Shown here in pieces: positions 1 through 38,478 of a DNA stretch of 38,478 nt. The notes under the pieces were generated by a model, which did no database searches, had not been told where the DNA came from, and saw only the letters and a program-made list of their open reading frames with translations. This DNA comes from a virus. Every line of letters begins with the position of its first letter. Position 1 is the stretch's first letter. Location of the stretch: IMG/VR virus record IMGVR_UViG_3300027337_000007, positions 1-38,478 of that record, one strand, 5' to 3'. The position numbers and the translations under genes were made by a program.

Positions 1-63
1 ACCCAGCAAGAACTCATCGACAAAGCCGCTGACATTCGCGCTCGCTTTCCGTATCAGGAGTAA
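1..63 (+). CDS. 3' end of small late protein (partial; complete copy at 38229-38414)
   Basis: The window opens in frame within this gene and reaches TAA at 61-63. It encodes the last 20 residues of the 61-residue protein that is complete at the right end. Three bases separate its stop from the endolysin start codon, so the two genes are probably co-translated. It is partial only because the circular genome was cut here. Confidence 0.85.
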   Translation, partial: TQQELIDKAADIRARFPYQE

Positions 64-127
64 GCGATGAAAACATCAGATCGCGGCATCGAACTCATCA
101 AGTCTTTTGAAGGCTGCAAGCTCCAGA
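1..127. repeat. Left copy of 127-bp terminal direct repeat
   Basis: The first 127 bases are identical to bases 38352-38478. The repeat starts inside the small gene that precedes the endolysin and ends inside the endolysin gene, so both reading frames continue across the joint. An exact overlap of 127 bp is what an assembler using k=127 leaves at the ends of a circular or circularly permuted molecule. I read it as an assembly overlap, not as a biological terminal repeat, but a true short terminal redundancy cannot be excluded from sequence alone. Confidence 0.95.
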
Positions 128-549
128 CCTATCACTGCTCGGCTGGCGTGGCGACCATCGGATACGGTCACACCGGCAAGGACGTGCGACCAGGCATGGT
201 TATTACGCAGGAAACAGCAGAGAAACTGTTGCGTCAGGATCTGGCACGATTCGAGGCCGGTGTCGCCAAATCAGCGCAGAAAACCACTCAGGGGCAATTC
301 GATGCGCTCGTTAGCTTTGCTTTCAATCTTGGTCTTGGCGCTCTCTCTGGTTCTACACTGCTGAAAATGCACAATGATGGAAAATATAGTGAAGCCGCTA
401 AGCGGTTCCCCCAGTGGGACAAGGCCGATGGCACGCACAATGGCAAAGACGATGACGGCGATGGCTTGATTGATGAGGCTGGCGAGAAGCAGCGATTGAC
501 TGGTCTAACGCGCCGTCGCGAAGCTGAGGCTAAGCTCTACGCGTCGTGA
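67..549 (+). CDS. Endolysin, GH24 (T4/P21-type) lysozyme
   Basis: This muramidase cleaves the MurNAc-GlcNAc bonds of peptidoglycan to release progeny. The catalytic arrangement of the family is visible: E15, then C24 in the position often held by Asp, and T30, with the motif ATIGYGHT at 29-36. The length of 160 residues is normal for the family. There is no N-terminal hydrophobic segment, so it is not a signal-arrest-release enzyme and should need a holin to reach the wall. AGGAG lies just upstream of ATG. Residues 128-136 (DDDGDGLID) form an acidic loop resembling the calcium site of EF-hands or dockerins, inserted before the C-terminal LTGLTRRREAE helix. Lysis genes follow immediately. Confidence 0.93.
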   Translation: MKTSDRGIELIKSFEGCKLQTYHCSAGVATIGYGHTGKDVRPGMVITQETAEKLLRQDLARFEAGVAKSAQKTTQGQFDALVSFAFNLGLGALSGSTLLKMHNDGKYSEAAKRFPQWDKADGTHNGKDDDGDGLIDEAGEKQRLTGLTRRREAEAKLYAS

Positions 550-574
550 TACACTAAACCAACACTAAGCACGC

Positions 575-596
575 GCCGTTTACTTAAAATAACGGC
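575..596 (+). other. Inverted repeat in leader between lysis genes
   Basis: GCCGTT (575-580) pairs with AACGGC (591-596) across a 10-base A+T-rich loop. It lies in the 74-base gap between the endolysin stop and the next start. There is no T-run, so it is not a standard intrinsic terminator. It could be an mRNA leader hairpin or a processing site. Confidence 0.4.
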
Positions 597-623
597 ACAG
601 ATTCTGCAAGATAGAGGTATCAA

Positions 624-998
624 ATGCGGCCGGAGCGCAACGTGGAATCAATGGCAGTCGAGATTCAGCATTTACAGCAAGGCCAAAGCAGGATTGAATC
701 CAGCATTGATAAGTTGTCCGACAAGCTCGACGGCGTTGGCCAAGCACTCACTTCGCTGATCCGCCTCACTGAAAAACACGATGCTTTGACAGACCGCGTG
801 AAGAACCTTGAGGAAGAATCGAAATCCCGTGAGGATGTCGCCCATCGCGGCGAGGCTTACATGTCGGCGGCAAAATATCTATTTCCCTTTGCCTTAGTTG
901 TCATGAGTTCGTTTATCGGTTGGCTAGTTACTCGCGTTGATGGCCATGACGATAAAATCCACCAGATCGAAGTCAAAGAAGCAGAGGTGCATAAATGA
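624..998 (+). CDS. Coiled-coil membrane protein, lysis cassette (XhlA-like architecture)
   Basis: The 124-residue protein begins with about 75 residues of heptad-like, charged helix (including LDGVGQALTSLIRL and LTDRVKNLEEE). One transmembrane segment follows at about residues 84-104 (YLFPFALVVMSSFIGWLV), then a short acidic and charged tail. Coiled coil followed by one membrane span is the layout of XhlA-like lysis accessory proteins, and its place between endolysin and a small hydrophobic protein supports a lysis role. No family can be assigned by motif, so function is inferred. The start is ATG with AGAGGT upstream. The stop overlaps the next start as ATGA. Confidence 0.7.
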   Translation: MRPERNVESMAVEIQHLQQGQSRIESSIDKLSDKLDGVGQALTSLIRLTEKHDALTDRVKNLEEESKSREDVAHRGEAYMSAAKYLFPFALVVMSSFIGWLVTRVDGHDDKIHQIEVKEAEVHK

Positions 999-1159
999 AT
1001 ATCCTGAAAACCTACGCAAAGCAGCCCAGCACATGGCGCGGTCTTGCGCTGATCCTATCGGCCTTCGGCATCGTTATTGATCCTGAGCTTGCCGGTCAAA
1101 TCGGCGTTGGCGTTGCCGGTGCTATCGGTCTTTACGAGACGGTCAAGAATCGCCCGTAA
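995..1159 (+). CDS. Small holin-like membrane protein (54 aa)
   Basis: This short gene overlaps the preceding stop (ATGA at 995-998). The product has a charged N-terminus with the motif PSTWRGLALILSAFGI at 11-26, followed by two short hydrophobic stretches separated by DPEL. Proteins of this size and motif are common next to phage endolysins and are often annotated as holins. A pore-forming role that lets the signal-less endolysin reach peptidoglycan is the best inference. It is the last gene of the rightward late operon before the convergent early operon. No spanin pair is visible. Confidence 0.65.
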   Translation: MNILKTYAKQPSTWRGLALILSAFGIVIDPELAGQIGVGVAGAIGLYETVKNRP

Positions 1160-1166
1160 GATAGTC

Positions 1167-1194
1167 GGGCTGCTCGCTATCACGGCGGCAGCCC
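1167..1194. terminator. Strong hairpin between convergent operons (candidate bidirectional terminator)
   Basis: GGGCTGC (1167-1173) pairs with GCAGCCC (1188-1194). CGC (1175-1177) pairs with GCG (1185-1187), with a single bulged T between the two helices and a 7-base loop. It lies in the 44-bp gap where the rightward late operon meets the leftward early operon. Neither strand has a clear U-run after the stem, so if it terminates, it may rely on Rho or on the hairpin alone. Confidence 0.5.
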
Positions 1195-1203
1195 TTCGCC
1201 TGT

Positions 1204-1398
1204 CTATCCAATGCGTTCTGCTTCGGCGCGCATCTCAGCTTCGGTGTGAGACTTGCCCAGCAGCGCGGCATCTGTCTCGTGGCGATTCGAGTACGTGGCC
1301 ACAGCCGTGCCATCGAACGCAGCCTGACGCGCCTGCATGTACGCTTTGCCAAGACGACGCGGAATCTCAATAAGTTCCTCTGGTGTGCGGTAGATCAT
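1204..1398 (-). CDS. Hypothetical small protein, last gene of the early operon
   Basis: The product has 64 residues, starts MIYRTPEELIEIPRRLGKAY and ends with an acidic helix (TEAEMRAEAERIG). No family is recognised. It is the most distal gene of the leftward operon, two bases after the upstream gene. No good Shine-Dalgarno sequence precedes the ATG (context ATTAAAAATG), so it may be translated by coupling. A competing frame at 1143-1370 overlaps it. I prefer this one because it fits the gene spacing and has a less biased composition. Confidence 0.5.
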   Translation of the reverse strand: MIYRTPEELIEIPRRLGKAYMQARQAAFDGTAVATYSNRHETDAALLGKSHTEAEMRAEAERIG

Positions 1399-1400
1399 TT

Positions 1401-1622
1401 TTAATGCGCACTATTTGAAATTGCAATGATTCGGCTTGTTAAAGCAAAATCATATGCTTCCATTGCGCCAAGCTGTGCAGTCATTGCTGATCGTATTTCA
1501 TGAGGCTGCTGCTCAAAAGAATCTGTTTCAAGAAATGCAGCCAGCTTAACTTTTCGATCACGAAGCTGATCCAACTCTTCTTTCATGCGAATGAAAAACG
1601 GTTGATTTGTAATGTCTGTCAT
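1401..1622 (-). CDS. Conserved-type small phage protein (helical, 73 aa)
   Basis: The N-terminal half is MTDITNQPFFIRMKEELDQL followed by RDRKVKLAAFLETDSF, and the rest is helical. The pattern of a long N-terminal helix with 'KL-AFL' and a second helix with 'M-A--L' is common among small early phage proteins of unknown function. No catalytic residues are visible. The start has a weak AGAG upstream. It is five bases downstream of the preceding gene. Confidence 0.6.
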   Translation of the reverse strand: MTDITNQPFFIRMKEELDQLRDRKVKLAAFLETDSFEQQPHEIRSAMTAQLGAMEAYDFALTSRIIAISNSAH

Positions 1623-1627
1623 GGTTT

Positions 1628-1963
1628 TTACTCTACTGTTGGTTTAGGTTTTTTCATCGGCGGCGTTGATATTGCCCGCTCCCAGTCCCAACCCTTGACG
1701 AGTCGGTTAATCACGAGCGGTGCGCTCATATCGTAGCCATGTCGCTTGAGCCAAGACGCGACGCTAGAACCGTCTGGCGTTAACTGGCCTTGCGGTCGCA
1801 GCGCAGAGAACCCAGCGTCACGGCGGTAGTATTTTGCCAGATTATGCGTCAGGCCGATCTCTTGACCGGCCTCGTACAGTTTGCGACCGGCAAGCACTTG
1901 CTGGTGCAGCCAGACGCCAGGGTCTTTGCCGAGTTGCAGGGTTAGGCGGCGGCGGGTGTTCAC
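1628..1963 (-). CDS. Hypothetical protein, basic N-terminus
   Basis: The product has 111 residues. The N-terminal region is basic (NTRRRLTLQLG) and is followed by a possible helix-turn-helix-like stretch (AGQEIGLTHNLAKYYRRDAGF). The C-terminus is WDWERAISTPPMKKPKPTVE. I do not recognise the family, and DNA binding is only a suggestion from charge. It starts with GTG that overlaps the upstream stop as GTGA (1960-1963), so translation is probably coupled. Confidence 0.6.
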   Translation of the reverse strand: MNTRRRLTLQLGKDPGVWLHQQVLAGRKLYEAGQEIGLTHNLAKYYRRDAGFSALRPQGQLTPDGSSVASWLKRHGYDMSAPLVINRLVKGWDWERAISTPPMKKPKPTVE

Positions 1964-2277
1964 TTGAACTTCTCCGAAAAAACCATATCACGCCTGCGCC
2001 ACGAGTGTACTTCTTTCCAGTACCACTTGCGCTCGCCAGCGTGCATGTAGCACTGCGGAAAGGTCGGCTCATTGGAATGGCTCAGGAAGTTATCCAATCG
2101 CATCCCAAGGCGCGATGCACAGCCCTCTGCGCTGCATAGCACGGCGTTTGCCTGCTTATCCGTGCCAAGGTACGGCACAGCCTCCGGTCTTCGCGTGGCG
2201 GTCTTAATTTGGCCGCCATTGGCTAGGAATGCTTCGATCTCGTTGGTTAGGGGTTGTTTTAGGTGCGTGGGGCGCAT
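1960..2277 (-). CDS. Hypothetical phage protein (N-terminal 'LTNEIEAFLANGGQI' motif)
   Basis: The 105-residue product begins MRPTHLKQPLTNEIEAFLAN and continues GGQIKTATRRPEAVPYLGT. This resembles N-terminal segments of small phage proteins of unknown role that carry a short helix and a TAT/TRR turn. Three Cys and two His in the middle do not form an obvious zinc motif. Its start overlaps the previous stop (TAATG at 2277) and its stop overlaps the next start (GTGA). Confidence 0.6.
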   Translation of the reverse strand: MRPTHLKQPLTNEIEAFLANGGQIKTATRRPEAVPYLGTDKQANAVLCSAEGCASRLGMRLDNFLSHSNEPTFPQCYMHAGERKWYWKEVHSWRRRDMVFSEKFK

Positions 2278-2546
2278 TACTTGACTCGCTTGGCTTCGTG
2301 GGCGGCTATGGCGGCTCGAATCCCATCAATCACACTCCATTCCTTTGATCGGCGGAGACCTGCGGCGTATGATTCTAATGCCTCTTTGTCAGTTAGCTCG
2401 GCATCTGGCGCCGCTTTTGCCATCGTTTCGTACAAGTCACGCATGTAGTGCGACCATCCGTTTTGGCCTGATACGGTCACATTCAGCGCAAACGCGACAG
2501 CTGCATCAATCATTGCTTGGGTTGGTGTTTCTGGTAGTAATTTCAT
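2277..2546 (-). CDS. Hypothetical protein sharing a C-terminal tail with the 4298-4591 product
   Basis: The 89-residue helical protein has the central motif AELTDKEALESYAAGLRRSK and ends IRAAIAAHEAKRVK. The product at 4298-4591 also has an ELTDEE motif followed by IIAAHEARRGVK at its end. The DNA tggcttcgtgggcggc is shared by both (reverse-strand coding). The two look like diverged relatives or share an exchanged tail. Function is unknown. Starts and stops are coupled to both neighbours (ATGA and TAATG). Confidence 0.62.
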   Translation of the reverse strand: MKLLPETPTQAMIDAAVAFALNVTVSGQNGWSHYMRDLYETMAKAAPDAELTDKEALESYAAGLRRSKEWSVIDGIRAAIAAHEAKRVK

Positions 2547-2788
2547 CTCGCCATCGCCTCCCAGCGCACGCGGATTAAACCGCCTTCAGTGTTGTGTAGT
2601 GGTCTTAGTTGGTCGTGAACAACATCGGCAAGCTCAGACACAAGGCACGGCTCTTCGGTTCGGAAAACCATGCGCTCCGTGCTGATCTGCGTGGTGGCGT
2701 GCAGAACGATAGTCCACATGCGCCGGTTGCCGTTGTGTTTGCCGTTAATGATTAGCCGATTGGTGGCCGTGTCGAATATGGCTTTCAT
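2543..2788 (-). CDS. Hypothetical protein (81 aa)
   Basis: I chose the ATG at 2788 because it overlaps the upstream stop as ATGA; a TTG two codons earlier is also open. The predicted product begins MKAIFDTATNRLIINGKHNG and looks like a small beta-rich domain, followed by a helix (VSELADVVHDQLRPL). It is not recognised. It sits between the DUF3310 gene and another unknown gene in the distal early operon. Confidence 0.55.
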   Translation of the reverse strand: MKAIFDTATNRLIINGKHNGNRRMWTIVLHATTQISTERMVFRTEEPCLVSELADVVHDQLRPLHNTEGGLIRVRWEAMAR

Positions 2789-3051
2789 TTGCAACCACGC
2801 TTAGCTATCTCTCGCTCGATGTACCACACAGCCTTGCGCATATCCTCAATGGCGTCTGCTTTCAAGTCAGCACGCCAGAGGTACTTAATAGCATTACCCA
2901 AATTAAACCCCATGTGTTCAGTCACCTGAATGCACTCAATGCCAGACGGGTGGCTGGTGTAGTGAGTCGGGTGGTTTACGGGGTCTGGATCATGATTTAC
3001 TTTCCTAAACCGATCATATTGCTCTCTTAATGCGTCATCAATCATTTTCAT
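2785..3051 (-). CDS. DUF3310 family phage protein
   Basis: The motif VNHPTHYTSHPSGIECIQVTE followed by GNAIKYLWRAD and the C-terminal AVWYIEREI is the signature of DUF3310 proteins. These are widespread small phage proteins sometimes annotated as nucleotide kinases, without proof of activity that I know of. The start at 3051 overlaps the upstream stop as ATGA; another ATG lies two codons inside. The product has 88 residues. Early position fits a DNA-metabolism or host-takeover accessory role, which is inference. Confidence 0.8.
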   Translation of the reverse strand: MKMIDDALREQYDRFRKVNHDPDPVNHPTHYTSHPSGIECIQVTEHMGFNLGNAIKYLWRADLKADAIEDMRKAVWYIEREIAKRGCK

Positions 3052-3293
3052 CTCTCCAATCCGCAAGAACACGCTGCACCCATATTCACAGCACATGCAC
3101 CCCAGTGGTTCTTAATATCCGTGCGTGGATAAATCTTCTCCAGCACATCGCCCCAATCTGGCACGAGGAACTCAGGCGCATCTAAGATGCACTGCGGCTC
3201 CATGTCCTGCGGATCTACATACAGAACCCACGGGCATCCGTTCTGATCAGCCTTCGCGCGCGCTTGGCGGCGTTTGTGGTCTAGGTCGGTCAT
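3048..3293 (-). CDS. Hypothetical protein (81 aa)
   Basis: A longer frame extends upstream to 3395, but the ATG at 3293 overlaps the stop of the small gene 3290-3433 as ATGA, which sets the start. The product begins MTDLDHKRRQARAKADQNG and has a compact acidic and aromatic centre (LVPDWGDVLEKIYP). It ends with several Cys (GACAVNMGAACSCGLER), possibly metal-binding. No family is recognised. Confidence 0.6.
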   Translation of the reverse strand: MTDLDHKRRQARAKADQNGCPWVLYVDPQDMEPQCILDAPEFLVPDWGDVLEKIYPRTDIKNHWGACAVNMGAACSCGLER

Positions 3294-3433
3294 GCTGGCT
3301 CGCCAATAGCAACTGCTGCAATGGCAAGAAAAAGCCAAAGCAATGAAAAGGCAATCATCCATCCTTTGTTTGACGCAGATCCGCCAACTAGCCAAATTGC
3401 ATGTTTAATCATAAAAAACTGAAACCACGTCAT
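3290..3433 (-). CDS. Small single-span membrane protein (47 aa)
   Basis: This short frame fills the gap between two coupled genes. Its start overlaps the previous stop as ATGA (3430-3433) and its stop overlaps the next start as ATGA (3290-3293). It starts MTWFQFFMIKHAIWLVGG and has a clear membrane span, MIAFSLLWLFLAIAAVAI, near the C-terminus, ending GEPA. Two exact ATGA junctions and a coherent hydrophobic segment support a real gene. Function is unknown. Confidence 0.65.
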   Translation of the reverse strand: MTWFQFFMIKHAIWLVGGSASNKGWMIAFSLLWLFLAIAAVAIGEPA

Positions 3434-3585
3434 GATTTAACTCCCACCGGCTCACAATCAATAATCCGCGCATCTTCGGGAATCAGCGCGGCTGCTTTAT
3501 CCATCGCATCGCTGAAACTTGATGCGCTAACCTTCACGCGCTCAAGGCTCGTGCATTCTAATGGTGTCCAGTAGACTGCCCACAT
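3430..3585 (-). CDS. Hypothetical small protein (51 aa)
   Basis: The frame starts at an ATG preceded by AGAGGT at good spacing (AGAGGTAACTACC-ATG) and stops in an ATGA overlap with the next gene. The product begins MWAVYWTPLECTSLERVKVS and has a helix DAMDKAAALIPEDARII. It ends CEPVGVKS. The beta-helix-beta feel suggests a small alpha/beta fold. It is the first gene after a promoter-like leader at 3600-3628 and so may head a sub-operon. It is not recognised. Confidence 0.65.
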   Translation of the reverse strand: MWAVYWTPLECTSLERVKVSASSFSDAMDKAAALIPEDARIIDCEPVGVKS

Positions 3586-3599
3586 GGTAGTTACCTCTT

Positions 3600-3628
3600 G
3601 TTATTTGGTTTGCCGATCATACCAACTC
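3600..3628 (-). promoter_or_regulatory. Promoter-like leader, copy 1 (paired with 5558-5588)
   Basis: On the minus strand, GAGTTGGTATGATCGG is followed by ACCAAATAA and then the start codon at 3585. TATGAT with a TGG extension (3616-3621 on the plus axis) looks like an extended -10 box, giving a leader of about 24 bases. The same sequence with few changes occurs before the gene at 5541, with matching distance to ATG (31 versus 32 bases from the -10). A CCG-N5-CGG motif lies upstream at 3646-3656. Confidence 0.55.
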
Positions 3629-3905
3629 AACACAGCAGATGATTACCGTCTGTCGGAATCCAGTATTTTTTCACTAAGCCCTGCACGCGCAACGCCTCGA
3701 TCTCTAGCGGATCAAGCGGCGGCAATACATGCACCGTCAGTTTCCGCGCATGGCCTAGCTGCTTGCGCCAGTCACGAACCTGGCGAGCGTTAGGGATAAT
3801 CCCCGTGTGTGCATAGTATTCCGCCTGTATCTCACGCGTACCGGCCTGCGCTTCGATTAGCGGCACGATGCACGCGATCTTAGTCCTCAGTGGTACGGCT
3901 GGCAC
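3627..3905 (-). CDS. Hypothetical protein (92 aa, GTG start)
   Basis: The frame runs from GTG at 3905, overlapping the end of the upstream gene by 26 bases; an internal GTG (MPLIEAQAG) would give a shorter product. The core is AGTREIQAEYYAHTGIIPNA then RQVRDWRKQLGHARKLTVHV, which could be a helix-turn-helix followed by a basic helix. DNA binding is only suggested. A CCG-N5-CGG motif lies within its last codons (3646-3656). Confidence 0.55.
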   Translation of the reverse strand: MPAVPLRTKIACIVPLIEAQAGTREIQAEYYAHTGIIPNARQVRDWRKQLGHARKLTVHVLPPLDPLEIEALRVQGLVKKYWIPTDGNHLLC

Positions 3906-4077
3906 GAGCTTGTCTCCATTCGTTAAATCCTTCGTTGCGCCATGCGGCGGCGGGGTCGTTTGCAGCGGCCTCGTTAATATAAGCCGCCATGAAAGCCGCC
4001 CAATTCGATGTGCCTGGCACTAGGTCGCGCATCGATGCCAGTAACGCGCCCTGCATGAGTGCAGATACCAGTGTCAT
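3880..4077 (-). CDS. Hypothetical protein (65 aa)
   Basis: I chose the ATG at 4077 because it overlaps the upstream stop as ATGA and has GGAGAGAG upstream; an ATG at 4101 would need a 28-base overlap. The product begins MTLVSALMQGALLASMRDLV and is predicted helical, with the centre WAAFMAAYINEAAANDPAAA and end WRQARASRTTED. The function is not recognised. Confidence 0.55.
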   Translation of the reverse strand: MTLVSALMQGALLASMRDLVPGTSNWAAFMAAYINEAAANDPAAAWRNEGFNEWRQARASRTTED

Positions 4078-4301
4078 TTGTCTCTCTCCGTTAGATTCCA
4101 TTTCAGTCGATCAACACCACGAGTCCACCAGCCGTATGCGCCAATCATCAGTCGCTGTCCGGTGCGTGAGTATCGCTTGCGGTGAAAGTAACGCGGCATG
4201 CCGACAAGGAAAGTGTAACCGTCAAACAACGCGATGATTGGGCTGCTTGGCCTGATTTTACGGACACGCATTTCGCGGGCGCGTGGGCAGAACTTGGTCA
4301 T
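4074..4301 (-). CDS. Hypothetical basic protein (75 aa)
   Basis: The ATG at 4301 overlaps the previous stop (ATGA at 4298-4301), so the longer frame to 4361 is not used. The product is strongly basic: MTKFCPRAREMRVRKIRPSS at the N-terminus and RYFHRKRYSRTGQRLMIGAY later. The hydrophobic stretch IIALFDGYTFLVGM is too short and polar to be a confident membrane span. Its charge could suit nucleic-acid binding. No family is recognised. Confidence 0.55.
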   Translation of the reverse strand: MTKFCPRAREMRVRKIRPSSPIIALFDGYTFLVGMPRYFHRKRYSRTGQRLMIGAYGWWTRGVDRLKWNLTERDK

Positions 4302-4591
4302 TTCACACCCCGCCTGGCTTCGTGGGCGGCGATGATGCGACGAGCTATTCCCACCCGGCACTCATCACATGGGCAGTTATTTGTTAATCCGTAGTCGGAA
4401 ATAATCTCCTCATCCGTCAGCTCCACCACAGCGGCGGGTTGCTGGGCGAGGGCTTCGGCTGCCATTCCAAGTGCGGTCATAAGGTCGTCAAATTGATCCC
4501 CCCATTCCATCCCACCGCAATTGCGCTGAAGCACCACGGCGCGCAGCTTCTCTAACGCCTCACGCATCTTCTGTTCGCTTGTCACACCCAT
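4298..4591 (-). CDS. Hypothetical helical protein with CPCDEC motif
   Basis: The 97-residue product has an N-terminal helix (EQKMREALEKLRAVVLQ), a middle helix (FDDLMTALGMAAEALAQQ), an ELTDEEI motif and NNCPCDECRVGIARRIIAAH near the end. CPCDEC could bind a metal. The ending resembles the C-terminus of the 2277-2546 product. The gene overlaps the previous one by 10 bases and the next by 4 (ATGA). Function is unknown. Confidence 0.62.
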   Translation of the reverse strand: MGVTSEQKMREALEKLRAVVLQRNCGGMEWGDQFDDLMTALGMAAEALAQQPAAVVELTDEEIISDYGLTNNCPCDECRVGIARRIIAAHEARRGVK

Positions 4592-4776
4592 TTCTCACAC
4601 TCCTGCATTAGCACATCGGCAACGGCCTTAGCCTCATCTGCGCGCTCAATCGCGGCGATGGTCTTGTTAAGCAGATCAGCCTTGGCCTGAGCCACAGCAA
4701 ACGCTTGGCTGCTCATGGCTGGGCTAATCTCTGCACGGATGGATGCCGCCATAAGGCGCAGTTCGTCGATACTCAT
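4582..4776 (-). CDS. Hypothetical helical protein (64 aa)
   Basis: The product (MSIDELRLMAASIRAEISPA at the start) is almost entirely predicted helix, rich in Ala and Glu, ending DVLMQECEKWV. It has ATGA coupling to the upstream gene at 4773-4776 and a 10-base overlap downstream. No motif or family is recognised. Confidence 0.6.
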   Translation of the reverse strand: MSIDELRLMAASIRAEISPAMSSQAFAVAQAKADLLNKTIAAIERADEAKAVADVLMQECEKWV

Positions 4777-5114
4777 GCTGTCTCTCCGGTTGCTTTGGCG
4801 ATGGCGGCGCGGGCTCGAACTCTAACTGGATCAGATTCGGATGCTGCAATGCCAGCGGTTCGCTCAATATCAATAAGCGCCTCCAACAACTCCGGCGCGG
4901 CGGCGATTAGGCGGGCGTTGGCGTTTTGCATTTCACTGTTTGCAAACTTTGACCAAGTTGGCTCAAACAAAATGGCATTTGAAACAACTTGCGACTCCAT
5001 TAAGCAAATCTGAATATCCATGACTCCGCCTAAAATGTACTTAGGCACAGCATCACCATCACCATCAATGCGTCGGTCAATAACTTCCCAAGGCCCCGGC
5101 GTATGCTTACTCAT
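4773..5114 (-). CDS. 'HTPGPW' family phage protein
   Basis: The product starts MSKHTPGPWEVIDRRIDG and contains NARLIAAAPELLEALIDIE. That pair of motifs marks a very common family of small phage and prophage proteins in Proteobacteria, of unknown function. The start at 5114 overlaps the stop of the preceding small membrane gene as ATGA, so the longer frame to 5189 is not used. The length of 113 residues fits the family. Confidence 0.78.
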   Translation of the reverse strand: MSKHTPGPWEVIDRRIDGDGDAVPKYILGGVMDIQICLMESQVVSNAILFEPTWSKFANSEMQNANARLIAAAPELLEALIDIERTAGIAASESDPVRVRARAAIAKATGETA

Positions 5115-5215
5115 GCTGTCACCCCGCCCAATGCGCCGTAGATCATCATCAAGCCAAGACCGGCGGAAATGCCGATCAAAGCTAACCACTCGAATGCTGT
5201 GTCGTGGTTATTCAT
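5111..5215 (-). CDS. Small single-span membrane protein (34 aa)
   Basis: This short gene is defined by two overlaps, TAATG with the upstream stop (5213-5217) and ATGA with the downstream start (5111-5114). The product is MNNHDTAFEW followed by a membrane-like segment LALIGISAGLGLMMIYGAL and a short tail. It resembles the 47-residue membrane protein at 3290-3433 in layout but not in sequence. Function is unknown. Confidence 0.6.
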   Translation of the reverse strand: MNNHDTAFEWLALIGISAGLGLMMIYGALGGVTA

Positions 5216-5541
5216 TACAAGTACCCCGCTGCGTAGATTTTTGCGTCTGTTTTTGCGTCCTCAGCATCAAGCTCACGGGCGCGCTGGATCTTCTCAAGCT
5301 CGCGCATAATGTGGACATTGCAGGTCGGCAAGCACATCATGGCGAAAACCACGCCGATCTTTTGATCGTCCGGCATGTTGCTAATCGCATCCATCCAATC
5401 TTGCAAAGCCTTTAAGCTCCAGTAGTCGTCGTTCAAGTATGCTTCCGGATGCACCTTTTCAATGTCGCAGCAGAAGTCGCAGTGCAGCTCATCGTCAGCT
5501 ACATCAAAGGCCAGCATTAAATCGTCATCAGTGAAAATCAT
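5215..5541 (-). CDS. Hypothetical acidic protein with Cys pairs (108 aa)
   Basis: The open frame extends to 5772, but that part overlaps the methyltransferase gene and the promoter-like leader. The ATG at 5541 aligns with the start used after the sister leader at 3600-3628, so I prefer it; ATG at 5577 is possible. The product begins MIFTDDDLMLAFDVADDEL, has CDFCCDIEKVHPEAYLNDDY, and continues with helices to IYAAGYL. The CxxCC group may bind metal. No family is recognised. Confidence 0.58.
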   Translation of the reverse strand: MIFTDDDLMLAFDVADDELHCDFCCDIEKVHPEAYLNDDYWSLKALQDWMDAISNMPDDQKIGVVFAMMCLPTCNVHIMRELEKIQRARELDAEDAKTDAKIYAAGYL

Positions 5542-5557
5542 TTTTGTCGCCCCGTTC

Positions 5558-5588
5558 TTATTTGGTAAAGCGATCATGCCGACTCGCT
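5558..5588 (-). promoter_or_regulatory. Promoter-like leader, copy 2 (paired with 3600-3628)
   Basis: The minus strand reads GAGTCGGCATGATCGC, then ACCAAATAAGAACGG, then the start codon at 5541. It is a near copy of the leader before the gene at 3585. The -10-like element is CATGAT, weaker than TATGAT in copy 1. A CCG-N5-CGG motif lies further upstream at 5609-5619. The conservation of both sequence and distance to ATG argues for a real control element. Confidence 0.5.
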
Positions 5589-5665
5589 CAGTGGTGGTAA
5601 AGCGGATTCCGACGAACGGTAGGGCGTTGTGGATGGGTGGAGTTAGTGGCACTAGATATAGTGGG

Positions 5666-6256
5666 TTAACCCCACTGGTCGGCCATAGCATCGGCAATGC
5701 ATTGGTAAGTTGTGCTGCGTAGCTTCCATCGGTCTGCGCTTGGCGGAAGGTAGTGCAGCCTCTGTCGCTCATTGTCTGGAAGTGCCATCATTGCTTGCTT
5801 AACATCATTTGTAGGCACAAGAAGCGGCAAGCCTTTAAGCCATAAGCAAGTAGCCTTTTGCTCCATGTGGCCAAACATCCAAGGCTGAATAACCTGGCTT
5901 TGTTTTATCCCGCCAATCCGCTCTTTTGCGTACTTGTGCATGATTGGGTTTTCAATCGCTATTCGTGGCACTGGCGCATCTAATAGCGCCTTAAAAAAGC
6001 CAGCACCATCATCCAGCTTTGACCATCGGCTATGATCTTTGTGTAGATGACAAACCCCACTGTTTGTTAGATAGGTACACGGCGGATGAGCAATCATCAA
6101 ATCAAACTGCGCTAGGTCAAGATCAAACACATCGCCCTGATAATGCGGCCCAGGCGCGTCTGTCGGCAATAAATCACACGACATGGCGTCATGGCCACGG
6201 GCGATAAACGCGTCACGCACGCGCCCGCTGTATTCGCAGGCTATTAATACTTTCAT
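5666..6256 (-). CDS. Short m5C-type DNA methyltransferase-like protein
   Basis: The 196-residue product begins MKVLIACEYSGRVRDAF, which is the SAM-binding start of a small phage methyltransferase family. HPPC at 57-60 supplies the Pro-Cys catalytic pair of cytosine-C5 methyltransferases, and IENP at 101-104 stands where ENV normally binds the cytosine. It is much shorter than classical C5 enzymes (about 300-400 residues) and has no obvious target-recognition domain. GGAGAG lies before the ATG. It follows an N4/N6 methyltransferase and a helicase gene. Protecting phage DNA from host restriction is the simplest role (inference). Confidence 0.75.
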   Translation of the reverse strand: MKVLIACEYSGRVRDAFIARGHDAMSCDLLPTDAPGPHYQGDVFDLDLAQFDLMIAHPPCTYLTNSGVCHLHKDHSRWSKLDDGAGFFKALLDAPVPRIAIENPIMHKYAKERIGGIKQSQVIQPWMFGHMEQKATCLWLKGLPLLVPTNDVKQAMMALPDNERQRLHYLPPSADRWKLRSTTYQCIADAMADQWG

Positions 6257-6270
6257 AATCTCTCCAAATA

Positions 6271-6298
6271 CCCGCCAATCGCATCAGGTCATGGCGGG
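6271..6298 (-). other. Hairpin between the two methyltransferase genes
   Basis: CCCGCCA (6271-6277) and TGGCGGG (6292-6298) form a perfect 7-bp stem around a 14-base loop. In the leftward transcript it follows the stop codon of the N-methyltransferase at 6308. Only TATTTGG follows the stem, so it is at best a weak intrinsic terminator. It could attenuate expression of the distal early genes. Confidence 0.4.
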
Positions 6299-6307
6299 GT
6301 CGGGGGT

Positions 6308-7324
6308 TTAAAGCAAAGACCCTTGCTCGGCAGTTTCTGCAAAGCGCTTGTCAGCCAGTTCGAGATTGATCTTCGCCTGCTTGAAGTAGCTGTCTTTCAG
6401 TTCAATACCGATTGCCTTACGGCCAAGTGATACCGGGCTGTAAACCTCGGAACCAACGCCCATAAACGGAGTTAGCACGACCTCGCCAGGGTTTGAATAC
6501 AGTTCGATGATTCGATCAATAACATCGAGCTGCAAAGGGTGAACGTGCTTCTCGTCGTCCTCTTCGCGGCTGTCACGAAACGGCAGAACATTGTCGATAC
6601 GGATGTCATCCCAAACGCTAGACGCGTAACGCTGCCAGATATAGTGCGACAGCTTGTTTGACTTCGGATCATCGTGGTCGGCATACATTGCGTTCAGCGT
6701 TGACCATAGCTGATCAGCGTTTAGCTCTGATTCGTTGGCGTTGTTCCATGCCTGTAAGATGTTTGGCAGAATCGGAGTCTCGCCGAAATACTTCTTCAGC
6801 CCGCACGGGTGCGTCACCGGCACGGCGTTGTCTCCCTTCTTGGTAAGGATAAGCACATAGTCAGGCATTGCTGTGAAGCATTGCGTTGAGTCCTCCACGA
6901 TCAGCTTATGCATCAGGCTTTTGACCATCGTGCGCATTCGAACTTTCAGCGGCTCTTTCCAAATAGTGATTCGGTTACGGTACTGGAAACCGTATTTTTC
7001 GTGAATGCGGATAATTTCATGAGGAAAGTCCCACAGGTAGCACGAGTTGTCGAAAACATCGGTGCAATGCACAGCCGTAATGCGGCCAGGTTTTGTTACA
7101 CGGGAAATCTCGCGAACCAAGAACTCGTACTGTTCAAGGAACTGTTCTTTAGATTCGCAGTTGCTGAAGTCGCGCTCGCTGCTGCTGTAATTGTAAAGGC
7201 CTGCAAACGGCGGGCTATACACAGACAAGTCAATTGATTCGTCTGGCAGTGTAGGCAATACCTCCATGCAGTCGCTATTGTAAATGGCGTAGTTGCTGGC
7301 GATAACTTGTTCTTTTGCGCTCAT
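6308..7324 (-). CDS. N4-cytosine/N6-adenine DNA methyltransferase (beta-type motif order)
   Basis: The catalytic tetrapeptide SPPF is at 37-40 and the SAM-binding motif FMGVGSE is at 287-293, so motif IV precedes motif I as in beta-class amino-methyltransferases. SPP[YFW] is more typical of N4-cytosine enzymes, but N6 activity cannot be excluded. The length of 338 residues is normal. The start overlaps the helicase stop as ATGA (7321-7324), so the methylase and helicase are probably made in a fixed ratio. No restriction endonuclease gene is present nearby, which fits a protective or regulatory methylase. Confidence 0.85.
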   Translation of the reverse strand: MSAKEQVIASNYAIYNSDCMEVLPTLPDESIDLSVYSPPFAGLYNYSSSERDFSNCESKEQFLEQYEFLVREISRVTKPGRITAVHCTDVFDNSCYLWDFPHEIIRIHEKYGFQYRNRITIWKEPLKVRMRTMVKSLMHKLIVEDSTQCFTAMPDYVLILTKKGDNAVPVTHPCGLKKYFGETPILPNILQAWNNANESELNADQLWSTLNAMYADHDDPKSNKLSHYIWQRYASSVWDDIRIDNVLPFRDSREEDDEKHVHPLQLDVIDRIIELYSNPGEVVLTPFMGVGSEVYSPVSLGRKAIGIELKDSYFKQAKINLELADKRFAETAEQGSLL

Positions 7325-8694
7325 GATAAAAATCCTGGTAGTTTGACGGCCTTGTCGAAGGCCTTTGTTGTATGCGAGAAGTCGCGGTTTGCATTTGCCA
7401 CGAGGTTTGAATACAACTCGATGGCCTTTTGTGTTTTCTGTTCAAGCGCTTCCATTACGCGCTCCTGGCCTTCGCTGATCACCATGTCGCATGTCACCGC
7501 GTTCTGCTGACCAAAGCGCCAGAATCGGCGTATCGCTTGGTAATACTGCTCGTAGCTCCAGGTCGGGAAGTAAACCGTGTGATTGCAGTGCTGCCAGTTC
7601 AGGCCCATCGAGGTCATCTTGGCTTTGGTTATCAACCGCTTGATTTCGCCATTGGCAAAAGCAATCAGCAACTCCTCTTTTTTGTCGATGCTCATACCGC
7701 CAATAATCTCGACAGCACTTGGATCTAACTCAGAAAGTAGACTTGATTCATCATTCAAGTTGCACCAGTAAACAGAGGTCTTGCCGCTGGCAAGCGCAAC
7801 GGCCTGCTCGCACCGCTTCACGACAGTTAGTTTCTGTTCCTCGCGAACCTCCGTCATGGTCTTTGCTGGCATAGCAAATAGCGAAGCCTGGCCATCAATA
7901 CACCATGTAGCGTCATTGTTAACCGTGTGCTTATTGGTATGCAGCGGCGGCAAATCATAACCGTCGTTGCTAAACCCAAGATCAGACGGGCGCTTGACCA
8001 TGATCGACCACTGATTAACCCATGCAAAGAAGTCGCGCTCGGCATGTGGCTTAAGATAGAACTTCTCACCGATGTTGCGGTTATTTGAGTCAACGCTGTT
8101 CTGGTTCGACTTAAAGAACTTGCCTAGCATGTCCATGTAGCCCATGTAGCCCAATGCCTCTGAGCTATTTCCAAGCTCAATAAAGTCATTCGGCGATGGG
8201 GTGGCGGTTGAAAGCAATCGATACGGCACGCGCTTGATGAAGGCGAGAATCTCGTCCTTCGTCTTGCCCGCGAAGTTTTTCAGGATGCTGGACTCGTCAA
8301 GCATGACGCCAGCGAAGTCGTCAGGGTTAAGCAAGTGCAGACGCTCATAATTGCAGACGACGATCTTTTTAGTGAACTTACCGTCTTTGCTGTGCTCAAT
8401 GTCATCAATGCCGATGCGTTCAGCCTCTTTAATAAACTGAAACGCAACGGCAAGCGGCGTCAGAATCAGCACCGGCCTATTGGTGTGCATAACGATATTC
8501 ATCGCGACAGACAGCTGGATTAAGGTTTTGCCAAGGCCGGTATCAGCAAAAACACCGATACGGCCTTTGCGAACAGCGCGTGTGATTATTTCCTGCTGAA
8601 AATCAAACGCGCCATTCGGAATCCAGTTCGCCGCAAATCCAAAGTCGCCAGTGCTGTGGCGTTTGGATTGCAGAAACTCTGAATATTCAGACAT
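7321..8694 (-). CDS. SF2 (SNF2-like) DNA helicase/translocase
   Basis: An ATP-dependent helicase or translocase core is visible: Walker A DTGLGKT near residues 51-57, motif Ia LILTPLAVAFQF, motif II LDESS in place of DEAH, motif III STATPSPND, and motif VI QAIRRFWRFGQ near residue 400. The length of 457 residues holds both RecA-like lobes and little else. I use ATG at 8694, which overlaps the upstream stop (TGATG); a TTG one codon earlier is open. It is coupled to the N-methyltransferase. Such helicase-methylase pairs occur in other phages and prophages, but their joint role is not settled. Confidence 0.85.
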   Translation of the reverse strand: MSEYSEFLQSKRHSTGDFGFAANWIPNGAFDFQQEIITRAVRKGRIGVFADTGLGKTLIQLSVAMNIVMHTNRPVLILTPLAVAFQFIKEAERIGIDDIEHSKDGKFTKKIVVCNYERLHLLNPDDFAGVMLDESSILKNFAGKTKDEILAFIKRVPYRLLSTATPSPNDFIELGNSSEALGYMGYMDMLGKFFKSNQNSVDSNNRNIGEKFYLKPHAERDFFAWVNQWSIMVKRPSDLGFSNDGYDLPPLHTNKHTVNNDATWCIDGQASLFAMPAKTMTEVREEQKLTVVKRCEQAVALASGKTSVYWCNLNDESSLLSELDPSAVEIIGGMSIDKKEELLIAFANGEIKRLITKAKMTSMGLNWQHCNHTVYFPTWSYEQYYQAIRRFWRFGQQNAVTCDMVISEGQERVMEALEQKTQKAIELYSNLVANANRDFSHTTKAFDKAVKLPGFLS

Positions 8695-9029
8695 CAAACC
8701 ACCCCCATCGCCGCGCAGCCAATGACGCCGAACAGCAGGATCATCACTACTGCCCAGACGACGAAATAGGTAATAGCCGCTGACAGCTCACCCGTATGCA
8801 GCGGAAAGAACTTCGCATCAGGATTGGTCAGCCGATCCTCATACACGCGATTGACCATCGCTGGCACGAGAAAGAAAAACGGCAGCATAAATAATCCGGC
8901 GACAGGCACCAGTGACAATAAAAACACAAGGAAAATCCAGCCAGCCAACGCAGCATCGCCGCGCAGTAATACTGGAATGGGGCCGAACAGCATGGTGGTT
9001 ACCGAAAAACCGCGTGGTGGGGTTTGCAT
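8694..9029 (-). CDS. Membrane protein with three predicted spans
   Basis: The 111-residue product opens with FSVTTMLFGPIPVLLRGD, a motif seen in small bacterial and phage membrane proteins of the DUF2628-like type. Hydrophobic segments follow at about residues 28-62 (two closely spaced spans) and 85-111. The C-terminus is inside a membrane segment. AGGAG lies nine bases before the ATG, a strong ribosome-binding site within the early operon. The function is unknown. Superinfection exclusion or membrane modification are possible roles, without direct evidence. Confidence 0.7.
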   Translation of the reverse strand: MQTPPRGFSVTTMLFGPIPVLLRGDAALAGWIFLVFLLSLVPVAGLFMLPFFFLVPAMVNRVYEDRLTNPDAKFFPLHTGELSAAITYFVVWAVVMILLFGVIGCAAMGVV

Positions 9030-9086
9030 AATGTCGCTCCTATTTATTGGATGGCCAGTTTAACCGCTGGCCTTCGGGGTTTGGTT

Positions 9087-9117
9087 GCCGTTCGTCGGAT
9101 TAGCTCGCCGTTCGTCG
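9087..9117 (+). repeat. Two tandem copies of the GCCGTTCGTCG motif
   Basis: GCCGTTCGTCG occurs at 9087-9097 and again at 9107-9117, 20 bp apart (about two helical turns). The second copy is in the last codons of the 9100-9330 gene and the first is in the gap before the next gene. The same core (CCGTTCGTCGG or close variants) occurs at 3646, 5609, 17980, 26250 and 30030. Two sites on the same face of the helix suit binding of a protein dimer or tetramer. Confidence 0.6.
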
Positions 9118-9330
9118 CAGTTCAAACGCCTGCACGATCTCGGCTTTGATTGCCTCAGCCAGGTTAGCGGGCAGCTCAGCAACAGCAGCAGAACGGCTGG
9201 CCTTGTCTGGCATCGCGGCGATCTGCAACGCTGTCAGGTGGCAGATCATCGTGACGACTGATTGCTCATCGGCTGTCAGCGGCGTGTCAGTGCCATGCAG
9301 GACGTTTCGGATTTTGATTAGGCTGTTCAT
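9100..9330 (-). CDS. Hypothetical helical protein after SSB
   Basis: The 76-residue product begins MNSLIKIRNVLHGTDTPLTA and continues with helices DEQSVVTMICHLTALQIAAM and ANLAEAIKAEIVQAFELRR. It lies nine bases after the SSB gene in the recombination cluster. No family is recognised. Its last codons contain a copy of the CCG-N5-CGG motif. Confidence 0.6.
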   Translation of the reverse strand: MNSLIKIRNVLHGTDTPLTADEQSVVTMICHLTALQIAAMPDKASRSAAVAELPANLAEAIKAEIVQAFELRRTAS

Positions 9331-9339
9331 TATCTGGCC

Positions 9340-9717
9340 TCAAAATGGGATTGAGTCGTCGTCAAACGAACTGGCTGGCGCTGGATCGGTGTTATTGGCA
9401 GTCGCTGTCGTTGCACCACCCGAAGCAGAACCGCACAACGTCAGCGAGTTCACGCGCAGGGCAAAACCGGCTGGATACTTATCGCTGGCGGGCTTCATGC
9501 TGAGTTCACCAGATACGGCGACCTTCTGGCCTTTTGTCAGGTACTGAGCAACAGCTTTGCCGCCGTTGCCCCAGTACGCGCACTCGACCCAATGCGTTTG
9601 TTTCTTGTCACCGTAGCCGCTTGTCATCGCCACGCTGAAATTGCACACGTCGCTACCGCCAACGCTATTCGTCCGGCAATCGCCGCCTAAGTTGCCCACT
9701 ATTGAAAGTACGTTCAT
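9340..9717 (-). CDS. ssb: Single-stranded DNA-binding protein
   Basis: The product is a 125-residue OB-fold SSB that coats single-stranded DNA during replication and recombination. Visible features are the N-terminal NVLSIVGNLGGDCRT, the strand WVECAYWGNGGKAVAQYL, KGQKVAVSGEL, and a Gly/Ala/Thr-rich linker. It ends in the acidic tip DDDSIPF, the conserved docking peptide of bacterial SSBs. I use ATG at 9717, which overlaps the upstream stop (TGATG). It sits downstream of the exonuclease, as expected for a recombination module. Confidence 0.92.
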   Translation of the reverse strand: MNVLSIVGNLGGDCRTNSVGGSDVCNFSVAMTSGYGDKKQTHWVECAYWGNGGKAVAQYLTKGQKVAVSGELSMKPASDKYPAGFALRVNSLTLCGSASGGATTATANNTDPAPASSFDDDSIPF

Positions 9718-10334
9718 CAAAACACCTCGTCGCTGTTAATGGTCACGGTTTCCGCCGTGTCGGGTTCTTCTTCTTTCCAAGCCGGTAATCCCATCGCTAT
9801 GATGCGTTCGCGCTGCTCATCGGTGAGCGTGCCGCGTTGCTCGCACTTTGCAACAATCTGAGCCGGAGTAGCCTTGCCGGACTGAACAGCGGAAAGCCAC
9901 GCGGCCTGATTATTTTCAAAGTCAGCGACCGGATACACGGCGCGTGTCAGTTTCTTCACCGTGTACTCGGCACGCTTACCACGCGTGGAGGTTAGCGACA
10001 TATTTAAGTCAGACGGGATGTTGCTCAGGTGTGAAATACGGATGCCGCCAACACGCACGCCACCGAACTTAACTTCAGGGTCGTTGTACAAGGTCATGCT
10101 ACGGCCTACCCATACCGATCCGTCATCACCCCATGCCGAGATAAGTACACGGCGCATGGACTTGCACGGCTTATATGGTCGCTGACCTTCAAGACCAATG
10201 GCGATTGGTTGCTCACTGTCTCCACGTTTCACTGACGTGATCTTGACCGTCATCGAGCCAGCGATCAGGTCATCAGCGTTCAACTGATCCGACTTCGGCA
10301 CGATGGTGTCGCGCAGGTTGTTGTTGTCGCTCAT
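9717..10334 (-). CDS. Conserved phage protein of recombination cluster (unknown; OB-like core)
   Basis: The 205-residue product contains MTVKITSVKRGDSEQPIAIG then RPYKPCKSMRRVLISAWGDD, which reads like the strands of a small beta-barrel. The GGVRVGGIRISHLSNIP strands and a basic KRAEYTVKKLTR segment follow. A helical C-terminal part (ATPAQIVAKCEQRGTLTDEQ) ends in acidic residues. Genes in this place, between a RecE-like exonuclease and SSB, often encode an annealing partner or accessory. I cannot match it to RecT, Beta or ERF by motif, so that role is only inferred from location. Confidence 0.6.
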   Translation of the reverse strand: MSDNNNLRDTIVPKSDQLNADDLIAGSMTVKITSVKRGDSEQPIAIGLEGQRPYKPCKSMRRVLISAWGDDGSVWVGRSMTLYNDPEVKFGGVRVGGIRISHLSNIPSDLNMSLTSTRGKRAEYTVKKLTRAVYPVADFENNQAAWLSAVQSGKATPAQIVAKCEQRGTLTDEQRERIIAMGLPAWKEEEPDTAETVTINSDEVF

Positions 10335-11161
10335 TCTTCTTCTCCAAAGCTAATGCCGCTCTCGTCGGCTTCGTTTTCAATTTCGGCCAGCATCCAGCCG
10401 GTTGGGTGAATCGTTTCAGTCGCGCCCGACAGTCCTGGCCAGTGGCCGGAGTTAAGGCATTCAGCGTAGGTGTTCAGCGCAGTGCGGTAGAGTTTTCGGC
10501 CATGCGCAACAAGGTCATGCGGCAAGCGGTACAGCTTGCAAGCGTTTGGCGCATCTTCCTCAACAGCGAGAAACCGGAAGTCATCAAGAGATTCTCCAGT
10601 CTCCCATTCAAAAACATCCGAATAGAATGCCTGCTGAACGTGGTAGCGATAGTTCCAGATCGACTTGATGAAAAACTCAGGGCGCGCATCTTGCGTTTTT
10701 TTCAGGTCTAGTCCGGCAATTCCGCAGGTTGCGTCAAAACGCGCCTTGACCTTCACGCCAGTGATGGGATCGGTCGTGAAAAACGAAACTTCGCGGCGAG
10801 TGATCTGGTTGCGCAGAAACGCGACGGCTTCGGGATTCGACCATACAGCCTCCTGCATGCCCGCCACTTTGTCAGCTTCTGACGATGTGAGCGTGCGCTC
10901 TCCGCCGTAAATCTTGGCTGCTTCCTTATATGCCGAGGCGCGACGGTCATCAACATCACGCAGCAGCATGTACTCGCTGGCAAAACGCTCAGGCTCAAGG
11001 ATAGCGGTGTGAATCGCCGTTCCAATCTCCATATTACGACTGGCGGTGCGAGGTGCTGAATAGCGGAAGTGCGCGGGGCTTCGTGCGATCAGGTCAAGGC
11101 CTGACTTGCTGATTCCGTCTGCCGCGTGATAGTCGGCGTTTGGCATGTTCTCAATAATCAT
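10331..11161 (-). CDS. RecE-like exonuclease (PD-(D/E)XK, DUF3799-type)
   Basis: The predicted 5'-3' exonuclease is probably used in recombination and DNA end processing. The N-terminus (NADYHAADGISKSGLDLIAR) and the segment MEIGTAIHTAILEPERF are typical of RecE/DUF3799 nucleases. The catalytic core is visible as VKARFDATCGIAGLDLKKTQ, giving the D-x(n)-DLK pattern, followed by YRYHVQQAFYSDVF. The start at 11161 is preceded by TGGAG; the longer frame to 11233 enters the control region. It is the first gene of the leftward operon and overlaps the next by ATGA. Confidence 0.88.
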   Translation of the reverse strand: MIIENMPNADYHAADGISKSGLDLIARSPAHFRYSAPRTASRNMEIGTAIHTAILEPERFASEYMLLRDVDDRRASAYKEAAKIYGGERTLTSSEADKVAGMQEAVWSNPEAVAFLRNQITRREVSFFTTDPITGVKVKARFDATCGIAGLDLKKTQDARPEFFIKSIWNYRYHVQQAFYSDVFEWETGESLDDFRFLAVEEDAPNACKLYRLPHDLVAHGRKLYRTALNTYAECLNSGHWPGLSGATETIHPTGWMLAEIENEADESGISFGEEE

Positions 11162-11212
11162 GGGTGGCTCCAGTAGACTGTTTTGTCGTGCGTGAATCGC
11201 GGCGACGGGGTG

Positions 11213-11244
11213 ATATTGACAGTGATTCGTCATAATGTCAACAT
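11213..11244. promoter_or_regulatory. Symmetric divergent promoter/operator between early operons
   Basis: TTGACA at 11216-11221 and its mirror TGTCAA at 11236-11241 form a dyad within the larger palindrome AT-n-TTGACA-N14-TGTCAA-n-AT. Each TTGACA is a consensus -35 box pointing inward, and a weak -10-like CAAYAT lies 17 bases downstream of each, overlapping the -35 box of the opposite strand. The region separates the leftward exonuclease operon from the rightward Cro-like gene. Another half-site, TGTCAAA, is present at about 11250. It can be a bidirectional promoter, an operator for the Cro-like protein, or both. Confidence 0.6.
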
Positions 11245-11275
11245 GCTTGTGTCAAAAACAAAACAAGAGGCCAAC

Positions 11276-11449
11276 ATGCTGACCATCGAACAAATCCGAA
11301 AACGGATGCAAGACCGTAACATCAAGGCCGTGGCGGAGGCCATTGGCGTTCACCAGCAATCGCTTTACCGAATCATGGCAGGCAGTGAACCGAGTTACCG
11401 AGTGCTGAAACTCCTGAGTGATTATCTGGAGGAAACATGCAGGCTCTAA
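11276..11449 (+). CDS. Small Cro/CI-type helix-turn-helix regulator
   Basis: The 57-residue protein is little more than one DNA-binding domain. The helix-turn-helix is AVAEAIGVHQQSLYRIMAGS at about residues 18-37, followed by a helix (RVLKLLSDYLEE). AAGAGG precedes the ATG at 11276; the longer frame to 11183 crosses the operator and is not used. It faces the divergent palindrome, which is its most likely target. No full-length repressor with a dimerisation domain is found, so it probably acts as a Cro-like early switch. It overlaps the helicase gene by 13 bases. Confidence 0.82.
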   Translation: MLTIEQIRKRMQDRNIKAVAEAIGVHQQSLYRIMAGSEPSYRVLKLLSDYLEETCRL

Positions 11450-12921
11450 AGCTCTTTGACGACCAAGCCGAGTTTGTGGAAAAAATCCGTGAGCAGCTAC
11501 GCGCCGGTCACAAATCAATTTTAGGCGTTGCATCGCCCGCGTTTGGTAAAACCGTCGTGGCCGGTCACATCATTGCCAGCGCACGCGCACGATCTGACGC
11601 GTCGGCATGGTTCCTCGTGCATCGTAAGAACCTGCTTCGGCAAACCAGCAAATCATTCTGGGACTCTAAAATTGAGCATGGACTGCTAACCAGTGGCCGC
11701 ACGCGCACGCTGCAACCAATTCAAGTCGGCACGATTGGCACGGTTTACAGTCGCCTGAAAACGCTTAAGGCTCCGACCATTCTGTTCATTGATGAGGCGC
11801 ACCTATCATGCGGCAACATGTTCACTAAGGTTATTGAGTGGGCATTGGCGCAAGGTGCGATCGTCATCGGTTTGACCGGCACGCCCATACGATTGGACGG
11901 TAAGGCGCTGGGCAACCTTTACCAAGTCATGGTTGAGGCGCGCCCCACATCATGGCTGATCGAGCAGGGCAGACTTTCGCGCTACAAGTATTTTGCCGCG
12001 CCACATGCGCCTGACTTGTCAGGCATTAAAAAACAGGATGGCGACTACAACCGCGAGCAGCTTGCCGAGGTTATGGGTAAGCGCGTCATCACAGGAGATG
12101 CGATTGCTCATTGGCGCCAATATGCAAATGGACTGCGAACGGTTATCTACTGCTGCAACGTGAAGCACTCTAAGCTAACCGCACAAGCATTTAATGACGC
12201 TGGTATCCCGACGGTGCATGTTGACGCCGACACGACCGAGGCAGAACTTAAAGACGCGTGCGAAGGGCTGGCTTCAGGAAAATATCTAGCGATTTGTAAC
12301 TGCGAATTGGTCATCGAGGGATTCGACCTCGCCATGCAGTCGGGCAAAGACATCACGCTGGATTGCTGCATTTTGCTTAGGCCGACGCAATCAATCGCTC
12401 GTTACCTTCAGATGGTGTTTCGCGCACTACGGCGCAAGCCTAAGCCAGCGATCATTCTAGACCACGCCGGATGCGCGTTGCAGCATGGTTTTCCAGACGA
12501 CCACCGCGAATGGTCACTCGAAGGCGAAACCAAACAGCAGCGCAAGAAACGCGAGGATGAGGTCAAGGCTAAGCAGTGTGACAAGTGCTATGCCGTGTTC
12601 ACACCAGGTCCGTCACACTGCCCACAATGCGGAGAGTCGCTAGCCGGTGATGGCCGCAAGATTGAGATTGTCGAAGGCAACCTAGTTGAAATTGACATCG
12701 AGGCCATGCGCCGTGAGCAGAAACGCGAACAGGGATCGGCGCGGACGCTGACGGATCTGGTTGCGCTTGGATTGCGTCGTGGAATCAAGAAACCCGCAGA
12801 ATGGGCAGCATTTACATACGCCGCTCGGCAAGGTGGGCGTAAGCCAACAAAAGATGAGTTCAAGCAAGCCCGTGACGCGCTGGAAACTTTACAACCAATA
12901 TGGGGAGTCGCTCATGCGTGA
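11437..12921 (+). CDS. DEAH-box SF2 helicase with C-terminal zinc ribbon
   Basis: The predicted replication or recombination helicase has Walker A SPAFGKT (33-39), motif II DEAH (119-122), motif III LTGTP (146-150) and a motif VI region QMVFRALRR (325-333) in which the usual GR is FR. The second RecA lobe is intact. Downstream, C381, C384, C395 and C398 form a C-x2-C-x10-C-x2-C zinc ribbon, followed by a basic helical tail. The length of 494 residues is typical of phage UvsW/RadA-like DEAD helicases found next to VRR-NUC genes. It is translationally linked to both neighbours by short overlaps. Confidence 0.88.
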   Translation: MQALKLFDDQAEFVEKIREQLRAGHKSILGVASPAFGKTVVAGHIIASARARSDASAWFLVHRKNLLRQTSKSFWDSKIEHGLLTSGRTRTLQPIQVGTIGTVYSRLKTLKAPTILFIDEAHLSCGNMFTKVIEWALAQGAIVIGLTGTPIRLDGKALGNLYQVMVEARPTSWLIEQGRLSRYKYFAAPHAPDLSGIKKQDGDYNREQLAEVMGKRVITGDAIAHWRQYANGLRTVIYCCNVKHSKLTAQAFNDAGIPTVHVDADTTEAELKDACEGLASGKYLAICNCELVIEGFDLAMQSGKDITLDCCILLRPTQSIARYLQMVFRALRRKPKPAIILDHAGCALQHGFPDDHREWSLEGETKQQRKKREDEVKAKQCDKCYAVFTPGPSHCPQCGESLAGDGRKIEIVEGNLVEIDIEAMRREQKREQGSARTLTDLVALGLRRGIKKPAEWAAFTYAARQGGRKPTKDEFKQARDALETLQPIWGVAHA

Positions 12922-13273
12922 ATCAGACATTCAGAACCTAATCATGCTCGCGTTATCGCAGGCGGGCTGCACCGTTTGGCGCAACAACGTCGGAACAGGA
13001 TGGCAGGGCAAGATGAGCCGCACTCGCACGGGTTCAATCATCATTGATGAGCCACGCCCACTGCACGCCGGACTATGCGTCGGTAGCTCGGACATTATCG
13101 GGATCGCGCCCGATGGCCGGTTCCTCGCCGTAGAAGTCAAAACCGCAACCGGAAAACCAACGCAAGAACAGATCCGATTTATCGAAGCCGTGCGTAATCG
13201 TGGTGGCATCGCGGGCGTTTGCCGGTCGGTTCAGGATGCTTTAGAGTTACTGGCCGAGCAGAATCTCGGATAA
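12914..13273 (+). CDS. VRR-NUC domain nuclease
   Basis: The 119-residue PD-(D/E)XK nuclease shows the VRR-NUC signature: GSSDIIGIAPDGRFLAVEVK, with catalytic D in SDIIG and E-x-K in VEVK, then TGKPTQEQIRFIEAVRNRGG and the C-terminal strand GVCRSVQDALELL. This family cuts branched or structured DNA. The start at 12914 overlaps the helicase stop by 8 bases; the much longer open frame upstream is a shadow of the helicase gene. Stand-alone copies next to an SF2 helicase are common in phage replication modules, suggesting the two work together. Confidence 0.88.
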   Translation: MRESDIQNLIMLALSQAGCTVWRNNVGTGWQGKMSRTRTGSIIIDEPRPLHAGLCVGSSDIIGIAPDGRFLAVEVKTATGKPTQEQIRFIEAVRNRGGIAGVCRSVQDALELLAEQNLG

Positions 13274-13290
13274 CAATCAGGAGAAGTGCG

Positions 13291-13494
13291 ATGTATGTTT
13301 GCGAACATACTGGCCACAGAGTTTACGCCCGTCGCGTTTTCGTGAATGGGACAGTACATTTCTGCGTCCAGTGCCTTAAGTGCCTAAGAGCAGTCAAAGT
13401 TCCAGAGCATGAAAACAAACTCTGGATACGCGTTGATGAAATTCCTCGGGGTCGTGTTATTCACGATTTCATTGATGCGGAGGACGCACAATGA
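13291..13494 (+). CDS. Small zinc-binding-like protein (67 aa)
   Basis: AGGAG precedes the ATG at 13291. The product begins MYVCEHTGHRVYARRVFVNG and continues THFCVQCLKC-like (VHFCVQCLKCL), giving a Cys/His set (C4, H6, H9, C-x2-C-x2-C) suited to one zinc ion. The rest is short beta strands and an acidic end. It lies between the VRR-NUC and primase genes and overlaps the primase start by ATGA. Function is unknown. A role in replication is only suggested by context. Confidence 0.65.
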   Translation: MYVCEHTGHRVYARRVFVNGTVHFCVQCLKCLRAVKVPEHENKLWIRVDEIPRGRVIHDFIDAEDAQ

Positions 13495-15821
13495 GTAACT
13501 TCCCCCCCGAACTATGCCAACTACCCCAATGGCTTGTCTGGCGCTTTGAATCCAGCGACACCAGTACCAAGCCGCGCAAGGTTCCTTACTACGTCAATGG
13601 CAAGCGGCGAACAGGCACGCAAGGGTCAGACACAGACCGCGCAAGCCTAGTGACATGCGACATTGCTAGCGATGCCGTAGCGTCAGGACAATTTGACGGC
13701 ACGGGCTTTGCGTTCCTGCCTGGCGACGGATTGATTGGAATTGACCTTGATGGTTGCTTCAATACCGATGACAACGAGCGACATGCGCGCGCACTCAAGA
13801 TCATTGATGCGTGCCAGTCATTCACTGAGATCAGCCCCAGCGGTAACGGCGTTCACATCATCGTCAAGGGCGAAACGCAGACGTTCAAATCCAATGAGCT
13901 AGGCATCGAGGTATTCTGCGGGCGTCAGTTCTTTACGATGACCGGCAAGCTGCGCGCCGGTTCGCCTATGACAGTCAATCCGATTGCGCCAAGCGTGCTG
14001 GATAAACTCCGGCGCACAGTCAAGGGTGACGATGCCAAGCAGCAGCCGATGCCTTCACGCCCGGTATTTCGCGACGGTGAACCGCCTTCAATCGCCAAAA
14101 TCGAATCGGCGCTGGCATTTATCAGCCCTGACTGCGGCTACGACGAATGGATCCGCGTCGGCATGGGATTGCACAATGAGCTAGGCGATTCTGGCTTAGG
14201 CGTTTGGAACTACTGGTCAGGGCGCGGGCAAAGCTACCCTGGCGAGAAAGAACTGGCCTCACACTGGCGATCATTTAAGCCTGGCAGCATAACCATTGCC
14301 ACGGTGTTTAAGATGGCAACAGACGCAGGGTGGAGGCCGCCACGCCCCATGACTCCGCCGCCGATGCCAAACAATGAGCCAAGGCGCGCACCCGATGGCA
14401 TCGTTGATCAGGAAACCGGCGAGATCGTTCCTTTCACGCCAGGCGACCCGCGAACGTTTATTGACCCCAAAGCGCCGTATGACGTGGCCAAGGTCTACAT
14501 CGAGCAAGGCCACATGATCGGCCAAACCGAAACGCTACACTACTGGCGCGGTGACTGGTACATCTGGAATGGCATCCACTATATGGCCATTGATGAGGAT
14601 CGTGTTAGGTCGGAGCTATATCGCTGGCTGTCCACCACATGGAACATCGTCAAGCAGATGGATGAGCCCGTACAGCCAAACATGAAACTCGTGGCAGAGG
14701 TCTATTCGGCGCTCAAGGCCATTCGCCTGATTCAAGTCGATGAGCCGCCAACGTGGATTCACCCGCCCGCCGATGGATGCCCAGCCAGCGACATTATCCC
14801 ATGCTGGAACGGGTTCCTGCGCATAAGCACCCGCAAGCTAGAACCGGCACGTCCTGAGCTATTTGTGACCGCCGCGCTCGCGTTTGACGCCAAGGAAAAC
14901 CCGTCGGCGCCCGCTGAGTGGATGGCATTCATTGACCGAATCTGGCAGGGCGATAAGGAAACACAGCAGGCGCTTGCTGAGGCGTTCGGCTACATGCTGA
15001 CCGACTTTACCGATCAGCAGAAAATGTTCCTGCTATGCGGTGCCAAGCGTTCAGGTAAGGGTACGCTGCTTCGCATCCTATCCTCGCTGGTCGGCAAGCA
15101 AAACACCGTCAGCCCTTCGCTGTCGTCTATCGGTACGCAGTTCGGCTTGCAACCTTTAATCGGTAAACGCGTCGCAATGATATCTGACGCTCGTCTATCG
15201 CATAAGGCAGACCAAGCCGCGATTACTGAAAACATCCTCCGCATTACCGGCGAAGATGACGTTTCAATCGAGCGGAAATATAAGGAATCATGGCAGGGTA
15301 AATTGCCCACGCGATTTATTATGGCCAGTAATGAGCCGCCTAATTTCTCGGACGCATCAGCGGCAATTACTAGCCGTATGATTATATTTCACTTTGTGAA
15401 ATCATTTTATGGAAAAGAGGATTTTACATTAACCGAACGGCTTGAAACTGAACTGCCTGGCATCCTCATGTGGGCGCTTGATGGACTTGTATCCATGCGA
15501 AAACGCGGGCGACTTATACAGCCTAAATCCGGCATGGTGCTGTCGTCTGAAATGGAGGAAATGACAAGCCCAATCACAGCGTTTGTTGAAGATTGCTGCA
15601 TCATGGAACCGACCGCACGGGTTTCAAAACAGGATCTATTTGATCGCTGGCGTGACTGGTGCGACGCGCAAGGGCGTGATCACCCTGGCAGTCAGGCCAT
15701 GTTTGGGCGTCAATTTAACGCGGCGCATCCTGAAATACAGACCGAGCATAGTCGTTTGAGTGGCGTCAGGCAGCGAACATACGTCGGCGTCAGAATCAGA
15801 CGATCGTCGGATATTGTCTGA
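13491..15821 (+). CDS. Primase-helicase (AEP-like primase, PriCT, D5/SF3 helicase)
   Basis: The 776-residue multidomain replication protein starts with an archaeo-eukaryotic-type primase-like part, with metal-binding GIDLDG at 83-88, SPSGNGVHIIVKG at 115-127 and GIEVFCGRQFFTMTG at 138-152. A PriCT-like helical region follows (about 200-282, GYDEWIRVGMGLHNELG). The C-terminal half is a D5/SF3 helicase with Walker A GAKRSGKGT at 517-525, a B-type motif RVAMISDA and sensor-like FIMASNEPPNF. A winged-helix-like end contains DLFDRWRDWCDAQG. The protein resembles the phage P4 alpha type, which primes and unwinds at a phage origin. The iteron region immediately downstream is the likely substrate. 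Confidence 0.9.
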   Translation: MSNFPPELCQLPQWLVWRFESSDTSTKPRKVPYYVNGKRRTGTQGSDTDRASLVTCDIASDAVASGQFDGTGFAFLPGDGLIGIDLDGCFNTDDNERHARALKIIDACQSFTEISPSGNGVHIIVKGETQTFKSNELGIEVFCGRQFFTMTGKLRAGSPMTVNPIAPSVLDKLRRTVKGDDAKQQPMPSRPVFRDGEPPSIAKIESALAFISPDCGYDEWIRVGMGLHNELGDSGLGVWNYWSGRGQSYPGEKELASHWRSFKPGSITIATVFKMATDAGWRPPRPMTPPPMPNNEPRRAPDGIVDQETGEIVPFTPGDPRTFIDPKAPYDVAKVYIEQGHMIGQTETLHYWRGDWYIWNGIHYMAIDEDRVRSELYRWLSTTWNIVKQMDEPVQPNMKLVAEVYSALKAIRLIQVDEPPTWIHPPADGCPASDIIPCWNGFLRISTRKLEPARPELFVTAALAFDAKENPSAPAEWMAFIDRIWQGDKETQQALAEAFGYMLTDFTDQQKMFLLCGAKRSGKGTLLRILSSLVGKQNTVSPSLSSIGTQFGLQPLIGKRVAMISDARLSHKADQAAITENILRITGEDDVSIERKYKESWQGKLPTRFIMASNEPPNFSDASAAITSRMIIFHFVKSFYGKEDFTLTERLETELPGILMWALDGLVSMRKRGRLIQPKSGMVLSSEMEEMTSPITAFVEDCCIMEPTARVSKQDLFDRWRDWCDAQGRDHPGSQAMFGRQFNAAHPEIQTEHSRLSGVRQRTYVGVRIRRSSDIV

Positions 15822-15824
15822 GCC

Positions 15825-15833
15825 TGTGGATAA
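15825..15833 (-). promoter_or_regulatory. Perfect DnaA box
   Basis: TGTGGATAA on the plus strand is the reverse complement of the consensus DnaA box TTATCCACA. It starts four bases after the primase-helicase stop codon and two bases before the first iteron. This suggests that host DnaA takes part in opening the phage origin. Confidence 0.7.
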
Positions 15834-15834
15834 G

Positions 15835-15949
15835 TGGCACAGGTAAAGCAGGGTGGCACAGGTAGTGGCACATGCAAAAAAGTTTCACATGTGCCAGCGC
15901 AGCCCTAGTGCCGCAAGGGTTTCAGCGGGTGGCACAGGTTGGCACAGGT
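15835..15949 (+). repeat. Left iteron cluster (TGGCACAGGT)
   Basis: Exact copies of TGGCACAGGT lie at 15835-15844, 15854-15863, 15930-15939 and 15940-15949, the last two being directly adjacent. A variant TGGCACATG (15866-15874) pairs with CATGTGCCA (15888-15896) as a 9-bp inverted repeat around a 13-base A-rich loop. Spacing of the first two copies is 19 bp. Confidence 0.85.
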
Positions 15950-15980
15950 AAAATTGAAAAGTATTACATATAGAGAAAAT

Positions 15981-16004
15981 ATATTAGTACTAAAGTACCA
16001 ATAT
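15981..16004. repeat. Inverted repeat in the A+T-rich core
   Basis: ATATTAGTACT (15981-15991) and AGTACCAATAT (15994-16004) are inverted copies with one mismatch and only two bases between them. They sit in the middle of the A+T-rich segment. This could be an unwinding site or the binding site of a dimeric protein. Confidence 0.6.
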
Positions 16005-16025
16005 ATACATAGTGGAGATAACAAT

Positions 16026-16088
16026 ATGAATTTTGCCTGTGCCACCTGTGCCACTTGGACGCAAACCCAGCAACGGCGCGGGTTGTAG
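16026..16088 (+). CDS. Possible 20-residue leader peptide inside the origin
   Basis: A tiny frame begins with ATG preceded by GGAG (GTGGAGATAACAATATG) and ends at TAG. It reads MNFACATCATWTQTQQRRGL, with the repeated ACATCAT encoded by two overlapping iterons. The ribosome site and AT-rich promoter-like DNA upstream make translation possible. Its coincidence with the repeats makes a chance frame about as likely. Confidence 0.25.
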   Translation: MNFACATCATWTQTQQRRGL

Positions 16089-16130
16089 CTGGCACAGGTG
16101 AAAATTTAACCTGTGCCACCTCCTGTGCCA
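16035..16130 (-). repeat. Right iteron cluster (mostly inverted orientation)
   Basis: Inverted copies of the 10-mer (ACCTGTGCCA or one-base variants) lie at 16035-16044, 16044-16053, 16109-16118 and 16121-16130. One forward copy is at 16090-16099. The forward copy at 16090 and the inverted copy at 16109 form a perfect 10-bp dyad around a 9-base A+T-rich centre (gaaaattta). The right cluster thus mirrors the left one across the A+T-rich core. Confidence 0.85.
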
Positions 16131-16131
16131 C

Positions 16132-16157
16132 TTGAAAACATAAAAAAATGCTACAAT
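16132..16157 (+). promoter_or_regulatory. Promoter of the terminase genes (extended -10)
   Basis: TGC-TACAAT has the -10 hexamer at 16152-16157 and is preceded by an A-run. TTGAAA is at 16132-16137, but the 14-base spacing is short, so the extended -10 probably dominates. The start codon of the small terminase lies about 50 bases downstream. The last inverted iteron ends at 16130, two bases before this promoter, so iteron-bound protein could repress or activate late transcription. Confidence 0.6.
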
Positions 16158-16209
16158 CAAACCCAGCCGACCAGCCCGTGGCCAGGTCAAAGTCTAGAGG
16201 ACGCGAATC

Positions 16210-16653
16210 GTGGAAAAACAGATCGGGAGACCGACCGCATACAAACCAGAGTACGATCAGATTGCATTCAGCATGGCGCTACTTGGCGCAACCGATGCTG
16301 ACCTTGCCGATTGCTTCAGCGTAACTGAGCAGACAATCAACAACTGGAAGCACGCGCAACCATCGTTTTTTGAGTCCCTAAAGCAAGGCAAGATGCAAGC
16401 CGATGCTAAAGTGGCGAATCGGTTATATGCACGCGCTCTTGGTTATGAGCATGATGATGTGGATATTCGCGTATGTGACGGCACTATTGCCATGACTCCG
16501 GTTCGCAAGTATTACCCGCCCGACACAACCGCCTGTATATTCTGGCTCAAGAATCGACAGCCGACTAAATGGCGCGATAAAACCGAAGTCGTGGCCGAGT
16601 CGGAATCATTGGCAGAGGTATTATCTAAAATTGCCAGCGGCCTGCCGAATTAA
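16210..16653 (+). CDS. terS: Terminase small subunit
   Basis: This DNA-recognition subunit of the packaging motor has 147 residues. It begins MEKQIGRPTAYKPEYDQIAF and has a helix-turn-helix region ATDADLADCFSVTEQTINNW at about 27-46. The oligomerisation part includes DAKVANRLYARALGYEHDDV, and the motif DTTACIFWLKNRQPTKWRDK at about 105-124 is typical of this family. The start is GTG with AGAGGA upstream. The stop overlaps the large-subunit start (TAATG), the usual coupling. Confidence 0.92.
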   Translation: MEKQIGRPTAYKPEYDQIAFSMALLGATDADLADCFSVTEQTINNWKHAQPSFFESLKQGKMQADAKVANRLYARALGYEHDDVDIRVCDGTIAMTPVRKYYPPDTTACIFWLKNRQPTKWRDKTEVVAESESLAEVLSKIASGLPN

Positions 16654-17975
16654 TGTCACGCCTTGAGTCATTAATTAAAAACCAATATGCACGGTGGTAT
16701 CCATTACGCGATCACCCCGTGCAGTTGGCTTTGGTTGATGCAGTGGCAAACGGCGTGCGATTCCCTGTCGTTCCTGCTGGTCGTCGCAGCGGCAAGACTG
16801 AACGGTTTAAACGCTTTCTGGCTAAGCAGGCACTGATGAATCCAGGCGAGAAGTATTTTGCCGCCGCCCCGACCTATGGCCAGGTTAAGAAGATCTATTG
16901 GGATGACCTCAAGAAGCTCACCCTGTCAGCATCGCATGAGCGTAAGCCCTCAGAGTCTGACCTGATTATCTACCTGCCGAATGAGTCTGAGATTCACCTA
17001 ATCGGCTTGGATAAGCCGGAGCGCATCGAGGGCATCCCATGGACTGGTGGCGGCATTGATGAAATTGCCGACGTTAAGCCAAACGCATGGGCTGAAAACA
17101 TCATGCCCGCGCTGAACACGGTGAATCCGACGCGGCCTGAGTACCGCGCATGGTGCTGGCTGCTTGGCGTGCCAGATGGCTTAAATCATTACTACGACAT
17201 GGCGGAGTACGCGCGCACCGCGAATGACCCAGAGTGGGCGCTGTATCACTGGAAGTCATCCGAGATTCTGCCGGTTGACGTGATTGAATCAGCCAAGCGC
17301 ACGATGAGCCGCAGGCAGTTCAACCAAGAGTTTAACGCCAGCTTTGAAACGGCGTCTGGGCGAATCTACGAGGATTACAGCGAGCTAAACTACACGACAG
17401 ATACGATCAAGCCGCATGAGCTGCTGCATCTGTACTGCGACTTCAATTATTCGCCCATGAGCGCAGGCGTTGGCGTGCGTCGTGGGCAATCATTCTACTG
17501 CTTGGATGAGATCATCTTGGAGTCAGCCGTCGCTCGAAACACGGCGCAGGAGTTTGTCGAGAAGTTCGCCAGCCATGAAAACCGGCGAGTATTTTTGTAT
17601 GGCGACCCTGCCGGACGCGCTGGTGAGAAGCATGGCCAGCAATCAAACTACACTGAGATTGAGTCTGTTTTGCGTGCAGCAAACTGGCACGTCACGCGCA
17701 AGGTTAAGCCGGCTGCACCAGCGATCAAAGATCGTCAGAATGCGTTGCGCGCCAAGATAATGAATGCGGCTGGCGAAATATCGCTGTACGTTAATCCCAA
17801 AAAAGCGCCCTACACGCACAAGGGCTTGGCAACGGTTCAACTCAAGGATGGCTCATCGTTTCTGGAAGTAGAAACAGACTACCAACACATAACCACGGCA
17901 GTCGGGTATATGGTTGAATACGAGTGGCCAAGTGCAGGTATGGGCGTGACGCTAACCAAGGTAACCGGCCTCTAA
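16653..17975 (+). CDS. terL: Terminase large subunit
   Basis: This ATPase-nuclease drives DNA packaging into the prohead. Walker A is AGRRSGKT at 42-49 and Walker B GGGIDE at 132-137 ends with the catalytic acidic pair. The RNase H-like nuclease has YCDFNY at 261-266 (D263) and YGDPAG at 316-321 (D318). The C-terminal acidic residue is less standard: the region reads DYQHITTAVGY, where DA-x-RY is common. The length of 440 residues is normal for this branch. Mechanism (cos or pac) cannot be fixed from the motifs. Confidence 0.93.
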   Translation: MSRLESLIKNQYARWYPLRDHPVQLALVDAVANGVRFPVVPAGRRSGKTERFKRFLAKQALMNPGEKYFAAAPTYGQVKKIYWDDLKKLTLSASHERKPSESDLIIYLPNESEIHLIGLDKPERIEGIPWTGGGIDEIADVKPNAWAENIMPALNTVNPTRPEYRAWCWLLGVPDGLNHYYDMAEYARTANDPEWALYHWKSSEILPVDVIESAKRTMSRRQFNQEFNASFETASGRIYEDYSELNYTTDTIKPHELLHLYCDFNYSPMSAGVGVRRGQSFYCLDEIILESAVARNTAQEFVEKFASHENRRVFLYGDPAGRAGEKHGQQSNYTEIESVLRAANWHVTRKVKPAAPAIKDRQNALRAKIMNAAGEISLYVNPKKAPYTHKGLATVQLKDGSSFLEVETDYQHITTAVGYMVEYEWPSAGMGVTLTKVTGL

Positions 17976-17979
17976 TCTC

Positions 17980-18026
17980 CCGACGAACGGTAGTTGACGC
18001 GTAACACGCTCGCCCATAGAATGGGC
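17980..18026 (+). promoter_or_regulatory. Sigma70-type promoter with dyad over the -10 box and CCG-N5-CGG motif
   Basis: TTGACG (17994-17999) and TAGAAT (18017-18022) are separated by exactly 17 bases. CCGACGAACGG at 17980-17990 is a copy of the recurrent CCG-N5-CGG motif. GCCCAT (18012-18017) and ATGGGC (18021-18026) form a perfect dyad across the -10 box, a natural repressor site. A leader hairpin, CGCGG (18036-18040) with CCGCG (18049-18053), lies before the ribosome site of the gene at 18069. Confidence 0.68.
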
Positions 18027-18068
18027 ACATCAAGACGCGGCGCACCGACCGCGAATGGGAGCGAAGAA

Positions 18069-18221
18069 ATGGAAAAGTACACAACGCAGCAACTCAAGAC
18101 CGCACTGATTGGCCTTTACGCGCGCAACGAGCCGGACGCTTACGCCATGGTGTTCGATGAGCTGCACCAGCGCATGGGTGATGATGCGTTTGATCAATTC
18201 ATTGATGAGGTGGAAGCATGA
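18069..18221 (+). CDS. Hypothetical acidic protein (50 aa)
   Basis: I chose the ATG at 18069, preceded by GGAGCGAAGAA; the open frame upstream runs through the promoter. The product begins MEKYTTQQLKTALIGLYARN and is helical, ending DDAFDQFIDEVEA. It is the first of four small overlapping genes between terminase and portal. No family is recognised. Confidence 0.65.
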   Translation: MEKYTTQQLKTALIGLYARNEPDAYAMVFDELHQRMGDDAFDQFIDEVEA

Positions 18222-18523
18222 GCGACCACGACCTGCTAGTTTTTGCCGCGAAAGCGGCTGGCCTGCCAGTTGAATCCCAAAGCCAGTACATAAAGGTTCG
18301 CGAAATTGGAGATTCAGAGGATAGCTACCTACTGTCTGGCAAGAAATACTTTGTCTACGGCGAAGAGTGGAATCCGCTTGAGGATGATGGCGATGCGTTT
18401 CGCTTGGCCGTTCGATTAAGAATCGAAGTAATCCATGATGTAACATCACTAGGAGATCCTTTTTTAGCTTATCGCCGCGCAATCGTCCGCGCAGCGGCAG
18501 AAATCGGACGGGCAATGCCATGA
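18218..18523 (+). CDS. Conserved-type phage protein with 'WNPLEDDGDAFRLAV' motif
   Basis: The 101-residue product contains EEWNPLEDDGDAFRLAVRL, a motif frequent in small phage and prophage proteins of Proteobacteria that read WNPL-DDGDA-RL. The N-terminal part (MSDHDLLVFAAKAAGLPV) is helical. The function of this group is unknown to me. ATGA overlaps join it to both neighbours (18218-18221 and 18520-18523). Confidence 0.7.
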   Translation: MSDHDLLVFAAKAAGLPVESQSQYIKVREIGDSEDSYLLSGKKYFVYGEEWNPLEDDGDAFRLAVRLRIEVIHDVTSLGDPFLAYRRAIVRAAAEIGRAMP

Positions 18524-18702
18524 CAAGTGAGCAGCGTTACGCGATGCAGTTATGGATGAACAGGCTTGGTGTTGATCCAGACAAAAAACCTGAGTCGTTT
18601 TTGTGGATTGCAGAGACAACACTAAGCTACCGTTTAATAATTTTGAAAATCAGGCTGCGTGTTTTTGGCTTTGCTATCTTAAATTCATTAGGAAAAAAAT
18701 GA
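18520..18702 (+). CDS. Hypothetical small protein (60 aa)
   Basis: The frame starts in an ATGA overlap and ends in an ATGA overlap with the next gene (18699-18702). The product begins MTSEQRYAMQLWMNRLGVDP and has a hydrophobic and basic C-terminal half (LIILKIRLRVFGFAILNSLG) that could associate with membranes. The DNA is richer in A+T than its neighbours. No family is recognised. Confidence 0.5.
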   Translation: MTSEQRYAMQLWMNRLGVDPDKKPESFLWIAETTLSYRLIILKIRLRVFGFAILNSLGKK

Positions 18703-18917
18703 CCCCCCTTAAATCCGACGTCCCCAGCATCCCGCGGAGCATCCGGCTAACGCCGGAGCAGTGGGCTAAGTTCTATGAGCGCGGCGGTGCTGACTGGATT
18801 CGGTCGATGCTCAACTGCCAGCATCCCCTACTAATCCAAGTCGCCACGCGCCCGCATCAGCACTGCCTTGACTGCGGCTTGACGTTTCCGTCTAGCGTGT
18901 TTTTTCCAGTTCAGTAA
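18699..18917 (+). CDS. Hypothetical small protein with 'LTPEQWAKF' motif (72 aa)
   Basis: The ATG at 18699 overlaps the previous stop; the frame open to 18603 is not needed. The product begins MTPLKSDVPSIPRSIRLTPE and continues QWAKFYERGGADWIRSML, like small phage or antitoxin-type proteins with an 'RLTPEQW--F---GG--W-R' pattern. Near the C-terminus HQHCLDCG-like residues (CLDCG) could bind metal. Function is unknown. It is the last small gene before the portal promoter. Confidence 0.62.
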   Translation: MTPLKSDVPSIPRSIRLTPEQWAKFYERGGADWIRSMLNCQHPLLIQVATRPHQHCLDCGLTFPSSVFFPVQ

Positions 18918-18920
18918 TCG

Positions 18921-18954
18921 TGCTATGATGGGCGCATCACTTTATCCGGTGCGC
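18921..18954 (+). promoter_or_regulatory. Extended -10 promoter and dyad upstream of the portal gene
   Basis: TGC-TATGAT has the -10 at 18924-18929. Three bases later GCGCATC (18932-18938) pairs with GGTGCGC (18948-18954) as a 7-bp stem around a 9-base loop, ending just before the portal ATG at 18959. The predicted transcription start falls inside the left arm, so the dyad may act on DNA rather than RNA. The promoter at 31503-31535 has the same arrangement. No Shine-Dalgarno sequence is obvious. Confidence 0.6.
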
Positions 18955-18958
18955 TCGC

Positions 18959-20440
18959 ATGTCCGTCACGACCACACATCCGTCTTATGACAAGCTCAAA
19001 CCGCAGTGGGCGCGCCTGCGTGATGTAATTGCTGGCCGTGACGCGATGCTGGCCAAGGCGAGACTCATCGGCGGCATGACAGGTCGAGGCAGCCTGTTTG
19101 CTGCATCGGCATGGCAGCAAGAGGAATACATTCAGCGATTGTCCGGCATGGATGAGGTCGCCTATTACCGCTACTGCGAGGCCGCCCAGTTCTTTAACGC
19201 CACGGGGCGCGCTGTTGACGCATTGGCCGGCATGGTCATGGCCAAAGATCCCGACACCGAACTGCCCGCACCGCTTGACGCATACGCTGACGACATCACG
19301 CTCGATGGCACCAGCCTGCGCGAGTTTGCTCAGAACATCATCACCGAGGAAATCAGCCTGACACGCGTTGGCGTGATGGTTGACTATCACGCGGGAATTC
19401 CGTCCGGCCTAACCCGTGGCGATGCCGAGCGGCTAAATATCCGCCCGTTCCTGCGTCATTACACGGGCGAGTCAATCCTGAACTGGCGCGTATCGGCAGT
19501 GAACGGCGCTCAGGTGCTGACGATGGTTGTGCTGGCTGAAGAAATGGAGCAGCAGAAAGACGAGTTCAGCGCCGAGTGCGTGACCGTTTACCGTGTGCTG
19601 GATCTGACCGAACAAGGCTACCGCGTGCGGCTGATGAACGATAAGTCGGAGCTAATCAGCGAAACCTTCCCGCTCATGAATGGCCGCCCGATGGGTTTTA
19701 TCCCGTTCGTTATCGTCGGCGGCAACAAGGCACGCAAGCCGTTACTGATTGACCTTGCCGACACAAACATCGGCCACTATCGCAACTCGGCTCAGTTTGA
19801 GCGTGGGCTTGGCTTCACTGGATCGCCCGTCCCCGTCGTGTCTGGCGTGACGCTTGAGCCTGGCCAGTCGCTGAACATCGGCAGCATGAGCGCGTGGGTT
19901 TTCCCTGATCCCGCTGCAAGTGCTGAGTATTTGGAGTTCAAGGGCGATGGCCTAAAATCCAATGTCGAGGCGATGAAGGATAAAGAACAGCGAATGGCGA
20001 TTCTCGGCGCCCGTATGCTGGTTGAGGAAAAGCGCACGGCTGAGGCGTCCGACACAGTATCCATGCGCACGGCTGGCGAACGCTCACTGCTTGCCGCTGT
20101 CGCCAACGATGTCAGCGACGCCATGACACGCGCCCTGCGTTGGATGGCCGAATGGTCTGGCGTTTCAACTGACGGCATCGTGTTCAAGCTCAACACGGAC
20201 TACGGCGCTGCTCGAATGACCCCGCAGATGCTGACGGCGCTCGGCAATGAAGTTCGATCAGGCCAGATGCCGCTTGAGGTCTATTTCGACAACCTGAAAC
20301 GCGGCGAGATCGCTAACGGCGAGTTTGAGGATTACGAGGCCAAGTTAGACACGCAAGCGCCGCAAATGGACGCGCCAACAGCCGAATCTCCGCCCGCCCG
20401 CGGTGGAATGGCCGGACTTCGCAACCTGCTGGGGCTGTAA
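18959..20440 (+). CDS. Portal protein (DUF4055 family)
   Basis: The 493-residue protein follows the terminase. It carries DUF4055-type segments: the N-terminal YDKLKPQWARLRDVIAGRDA, FFNATGRAVDALAGMVMAKD, the core LREFAQNIITEEISLTRVGV followed by MVDYHAG, and a long C-terminal helical part with MRTAGERSLLAAVANDVSDA. DUF4055 proteins stand in the portal position of many siphoviruses of Proteobacteria. The portal is the dodecameric ring through which DNA enters and leaves the capsid. The C-terminal tail is Pro-rich and disordered. Confidence 0.85.
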   Translation: MSVTTTHPSYDKLKPQWARLRDVIAGRDAMLAKARLIGGMTGRGSLFAASAWQQEEYIQRLSGMDEVAYYRYCEAAQFFNATGRAVDALAGMVMAKDPDTELPAPLDAYADDITLDGTSLREFAQNIITEEISLTRVGVMVDYHAGIPSGLTRGDAERLNIRPFLRHYTGESILNWRVSAVNGAQVLTMVVLAEEMEQQKDEFSAECVTVYRVLDLTEQGYRVRLMNDKSELISETFPLMNGRPMGFIPFVIVGGNKARKPLLIDLADTNIGHYRNSAQFERGLGFTGSPVPVVSGVTLEPGQSLNIGSMSAWVFPDPAASAEYLEFKGDGLKSNVEAMKDKEQRMAILGARMLVEEKRTAEASDTVSMRTAGERSLLAAVANDVSDAMTRALRWMAEWSGVSTDGIVFKLNTDYGAARMTPQMLTALGNEVRSGQMPLEVYFDNLKRGEIANGEFEDYEAKLDTQAPQMDAPTAESPPARGGMAGLRNLLGL

Positions 20441-21469
20441 TTGAACCGCGCCGATGAGCAGATCATCGCCACGCTCATTGAGGCGATGGCTTCGCTTGTT
20501 CAGCGCGTTGGAACGGTTGAGTCGGTTGCGCGAGTGCCAGGTCAGCCAGGCGAGCGCGGTGAAGATGGAAAGGATGGTCAGGATGGCAGGGACGGCCAAG
20601 ACGCGCCGCCGGTCACCGACGAACAGATTAAATCCGCTGCAACCGAATGGCTAACGGCCAACATCACGCAGCCCGCCGATGGCAAAGACGGGCAAGACGG
20701 TCGCGATGCTGACCCGATTACCGCTGAGCAGATCCAGCTTGCGGTTGACCTCTGGTTCGAGATTAACCGCGACAGCATACGCGGCGAGCGCGGGCCGCAG
20801 GGCGAGCGCGGGGCTTCGGGTGAGCAAGGGCCGCAGGGTGAGCGCGGCGAGCGAGGCCGTGACGGTGACAGCATCGTCGGGCCTGCTGGCCGTGAAGGCA
20901 CCGGCATCGCCCTAATCGAGCAGCGCGACGAAGCATCGTTTCACATTACGCTCACCGACGGGCGCGAGTTTGAGATTGAGCTACCGCGCGGCAAGTCAGG
21001 CACGACGCTGATCGGCGGTGGCGGTGGCGGTATTCGCGAGATCGTTGGCGGTGTAAACATCATCGTCGATAACAGCGACCCGCAGAGGCCGGTTGTTTCA
21101 AGCATCGGCGGTTCTGGTGGCGACTCATATATTCAGCTACCCGCAGGTGAGCCAATCAACGCCTATAAGGTCGTCACCACGGGCGCAGACGGGCGCGTGA
21201 TCTACGGCGACGCAGGCACGGTTGAGCATCAAGGCCGCATCATCGGCGTGGCAATCAATTCAGCCAGCATCGGCGGGAATGTCGCAATAGCTGACAGCGG
21301 CATCGTCACAAATCCATCGTGGACATGGACTCCTGGCGCGGTGCTATATGTCGGGCTGAGTGGTAACATAACAACACAACAAGTCGGCGTGTTCTCGCAG
21401 AACTTAGGCTATGCGCGCACGGCGACAGAGATATTCATCCGGCTTGGCCGATCAGTGGTCAGAGGTTAA
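20441..21469 (+). CDS. Collagen-like virion protein, probable head fibre
   Basis: The frame starts with TTG directly after the portal stop, with GGGG upstream. The 342-residue product has three Gly-X-Y collagen-like blocks at about 34-54, 81-90 and 115-155. Two related helical inserts lie between them (VTDEQIKSAATEWLTAN and ITAEQIQLAVDLWFEIN). A glycine-rich linker leads to a C-terminal beta domain (about 230-340) with QLPAGEPINAYKVVTTGADG. Collagen-like stalks usually trimerise. The position inside the head module suggests a capsid-attached fibre or decoration protein (inference). Confidence 0.75.
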   Translation: MNRADEQIIATLIEAMASLVQRVGTVESVARVPGQPGERGEDGKDGQDGRDGQDAPPVTDEQIKSAATEWLTANITQPADGKDGQDGRDADPITAEQIQLAVDLWFEINRDSIRGERGPQGERGASGEQGPQGERGERGRDGDSIVGPAGREGTGIALIEQRDEASFHITLTDGREFEIELPRGKSGTTLIGGGGGGIREIVGGVNIIVDNSDPQRPVVSSIGGSGGDSYIQLPAGEPINAYKVVTTGADGRVIYGDAGTVEHQGRIIGVAINSASIGGNVAIADSGIVTNPSWTWTPGAVLYVGLSGNITTQQVGVFSQNLGYARTATEIFIRLGRSVVRG

Positions 21470-21471
21470 TT

Positions 21472-21978
21472 ATGGTAGACAAGTACATTGCACTGCTGAA
21501 CGGAATTGAGCAGGAAGTCGCAGGCACAGTATCGGGCGGAACGGCAGGGCAGGCGGGACAGATTCCGGCGCTTGATACATCTGGCCGTCTTGACCCGACA
21601 CTAATGCCCGTCGGTGTTGTCGCTGACACATACTCCGGCACGGCCTTTGAGTCGCTGTCTGCTGCCAATCCGTTCGTCTATGTCCGGTCAGACGGCCAAG
21701 TCGCTAACGCATCGGCCACCAGTGGCGGCAATCCTACCATCGGGTTTGTGCTGGCAAACTTTTCAGCAGCAGCAACAGCGCTGGTGTACTTTGAAGGCCG
21801 CGTGACGGGTCTATCTGGCCTGACAGTTGGCTCGCGTTACTACCTGAGCGACAGCACGCCAGGTGGACTAACGCTAACGCCAGTATCCGGAACGGGAAAG
21901 CTGCATCAGTACCTTGGCCGCGCAGTGAGCGCCACCACGCTGACCTTTGAAGCAGACGACCACATCGTCAGGGCTTAA
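21472..21978 (+). CDS. Probable capsid decoration/fibre protein
   Basis: The 168-residue product begins MVDKYIALLNGIEQEVAGTV, has a linker GGTAGQAGQIPALDTSGRLD, and ends in a beta domain with VYVRSDGQVANASATSGGNP and VGSRYYLSDSTPGGLTLTPV. This C-terminal pattern is common in short phage fibres and head decoration proteins. The next gene's product has a related start (MADQKVLALVDGVVQEV), suggesting a shared attachment motif. It lies between other probable capsid-surface proteins. Confidence 0.65.
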   Translation: MVDKYIALLNGIEQEVAGTVSGGTAGQAGQIPALDTSGRLDPTLMPVGVVADTYSGTAFESLSAANPFVYVRSDGQVANASATSGGNPTIGFVLANFSAAATALVYFEGRVTGLSGLTVGSRYYLSDSTPGGLTLTPVSGTGKLHQYLGRAVSATTLTFEADDHIVRA

Positions 21979-21980
21979 TC

Positions 21981-22163
21981 ATGGCCGATCAAAAGGTGTT
22001 AGCACTGGTTGATGGCGTGGTTCAGGAGGTTGTTGTTCAGGTCGGATCGCAGACTGTTTTGCGAGTTGACGGCGGATCTGCTACAACCACATTTCCTGAC
22101 TTTCTGCTTCGCCTTGACTTCGGCGCTAACGGCGCAACCATCAATCCGAGTGGCACGCCATGA
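21981..22163 (+). CDS. Small virion-associated-like protein (60 aa)
   Basis: The product begins MADQKVLALVDGVVQEVVVQ, matching the start of the 21472 product in pattern, and ends in a short beta-rich piece (FPDFLLRLDFGANGATINPS). It may be an adaptor consisting only of the shared N-terminal attachment segment. It ends in an ATGA overlap with the spike gene. Function is inferred from position. Confidence 0.6.
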   Translation: MADQKVLALVDGVVQEVVVQVGSQTVLRVDGGSATTTFPDFLLRLDFGANGATINPSGTP

Positions 22164-24331
22164 GCATTTTAGGTCAATTCCAATTTCGTCGTGATGTCGC
22201 CAGCGCATGGTCGTCAGCCAATCCGATCCTGCTCGACGGTGAGATGGGCATCGAGTCAGACACCGATAAGTTCAAGATTGGCGACGGAGTGACGGATTGG
22301 AACAGCCTCCCATACGGCGGCATCAAGGGCGATACGGGTGCAACTGGCGCTACGGGCGCAACGGGTGCTACCGGCGCTCAAGGTCCGCAGGGTGTGCAAG
22401 GCGTTCAGGGCGACAAAGGTTGGTCGCCAGTCATTGCCAATGTCGCCGACGGCGAGCGCAGCGTTTTGCGTCTGGTTGATTGGACAGGAGGCGCTGGAAC
22501 TAAGCCTGCCGTGCCGACCGACAATTACATCGGCGCATCGGGCTTCACGAACCTAGCGGGCGCAACAGATATACGCGGCGCTACGGGGGCAACCGGAGCT
22601 ACTGGTGCGACAGGTGCGACAGGTGCAACTGGTCCAACGGGGCCTGCCGGTCAGTCCGTCGCGGTTGCAGACGAAGGCGCGACGCTGACAAGCGCGGCAA
22701 CTTCTATCAACTTTGTGGGCGGCGGCGTTACGGCCACCAACTCTGGGTCGGCTGTTACTGTGACCATCCCGCCCGATGCAGTGAGTGATGTTCTTGCAGG
22801 TCTAGGATTGAAGCGGACTGTTCTTGGCACGGCTATTACACTGGCATCGAGAGACGCTGACTATTTCTTTCATGCTTTGGACTACGGGACGCTGACTGAC
22901 GGCACAGACGCAGGCACAGTTTCTGGCGCTCAAGCCACCCAAAATAGAACCACTATTCAAGCAGCCATTAACGCAGCGCAACTAGCAGGCGCTAAGAAGC
23001 CAGGCGGCATCGTCTTGCTTCCGCCAGGCACTTTTCATATTGATGCAACGATCACGATCAATGTTAGCTCGGTCATTCTCCGTGGTGCTGGTCGTCGTGG
23101 TAATACGGATGTTGGCAGTCAAACAGGCACAGGAACAACACTGTTCTGGAACAACGCCTCTAGCCCACTGACAACAGCAATGATTGAGTGCGTTTCTCCT
23201 TCTGGCCCAACAAACCCTGCTGTCAAAGGTGTTGGTGTTCAGTCCATGAACTTACAATGCGCGGGCAATGTTGGCATTGGTTTATTAGTTCGCTCCATCC
23301 ACTGGGGCGACTTCAAAGACCTCTACATTATCAATGCCACGGGCAAAGGTCTTGTCACTGAGTGCTTGGTTACTGGCACAACGCTAGGCGAAGCAGCCGA
23401 TGTTACTAAGTGTACTTTCGACAACATCGGAATCCGCATGTTGGAAGTTGCCGATACAGCCGTTGGGTTCTCATTTGAAGGATCAGCAAACGCCAACACA
23501 TCGAACAGCACATTCCGAAACATGGCTGTTTCGTGCAAGGGCGCGCAGATCGCAATGGACTTCCGCAACACGGACTCTAACAGACTCTACGATACGGTAA
23601 TCAACCAATCTAACGGCGGCACGGTTCAGCCGATTGTCCTTCGTGGCGGTGCGTCATCTGCGCTTGCTTCTCGTGGCAATATGTTCTTTGGTTTGGCGAC
23701 AGGTGGTAGTTCAACAGGCATCCGTGGTCTTAAATCAGAAGGTACAGACACAGCAGGCGTAGTAGCCCCAGCGATGAATAATGTCGCCTATGGATACTCC
23801 ATCGAGAACGGCGAACCTGCTCCGCTAATTGGCACAGGCTCGGTGCTTGAATACTACTTGGCGGGTGGTGATGTTGCACTAGCAAGAAGAGCAACACTAA
23901 CTAACGCTACCACGACAACGGAAACTGTTATCGCTCGTTGGTTGTTGCCTGAAAACTCACTAACCGGACTGGCTGTCTATGAAGGGCAAGTCGCTGGTCA
24001 GGTTTCTGGTACAGCGACGCTAATCTATCGTATCCGTGTTGGGACTGCGGGGACTACTGCTGATGCTGTTGCAGGAACATTCACAACCTCTGCCGCTGGT
24101 GTAGCTAACGCGCATAGCGTGGTGAACTTTATATTAGCAGGGCAATCTGCCAATACATGCACAGCTTCTGGCGTTGCCTCACTAGCAGGCGCAGCTAGAA
24201 CCTTGGCTACGGCGGCGTTTGCTGCTGCAACAGTAAACATGCAGGCTAGATTGTTCGTGTCGGTCACGGTGCAACAATCCGCAGCCCAGACACATACCAC
24301 GCGTATTGGTAGTTTGGCGAGGCTGACTTGA
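22160..24331 (+). CDS. Large fibre/spike with collagen-like stalk and beta-helix domain
   Basis: The 723-residue protein starts with a phage-fibre N-terminal domain (LDGEMGIESDTDKFKIGDGV, TDWNSLPYGG). Two collagen-like blocks (at 57-87 and 140-164) flank a small domain. Residues from about 235 to 570 look like a right-handed beta-helix of the pectate-lyase type, with DGTDAGTVSGAQATQNRTTI then GGIVLLPPGTFHIDATITIN. A C-terminal beta domain follows. Such proteins bind or degrade surface polysaccharide. It lies between portal and Mu-F-like genes rather than with the tail tip, so it may decorate the head. Composition from about 22830 onward is richer in A+T, suggesting mosaic origin. Confidence 0.78.
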   Translation: MSILGQFQFRRDVASAWSSANPILLDGEMGIESDTDKFKIGDGVTDWNSLPYGGIKGDTGATGATGATGATGAQGPQGVQGVQGDKGWSPVIANVADGERSVLRLVDWTGGAGTKPAVPTDNYIGASGFTNLAGATDIRGATGATGATGATGATGATGPTGPAGQSVAVADEGATLTSAATSINFVGGGVTATNSGSAVTVTIPPDAVSDVLAGLGLKRTVLGTAITLASRDADYFFHALDYGTLTDGTDAGTVSGAQATQNRTTIQAAINAAQLAGAKKPGGIVLLPPGTFHIDATITINVSSVILRGAGRRGNTDVGSQTGTGTTLFWNNASSPLTTAMIECVSPSGPTNPAVKGVGVQSMNLQCAGNVGIGLLVRSIHWGDFKDLYIINATGKGLVTECLVTGTTLGEAADVTKCTFDNIGIRMLEVADTAVGFSFEGSANANTSNSTFRNMAVSCKGAQIAMDFRNTDSNRLYDTVINQSNGGTVQPIVLRGGASSALASRGNMFFGLATGGSSTGIRGLKSEGTDTAGVVAPAMNNVAYGYSIENGEPAPLIGTGSVLEYYLAGGDVALARRATLTNATTTTETVIARWLLPENSLTGLAVYEGQVAGQVSGTATLIYRIRVGTAGTTADAVAGTFTTSAAGVANAHSVVNFILAGQSANTCTASGVASLAGAARTLATAAFAAATVNMQARLFVSVTVQQSAAQTHTTRIGSLARLT
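22328..22420 (+). repeat. Gly-X-Y coding repeats, block 1
   Basis: Imperfect 9-base units (ggt gca act and synonyms) encode a run of Gly-Ala-Thr triplets, then Gly-X-Gln triplets. Synonymous changes break up exact repetition at DNA level, which limits recombination between units. Confidence 0.85.
22577..22651 (+). repeat. Gly-X-Y coding repeats, block 2
   Basis: A second run of Gly-Ala-Thr codon triplets encodes the second collagen-like segment. Within it gcgacaggt is repeated exactly in tandem, so copy-number change by slippage is possible here. Confidence 0.85.
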
Positions 24332-25323
24332 CCCCCCTATCCTCCGCCGCCGTCTTGCGTGACCTGCTGCTTGCTAGAGTGGCGAGCGGTTTCGTGTCGG
24401 CAACTGACGCGCTCATTGCCGACATCGCCCAAGATATCGAGGAAACTCTCCGCAGTGGCCGCGAGTTGACCGAATACCAAGGGCGACGGCTTGACCGTCA
24501 GATCGCCGAACTCACCGATCTGGTTCAGATCCCGACGCCAGACCTTGGCGAGCTGGCGACCGATGAGGCGCGTTGGCAGGCGGCTACACTGGCGACTGTT
24601 GGCGTCGAGGCCGTCTTGCCGGCGTCGTTGGCGGCTGTCGCTGAGTCCTCGCTTGTGCAGGGCGCGACATTCGGTGCCTGGTTTGCCAAGTTGAACACGG
24701 ACACGCGATTCCAGATTGAGCGCACGATCAAAGCAGGCGTTGCTACGGGCAAGACCAATGCCCAGCTTGCCCGTGAAATCCTCGGCATTCAGCGCGAGGG
24801 CGAGCGTGGACCTGAACCGCTCAAGGTGGCACGACGCAATGCAGCCGCTGTTACGCGTACCGCAGTCGCCACGGTGAGCAACCAGGCGCGGCTCAAGCTG
24901 TTTGAGCGCAATGAGGATGTGCTGGAAGGGGTGCGCCAACTCAGCACGCTCGATGGCCGTACATCGCTGACCTGCCAGTCCTATTCAGGCAAGCGTTGGG
25001 CGTTTCCTGAGTACACGCCGATTGGTCACTCGTTGCCGTTTAACGGTGGACCGCCGCGTCATTTCAACTGCCGGTCTACGCTTGTCCCAATCGTCATCGG
25101 CGAATCACTCGAAGGCCGCACGCAGTCCAGCGCATTCGGGCCCGTTGCTGCTGACCTGACATTCGAGCAGTGGCTGAAAACCCAGCCGCGTGAATTGACG
25201 GATGATGTGCTGGGCAAAGGGCGTGCTGAGCTATGGAAGGCTGGCAAGATAAGTCTAACCCAACTTGTGGATGGCCGAGGCCGACCGCTGACGCTGAAAG
25301 AATTGCGCGAACGGTATCAGTAG
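24328..25323 (+). CDS. Mu-F-like minor head (head morphogenesis) protein
   Basis: The 331-residue product carries the phage Mu gpF signature in its second half: ARRNAAAVTRTAVATVSNQA, LDGRTSLTCQSYSGKRW, and FNGGPPRHFNCRSTLVPI, whose Cys and His residues are conserved in the family. The N-terminal half is helical. Mu-F-like proteins are minor capsid components needed for head assembly, usually encoded next to the portal. The start is TTG overlapping the previous stop (TTGA), with GGCGAGG upstream. The order portal-fibres-MuF is interrupted by the spike genes. Confidence 0.85.
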   Translation: MTPLSSAAVLRDLLLARVASGFVSATDALIADIAQDIEETLRSGRELTEYQGRRLDRQIAELTDLVQIPTPDLGELATDEARWQAATLATVGVEAVLPASLAAVAESSLVQGATFGAWFAKLNTDTRFQIERTIKAGVATGKTNAQLAREILGIQREGERGPEPLKVARRNAAAVTRTAVATVSNQARLKLFERNEDVLEGVRQLSTLDGRTSLTCQSYSGKRWAFPEYTPIGHSLPFNGGPPRHFNCRSTLVPIVIGESLEGRTQSSAFGPVAADLTFEQWLKTQPRELTDDVLGKGRAELWKAGKISLTQLVDGRGRPLTLKELRERYQ

Positions 25324-25419
25324 CGCATAATCACCTTGCTGGGTTGGACTAGCAGCAACGCCGCTGATGCGTTATGAAACTTGGGGCCACCGCTGAGTCA
25401 AACTGCGGCATAGGTGGCA
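25324..25419 (+). other. Structured intergenic segment after the Mu-F-like gene
   Basis: Several inverted repeats lie in the 200-bp gap before the HNH gene. CGCAT (25324-25328) pairs with ATGCG (25367-25371) around an inner hairpin TTGCTG (25336-25341)/CAGCAA (25353-25358). Then GCCACC (25386-25391) pairs with GGTGGC (25413-25418), with an inner CCGC/GCGG alternative. No T-run follows. It may be a terminator or processing region for the upstream head genes. No group I intron core motifs were found. Confidence 0.45.
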
Positions 25420-25430
25420 AAGTTTAATTG

Positions 25431-25439
25431 TGTTAATAT
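25431..25439 (+). promoter_or_regulatory. Extended -10 promoter candidate before the HNH gene
   Basis: TGT-TAATAT has its -10 hexamer at 25434-25439, in a locally A+T-rich stretch. It lies 85 bases upstream of the HNH start. The leader between them contains a partial inverted repeat (GAAAGCCAG with CTGGTTTC). Confidence 0.5.
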
Positions 25440-25523
25440 GTAAGCGCGGATAGGGGGCACCTGAAAGCCAGCTAGTCACTGGTTTCCGCGTTAACTTCGA
25501 CTGACTCTCGACTGGAGATCATC

Positions 25524-26153
25524 ATGGAAATTATTTCTCGTAAAGACGCTAAAGCAAAAGGGCTTACAAGATACTTTACCAACAAGATATGCAAGCATGG
25601 GCACCTGTCGATCAGGTTAGTATCAAATGGATCATGCATAGATTGCAAAAGATCAAATCTTAATGGCGAAACTCTTTTTCAGCAAAGAGAGAGACATCAT
25701 AGAAATAAAGATAAGATGAATGAAAAATGCAGGGTTTGGAGAGAGAATAATAAAGAAAAAACAAAGCAATACAAAAAAAACAATATGGAAAAAATCCTTG
25801 CGCACAAAAGGAATAGCTATAAAAGAAAAATCAAAGAACCTGTCTATGCGATGGCTTCAAGGGTAAAAAAATCCATAATCAACTCATTAAATGAATCTGG
25901 ATTCAAGAAGATGCTACCAACGATGCATATACTTGGATGCTCTAAAGATGAATTCAAAAATCACATAGAGCGTCAGTTTACCAAAGGCATGACATGGGAA
26001 AACCGTAGAGAATGGCACATTGACCACATCATACCGATATCGACAGCAAAAACTGAGGCCGATGTGATTGCACTAAGCCACTTTACAAACCTGAGGCCGC
26101 TATGGGCTAAAGACAACATCAAAAAATCCAATAAGATGCTATACTTGATCTAA
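25524..26153 (+). CDS. HNH endonuclease (homing-type) with N-terminal zinc finger
   Basis: The 209-residue nuclease has a zinc knuckle, C23-x3-H27 and C38-x2-C41, then a long Lys-rich helical linker. A C-terminal HNH domain contains WHIDHIIPIS (H165, D167, H168), FTNLRPLWAKDNIKKSNK with N189 and N198. CTGGAG precedes the ATG. The gene is strikingly rich in A+T, with AAA-heavy codon use unlike its neighbours, and it interrupts the Mu-F/scaffold pair. These are signs of a recently acquired free-standing homing endonuclease. It is followed by its own strong terminator. Confidence 0.88.
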   Translation: MEIISRKDAKAKGLTRYFTNKICKHGHLSIRLVSNGSCIDCKRSNLNGETLFQQRERHHRNKDKMNEKCRVWRENNKEKTKQYKKNNMEKILAHKRNSYKRKIKEPVYAMASRVKKSIINSLNESGFKKMLPTMHILGCSKDEFKNHIERQFTKGMTWENRREWHIDHIIPISTAKTEADVIALSHFTNLRPLWAKDNIKKSNKMLYLI

Positions 26154-26210
26154 GCCAGTCCTGAACGGTCTAGCTTGAAATCGCTCCGGTCAGACTCCAC
26201 CCTGACCATT

Positions 26211-26238
26211 AACCACCCGTCAAACGGTGGTTTTTTTT
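26211..26238 (+). terminator. Strong intrinsic terminator after the HNH gene
   Basis: AACCACC (26211-26217) pairs with GGTGGTT (26226-26232). A further CG pairing closes the top with a one-base bulge. Eight T residues run from 26231 to 26238. An extra hairpin, GGTCAG (26188-26193)/CTGACC (26202-26207), precedes it. It insulates the capsid genes from upstream transcription. Confidence 0.85.
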
Positions 26239-26249
26239 CGCCCCCATTA

Positions 26250-26340
26250 CCGCCCGTCGGAAATATGCTATATTGCCCTTGTAACCAACGGCTGGCTGTG
26301 CCAGCGCAAACGGTCTGTGACCAAAATTAGCCCAGAGGGC
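26250..26340 (+). promoter_or_regulatory. Capsid-gene promoter with CCG-N5-CGG motif and three leader hairpins
   Basis: CCGCCCGTCGG at 26250-26260 covers the -35 region, and TGC-TATATT has its -10 at 26269-26274. The leader then holds three small stems with 3-base loops: GCTGGC-TGT-GCCAGC (26291-26305), GGTC-TGT-GACC (26312-26322) and GCCC-AGA-GGGC (26330-26340). The last ends seven bases before the scaffold ATG and includes the GAGGG ribosome-binding sequence. A 5' hairpin leader could stabilise this highly expressed mRNA. Confidence 0.68.
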
Positions 26341-26346
26341 AAAACC

Positions 26347-26943
26347 ATGACACTCGAAACACTGCAAGCCGAAATTGAAACGCTCAGGCTCGAACTTGAG
26401 TCCAAATCTTCAAAGATTGGCGAGCTAAGCAAAGAAAATGCTAAGTGGCGTCGCCAAGCTCAAGGGAAAGATTCTATTGATCCTGATGAGTTTGCCAAAA
26501 TCTCTGATGAGTTGGATTCTTTGCGAGGTCAATACGCTAAGGAAACTAAGTCAGCCAAAGCCGAAATCGACCGTCTGAGCAAAGCCGTATCGGAAAGCGA
26601 GACGAAACTGTCAAGCATTCTGGTTGACGGCGGACTGACCGAAGCAATGGCAAAGGTCGGCGTTAGACCTGAACTCATGGGCGCTGCCAAGGCGCTGCTG
26701 AAGTCAAACGCAATCGTGAAAGACGGCGCTGCACTTTTGGGTGACAAGCCACTAGCTGAAGCTGTGGCAGCATGGGCAACCGGCGATGAAGGCAAGCACT
26801 TCGTCGCAGCCCCAGTAAACACCGGCGGCGGCGCTAATGGTGGAAACGCAAACCCAGTCGCGCCCAAGGGCAACCTCGGCGGCGACCGAACCCAACGAAC
26901 TAATGCAATCGCTGCCAGATTCCCTGAACTCGCAGCAAGCTAA
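26347..26943 (+). CDS. Capsid scaffolding-type protein (DUF6651-like)
   Basis: The ATG at 26347 lies just after GAGGGC; the open frame to 26227 covers the promoter. The 198-residue product has a long coiled coil (about 1-90, TLETLQAEIETLRLELESKS onward). It then has DGGLTEAMAKVGVRPELMGA, a helical domain, and a Gly/Asn-rich linker (VNTGGGANGGNANPVAPKG). This plan and the location directly before the capsid gene match phage scaffold proteins that guide capsid assembly. Confidence 0.78.
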   Translation: MTLETLQAEIETLRLELESKSSKIGELSKENAKWRRQAQGKDSIDPDEFAKISDELDSLRGQYAKETKSAKAEIDRLSKAVSESETKLSSILVDGGLTEAMAKVGVRPELMGAAKALLKSNAIVKDGAALLGDKPLAEAVAAWATGDEGKHFVAAPVNTGGGANGGNANPVAPKGNLGGDRTQRTNAIAARFPELAAS

Positions 26944-26954
26944 GGAGCTACACC

Positions 26955-27911
26955 ATGTCTTTATCGCAAATGCAGGTTTTTAACCAGTATGTGATGCCCG
27001 CCACCATCGAAACGCTGGCTCAGATGATCGACAAGTTCAACGCGGCTTCGCGTGGCGCTATCCGTCTGACCACTGCGGGTTTTGATGGCGACTTCTACCA
27101 AGAGTCGTTCTTTGCCGCTATCCACAGCGCCCAGCGCCGTGTTGACCGCTATGCCGCCCAAGGCGCAGCACCTGTAACCGACCTGACCGAACTGAAGCAC
27201 AACGGCGTTAAGGTTGCCGGTGGTTTTGGCCCGATCCGCTTTGAGCCAGGTCAGTTAACTTGGTTGCAGCGCCCGACTGCTCAGGGCATCGAAGTGGCTT
27301 CGCGCAACTTCGCTGAAGCACTGCTGGCTGACCAGTTGAACACTGCCATCGCCGCGCTTGTTGCCGCTATCAGCAATAACACCGCACTGGTCAACGACGT
27401 GTCTGCCACCAGCCCAATCAGCCAGCGCGCACTGAACGCCGGTCACGCCAAGTTCGGTGACAGCTCCAGCGCCATCATCGCCAACGTCATGTCGGGTGCC
27501 GCACTGCACACGCTGATTGACGGCGCATTGGCCAACAGCGAGCAGTTGTTCCTCGCAGGCAATGTGCAGGTTGTGGACATCCTCGGCAAAGCCTTCGTTG
27601 TGACCGATGCCCCAGCCCTGACCGCCGCTGGCAAAGACAACGTTCTTGGCTTGGTTGACGGTGCCGCGATGGTATGGGACGGCTCGGACGTTATCAGCAA
27701 CATCGAAACGACCAATGGCCAGACCCGTATCGAGACCACGATGCAGGTTGACTACACCTTCGGTCTGTCGCTCAAGGGCTATTCGTGGGATGTCACCAAC
27801 GGCGGCAAGTCGCCAACTGACGCTGAACTGTCCACAGGCACTAACTGGGACAAGGTGGCAACATCGAACAAGCACACCGCTGGCGTGCTGATCATCGGTG
27901 ACAGCGTTTAA
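26955..27911 (+). CDS. Major capsid protein
   Basis: The 318-residue product follows the scaffold gene with a strong AAGGAG ribosome site. Segments such as NQYVMPATIETLAQMIDKFN, SQRALNAGHAKFGDSSSAII and LGKAFVVTDAPALTAAGKDN fit a capsid fold of the HK97 type. The motif AFVVTDAPAL is common in this capsid group. The absence of a visible N-terminal delta domain agrees with use of a separate scaffold. An intrinsic terminator follows, and codon use appears well adapted. Confidence 0.85.
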   Translation: MSLSQMQVFNQYVMPATIETLAQMIDKFNAASRGAIRLTTAGFDGDFYQESFFAAIHSAQRRVDRYAAQGAAPVTDLTELKHNGVKVAGGFGPIRFEPGQLTWLQRPTAQGIEVASRNFAEALLADQLNTAIAALVAAISNNTALVNDVSATSPISQRALNAGHAKFGDSSSAIIANVMSGAALHTLIDGALANSEQLFLAGNVQVVDILGKAFVVTDAPALTAAGKDNVLGLVDGAAMVWDGSDVISNIETTNGQTRIETTMQVDYTFGLSLKGYSWDVTNGGKSPTDAELSTGTNWDKVATSNKHTAGVLIIGDSV

Positions 27912-27920
27912 GTAATACCA

Positions 27921-27949
27921 GGGGCGGCTTCGGTCGCCCCACCTATTTT
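27921..27949 (+). terminator. Intrinsic terminator-like hairpin after the capsid gene
   Basis: GGGGCGGC (27921-27928) pairs with GTCGCCCC (27933-27940) around a UUCG tetraloop, an exceptionally stable hairpin. TATTTT follows a few bases later. The T-run is short and offset, so partial termination is likely. That would set a high capsid to connector ratio while allowing read-through. Confidence 0.72.
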
Positions 27950-27960
27950 GAGGTGTTGAG

Positions 27961-28119
27961 ATGATTGCTTACGAACCGCATCCCGTATCGCCAGAACGCA
28001 AGGCCGAACTGCGCGCCGCTGGTTTTAAGATCCTCGACATCAAGTACAAACCGGCAGATGAGCAGGGCGAATTGCCCGTCGCTGTCGTGCAGAAACCTAA
28101 GCGCCGAGGTGCTAAATAA
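27961..28119 (+). CDS. Small protein between capsid and connector genes (52 aa)
   Basis: This short gene starts with ATG preceded by GAGGTG and ends in a TAATG overlap with the next start. The product includes HPVSPERKAELRAAGFKILD and ends with a basic tail (KPKRRGAK). The 'ERKAELRA-GF-I-D' pattern is seen in short phage proteins in this position and suggests a small helix-extension-helix-like domain. Function is unknown. Confidence 0.7.
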   Translation: MIAYEPHPVSPERKAELRAAGFKILDIKYKPADEQGELPVAVVQKPKRRGAK

Positions 28120-28613
28120 TGGCCTTGGTTATCGGCGATAACAGCTACGCAACGGTAGCCGAGGCTGATGCCTATTATCTGGCGCGTGGTGTTACAGACT
28201 GGGCAACGCTGACGACGCCACAAAAGGAATCGTCGCTGATTCTCGGCACTGATTACCTTGAAGCCACCTACTCGACCGCGTGGCAGGGCAGGCGAACAGA
28301 TCCGGAACAGTCGCTATCGTGGCCGCGCTCGGACGTTTTTGTCGAGTATTACCCGATCCCGTCAAACACCGTACCAGCCGCGATCATCAAGGCTCAGATC
28401 GAGATGGCCTTGCGTGCGAGCGCAGGTGAACCGCTGATTCAGGATCAAGGGCAGCGCGTGACCGAGGAAAAGGTCGATGTCTTGACGGTGAAATACGCAG
28501 ACTTCAGTGACCCTGCCTTGCGCTATCCCTACGTCAACCGCCTTGTCATGCCATACCTTGCCAGTGCCGTGTCTGACGGATCTATGCAGGTGGCTAGACT
28601 GGTGCGCACATGA
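28119..28613 (+). CDS. Head-tail adaptor (DnaT-like/gp6-type)
   Basis: The 164-residue product contains TVAEADAYYLARGVTDWATL, QKESSLILGTDYLEATYSTA, WQGRRTDPEQSLSWPRSDVF and PAAIIKAQIEMALRA. This is the pattern of phage head-tail connector proteins frequently annotated as 'DnaT-like ssDNA-binding'. Its position after the capsid gene supports the adaptor role on the portal ring. It overlaps its neighbours by TAATG and ATGA. Confidence 0.82.
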   Translation: MALVIGDNSYATVAEADAYYLARGVTDWATLTTPQKESSLILGTDYLEATYSTAWQGRRTDPEQSLSWPRSDVFVEYYPIPSNTVPAAIIKAQIEMALRASAGEPLIQDQGQRVTEEKVDVLTVKYADFSDPALRYPYVNRLVMPYLASAVSDGSMQVARLVRT

Positions 28614-28963
28614 CCGACCTAGCCGTTACCGCATCGCGGCTGCTTGCCAAGTTCGGCGAGCCGGTCACGCTAACCGATGGCGCGGCGGTTGAATACGATC
28701 CGATTACGGGTGATGCAGTGCTGCCACCTGCTGGCAGCACGGTTACGCTGAACGGCTACCCATCACGCTACGATAAATCCGAAGTTGACGGCACGAACAT
28801 CCGGTCAAGCGACACGCGGCTGATCTTGGAAGTCGGAGCAGTTCGCCCGTTAGTGGGCTGGTTGGCGACCGTTGACGGCGTGACGTACCGGCTCATGGAT
28901 GTGCGACCCGTTCGCCGTTCGGGTTCGGATAAGGTTCTCATTTGTCAGGCGAGGGCTAATTGA
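28610..28963 (+). CDS. Head closure (stopper) protein
   Basis: The 117-residue product is predicted mostly beta, with GEPVTLTDGAAVEYDPITGD, LNGYPSRYDKSEVDGTNIRS and SDTRLILEVGAVRPLVGWLA. This is typical of the head-tail joining proteins that follow the adaptor in siphoviruses. The stopper holds packaged DNA before the tail docks. It overlaps the adaptor (ATGA) and the next gene (TGATG). The call combines fold pattern and order. Confidence 0.72.
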   Translation: MTDLAVTASRLLAKFGEPVTLTDGAAVEYDPITGDAVLPPAGSTVTLNGYPSRYDKSEVDGTNIRSSDTRLILEVGAVRPLVGWLATVDGVTYRLMDVRPVRRSGSDKVLICQARAN

Positions 28964-29358
28964 TGAACACCGCCCACATAGCCGCCGCGCTTGCGACCCA
29001 GCTAAACACGCTGGGCTATCCCATCGAGGCCGAGAACGCCAAGTTCACGCCCGTGGCTGGCACGCTTTACCTTCGGGAGCAGTTGCTAGGCGACTTCTCG
29101 CCTACGCGTCCGGTAGCTGGTGGCGTGCGTAACATCTCGCAGGGCTTGTACCAGGTCACGGTCATGGCACCGAAGGATGGCACGCGCACACCGGCACGCA
29201 ACGCGGTGTCTGATATTGAGTCAGCATTTGCCGTTGCGCGTCAGTTCAGTAAGTCTGGCGTGACGGTGACAGTGCTTGATGTAACGATTGCCGCTGGTTT
29301 TACGATTGGCGACCGTTTCGCTATTCCGGTGACTATCGCGTGGTCGGCAAATGGATAA
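28963..29358 (+). CDS. Tail terminator/completion protein (DUF4128-like)
   Basis: I use ATG at 28963 (a TTG one codon earlier is also open). The 131-residue product has an N-terminal helix (TAHIAAALATQLNTLGYPIE) and strands around LYLREQLLGDFSPTRPVAGG. The centre SQGLYQVTVMAPKDGTRTPA and end DRFAIPVTIAWSANG fit DUF4128-type tail terminators. These cap the tail tube and join it to the head. The next gene overlaps by 8 bases. Confidence 0.75.
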   Translation: MNTAHIAAALATQLNTLGYPIEAENAKFTPVAGTLYLREQLLGDFSPTRPVAGGVRNISQGLYQVTVMAPKDGTRTPARNAVSDIESAFAVARQFSKSGVTVTVLDVTIAAGFTIGDRFAIPVTIAWSANG

Positions 29359-29614
29359 TCTAAAAGTCGTGCCATTGCGACCGCTGCAAGACATCCCTAA
29401 TGGCTTGCGAAACATCGCAGACAAGATCGAAGCGGCGATCCAAGACGGTAGCAAAGTTCAGTGCCTGACGCTGATTTGTGGCGAGGAGATATTTCATCTC
29501 GGCACCATTGATGACGCGCAGGCTGCTGCTAACGCAATCTTTGACATGACGCTGGGCATTCACAAGATGATGTCCGGCGCGCTCAAACTCCAACGGGCTG
29601 ACGACGATGGCTGA
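29351..29614 (+). CDS. Hypothetical protein in tail-completion block (87 aa)
   Basis: The product begins MDNLKVVPLRPLQDIPNGLR and has a central small alpha/beta segment (QCLTLICGEEIFHLGTI) followed by a helix (AQAAANAIFDMTLGIHKMM). It overlaps both neighbours by 8 bases. No known head or tail family matches. Its insertion in a tightly packed structural block could mean an assembly or regulatory role. Confidence 0.6.
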   Translation: MDNLKVVPLRPLQDIPNGLRNIADKIEAAIQDGSKVQCLTLICGEEIFHLGTIDDAQAAANAIFDMTLGIHKMMSGALKLQRADDDG

Positions 29615-30029
29615 TCCCTTCGCCCTCGCGATCAAACGCTTTGCCGACAAGACGGCGCGTGAGTCCGAGGCCGAAGTTCGCAAACGCCTGTTGTCATTAA
29701 CTAGCGACATCATATCAAACACGCCAGTCGATGAAGGCCGCGCCCGTGGATCTTGGCAGGCCAGCGTTAACTCGCCTAATCTGTCGGAAACAAACCGCAC
29801 TGACAAAACCGGCGGATCAACCATTGCCGCAGCCAATTCAGCTATCAAAGACGCGCCAGGTCGCGTGTTCTACCTCGCCTCGCCACTACCCTACATGGGT
29901 GTGCTGGAATACGGCCTATACAGCCAAGGCGGAGGCGCAACCCAGCGCACGACCCGCGACGGGTTCTCAGTGCAAGCGCCCGCCGGCTGGATTCGCATAG
30001 CCATCGCTAAGGCAAAATCGCAGCAATAA
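29607..30029 (+). CDS. Tail completion protein, HK97 gp10-like
   Basis: The 140-residue product carries NTPVDEGRARGSWQASVNSP near residue 40, then PGRVFYLASPLPYMGVLEYG and SVQAPAGWIRIAIAKA near the end. 'TPVD-G--RGSW' plus 'PY---LEYG-S-QAP' is the hallmark of HK97 gp10-like neck proteins, which join head and tail. The stop is directly before the promoter of the tail-tube gene. Confidence 0.82.
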   Translation: MADPFALAIKRFADKTARESEAEVRKRLLSLTSDIISNTPVDEGRARGSWQASVNSPNLSETNRTDKTGGSTIAAANSAIKDAPGRVFYLASPLPYMGVLEYGLYSQGGGATQRTTRDGFSVQAPAGWIRIAIAKAKSQQ

Positions 30030-30098
30030 CCGCTCGTCGGAAAGTCTGTTATTATGTTGACAGCCAGCCGCATAGTGTGGCGGCAACTCTTGCAAGAG
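30030..30098 (+). promoter_or_regulatory. Tail-tube promoter with CCG-N5-CGG motif and structured leader
   Basis: CCGCTCGTCGG (30030-30040) covers the -35 region, and TGT-TATTAT has its -10 at 30050-30055. The spacing from motif to -10 is 9 bases, against 8 at the capsid promoter. The leader has GCCGC (30067-30071)/GCGGC (30080-30084) and then the perfect palindrome CTCTTGCAAGAG (30087-30098). That palindrome contains the AAGAGG ribosome site, so it could limit ribosome access. Confidence 0.65.
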
Positions 30099-30106
30099 GA
30101 TACATC

Positions 30107-30589
30107 ATGACAGCTTACACCTCGGCGGGTTCTACTCTCCGCGTTACTGCAACTGCTCCTGCTACTTTCGACAGCGCTGGCTTCGGCACGATCTTTCCGA
30201 GCACTCCTGCCGCTGGCAATCCGCTCGTTGGCGAGATCACCGACCTTGGCGAGTTTGGCCGCGAATACGCGCTCGTTACGCACAATCCGCTGGCGACTCG
30301 TGCAACCCAGAAATACAAGGGTAGCTTCAACTCCGGTTCGATTCAGCTTGCGCTTGCTTATGACAAAGCCGACCTCGGTCAAGACATCATGCGCATCGCC
30401 CAGACTTCGGACGCTGACTACTATTTCGAGATCAAAGATCAGCAGGGCAACAAGACCTACTTCGCTGGCAAGGTCATGATGTTCAAGACTCAGGTTGGCT
30501 CGGTTGACCAGATCACGACCGCATCGGCAACAATCGAAATCACTGCCACTGCTGCTGGCCTTGACTTCGTTGTTGTCGAAGCCGTTTAA
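30107..30589 (+). CDS. Major tail (tube) protein
   Basis: The ATG at 30107 follows AAGAGGA; the frame open to 30077 is leader. The 160-residue product is predicted mostly beta: AYTSAGSTLRVTATAPATFD, GEITDLGEFGREYALVTHNP, TRATQKYKGSFNSGSIQLAL and AATIEITATAAG-like end segments. This is the pattern of siphovirus tail-tube proteins. Its own promoter, and the structured RNA after the stop, fit a highly expressed gene. It precedes the tail chaperone genes as expected. Confidence 0.83.
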   Translation: MTAYTSAGSTLRVTATAPATFDSAGFGTIFPSTPAAGNPLVGEITDLGEFGREYALVTHNPLATRATQKYKGSFNSGSIQLALAYDKADLGQDIMRIAQTSDADYYFEIKDQQGNKTYFAGKVMMFKTQVGSVDQITTASATIEITATAAGLDFVVVEAV

Positions 30590-30596
30590 CTGAATT

Positions 30597-30648
30597 GACC
30601 GCCCAGCGCTTCTAGGGCGTGCCGGACTCATCCACCGGCAGGGCGGTC
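30597..30648 (+). ncRNA. Predicted three-way-junction RNA element between tail-tube and chaperone genes
   Basis: A perfect 8-bp closing stem, GACCGCCC (30597-30604) with GGGCGGTC (30641-30648), encloses two hairpins. They are a weak CGC/GCG stem (30607-30609/30617-30619) and TGCCGG (30620-30625) with CCGGCA (30635-30640). The second stacks directly on the closing stem. It fills the 100-bp gap. No T-run follows, so simple termination is unlikely. Roles could be mRNA processing, protection of the tail-tube mRNA 3' end, or attenuation. This is a cis element in the mRNA, not shown to be a separate transcript. Confidence 0.5.
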
Positions 30649-30689
30649 ACCTTCACCACCGGATGACAACCACTGATGAGGTAGTAAGC

Positions 30690-31148
30690 ATGAACATTTT
30701 CGATCTGCGCATTAACAAGCAAGCCCTGTCCGAAATGGCGGTGCTGCATCCAATTACTGGTGAACCGACTGGCATGGTTGTATCCGTGCGCTCGGTTGAC
30801 CATCCTAAAGTTCAGGTCGCGCTCGTGGCTTTCAACAAAGCCAAAGGCGACGACGACAAAGAACTGACCATCGAAGAGCAGCTCGCCGCCAACGCTGATA
30901 GCGCGTTGGAATTGGCCGTTGCCATGACCGATAGCTGGACGGTAGTCGGTCCGGACGGTAAGAAACTGCCTGACGATGCCGAAGGCGTGCGAATCGTGCT
31001 GAGCGACGACGAATTGTCGTGGTTGCGCGATGCCATTGCTGCTCATGGTCTGTCGCGAAAGAACTATTTTCGCGGCACTCCTAACGGAACTGGTTCCGTG
31101 GGTGCAGCAGGACGCGTGGCTAAGCGCGGTTCCGGAAAAGCAAAGTAA
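30690..31148 (+). CDS. Tail assembly chaperone (gpG-like)
   Basis: The ATG at 30690 follows GAGGTAGTAAGC; the frame open to 30663 is not needed. The 152-residue product begins MNIFDLRINKQALSEMAVLH, has KVQVALVAFNKAKGDDDKEL and VLSDDELSWLRDAIAAHGLS, and ends in a flexible Gly/Ala/Lys-rich tail. The layout and position between tail tube and tape measure match the first tail chaperone of siphoviruses. The second chaperone frame overlaps its end in another reading frame. Confidence 0.75.
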   Translation: MNIFDLRINKQALSEMAVLHPITGEPTGMVVSVRSVDHPKVQVALVAFNKAKGDDDKELTIEEQLAANADSALELAVAMTDSWTVVGPDGKKLPDDAEGVRIVLSDDELSWLRDAIAAHGLSRKNYFRGTPNGTGSVGAAGRVAKRGSGKAK

Positions 31149-31179
31149 GTCACGACGCGAACAGCGCGGGGGCGGTATC

Positions 31180-31497
31180 ATGCCGCCCTTGTCTGCTCAT
31201 GGGCGCTATTTGGTCGCCATCCTAAACGATGTCGGTCCGGTATCACCGATGGGCATGGGCGGCGTTGTGGCTATCAGTGAATCTGAGCTGATGGCATGGC
31301 AAGTCAACCAGGCGATTCGCCTTGCGCCTTGGGAGTGCCGTCTAGTCCGGCGCATGTCCAAAGAATATGCAGCGATGGCCGGTGCGGCAACCAAGCCGGA
31401 TTGCCCGATGCCGTGGATACCTGTCGGCGATGATGTTCGTTCACGCGTGGCCGAGCAGATCAAGTCGGTGTTTTCGGGGCTGAGGCGGGCGGGCTGA
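31180..31497 (+). CDS. Second tail chaperone part (gpGT-like), possible frameshift product
   Basis: The 105-residue part from ATG 31180 begins MPPLSAHGRYLVAILNDVGP. It contains MAWQVNQAIRLAPWECRLVR and RMSKEYAAMAGAATKPDCPM, ending in a pattern known from tail chaperone partners ('L-PWE---LRR-S-EY'). Its frame is open upstream to 31030, so it overlaps the end of the first chaperone in the +1 (equally -2) frame. Residues read just before the ATG (KSRREQRGGGI) look like real coding. It could be translated independently using GGGGGCGG as ribosome site, or by programmed frameshift. Confidence 0.7.
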   Translation: MPPLSAHGRYLVAILNDVGPVSPMGMGGVVAISESELMAWQVNQAIRLAPWECRLVRRMSKEYAAMAGAATKPDCPMPWIPVGDDVRSRVAEQIKSVFSGLRRAG

Positions 31498-31502
31498 GTT
31501 GT

Positions 31503-31535
31503 GCTAATATGACTGCATCCAGTATCAGGGTGCAG
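31503..31535 (+). promoter_or_regulatory. Extended -10 promoter and dyad upstream of tape measure
   Basis: TGC-TAATAT has its -10 at 31505-31510. Three bases later CTGCATCC (31513-31520) pairs with GGGTGCAG (31528-31535) as an 8-bp stem (one G-T pair) and 7-base loop. The right arm contains the only ribosome-site-like bases before ATG 31538. The arrangement duplicates that at the portal gene (18921-18954). Confidence 0.6.
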
Positions 31536-31537
31536 CC

Positions 31538-34500
31538 ATGGCCGACACGCTTGCAAGTCTCGTAATCAAAGTATCTTCCACCGATGTTGAGCTAACCCGC
31601 AAACGACTGCGCGACCTTGGCATCACGGCGCAGGATACTAGCGCACGCGTAACGCGCTCAGCCGATAGCATGAGCCGATCATCCGATAATCTGTCGGCAT
31701 CGCTTAAAGGCGCGGCTGCTGCATTTCTGTCGATTCAATCTGCCCGTGGACTGACGCAAATTGCCGACCAGATGACCAATCTGGAATCGCGCATTAAGTT
31801 GACGCTAAAGGCAACTGAAAGCTATGCCCAGATCCAAGGAGAACTGCTTAAAGTTGCCAATCAAAACCGCGTGGCGTTGCAAGACATCGGCACGCTATAC
31901 GCTCGCATTGCGCCGTCGGTGCAGAAACTAGGCGGCACACAGCGCGAGGCCATTGGCATCACCAATGCGCTTTCTAAGGCGTTACTGATTAGCGGTGCGT
32001 CTACGGCTGAGGCTTCATCGGCAATCATTCAATTCTCGCAGGCGATGGCGTCCGGCGTCTTGCGTGGCGAAGAGTTCAACGCCATCAGTGAAGCCGCTCC
32101 GGTTTTGCTTGATAAACTGTCCAAACAGCTAGGCGTGACGCGCGGCGAGCTGCGTGCAATGGCGGCTGACGGCCAGCTAACCGCTGGTGTCGTTGGCAAT
32201 GCAATGCTCAACAGCGTGGAAGAGTTAACTATCCAAGCCGCTAAGATGGCACCGACGGTCGGTGGCGCATTCGTTGTCCTGAAAAACGAGGCGTTTTTAG
32301 TTGTTGAACAGTTTAATAAACTGGGCAGTTCAACCGATACGCTATCGGGCAAACTGGCAGGCGCAGTCGGCAATGTCACTGATTTTGTGCGAGCTGTTCG
32401 CGAAGGCAACTTCACCGAAACTCAGCAGACTGTTATCGGGATTGCGGGTGGCGTTGCCGCTATCGCAACGGCTTATGCCGCTGTCCGAACGGCACTAACA
32501 CTTGCAACCGGCGCTCAGATTGCGTTTAACATCGCCGCTCGTGCTAATCCTTATGTCTTGGCTGGAACGGCGCTAGTAGGCGCTGTCACTGCTGTTGTTG
32601 GCTACACAAAAGCAACCGAAAGCGCAAAGAATGCTACGCAGAAACTAGCGGATGCTGAAAAACAGCGCGCAGATCTGTTGCAGCGGATCAACTCCGGCAC
32701 GATGTCGCTTGTCGAGCCTTCCCGCCGTCAAATGGCTGGAGTTGACGCACGCATCGCATCACTGAAAAAGCAGGTCGCCGCCGAGAAAAACGCCGCCGAA
32801 CTCAAGATCATTAACGAGGCTCAGGCCGAGTTTGCCGCAGATCAAGCGGCTAAAGCCACCCAGCGCACAGCCGCAGGATACCTGAAACTGGGCGAGGCTG
32901 GCGCTGTCGGCGCTGGCAAGGCAACCAAGGCCATGAATGAAGCCAAGCGCGCTGCTGAAGCCGCTGCAAAGGCCATTCAGGATACGCTAGACAAGCAAGC
33001 TGGCGACATATCGCGATCAGTGCTTGGCGATGCTGGCGCGGCTCGTGCTGAGTTTGGCGCATCTGGTGCGAGTGCCAGCCAGCAAGCGCAGTTCGCTATG
33101 AATCAGGAAATGGCCGCGACTCTTGCCGCTGTTGACCAAGCATGGGCTGATATTGACGAAGCTCAAAAGAAAGCCGCCGAATCCGCCGCCGAATACATTG
33201 ACAAGTTCCTATCCACCGACTTCGGCAGCAACCTCGCCGCCGGATTCGACAAGGCTGGGCAATCGCTGGGGGCGTTCGTTGGTGGATTCGACAAGCTGAT
33301 TCAGTCGCAGGAAATGTACAACGAGGCGCGGCTCAAGGCAGGTGGCGATTCGGTCAAGCTCGCCAAGATCGAGGCCAAGAATCAGCAAAACCAGATTGGC
33401 GCATACGCTGACATCACTGGCGCGGCTAAAGGATTCTTTAAGGAAGGCAGCAAAGGTTACAAGTCCCTGCAAGCCGCCGAGCAAGTGTTCCGTGCATTCC
33501 AGCTTGCCATGAGCATCAAGACCACGGCGGCTGCATTGCTGGGCGATCAGCAGAAAGTCGCTAGTGCAATTTCAAGCGTTGGCCCGCAGGTAGCTGCAAG
33601 CCAAGCAATCGGCACGGCTAAGGCTGCTGAGGCAGTAGCCACTCAAGGCGGCGGAGATCCTTACACCGCATTCCCGCGCATTGCCGCAATGATTGCGCTC
33701 ATGGCCGCGATTGGCTTTGCAGTGGGCGGCGGCGGTAGCGAAGGTCCAGGATTCACCGACAACACCGGCACCGGAACTGTATTCGGCGATGCTGGCGCCC
33801 AGTCGCAGTCGGTCAACAAGTCGATCGACCTTCTTAGCGAGGCCGCAACACTTGAAAACCGCATCAGCTCGGCCATGCTCGCGTCGCTGCGTAACATCGA
33901 GGCCAACATCGGCGGGCTGACGAATCTGGTTGTGCGTAACGCGCCTGGTGCGGATTTGGCGGAGTCTGTTAAAACAGGCTTTGAAATGAACTCATTTGGT
34001 AAAGGATTAAGAACGGCTGTCGGCATCGTTACGCTTGGGGCGTCTGAATTGCTTGGTATTGGCAAATTGCTTGGCGGTTTGTTTGGCAAGAAAGTCAGCA
34101 TTAAAGGCCAAGGCCTAACCGCTGTTCCTCAAGCCCTTGAGGATATTCTCGCCAATGGCTTTGACTTGCTGAGCTTCGTCGCGATTCAGACGAAAAAGAA
34201 ATCATTTGGCATTACCACCAGCACCAAGAACAGCATCAAGACCAGCATCGCTGATCCGACGCTTGCCAATCAATTTAGTCTGATTTTCAGCAACTTTGCC
34301 GACGCAATCGTGTCTGCTGCTGAGCCGCTTGGCGTATCAACCGATACCGTGACTGAAAAGCTCAACAGCTTCGTGGTGGACATTGGCAAGATTAACCTCA
34401 AAGGATTGTCCGGCGAGGAAATCCAAGAGAAGCTGACCGCCGTATTCGGCCAGCAAGCCGACCTAATGGCGCAGGCGGCATTGCCGATGCTGGGCGCATT

Positions 34501-35644
34501 CCAGCAAGTGGGCGAGGGCTACTTCGAGACGCTGGTGCGAGTCGCATCGGGAATCGAGCAGGCAACCACGCTGCTTGACCGTTTAGGCTTGGCGGCAATC
34601 GACTACCGCGACATTCTGGCGACTCAGGGCAATGTCACCACAGAGATCATCCGCCAATCGGTTCTACTGCAAGACGCAACGGCTGGCATCGCGGGCGGAT
34701 TCGCTGAAATAGTCGCTAACTTTGACGGCACGGGCGAGGAAATCACCGACCTCGTGATTCAGTTGCGCGAACTGCAAAACAGCCTGACGGCGGCGGGCAA
34801 GGCTGGGCAGTTCCTCACGACATTCATGATCGCAGGCGCTGGCGGTGTTGACCGTTTAACCGATGGCCTCTCGACTTACTTTGACGACTTCCTAAGTCCA
34901 GCCGAGCAAGCCGCCGAGCTAACCCGCCGATTGACGGAACAGTTCAACCGCGTGGGCGTACTGCTGCCGACAACGACCGACGCATTCAAAGCACTGGTTG
35001 CCGGTATAGATATCAGCACCGAGGCTGGCCAGCGCATGTTTGGCCAGGTCATCGCATTGGCTCCGGCGTTTAGCGAGCTGCAAGACAGCATGGAGACAGC
35101 AGCAGAATCAACAAACAACTTGGTATCGTCTTTGCGCGACCTAGCAGACGAGGCACGTCGTCAGTCTGCTGCATCAGCACCAGTGCAGAATCTGTCAGCA
35201 TTGCGCGCCCAATTTCAGGCTGCAAGCAATCGCGCTGGGCTTGGAGATTCAACAGCGGCTGCTGCATTGCCCGAAATTGGCAAGCTGCTGCTGCAAGCAA
35301 GTCGTGACTATTCGGCATCGTCTACCGCCTACCTGTCAGACTTGGCGCTGATCACTGCCGGCGCAACTCGCGCTGCTGATGTGCAAGAGCGAGGCATGGG
35401 ATTCACGCCTGAGTCGGGTTATACTGGCCCTGCAATCGGCGGCACGGTTTCTTACCCAACGACTACGCCAGCCAGCACCGAGGTGGCAGCAATGCGCCAA
35501 GAGATGAACGCCAACATGTACCAGCTTGCGAAGTACACGCAACAGACAGCAGACCTGCTTGAACGGTGGTCTGACGGAGACCGCATGAACGTGCGCATTG
35601 ACAATGAGACGACCGACCCGGCACTGGTGAGGACGGTAGCATGA
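31538..35644 (+). CDS. Tape measure protein
   Basis: At 1368 residues this is the longest gene, and it sets tail length. Using the usual rule of about 1.5 angstrom per residue, the tail would be near 200 nm (inference). The N-terminal 250 residues carry a tape-measure domain, with NQNRVALQDIGTLYARIAPS, GVLRGEEFNAISEAAPVLLD, KLSKQLGVTRGELRAMAADG and LTAGVVGNAML. Long Ala-rich helices follow, with hydrophobic segments near 330-350 and 710-730 (IAAMIALMAAIGFAVGGGGS). The C-terminal third has further coiled coil. No peptidase or lysozyme domain is visible. Confidence 0.92.
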   Translation: MADTLASLVIKVSSTDVELTRKRLRDLGITAQDTSARVTRSADSMSRSSDNLSASLKGAAAAFLSIQSARGLTQIADQMTNLESRIKLTLKATESYAQIQGELLKVANQNRVALQDIGTLYARIAPSVQKLGGTQREAIGITNALSKALLISGASTAEASSAIIQFSQAMASGVLRGEEFNAISEAAPVLLDKLSKQLGVTRGELRAMAADGQLTAGVVGNAMLNSVEELTIQAAKMAPTVGGAFVVLKNEAFLVVEQFNKLGSSTDTLSGKLAGAVGNVTDFVRAVREGNFTETQQTVIGIAGGVAAIATAYAAVRTALTLATGAQIAFNIAARANPYVLAGTALVGAVTAVVGYTKATESAKNATQKLADAEKQRADLLQRINSGTMSLVEPSRRQMAGVDARIASLKKQVAAEKNAAELKIINEAQAEFAADQAAKATQRTAAGYLKLGEAGAVGAGKATKAMNEAKRAAEAAAKAIQDTLDKQAGDISRSVLGDAGAARAEFGASGASASQQAQFAMNQEMAATLAAVDQAWADIDEAQKKAAESAAEYIDKFLSTDFGSNLAAGFDKAGQSLGAFVGGFDKLIQSQEMYNEARLKAGGDSVKLAKIEAKNQQNQIGAYADITGAAKGFFKEGSKGYKSLQAAEQVFRAFQLAMSIKTTAAALLGDQQKVASAISSVGPQVAASQAIGTAKAAEAVATQGGGDPYTAFPRIAAMIALMAAIGFAVGGGGSEGPGFTDNTGTGTVFGDAGAQSQSVNKSIDLLSEAATLENRISSAMLASLRNIEANIGGLTNLVVRNAPGADLAESVKTGFEMNSFGKGLRTAVGIVTLGASELLGIGKLLGGLFGKKVSIKGQGLTAVPQALEDILANGFDLLSFVAIQTKKKSFGITTSTKNSIKTSIADPTLANQFSLIFSNFADAIVSAAEPLGVSTDTVTEKLNSFVVDIGKINLKGLSGEEIQEKLTAVFGQQADLMAQAALPMLGAFQQVGEGYFETLVRVASGIEQATTLLDRLGLAAIDYRDILATQGNVTTEIIRQSVLLQDATAGIAGGFAEIVANFDGTGEEITDLVIQLRELQNSLTAAGKAGQFLTTFMIAGAGGVDRLTDGLSTYFDDFLSPAEQAAELTRRLTEQFNRVGVLLPTTTDAFKALVAGIDISTEAGQRMFGQVIALAPAFSELQDSMETAAESTNNLVSSLRDLADEARRQSAASAPVQNLSALRAQFQAASNRAGLGDSTAAAALPEIGKLLLQASRDYSASSTAYLSDLALITAGATRAADVQERGMGFTPESGYTGPAIGGTVSYPTTTPASTEVAAMRQEMNANMYQLAKYTQQTADLLERWSDGDRMNVRIDNETTDPALVRTVA

Positions 35645-36534
35645 TCATTATCAAGCCGATTCTGATTAACGAAACAACTCTGTTTGACAGTAATGTGCCG
35701 GAAGACGAATACCCGATGTGGGTTAGTGGGCAAAATACTAACATCGGAGACTACAGGATATATGAGCATCGCATTTATCTAAATTACACCGGCAACGAAA
35801 GCCACACAACGCCGCCGCCTGACCAGCCCGATCATTGGCAAGACCAAGGCGCAACGAATCGCTATCGTCTGTTTGATCAGTCAGTCAGCAACCCGACAAC
35901 CAATAGCGGAACGATTGACTTCACGCTAAGGCTGGGCGCAAACGCCAACGCCGTGACACTATTCAATGTCAGCGCGGCATCGGTTCGCGTCATCATGACA
36001 GATCCGATTGATGGCGTTGTCTATGACCGCACCATCATGCTGACAGATTACACCGCCATTATTGATTGGTACGCCTATCAGTTTGAGCCAGTGGGCGAGC
36101 GAGAAAACGAGACGACGTTCCTAGACCTGCCAACCTATGCAGCTGCTGACATCCGCGTCATTGTCGATGCCGGCGCTGGCATTGCGTCGTGCGGTGAGGT
36201 GGTCGTTGGATCGCAGAAAAAGATCGGGACGGCGAACTTCGGAACGGCGATTGAGATCATCGACTTCTCGCGCAAAGAGACAGATCAATTCGGCAATGTC
36301 ATCATTGTTGAGCGCAAGTTCTCGAAAGCCGCAGACTACGATGTGACGATTCAGACGATGGGATTGGCTCAGGTGCAGAAGTTCATGGCGCTGATTCGTG
36401 CAACACCTTGCGTATTTATTGGCGATGAAGATCGTGACGAAACCATCGTTTATGGGTTCTATAAGTCATTCAAGCCGGTGATCAGTGGGCCGGTGGTATC
36501 ATCCTGCAATCTACGCGTTGAGGGGCTGACCTGA
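35641..36534 (+). CDS. Distal tail protein with N-terminal aromatic binding module
   Basis: The 297-residue product begins with a small module (EDEYPMWVSGQNTNIGDYRI, YEHRIYLNYTGNESHTTPPP and DHWQDQGATNRYRLFDQSV). It resembles short carbohydrate- or chitin-binding repeats with W, GDY and W-D-G-NRY positions. The remainder is predicted beta-sandwich, with DRTIMLTDYTAIIDWYAYQF and KFSKAADYDVTIQTMGLAQV. It follows the tape measure with an ATGA overlap, where distal tail or tail-tip proteins are normally found. Exact function is unproven. Confidence 0.68.
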   Translation: MIIIKPILINETTLFDSNVPEDEYPMWVSGQNTNIGDYRIYEHRIYLNYTGNESHTTPPPDQPDHWQDQGATNRYRLFDQSVSNPTTNSGTIDFTLRLGANANAVTLFNVSAASVRVIMTDPIDGVVYDRTIMLTDYTAIIDWYAYQFEPVGERENETTFLDLPTYAAADIRVIVDAGAGIASCGEVVVGSQKKIGTANFGTAIEIIDFSRKETDQFGNVIIVERKFSKAADYDVTIQTMGLAQVQKFMALIRATPCVFIGDEDRDETIVYGFYKSFKPVISGPVVSSCNLRVEGLT

Positions 36535-37130
36535 TGGCATATCCATCTGTTACACCACTGCCGGCAACACCCAGCCGAGTTGGCGATCCTGACAATTTCG
36601 GCGGCGAGGCTCAGGTCTTTCTTGCTGCATTTACCACATGGCGCACACAGTCAAACTCGTTTGCCTCTTACCTGAATACGCTGCCGTTTAATCAGTACAA
36701 CTGGGGCACGCTGGTGCAGGTCAATCCGGCGCATGTGCCTGTTGCGGAAATACCTGCCAGGCCTTCCGTTGCGATGCCTGGGCTTGCCTTTGCTTCAGCC
36801 GCAGACACGGTATGGATGGGACTGCAATCGCTCTCTGTCATGCAGAACTCGCTGGGCGCATATGCTGATATATTGTCAGGATTTAGTGAGGCGATGGCAT
36901 TTGTTGCAGATGTGACGCGCCCAGCCATTGGATTGCTGACTACTAACCCAGCACGCGGCCAGTCGCAATCCGTATTCAATTCAAACTCAACTGCATTCTA
37001 CGAATCGGTGGCAGTGTACGCGCAATCCGCTGACGCACTGTCATCTTGGTTTTATGAGATAATTTCACCTGATAACTACGGATTAATCGGTGATCCAATC
37101 ACCCTATCCGAAGACTGGGGTACTTTGTAA
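36534..37130 (+). CDS. Tail-tip associated protein (198 aa)
   Basis: The product begins YPSVTPLPATPSRVGDPDNF then GGEAQVFLAAFTTWRTQSNS. This 'P--PSR-DP-NF---A--FLAA-P-W----N' start is typical of proteins next to phage tail fibres in Proteobacteria. The rest is helical and likely part of a tail-tip or fibre-attachment complex. It overlaps both neighbours (TGATG and TAATG). Confidence 0.68.
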   Translation: MAYPSVTPLPATPSRVGDPDNFGGEAQVFLAAFTTWRTQSNSFASYLNTLPFNQYNWGTLVQVNPAHVPVAEIPARPSVAMPGLAFASAADTVWMGLQSLSVMQNSLGAYADILSGFSEAMAFVADVTRPAIGLLTTNPARGQSQSVFNSNSTAFYESVAVYAQSADALSSWFYEIISPDNYGLIGDPITLSEDWGTL

Positions 37131-37849
37131 TGGCAAAAACCGTACAACTCAAGCGAGGCACTACCGCACAAGTCAATGCCTACACAGGTCCGGTTGGTGA
37201 GATCGTCGTTGATACCGACAAAGACCTTCCGGTAGTAATGGACGGCGTGCAAATTGGCGGGTTCGCAGTAGCGGCTCGTGCCAATGTTGACGGCTCAGTA
37301 TCTGAAATAAATCGCACAGGAACAGTGACGCGTACAACATCGGCGGATGGGCTTGATACCAGTAAGCGCAAACGAGCGTCGTCGGCAGGCAGTGCTACGG
37401 ACGCATCATTTCAGGTTGTTGATACTAACAATGGCCTATTCGCACCAGCGGATAATGCTGTCGGCTTGACGGTAAATGGTGCTGAAAGAATGCGTGTTGA
37501 TTCTGGCGCAAACTTCTCCCGCGTAATCCCCGGTGGCACAACACTATATCCAGACTTTGCTTGTCGGGCTTGGGCAAATTTCGATGGTGCTGCTGCTACG
37601 CCTGTCGCGCCACGCGCAGCCGGGAACATCTCTAGTATCGTTAGAACCGCGACAGGGGTTTTCACCGTGACGATGGCAGCCCCGCTACCAGATGCAGCGT
37701 ATGCGGCTTTATGTGGAGGACAAAACGGAACTAATACCTTTGCCGGAGTCATTCAGCCCATTAGCTCATCGCAATTTCAGCTTGTGACGCAGAACGCCGG
37801 AGGCACAGACATTAACTACCCTAATTCCTACTTCGCTATATTTAGGTAA
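37130..37849 (+). CDS. Tail fibre, probable receptor-binding protein
   Basis: The 239-residue product starts TVQLKRGTTAQVNAYTGPVG and continues EIVVDTDKDLPVVMDGVQIG, the N-terminal fibre domain related to the major tropism determinant start. A middle beta region includes NGLFAPADNAVGLTVNGAER, and the C-terminal domain (ARAWANFDGAAATPVAPRAA-like, then VFTVTMAAPLPDAAYAALCG) resembles fibre tip domains. It is the most likely host receptor binder on the tail. The following small gene may be its assembly helper. Confidence 0.78.
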   Translation: MAKTVQLKRGTTAQVNAYTGPVGEIVVDTDKDLPVVMDGVQIGGFAVAARANVDGSVSEINRTGTVTRTTSADGLDTSKRKRASSAGSATDASFQVVDTNNGLFAPADNAVGLTVNGAERMRVDSGANFSRVIPGGTTLYPDFACRAWANFDGAAATPVAPRAAGNISSIVRTATGVFTVTMAAPLPDAAYAALCGGQNGTNTFAGVIQPISSSQFQLVTQNAGGTDINYPNSYFAIFR

Positions 37850-37854
37850 AAATC

Positions 37855-38232
37855 ATGTATAACTTCATTTTCCACAACCCATTAGATGAATCAATATGCG
37901 TTGGAATTCCAATGGAAGACCTTCCTGTTTCCGAGGTGGCGAAAAAGTGCGTACCTTTCGGTGTGCCATTCTTGATTATTGAAAACAACGAATTACCAAG
38001 CGCGGAGACACAATCCGCATGGGAAGCCAACTTCAGCAGTCCAGACGGAGTTGGCATGGGGCCGCAACGCTGGTTTATTGCTCAGGCTGAAACTAAGTTA
38101 GCTGAGCTTGCTGCCGTCGAAATAACTGACGAACTAGACATTGACCAGCACAACGCCGAAGTTACTCGACAGAACGCCCTCATCGCTCAAATGAAAGCCG
38201 AAGTCCTCCAGATTGAAGGAGTAGCCCTGTGA
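37855..38232 (+). CDS. Hypothetical protein after tail fibre, possible fibre chaperone
   Basis: The 125-residue product begins MYNFIFHNPLDESICVGIPM and has a helical C-terminal half (FIAQAETKLAELAAVEITDE, NAEVTRQNALIAQMKAEVLQ). Short proteins with a beta N-terminus and helical C-terminus after a fibre gene often act in fibre folding. No tail-fibre-assembly family motif is certain here. AGGTAA precedes the ATG. The gene overlaps the next one by GTGA. Confidence 0.6.
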   Translation: MYNFIFHNPLDESICVGIPMEDLPVSEVAKKCVPFGVPFLIIENNELPSAETQSAWEANFSSPDGVGMGPQRWFIAQAETKLAELAAVEITDELDIDQHNAEVTRQNALIAQMKAEVLQIEGVAL

Positions 38233-38414
38233 TTACGATCAATGCCGAAAAGCTACGCGAACTAAAAAACGCCAAGGCCAAGCAGAGTCGTCAAGCAGCT
38301 TTTGCCGCCGAACTTGACCCGCTGACGATGAAAGCCGCAAGGGGCGAGGCTACCCAGCAAGAACTCATCGACAAAGCCGCTGACATTCGCGCTCGCTTTC
38401 CGTATCAGGAGTAA
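38229..38414 (+). CDS. Small helical late protein (61 aa, GTG start)
   Basis: The gene starts with GTG overlapping the previous stop (GTGA at 38229-38232) and ends three bases before the endolysin start. The product begins MITINAEKLRELKNAKAKQS and continues RQAAFAAELDPLTMKAARGE, an entirely helical and Ala/Lys-rich sequence. No family is recognised. It could belong to the fibre or to the lysis group. A partial copy is at 1-63 because of the contig overlap. Confidence 0.65.
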   Translation: MITINAEKLRELKNAKAKQSRQAAFAAELDPLTMKAARGEATQQELIDKAADIRARFPYQE

Positions 38415-38478
38415 GCGATGAAAACATCAGATCGCGGCATCGAACTCATCAAGTCTTTTGAAGGCTGCAAGCTCCAGA
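38352..38478. repeat. Right copy of 127-bp terminal direct repeat
   Basis: Identical to bases 1-127. See the left copy. Joining the ends gives a 38,351-bp circle with uninterrupted genes across the joint. Confidence 0.95.
38418..38478 (+). CDS. 5' end of endolysin gene (partial duplicate of 67-549)
   Basis: The window ends 61 bases into a second copy of the endolysin gene, up to the codons after MKTSDRGIELIKSFEGCK. It is cut by the contig end and should not be counted as a second gene. Confidence 0.9.
   Translation, partial: MKTSDRGIELIKSFEGCKLQ

Follow-up and report, generated by a model that had tools for sequence, protein, structure and literature searches.

A candidate phage replication origin of mirrored iterons, very probably read by the winged helix of the upstream primase-helicase

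Immediately after the stop codon of a phage primase-helicase gene, an array of short repeats in facing clusters raises two questions: what the array is for, and which protein reads it. We propose that positions 15825–16130 of the window (the whole stretch of 38,478 bases analysed here) form a replication origin of the SaPI type, in which a self-loading helicase starts replication, and that its iterons are read by the winged helix of the primase-helicase encoded upstream. We would put the probability of this reading, which is built on sequence comparison, at a little under nine in ten.

The iteron array and its surroundings

A word search of the window finds 11 TGGCACA heptamers within positions 15835–16130. 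Seven of the 11 belong to exact copies of the 10-mer TGGCACAGGT (starting at 15835, 15854, 15930, 15940 and 16090 in forward orientation, and at 16044 and 16109 inverted), and the remaining four are heptamer-only copies (15866 forward; 15887, 16035 and 16121 inverted). The exact 10-mer occurs nowhere in the 38,478 bases outside this interval. With up to one mismatch allowed, 15 matches are found window-wide, compared with 2.4 ± 1.5 in shuffled sequence (maximum 7), and 10 of the 15 fall inside the array. The first iteron begins 14 bases past the primase-helicase stop.

The array is arranged as a mirror, with five forward heptamers to the left of an A+T-rich core and four inverted ones to its right. 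This arrangement is obeyed by 9 of the 11 copies, the exceptions being an inverted copy on the left side (15887) and a forward copy on the right (16090), and the best mirrored heptamer scores 9 here versus a mean of 2.1 and a maximum of 3 in dinucleotide shuffles of the region. The first-pass annotation, which had claimed at least nine repeats, was right on that point; its count of four forward copies on the left becomes five, plus one inverted. The core has an inverted repeat of its own, as had also been described, with arms at 15979–15991 and 15994–16006 that are 92% complementary; folding of the core as single-stranded DNA is modest (z −2.1) and the hairpin weak. The coordinates are collected in Table 1.

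Table 1. Features of the proposed origin and of the gene upstream (window coordinates)
Feature	Position	Strand	Basis
Primase-helicase, 776 aa	13491–15821	+	domain, profile and fold matches
Winged-helix codons, residues 704–769, proposed iteron reader	15600–15797	+	model pLDDT ~80–90, RFX matches, covariation
Covarying residue Q741	15711–15713	+	covariation; recognition helix in model
Covarying residue H753	15747–15749	+	covariation; wing strand in model
Covarying residue R760	15768–15770	+	covariation; wing strand in model
Perfect DnaA box TTATCCACA, role doubtful	15825–15833	−	motif search
Iteron TGGCACAGGT, outer left	15835–15844	+	word search
Iteron TGGCACAGGT, outer left	15854–15863	+	word search
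Variant iteron TGGCACATGC, left	15866–15875	+	word search
Variant iteron TGGCACATGT, inverted copy inside left cluster	15887–15896	−	word search
Inner left pair, two TGGCACAGGT, 10 bp apart	15930–15949	+	word search
A+T-rich core, putative unwinding region; contains inverted repeat	15950–16034		sequence reading
Inner right pair (TGGCACAGGC, TGGCACAGGT), 9 bp apart	16035–16053	−	word search
Iteron TGGCACAGGT, forward copy inside right cluster	16090–16099	+	word search
Outer right iterons (TGGCACAGGT, TGGCACAGGA), 12 bp apart	16109–16130	−	word search

Several other signals were looked at around the array. It had been suggested that cumulative GC skew should reach a minimum here; the minimum lies at about 10.5–11 kb, not at 16 kb, and since it coincides with a switch of gene direction we rejected GC skew as an origin marker: it is uninformative and lends the proposed origin no support. 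A terminator scan gave a single weak candidate where the terminase gene begins, a hit that chance could account for. A 20-codon ORF (MNFACATCATWTQTQQRRGL) at 16026–16088 on the forward strand, with GGAG at 16014–16017, overlaps the right inner iterons, and similar ORFs are present in some relatives; a leader ORF is nevertheless unsupported, because Shine-Dalgarno-preceded starts number 15 of 64 versus 19% in controls, which is no enrichment. Around the replication module lie two SNF2/ResIII-type helicase genes on opposite strands, together with genes for a DNA methyltransferase and a VRR-NUC nuclease (window 6308–8697 and 11437–13273).

The layout in relatives and in known origins

A pattern scan for tandem words returned many viral loci, several of them with a related primase-helicase just upstream. 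Such a scan is circular for the question of layout, and loci were therefore chosen by protein similarity only; the 47 non-redundant regions analysed comprise the window, 43 of these protein-similarity loci and three loci from the pattern scan. In 39 of the 47 regions, a mirrored heptamer scores above every one of 60 shuffles; with the window and the three pattern-scan loci removed, the count is 36 of 43. Independent loci from bacterial genomes reach a score of at least 5 in 23 of 77 cases, compared with 2 of 287 control windows taken from the same loci, and 19 of 39 held-out viral loci beat all 50 shuffles; about half of the loci in the bacterial (n = 77) and held-out (n = 39) sets have no significant mirrored word. 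No significant mirrored iterons follow the more distant phage primases PS6, PM-CJR and 9NA. In the relatives, the spacing of tandem copies is most commonly 9–10 bp, as in 117 of 158 cases, and the inner copies on either side of the core are separated by a median of about 76 bp. Comparison with related viruses, which the first-pass annotation had recommended as a search for conserved repeats, thus yields a layout that recurs after the helicase gene, often with a different word.

TGGCACA is the word in most of the nearer relatives, and it also accompanies two very distant helicases, L031 and L043, at loci that were both found by word search. Elsewhere the word is TTCCGCA (L009, L132), GTCCGCG (L147), CCGCACA (L159, L174), GGTCAGG (L190), GTCCGGG (L195), CCTACGC (L201) or GTACCGC (L206), among others. 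Most words fit the form TG-NNN-C(A/G), reading forward in the left arm. Among the papers listed by a literature search, none describes the TGGCACA iteron word.

Two further observations concern the relatives. Their cores, at about +115 to +150 after the helicase stop (for example in L072, L108, L153 and L174), contain an alternating purine-pyrimidine run of 16–31 bases between the iteron clusters, mostly (CA)n with CGs, and 27 of the 47 regions have a run reached by at most 1 of 100 shuffles; possibly, the run is a Z-forming or easily unwound element. The window core has an alternating run of only 11 bases, and the A+T-rich inverted repeat instead. In L106 (1000–1700, minus strand), GGGACAGAT words occur first in one orientation and then in the other, close to where the reading frame of a distant primase-helicase ends; forward copies come first and inverted ones follow, and they may represent another class of iteron.

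Annotated phage origins provide the closest likeness. The record of Lactobacillus phage A2 has a rep_origin directly after the primase, in which ACGGGAG stands at −10, +8, +20 and +84 on one side and at +161, +169 and +237 on the other, an arrangement reached in 0 of 200 shuffles. The record of Streptococcus phage Sfi21 describes a 302-bp “origin of replication ... phage inhibitory sequence” after the primase gene, with TTAGTTA at +60 and +68 mirrored at +148 and +156 (8 of 200 shuffles); two forward and two inverted copies of TTAGTTAC flank its A+T-rich core. Both annotated origins share with the window array mirrored iterons, an A+T-rich core and a place directly behind the primase gene, and differ from it in their words (ACGGGAG and TTAGTTAC) and in their Gram-positive hosts; identity between the A2 primase and the window protein is about 27% over 65% of the query.

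In SaPI helicases, the C-terminal domain is reported to read iterons directly downstream of the gene (PMC7581432), the paper that supplies the details of SaPI origins for this comparison. SaPI Rep and SaPI5, as well as Cch2 of SCCmec, are like the window in combining a D5-type helicase (fused to a primase in SaPI5) with iterons directly downstream, and multiple iterons do lie immediately downstream of the helicase gene in the window. Unlike a SaPI, the window comes from a tailed phage that carries structural genes of its own, and its iteron word differs from the AAGTG of Cch2. The P4 alpha protein, likewise a primase-helicase-initiator, has its crr right after the alpha gene, with type 1 repeats in both directions and a word, GGTGAACAG, of the TG-NNN-C shape seen in window-type words. 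In P4, however, the annotated ori is several kb away, and the crr is a duplicated 120-bp block whose copies are without the two-arm layout of the window; P4 thus has a separate ori and crr, both with iterons, whereas the exact 10-mers of the window are all in one place.

A plasmid-like theta origin, the kind that the first-pass annotation had in view, is a different model: a Rep-type initiator and host DnaA would open the DNA, and DnaB would be loaded. RepA/DnaA plasmids do share with the window tandem iterons by an A+T-rich region near an initiator gene, and the perfect DnaA box that had been reported just after the primase-helicase stop is confirmed, starting on the fourth base after the stop codon (15819–15821). 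Against this, a perfect box is absent from the other 46 of the 47 regions, so that the conserved DnaA boxes of such plasmids are lacking; the clusters are mirrored, the protein encoded next to the array already carries a D5-type helicase, joined to a primase, no RepA-like initiator is found among the ten window proteins searched, and the nearest relatives use a self-loading helicase-initiator. We consider a plasmid-like origin very unlikely. A general role for host DnaA in opening the origin is unsupported because the box, though real, is unique to the window among these regions: to judge from this distribution, DnaA is probably dispensable for the proposed origin, and may act as a helper in the window phage alone.

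The winged helix, the iteron word and the gene downstream

The primase-helicase is composed of an N-terminal primase, PriCT_2, a DUF5906/D5-type AAA+ helicase and a C-terminal winged helix. In domain searches its C-terminus matches Pox_D5 and the RFX winged helix, and RFX5 and RFX1 match the winged helix by profile. The SaPI5 primase-helicase (7ola) is the top match both by fold (E 1e-16) and by profile (E 4.5e-25), the profile alignment running through the helicase into the first part of the winged helix but stopping short of the wing; the fold matches ranked after the 7ola chains are solved structures of other D5-type primase-helicases. An AlphaFold model of residues 345–776, built with 34 relatives, has a mean pLDDT of 89 and ends in the winged helix. 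With 7ola as top match and the winged helix at 704–769 in the model, the protein shows the make-up of the SaPI type: a D5/AAA+ helicase with homology to SaPI5 Rep, followed by a DNA-binding domain at the C-terminus.

Residues of this winged helix covary with bases of the iteron word. Among 38 cluster representatives, the strongest associations are between residue 760 and base 3, residue 741 and base 7, and residue 753 and bases 4 and 5; the model places 741 in the recognition helix, and 753 and 760 in the two wing strands. RFX proteins contact DNA largely via the wing, and Gln-adenine and Arg-guanine are the usual major-groove pairs. In 44 cluster representatives, base 3 is A in 7 of 8 cases with Gln760 and in 0 of 36 with any other residue, while base 5 is A in 23 of 24 cases with Gln753 and in 3 of 20 with other residues at this position; Fisher p-values on these combined tables ignore kinship. 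The window has His at 753, not Gln. Registers were set by hand for L190, L254, L274 and L302, and L203, L236, L241, L275 and L350 were left out by hand.

Expectations were fixed before a further scan: Gln760 should go with A, and Arg/Lys760 with G or T, at base 3; Gln741 with A, and Asp/Asn741 with G, at base 7; and Gln753 with CA at bases 4–5. Among the 10 held-out representatives with usable register, Arg760 is never paired with A at base 3, nor Gln760 with G. Base 5 is A in 4 of 4 with Gln753 and in 0 of 6 with Arg753, and one residue 741 case goes against expectation. For the 760 rule the held-out test is thin, because only one Gln760 case had A at base 3 and one had T. On a tree built from the helicase core, with the winged helix left out, the supported independent pairs stand at 5 versus 0 for 760/base 3 (p 0.0625; a small test), at 3–4 versus 0 for 753/base 5 (again a small test) and at 2 versus 0 for 741/base 7, where the association belongs mostly to one clade; mismatched residue-base controls on the same tree gave nothing consistent. 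The sister loci L301 and L302 differ both at 753 (R/Q) and at base 5 (C/A).

Iteron copies are also seen within the 3′ end of the helicase gene in L108, L152, L153, L174, L159 and their relatives, at −118 and −73 from the stop, where they encode part of the wing, TGGCACAAGATTGAA being translated as G-T-R-L-N. In L159 and L174, which have the word CCGCACA, these codons give R-T-R-L-N, so that the change of iteron and the change of protein coincide.

The covariation across relatives agrees with a C-terminal domain that would set iteron specificity, as in the SaPI type. We lean, with some reserve, towards a family-wide recognition code in which the winged helix would read the TG-NNN-C(A/G) iteron. 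At base 3, Arg760 would select G and Gln760 would select A; at base 5, Gln753 would select A, and Arg753 or Lys753 mostly C; at base 7, Gln741 would select A, and Asp741 or Asn741 would select G. This residue-base code is the new, testable part; the origin itself is of a known kind.

Two proteins had been named as possible binders of the 10-mer, and it is the primase-helicase that the evidence favours: the layout follows its gene and matches the A2 and Sfi21 origins, and the word covaries with its winged helix. The small terminase would make the array a packaging site (pac or cos) read by the protein encoded next door. Its gene does follow the array in the window, at 16210, and TerS genes also lie downstream in several relatives, but the downstream gene is a ParB-methyltransferase in L072, L156 and L174, and elsewhere a TerS of families phrog_1482, 309, 51 or 57 or an unrelated gene. 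The word is shared despite a ParB-methyltransferase (L072, L156) or a TerS of a different family (L149) downstream, and L072 and L149 have near-identical primase ends followed by different genes; the window and L009 have a TerS family in common (L009 weakly), yet their words and winged helices differ. Because the downstream gene varies while the word stays, and tracks the helicase instead, a terminase site is scarcely plausible. Hardly to be credited, too, is an operator array bound by the primase-helicase or another protein and mainly controlling late or terminase transcription: the position between early and late genes would suit it, and the outer right iteron adjoins a weak promoter-like sequence (TTGAAA at 16132, TACAAT at 16152) that had been taken for a switch between replication and late transcription, but this switch is unsupported because the promoter spacer is 14 bp, a promoter scan called no promoter, this pair included, the array stays when the downstream gene changes, and the annotated origins of A2 and Sfi21 have the same layout.

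Proposed mechanism and meaning

We take the array after the primase-helicase gene to be, very probably, an origin of replication that the protein reads with its C-terminal winged helix, a view drawn from comparison of genes and repeats. Under this proposal, the primase-helicase made from the gene immediately upstream would recognise the iterons via the winged helix, and copies of it would gather on both facing clusters, with the inner pairs at 15930–15949 and 16035–16053, the members of which are about one helical turn apart, being the most critical. As the two clusters point towards each other, one helicase ring would form on each side of the A+T-rich core, and the two would be oppositely oriented. 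The rings would melt the core and then move apart, giving a bidirectional start, and the fused primase domain would make the primers.

A likely origin is hereby placed, by computation, in an unannotated phage. The kind of origin annotated in A2 and Sfi21, and reported for SaPIs, appears to be widespread beside D5-type primase-helicases in phages, and the same kind appears also in genomes of Pseudomonadota, Planctomycetota, Actinomycetota and others. The covariation offers a way, both specific and cheap, to test how initiators of this kind select an origin. If true, the recognition code could allow protein sequence to predict the words at the origins of many phages and integrated elements. The choice of origin also has a bearing on which phages and satellites compete for one another's replication or shut it out.
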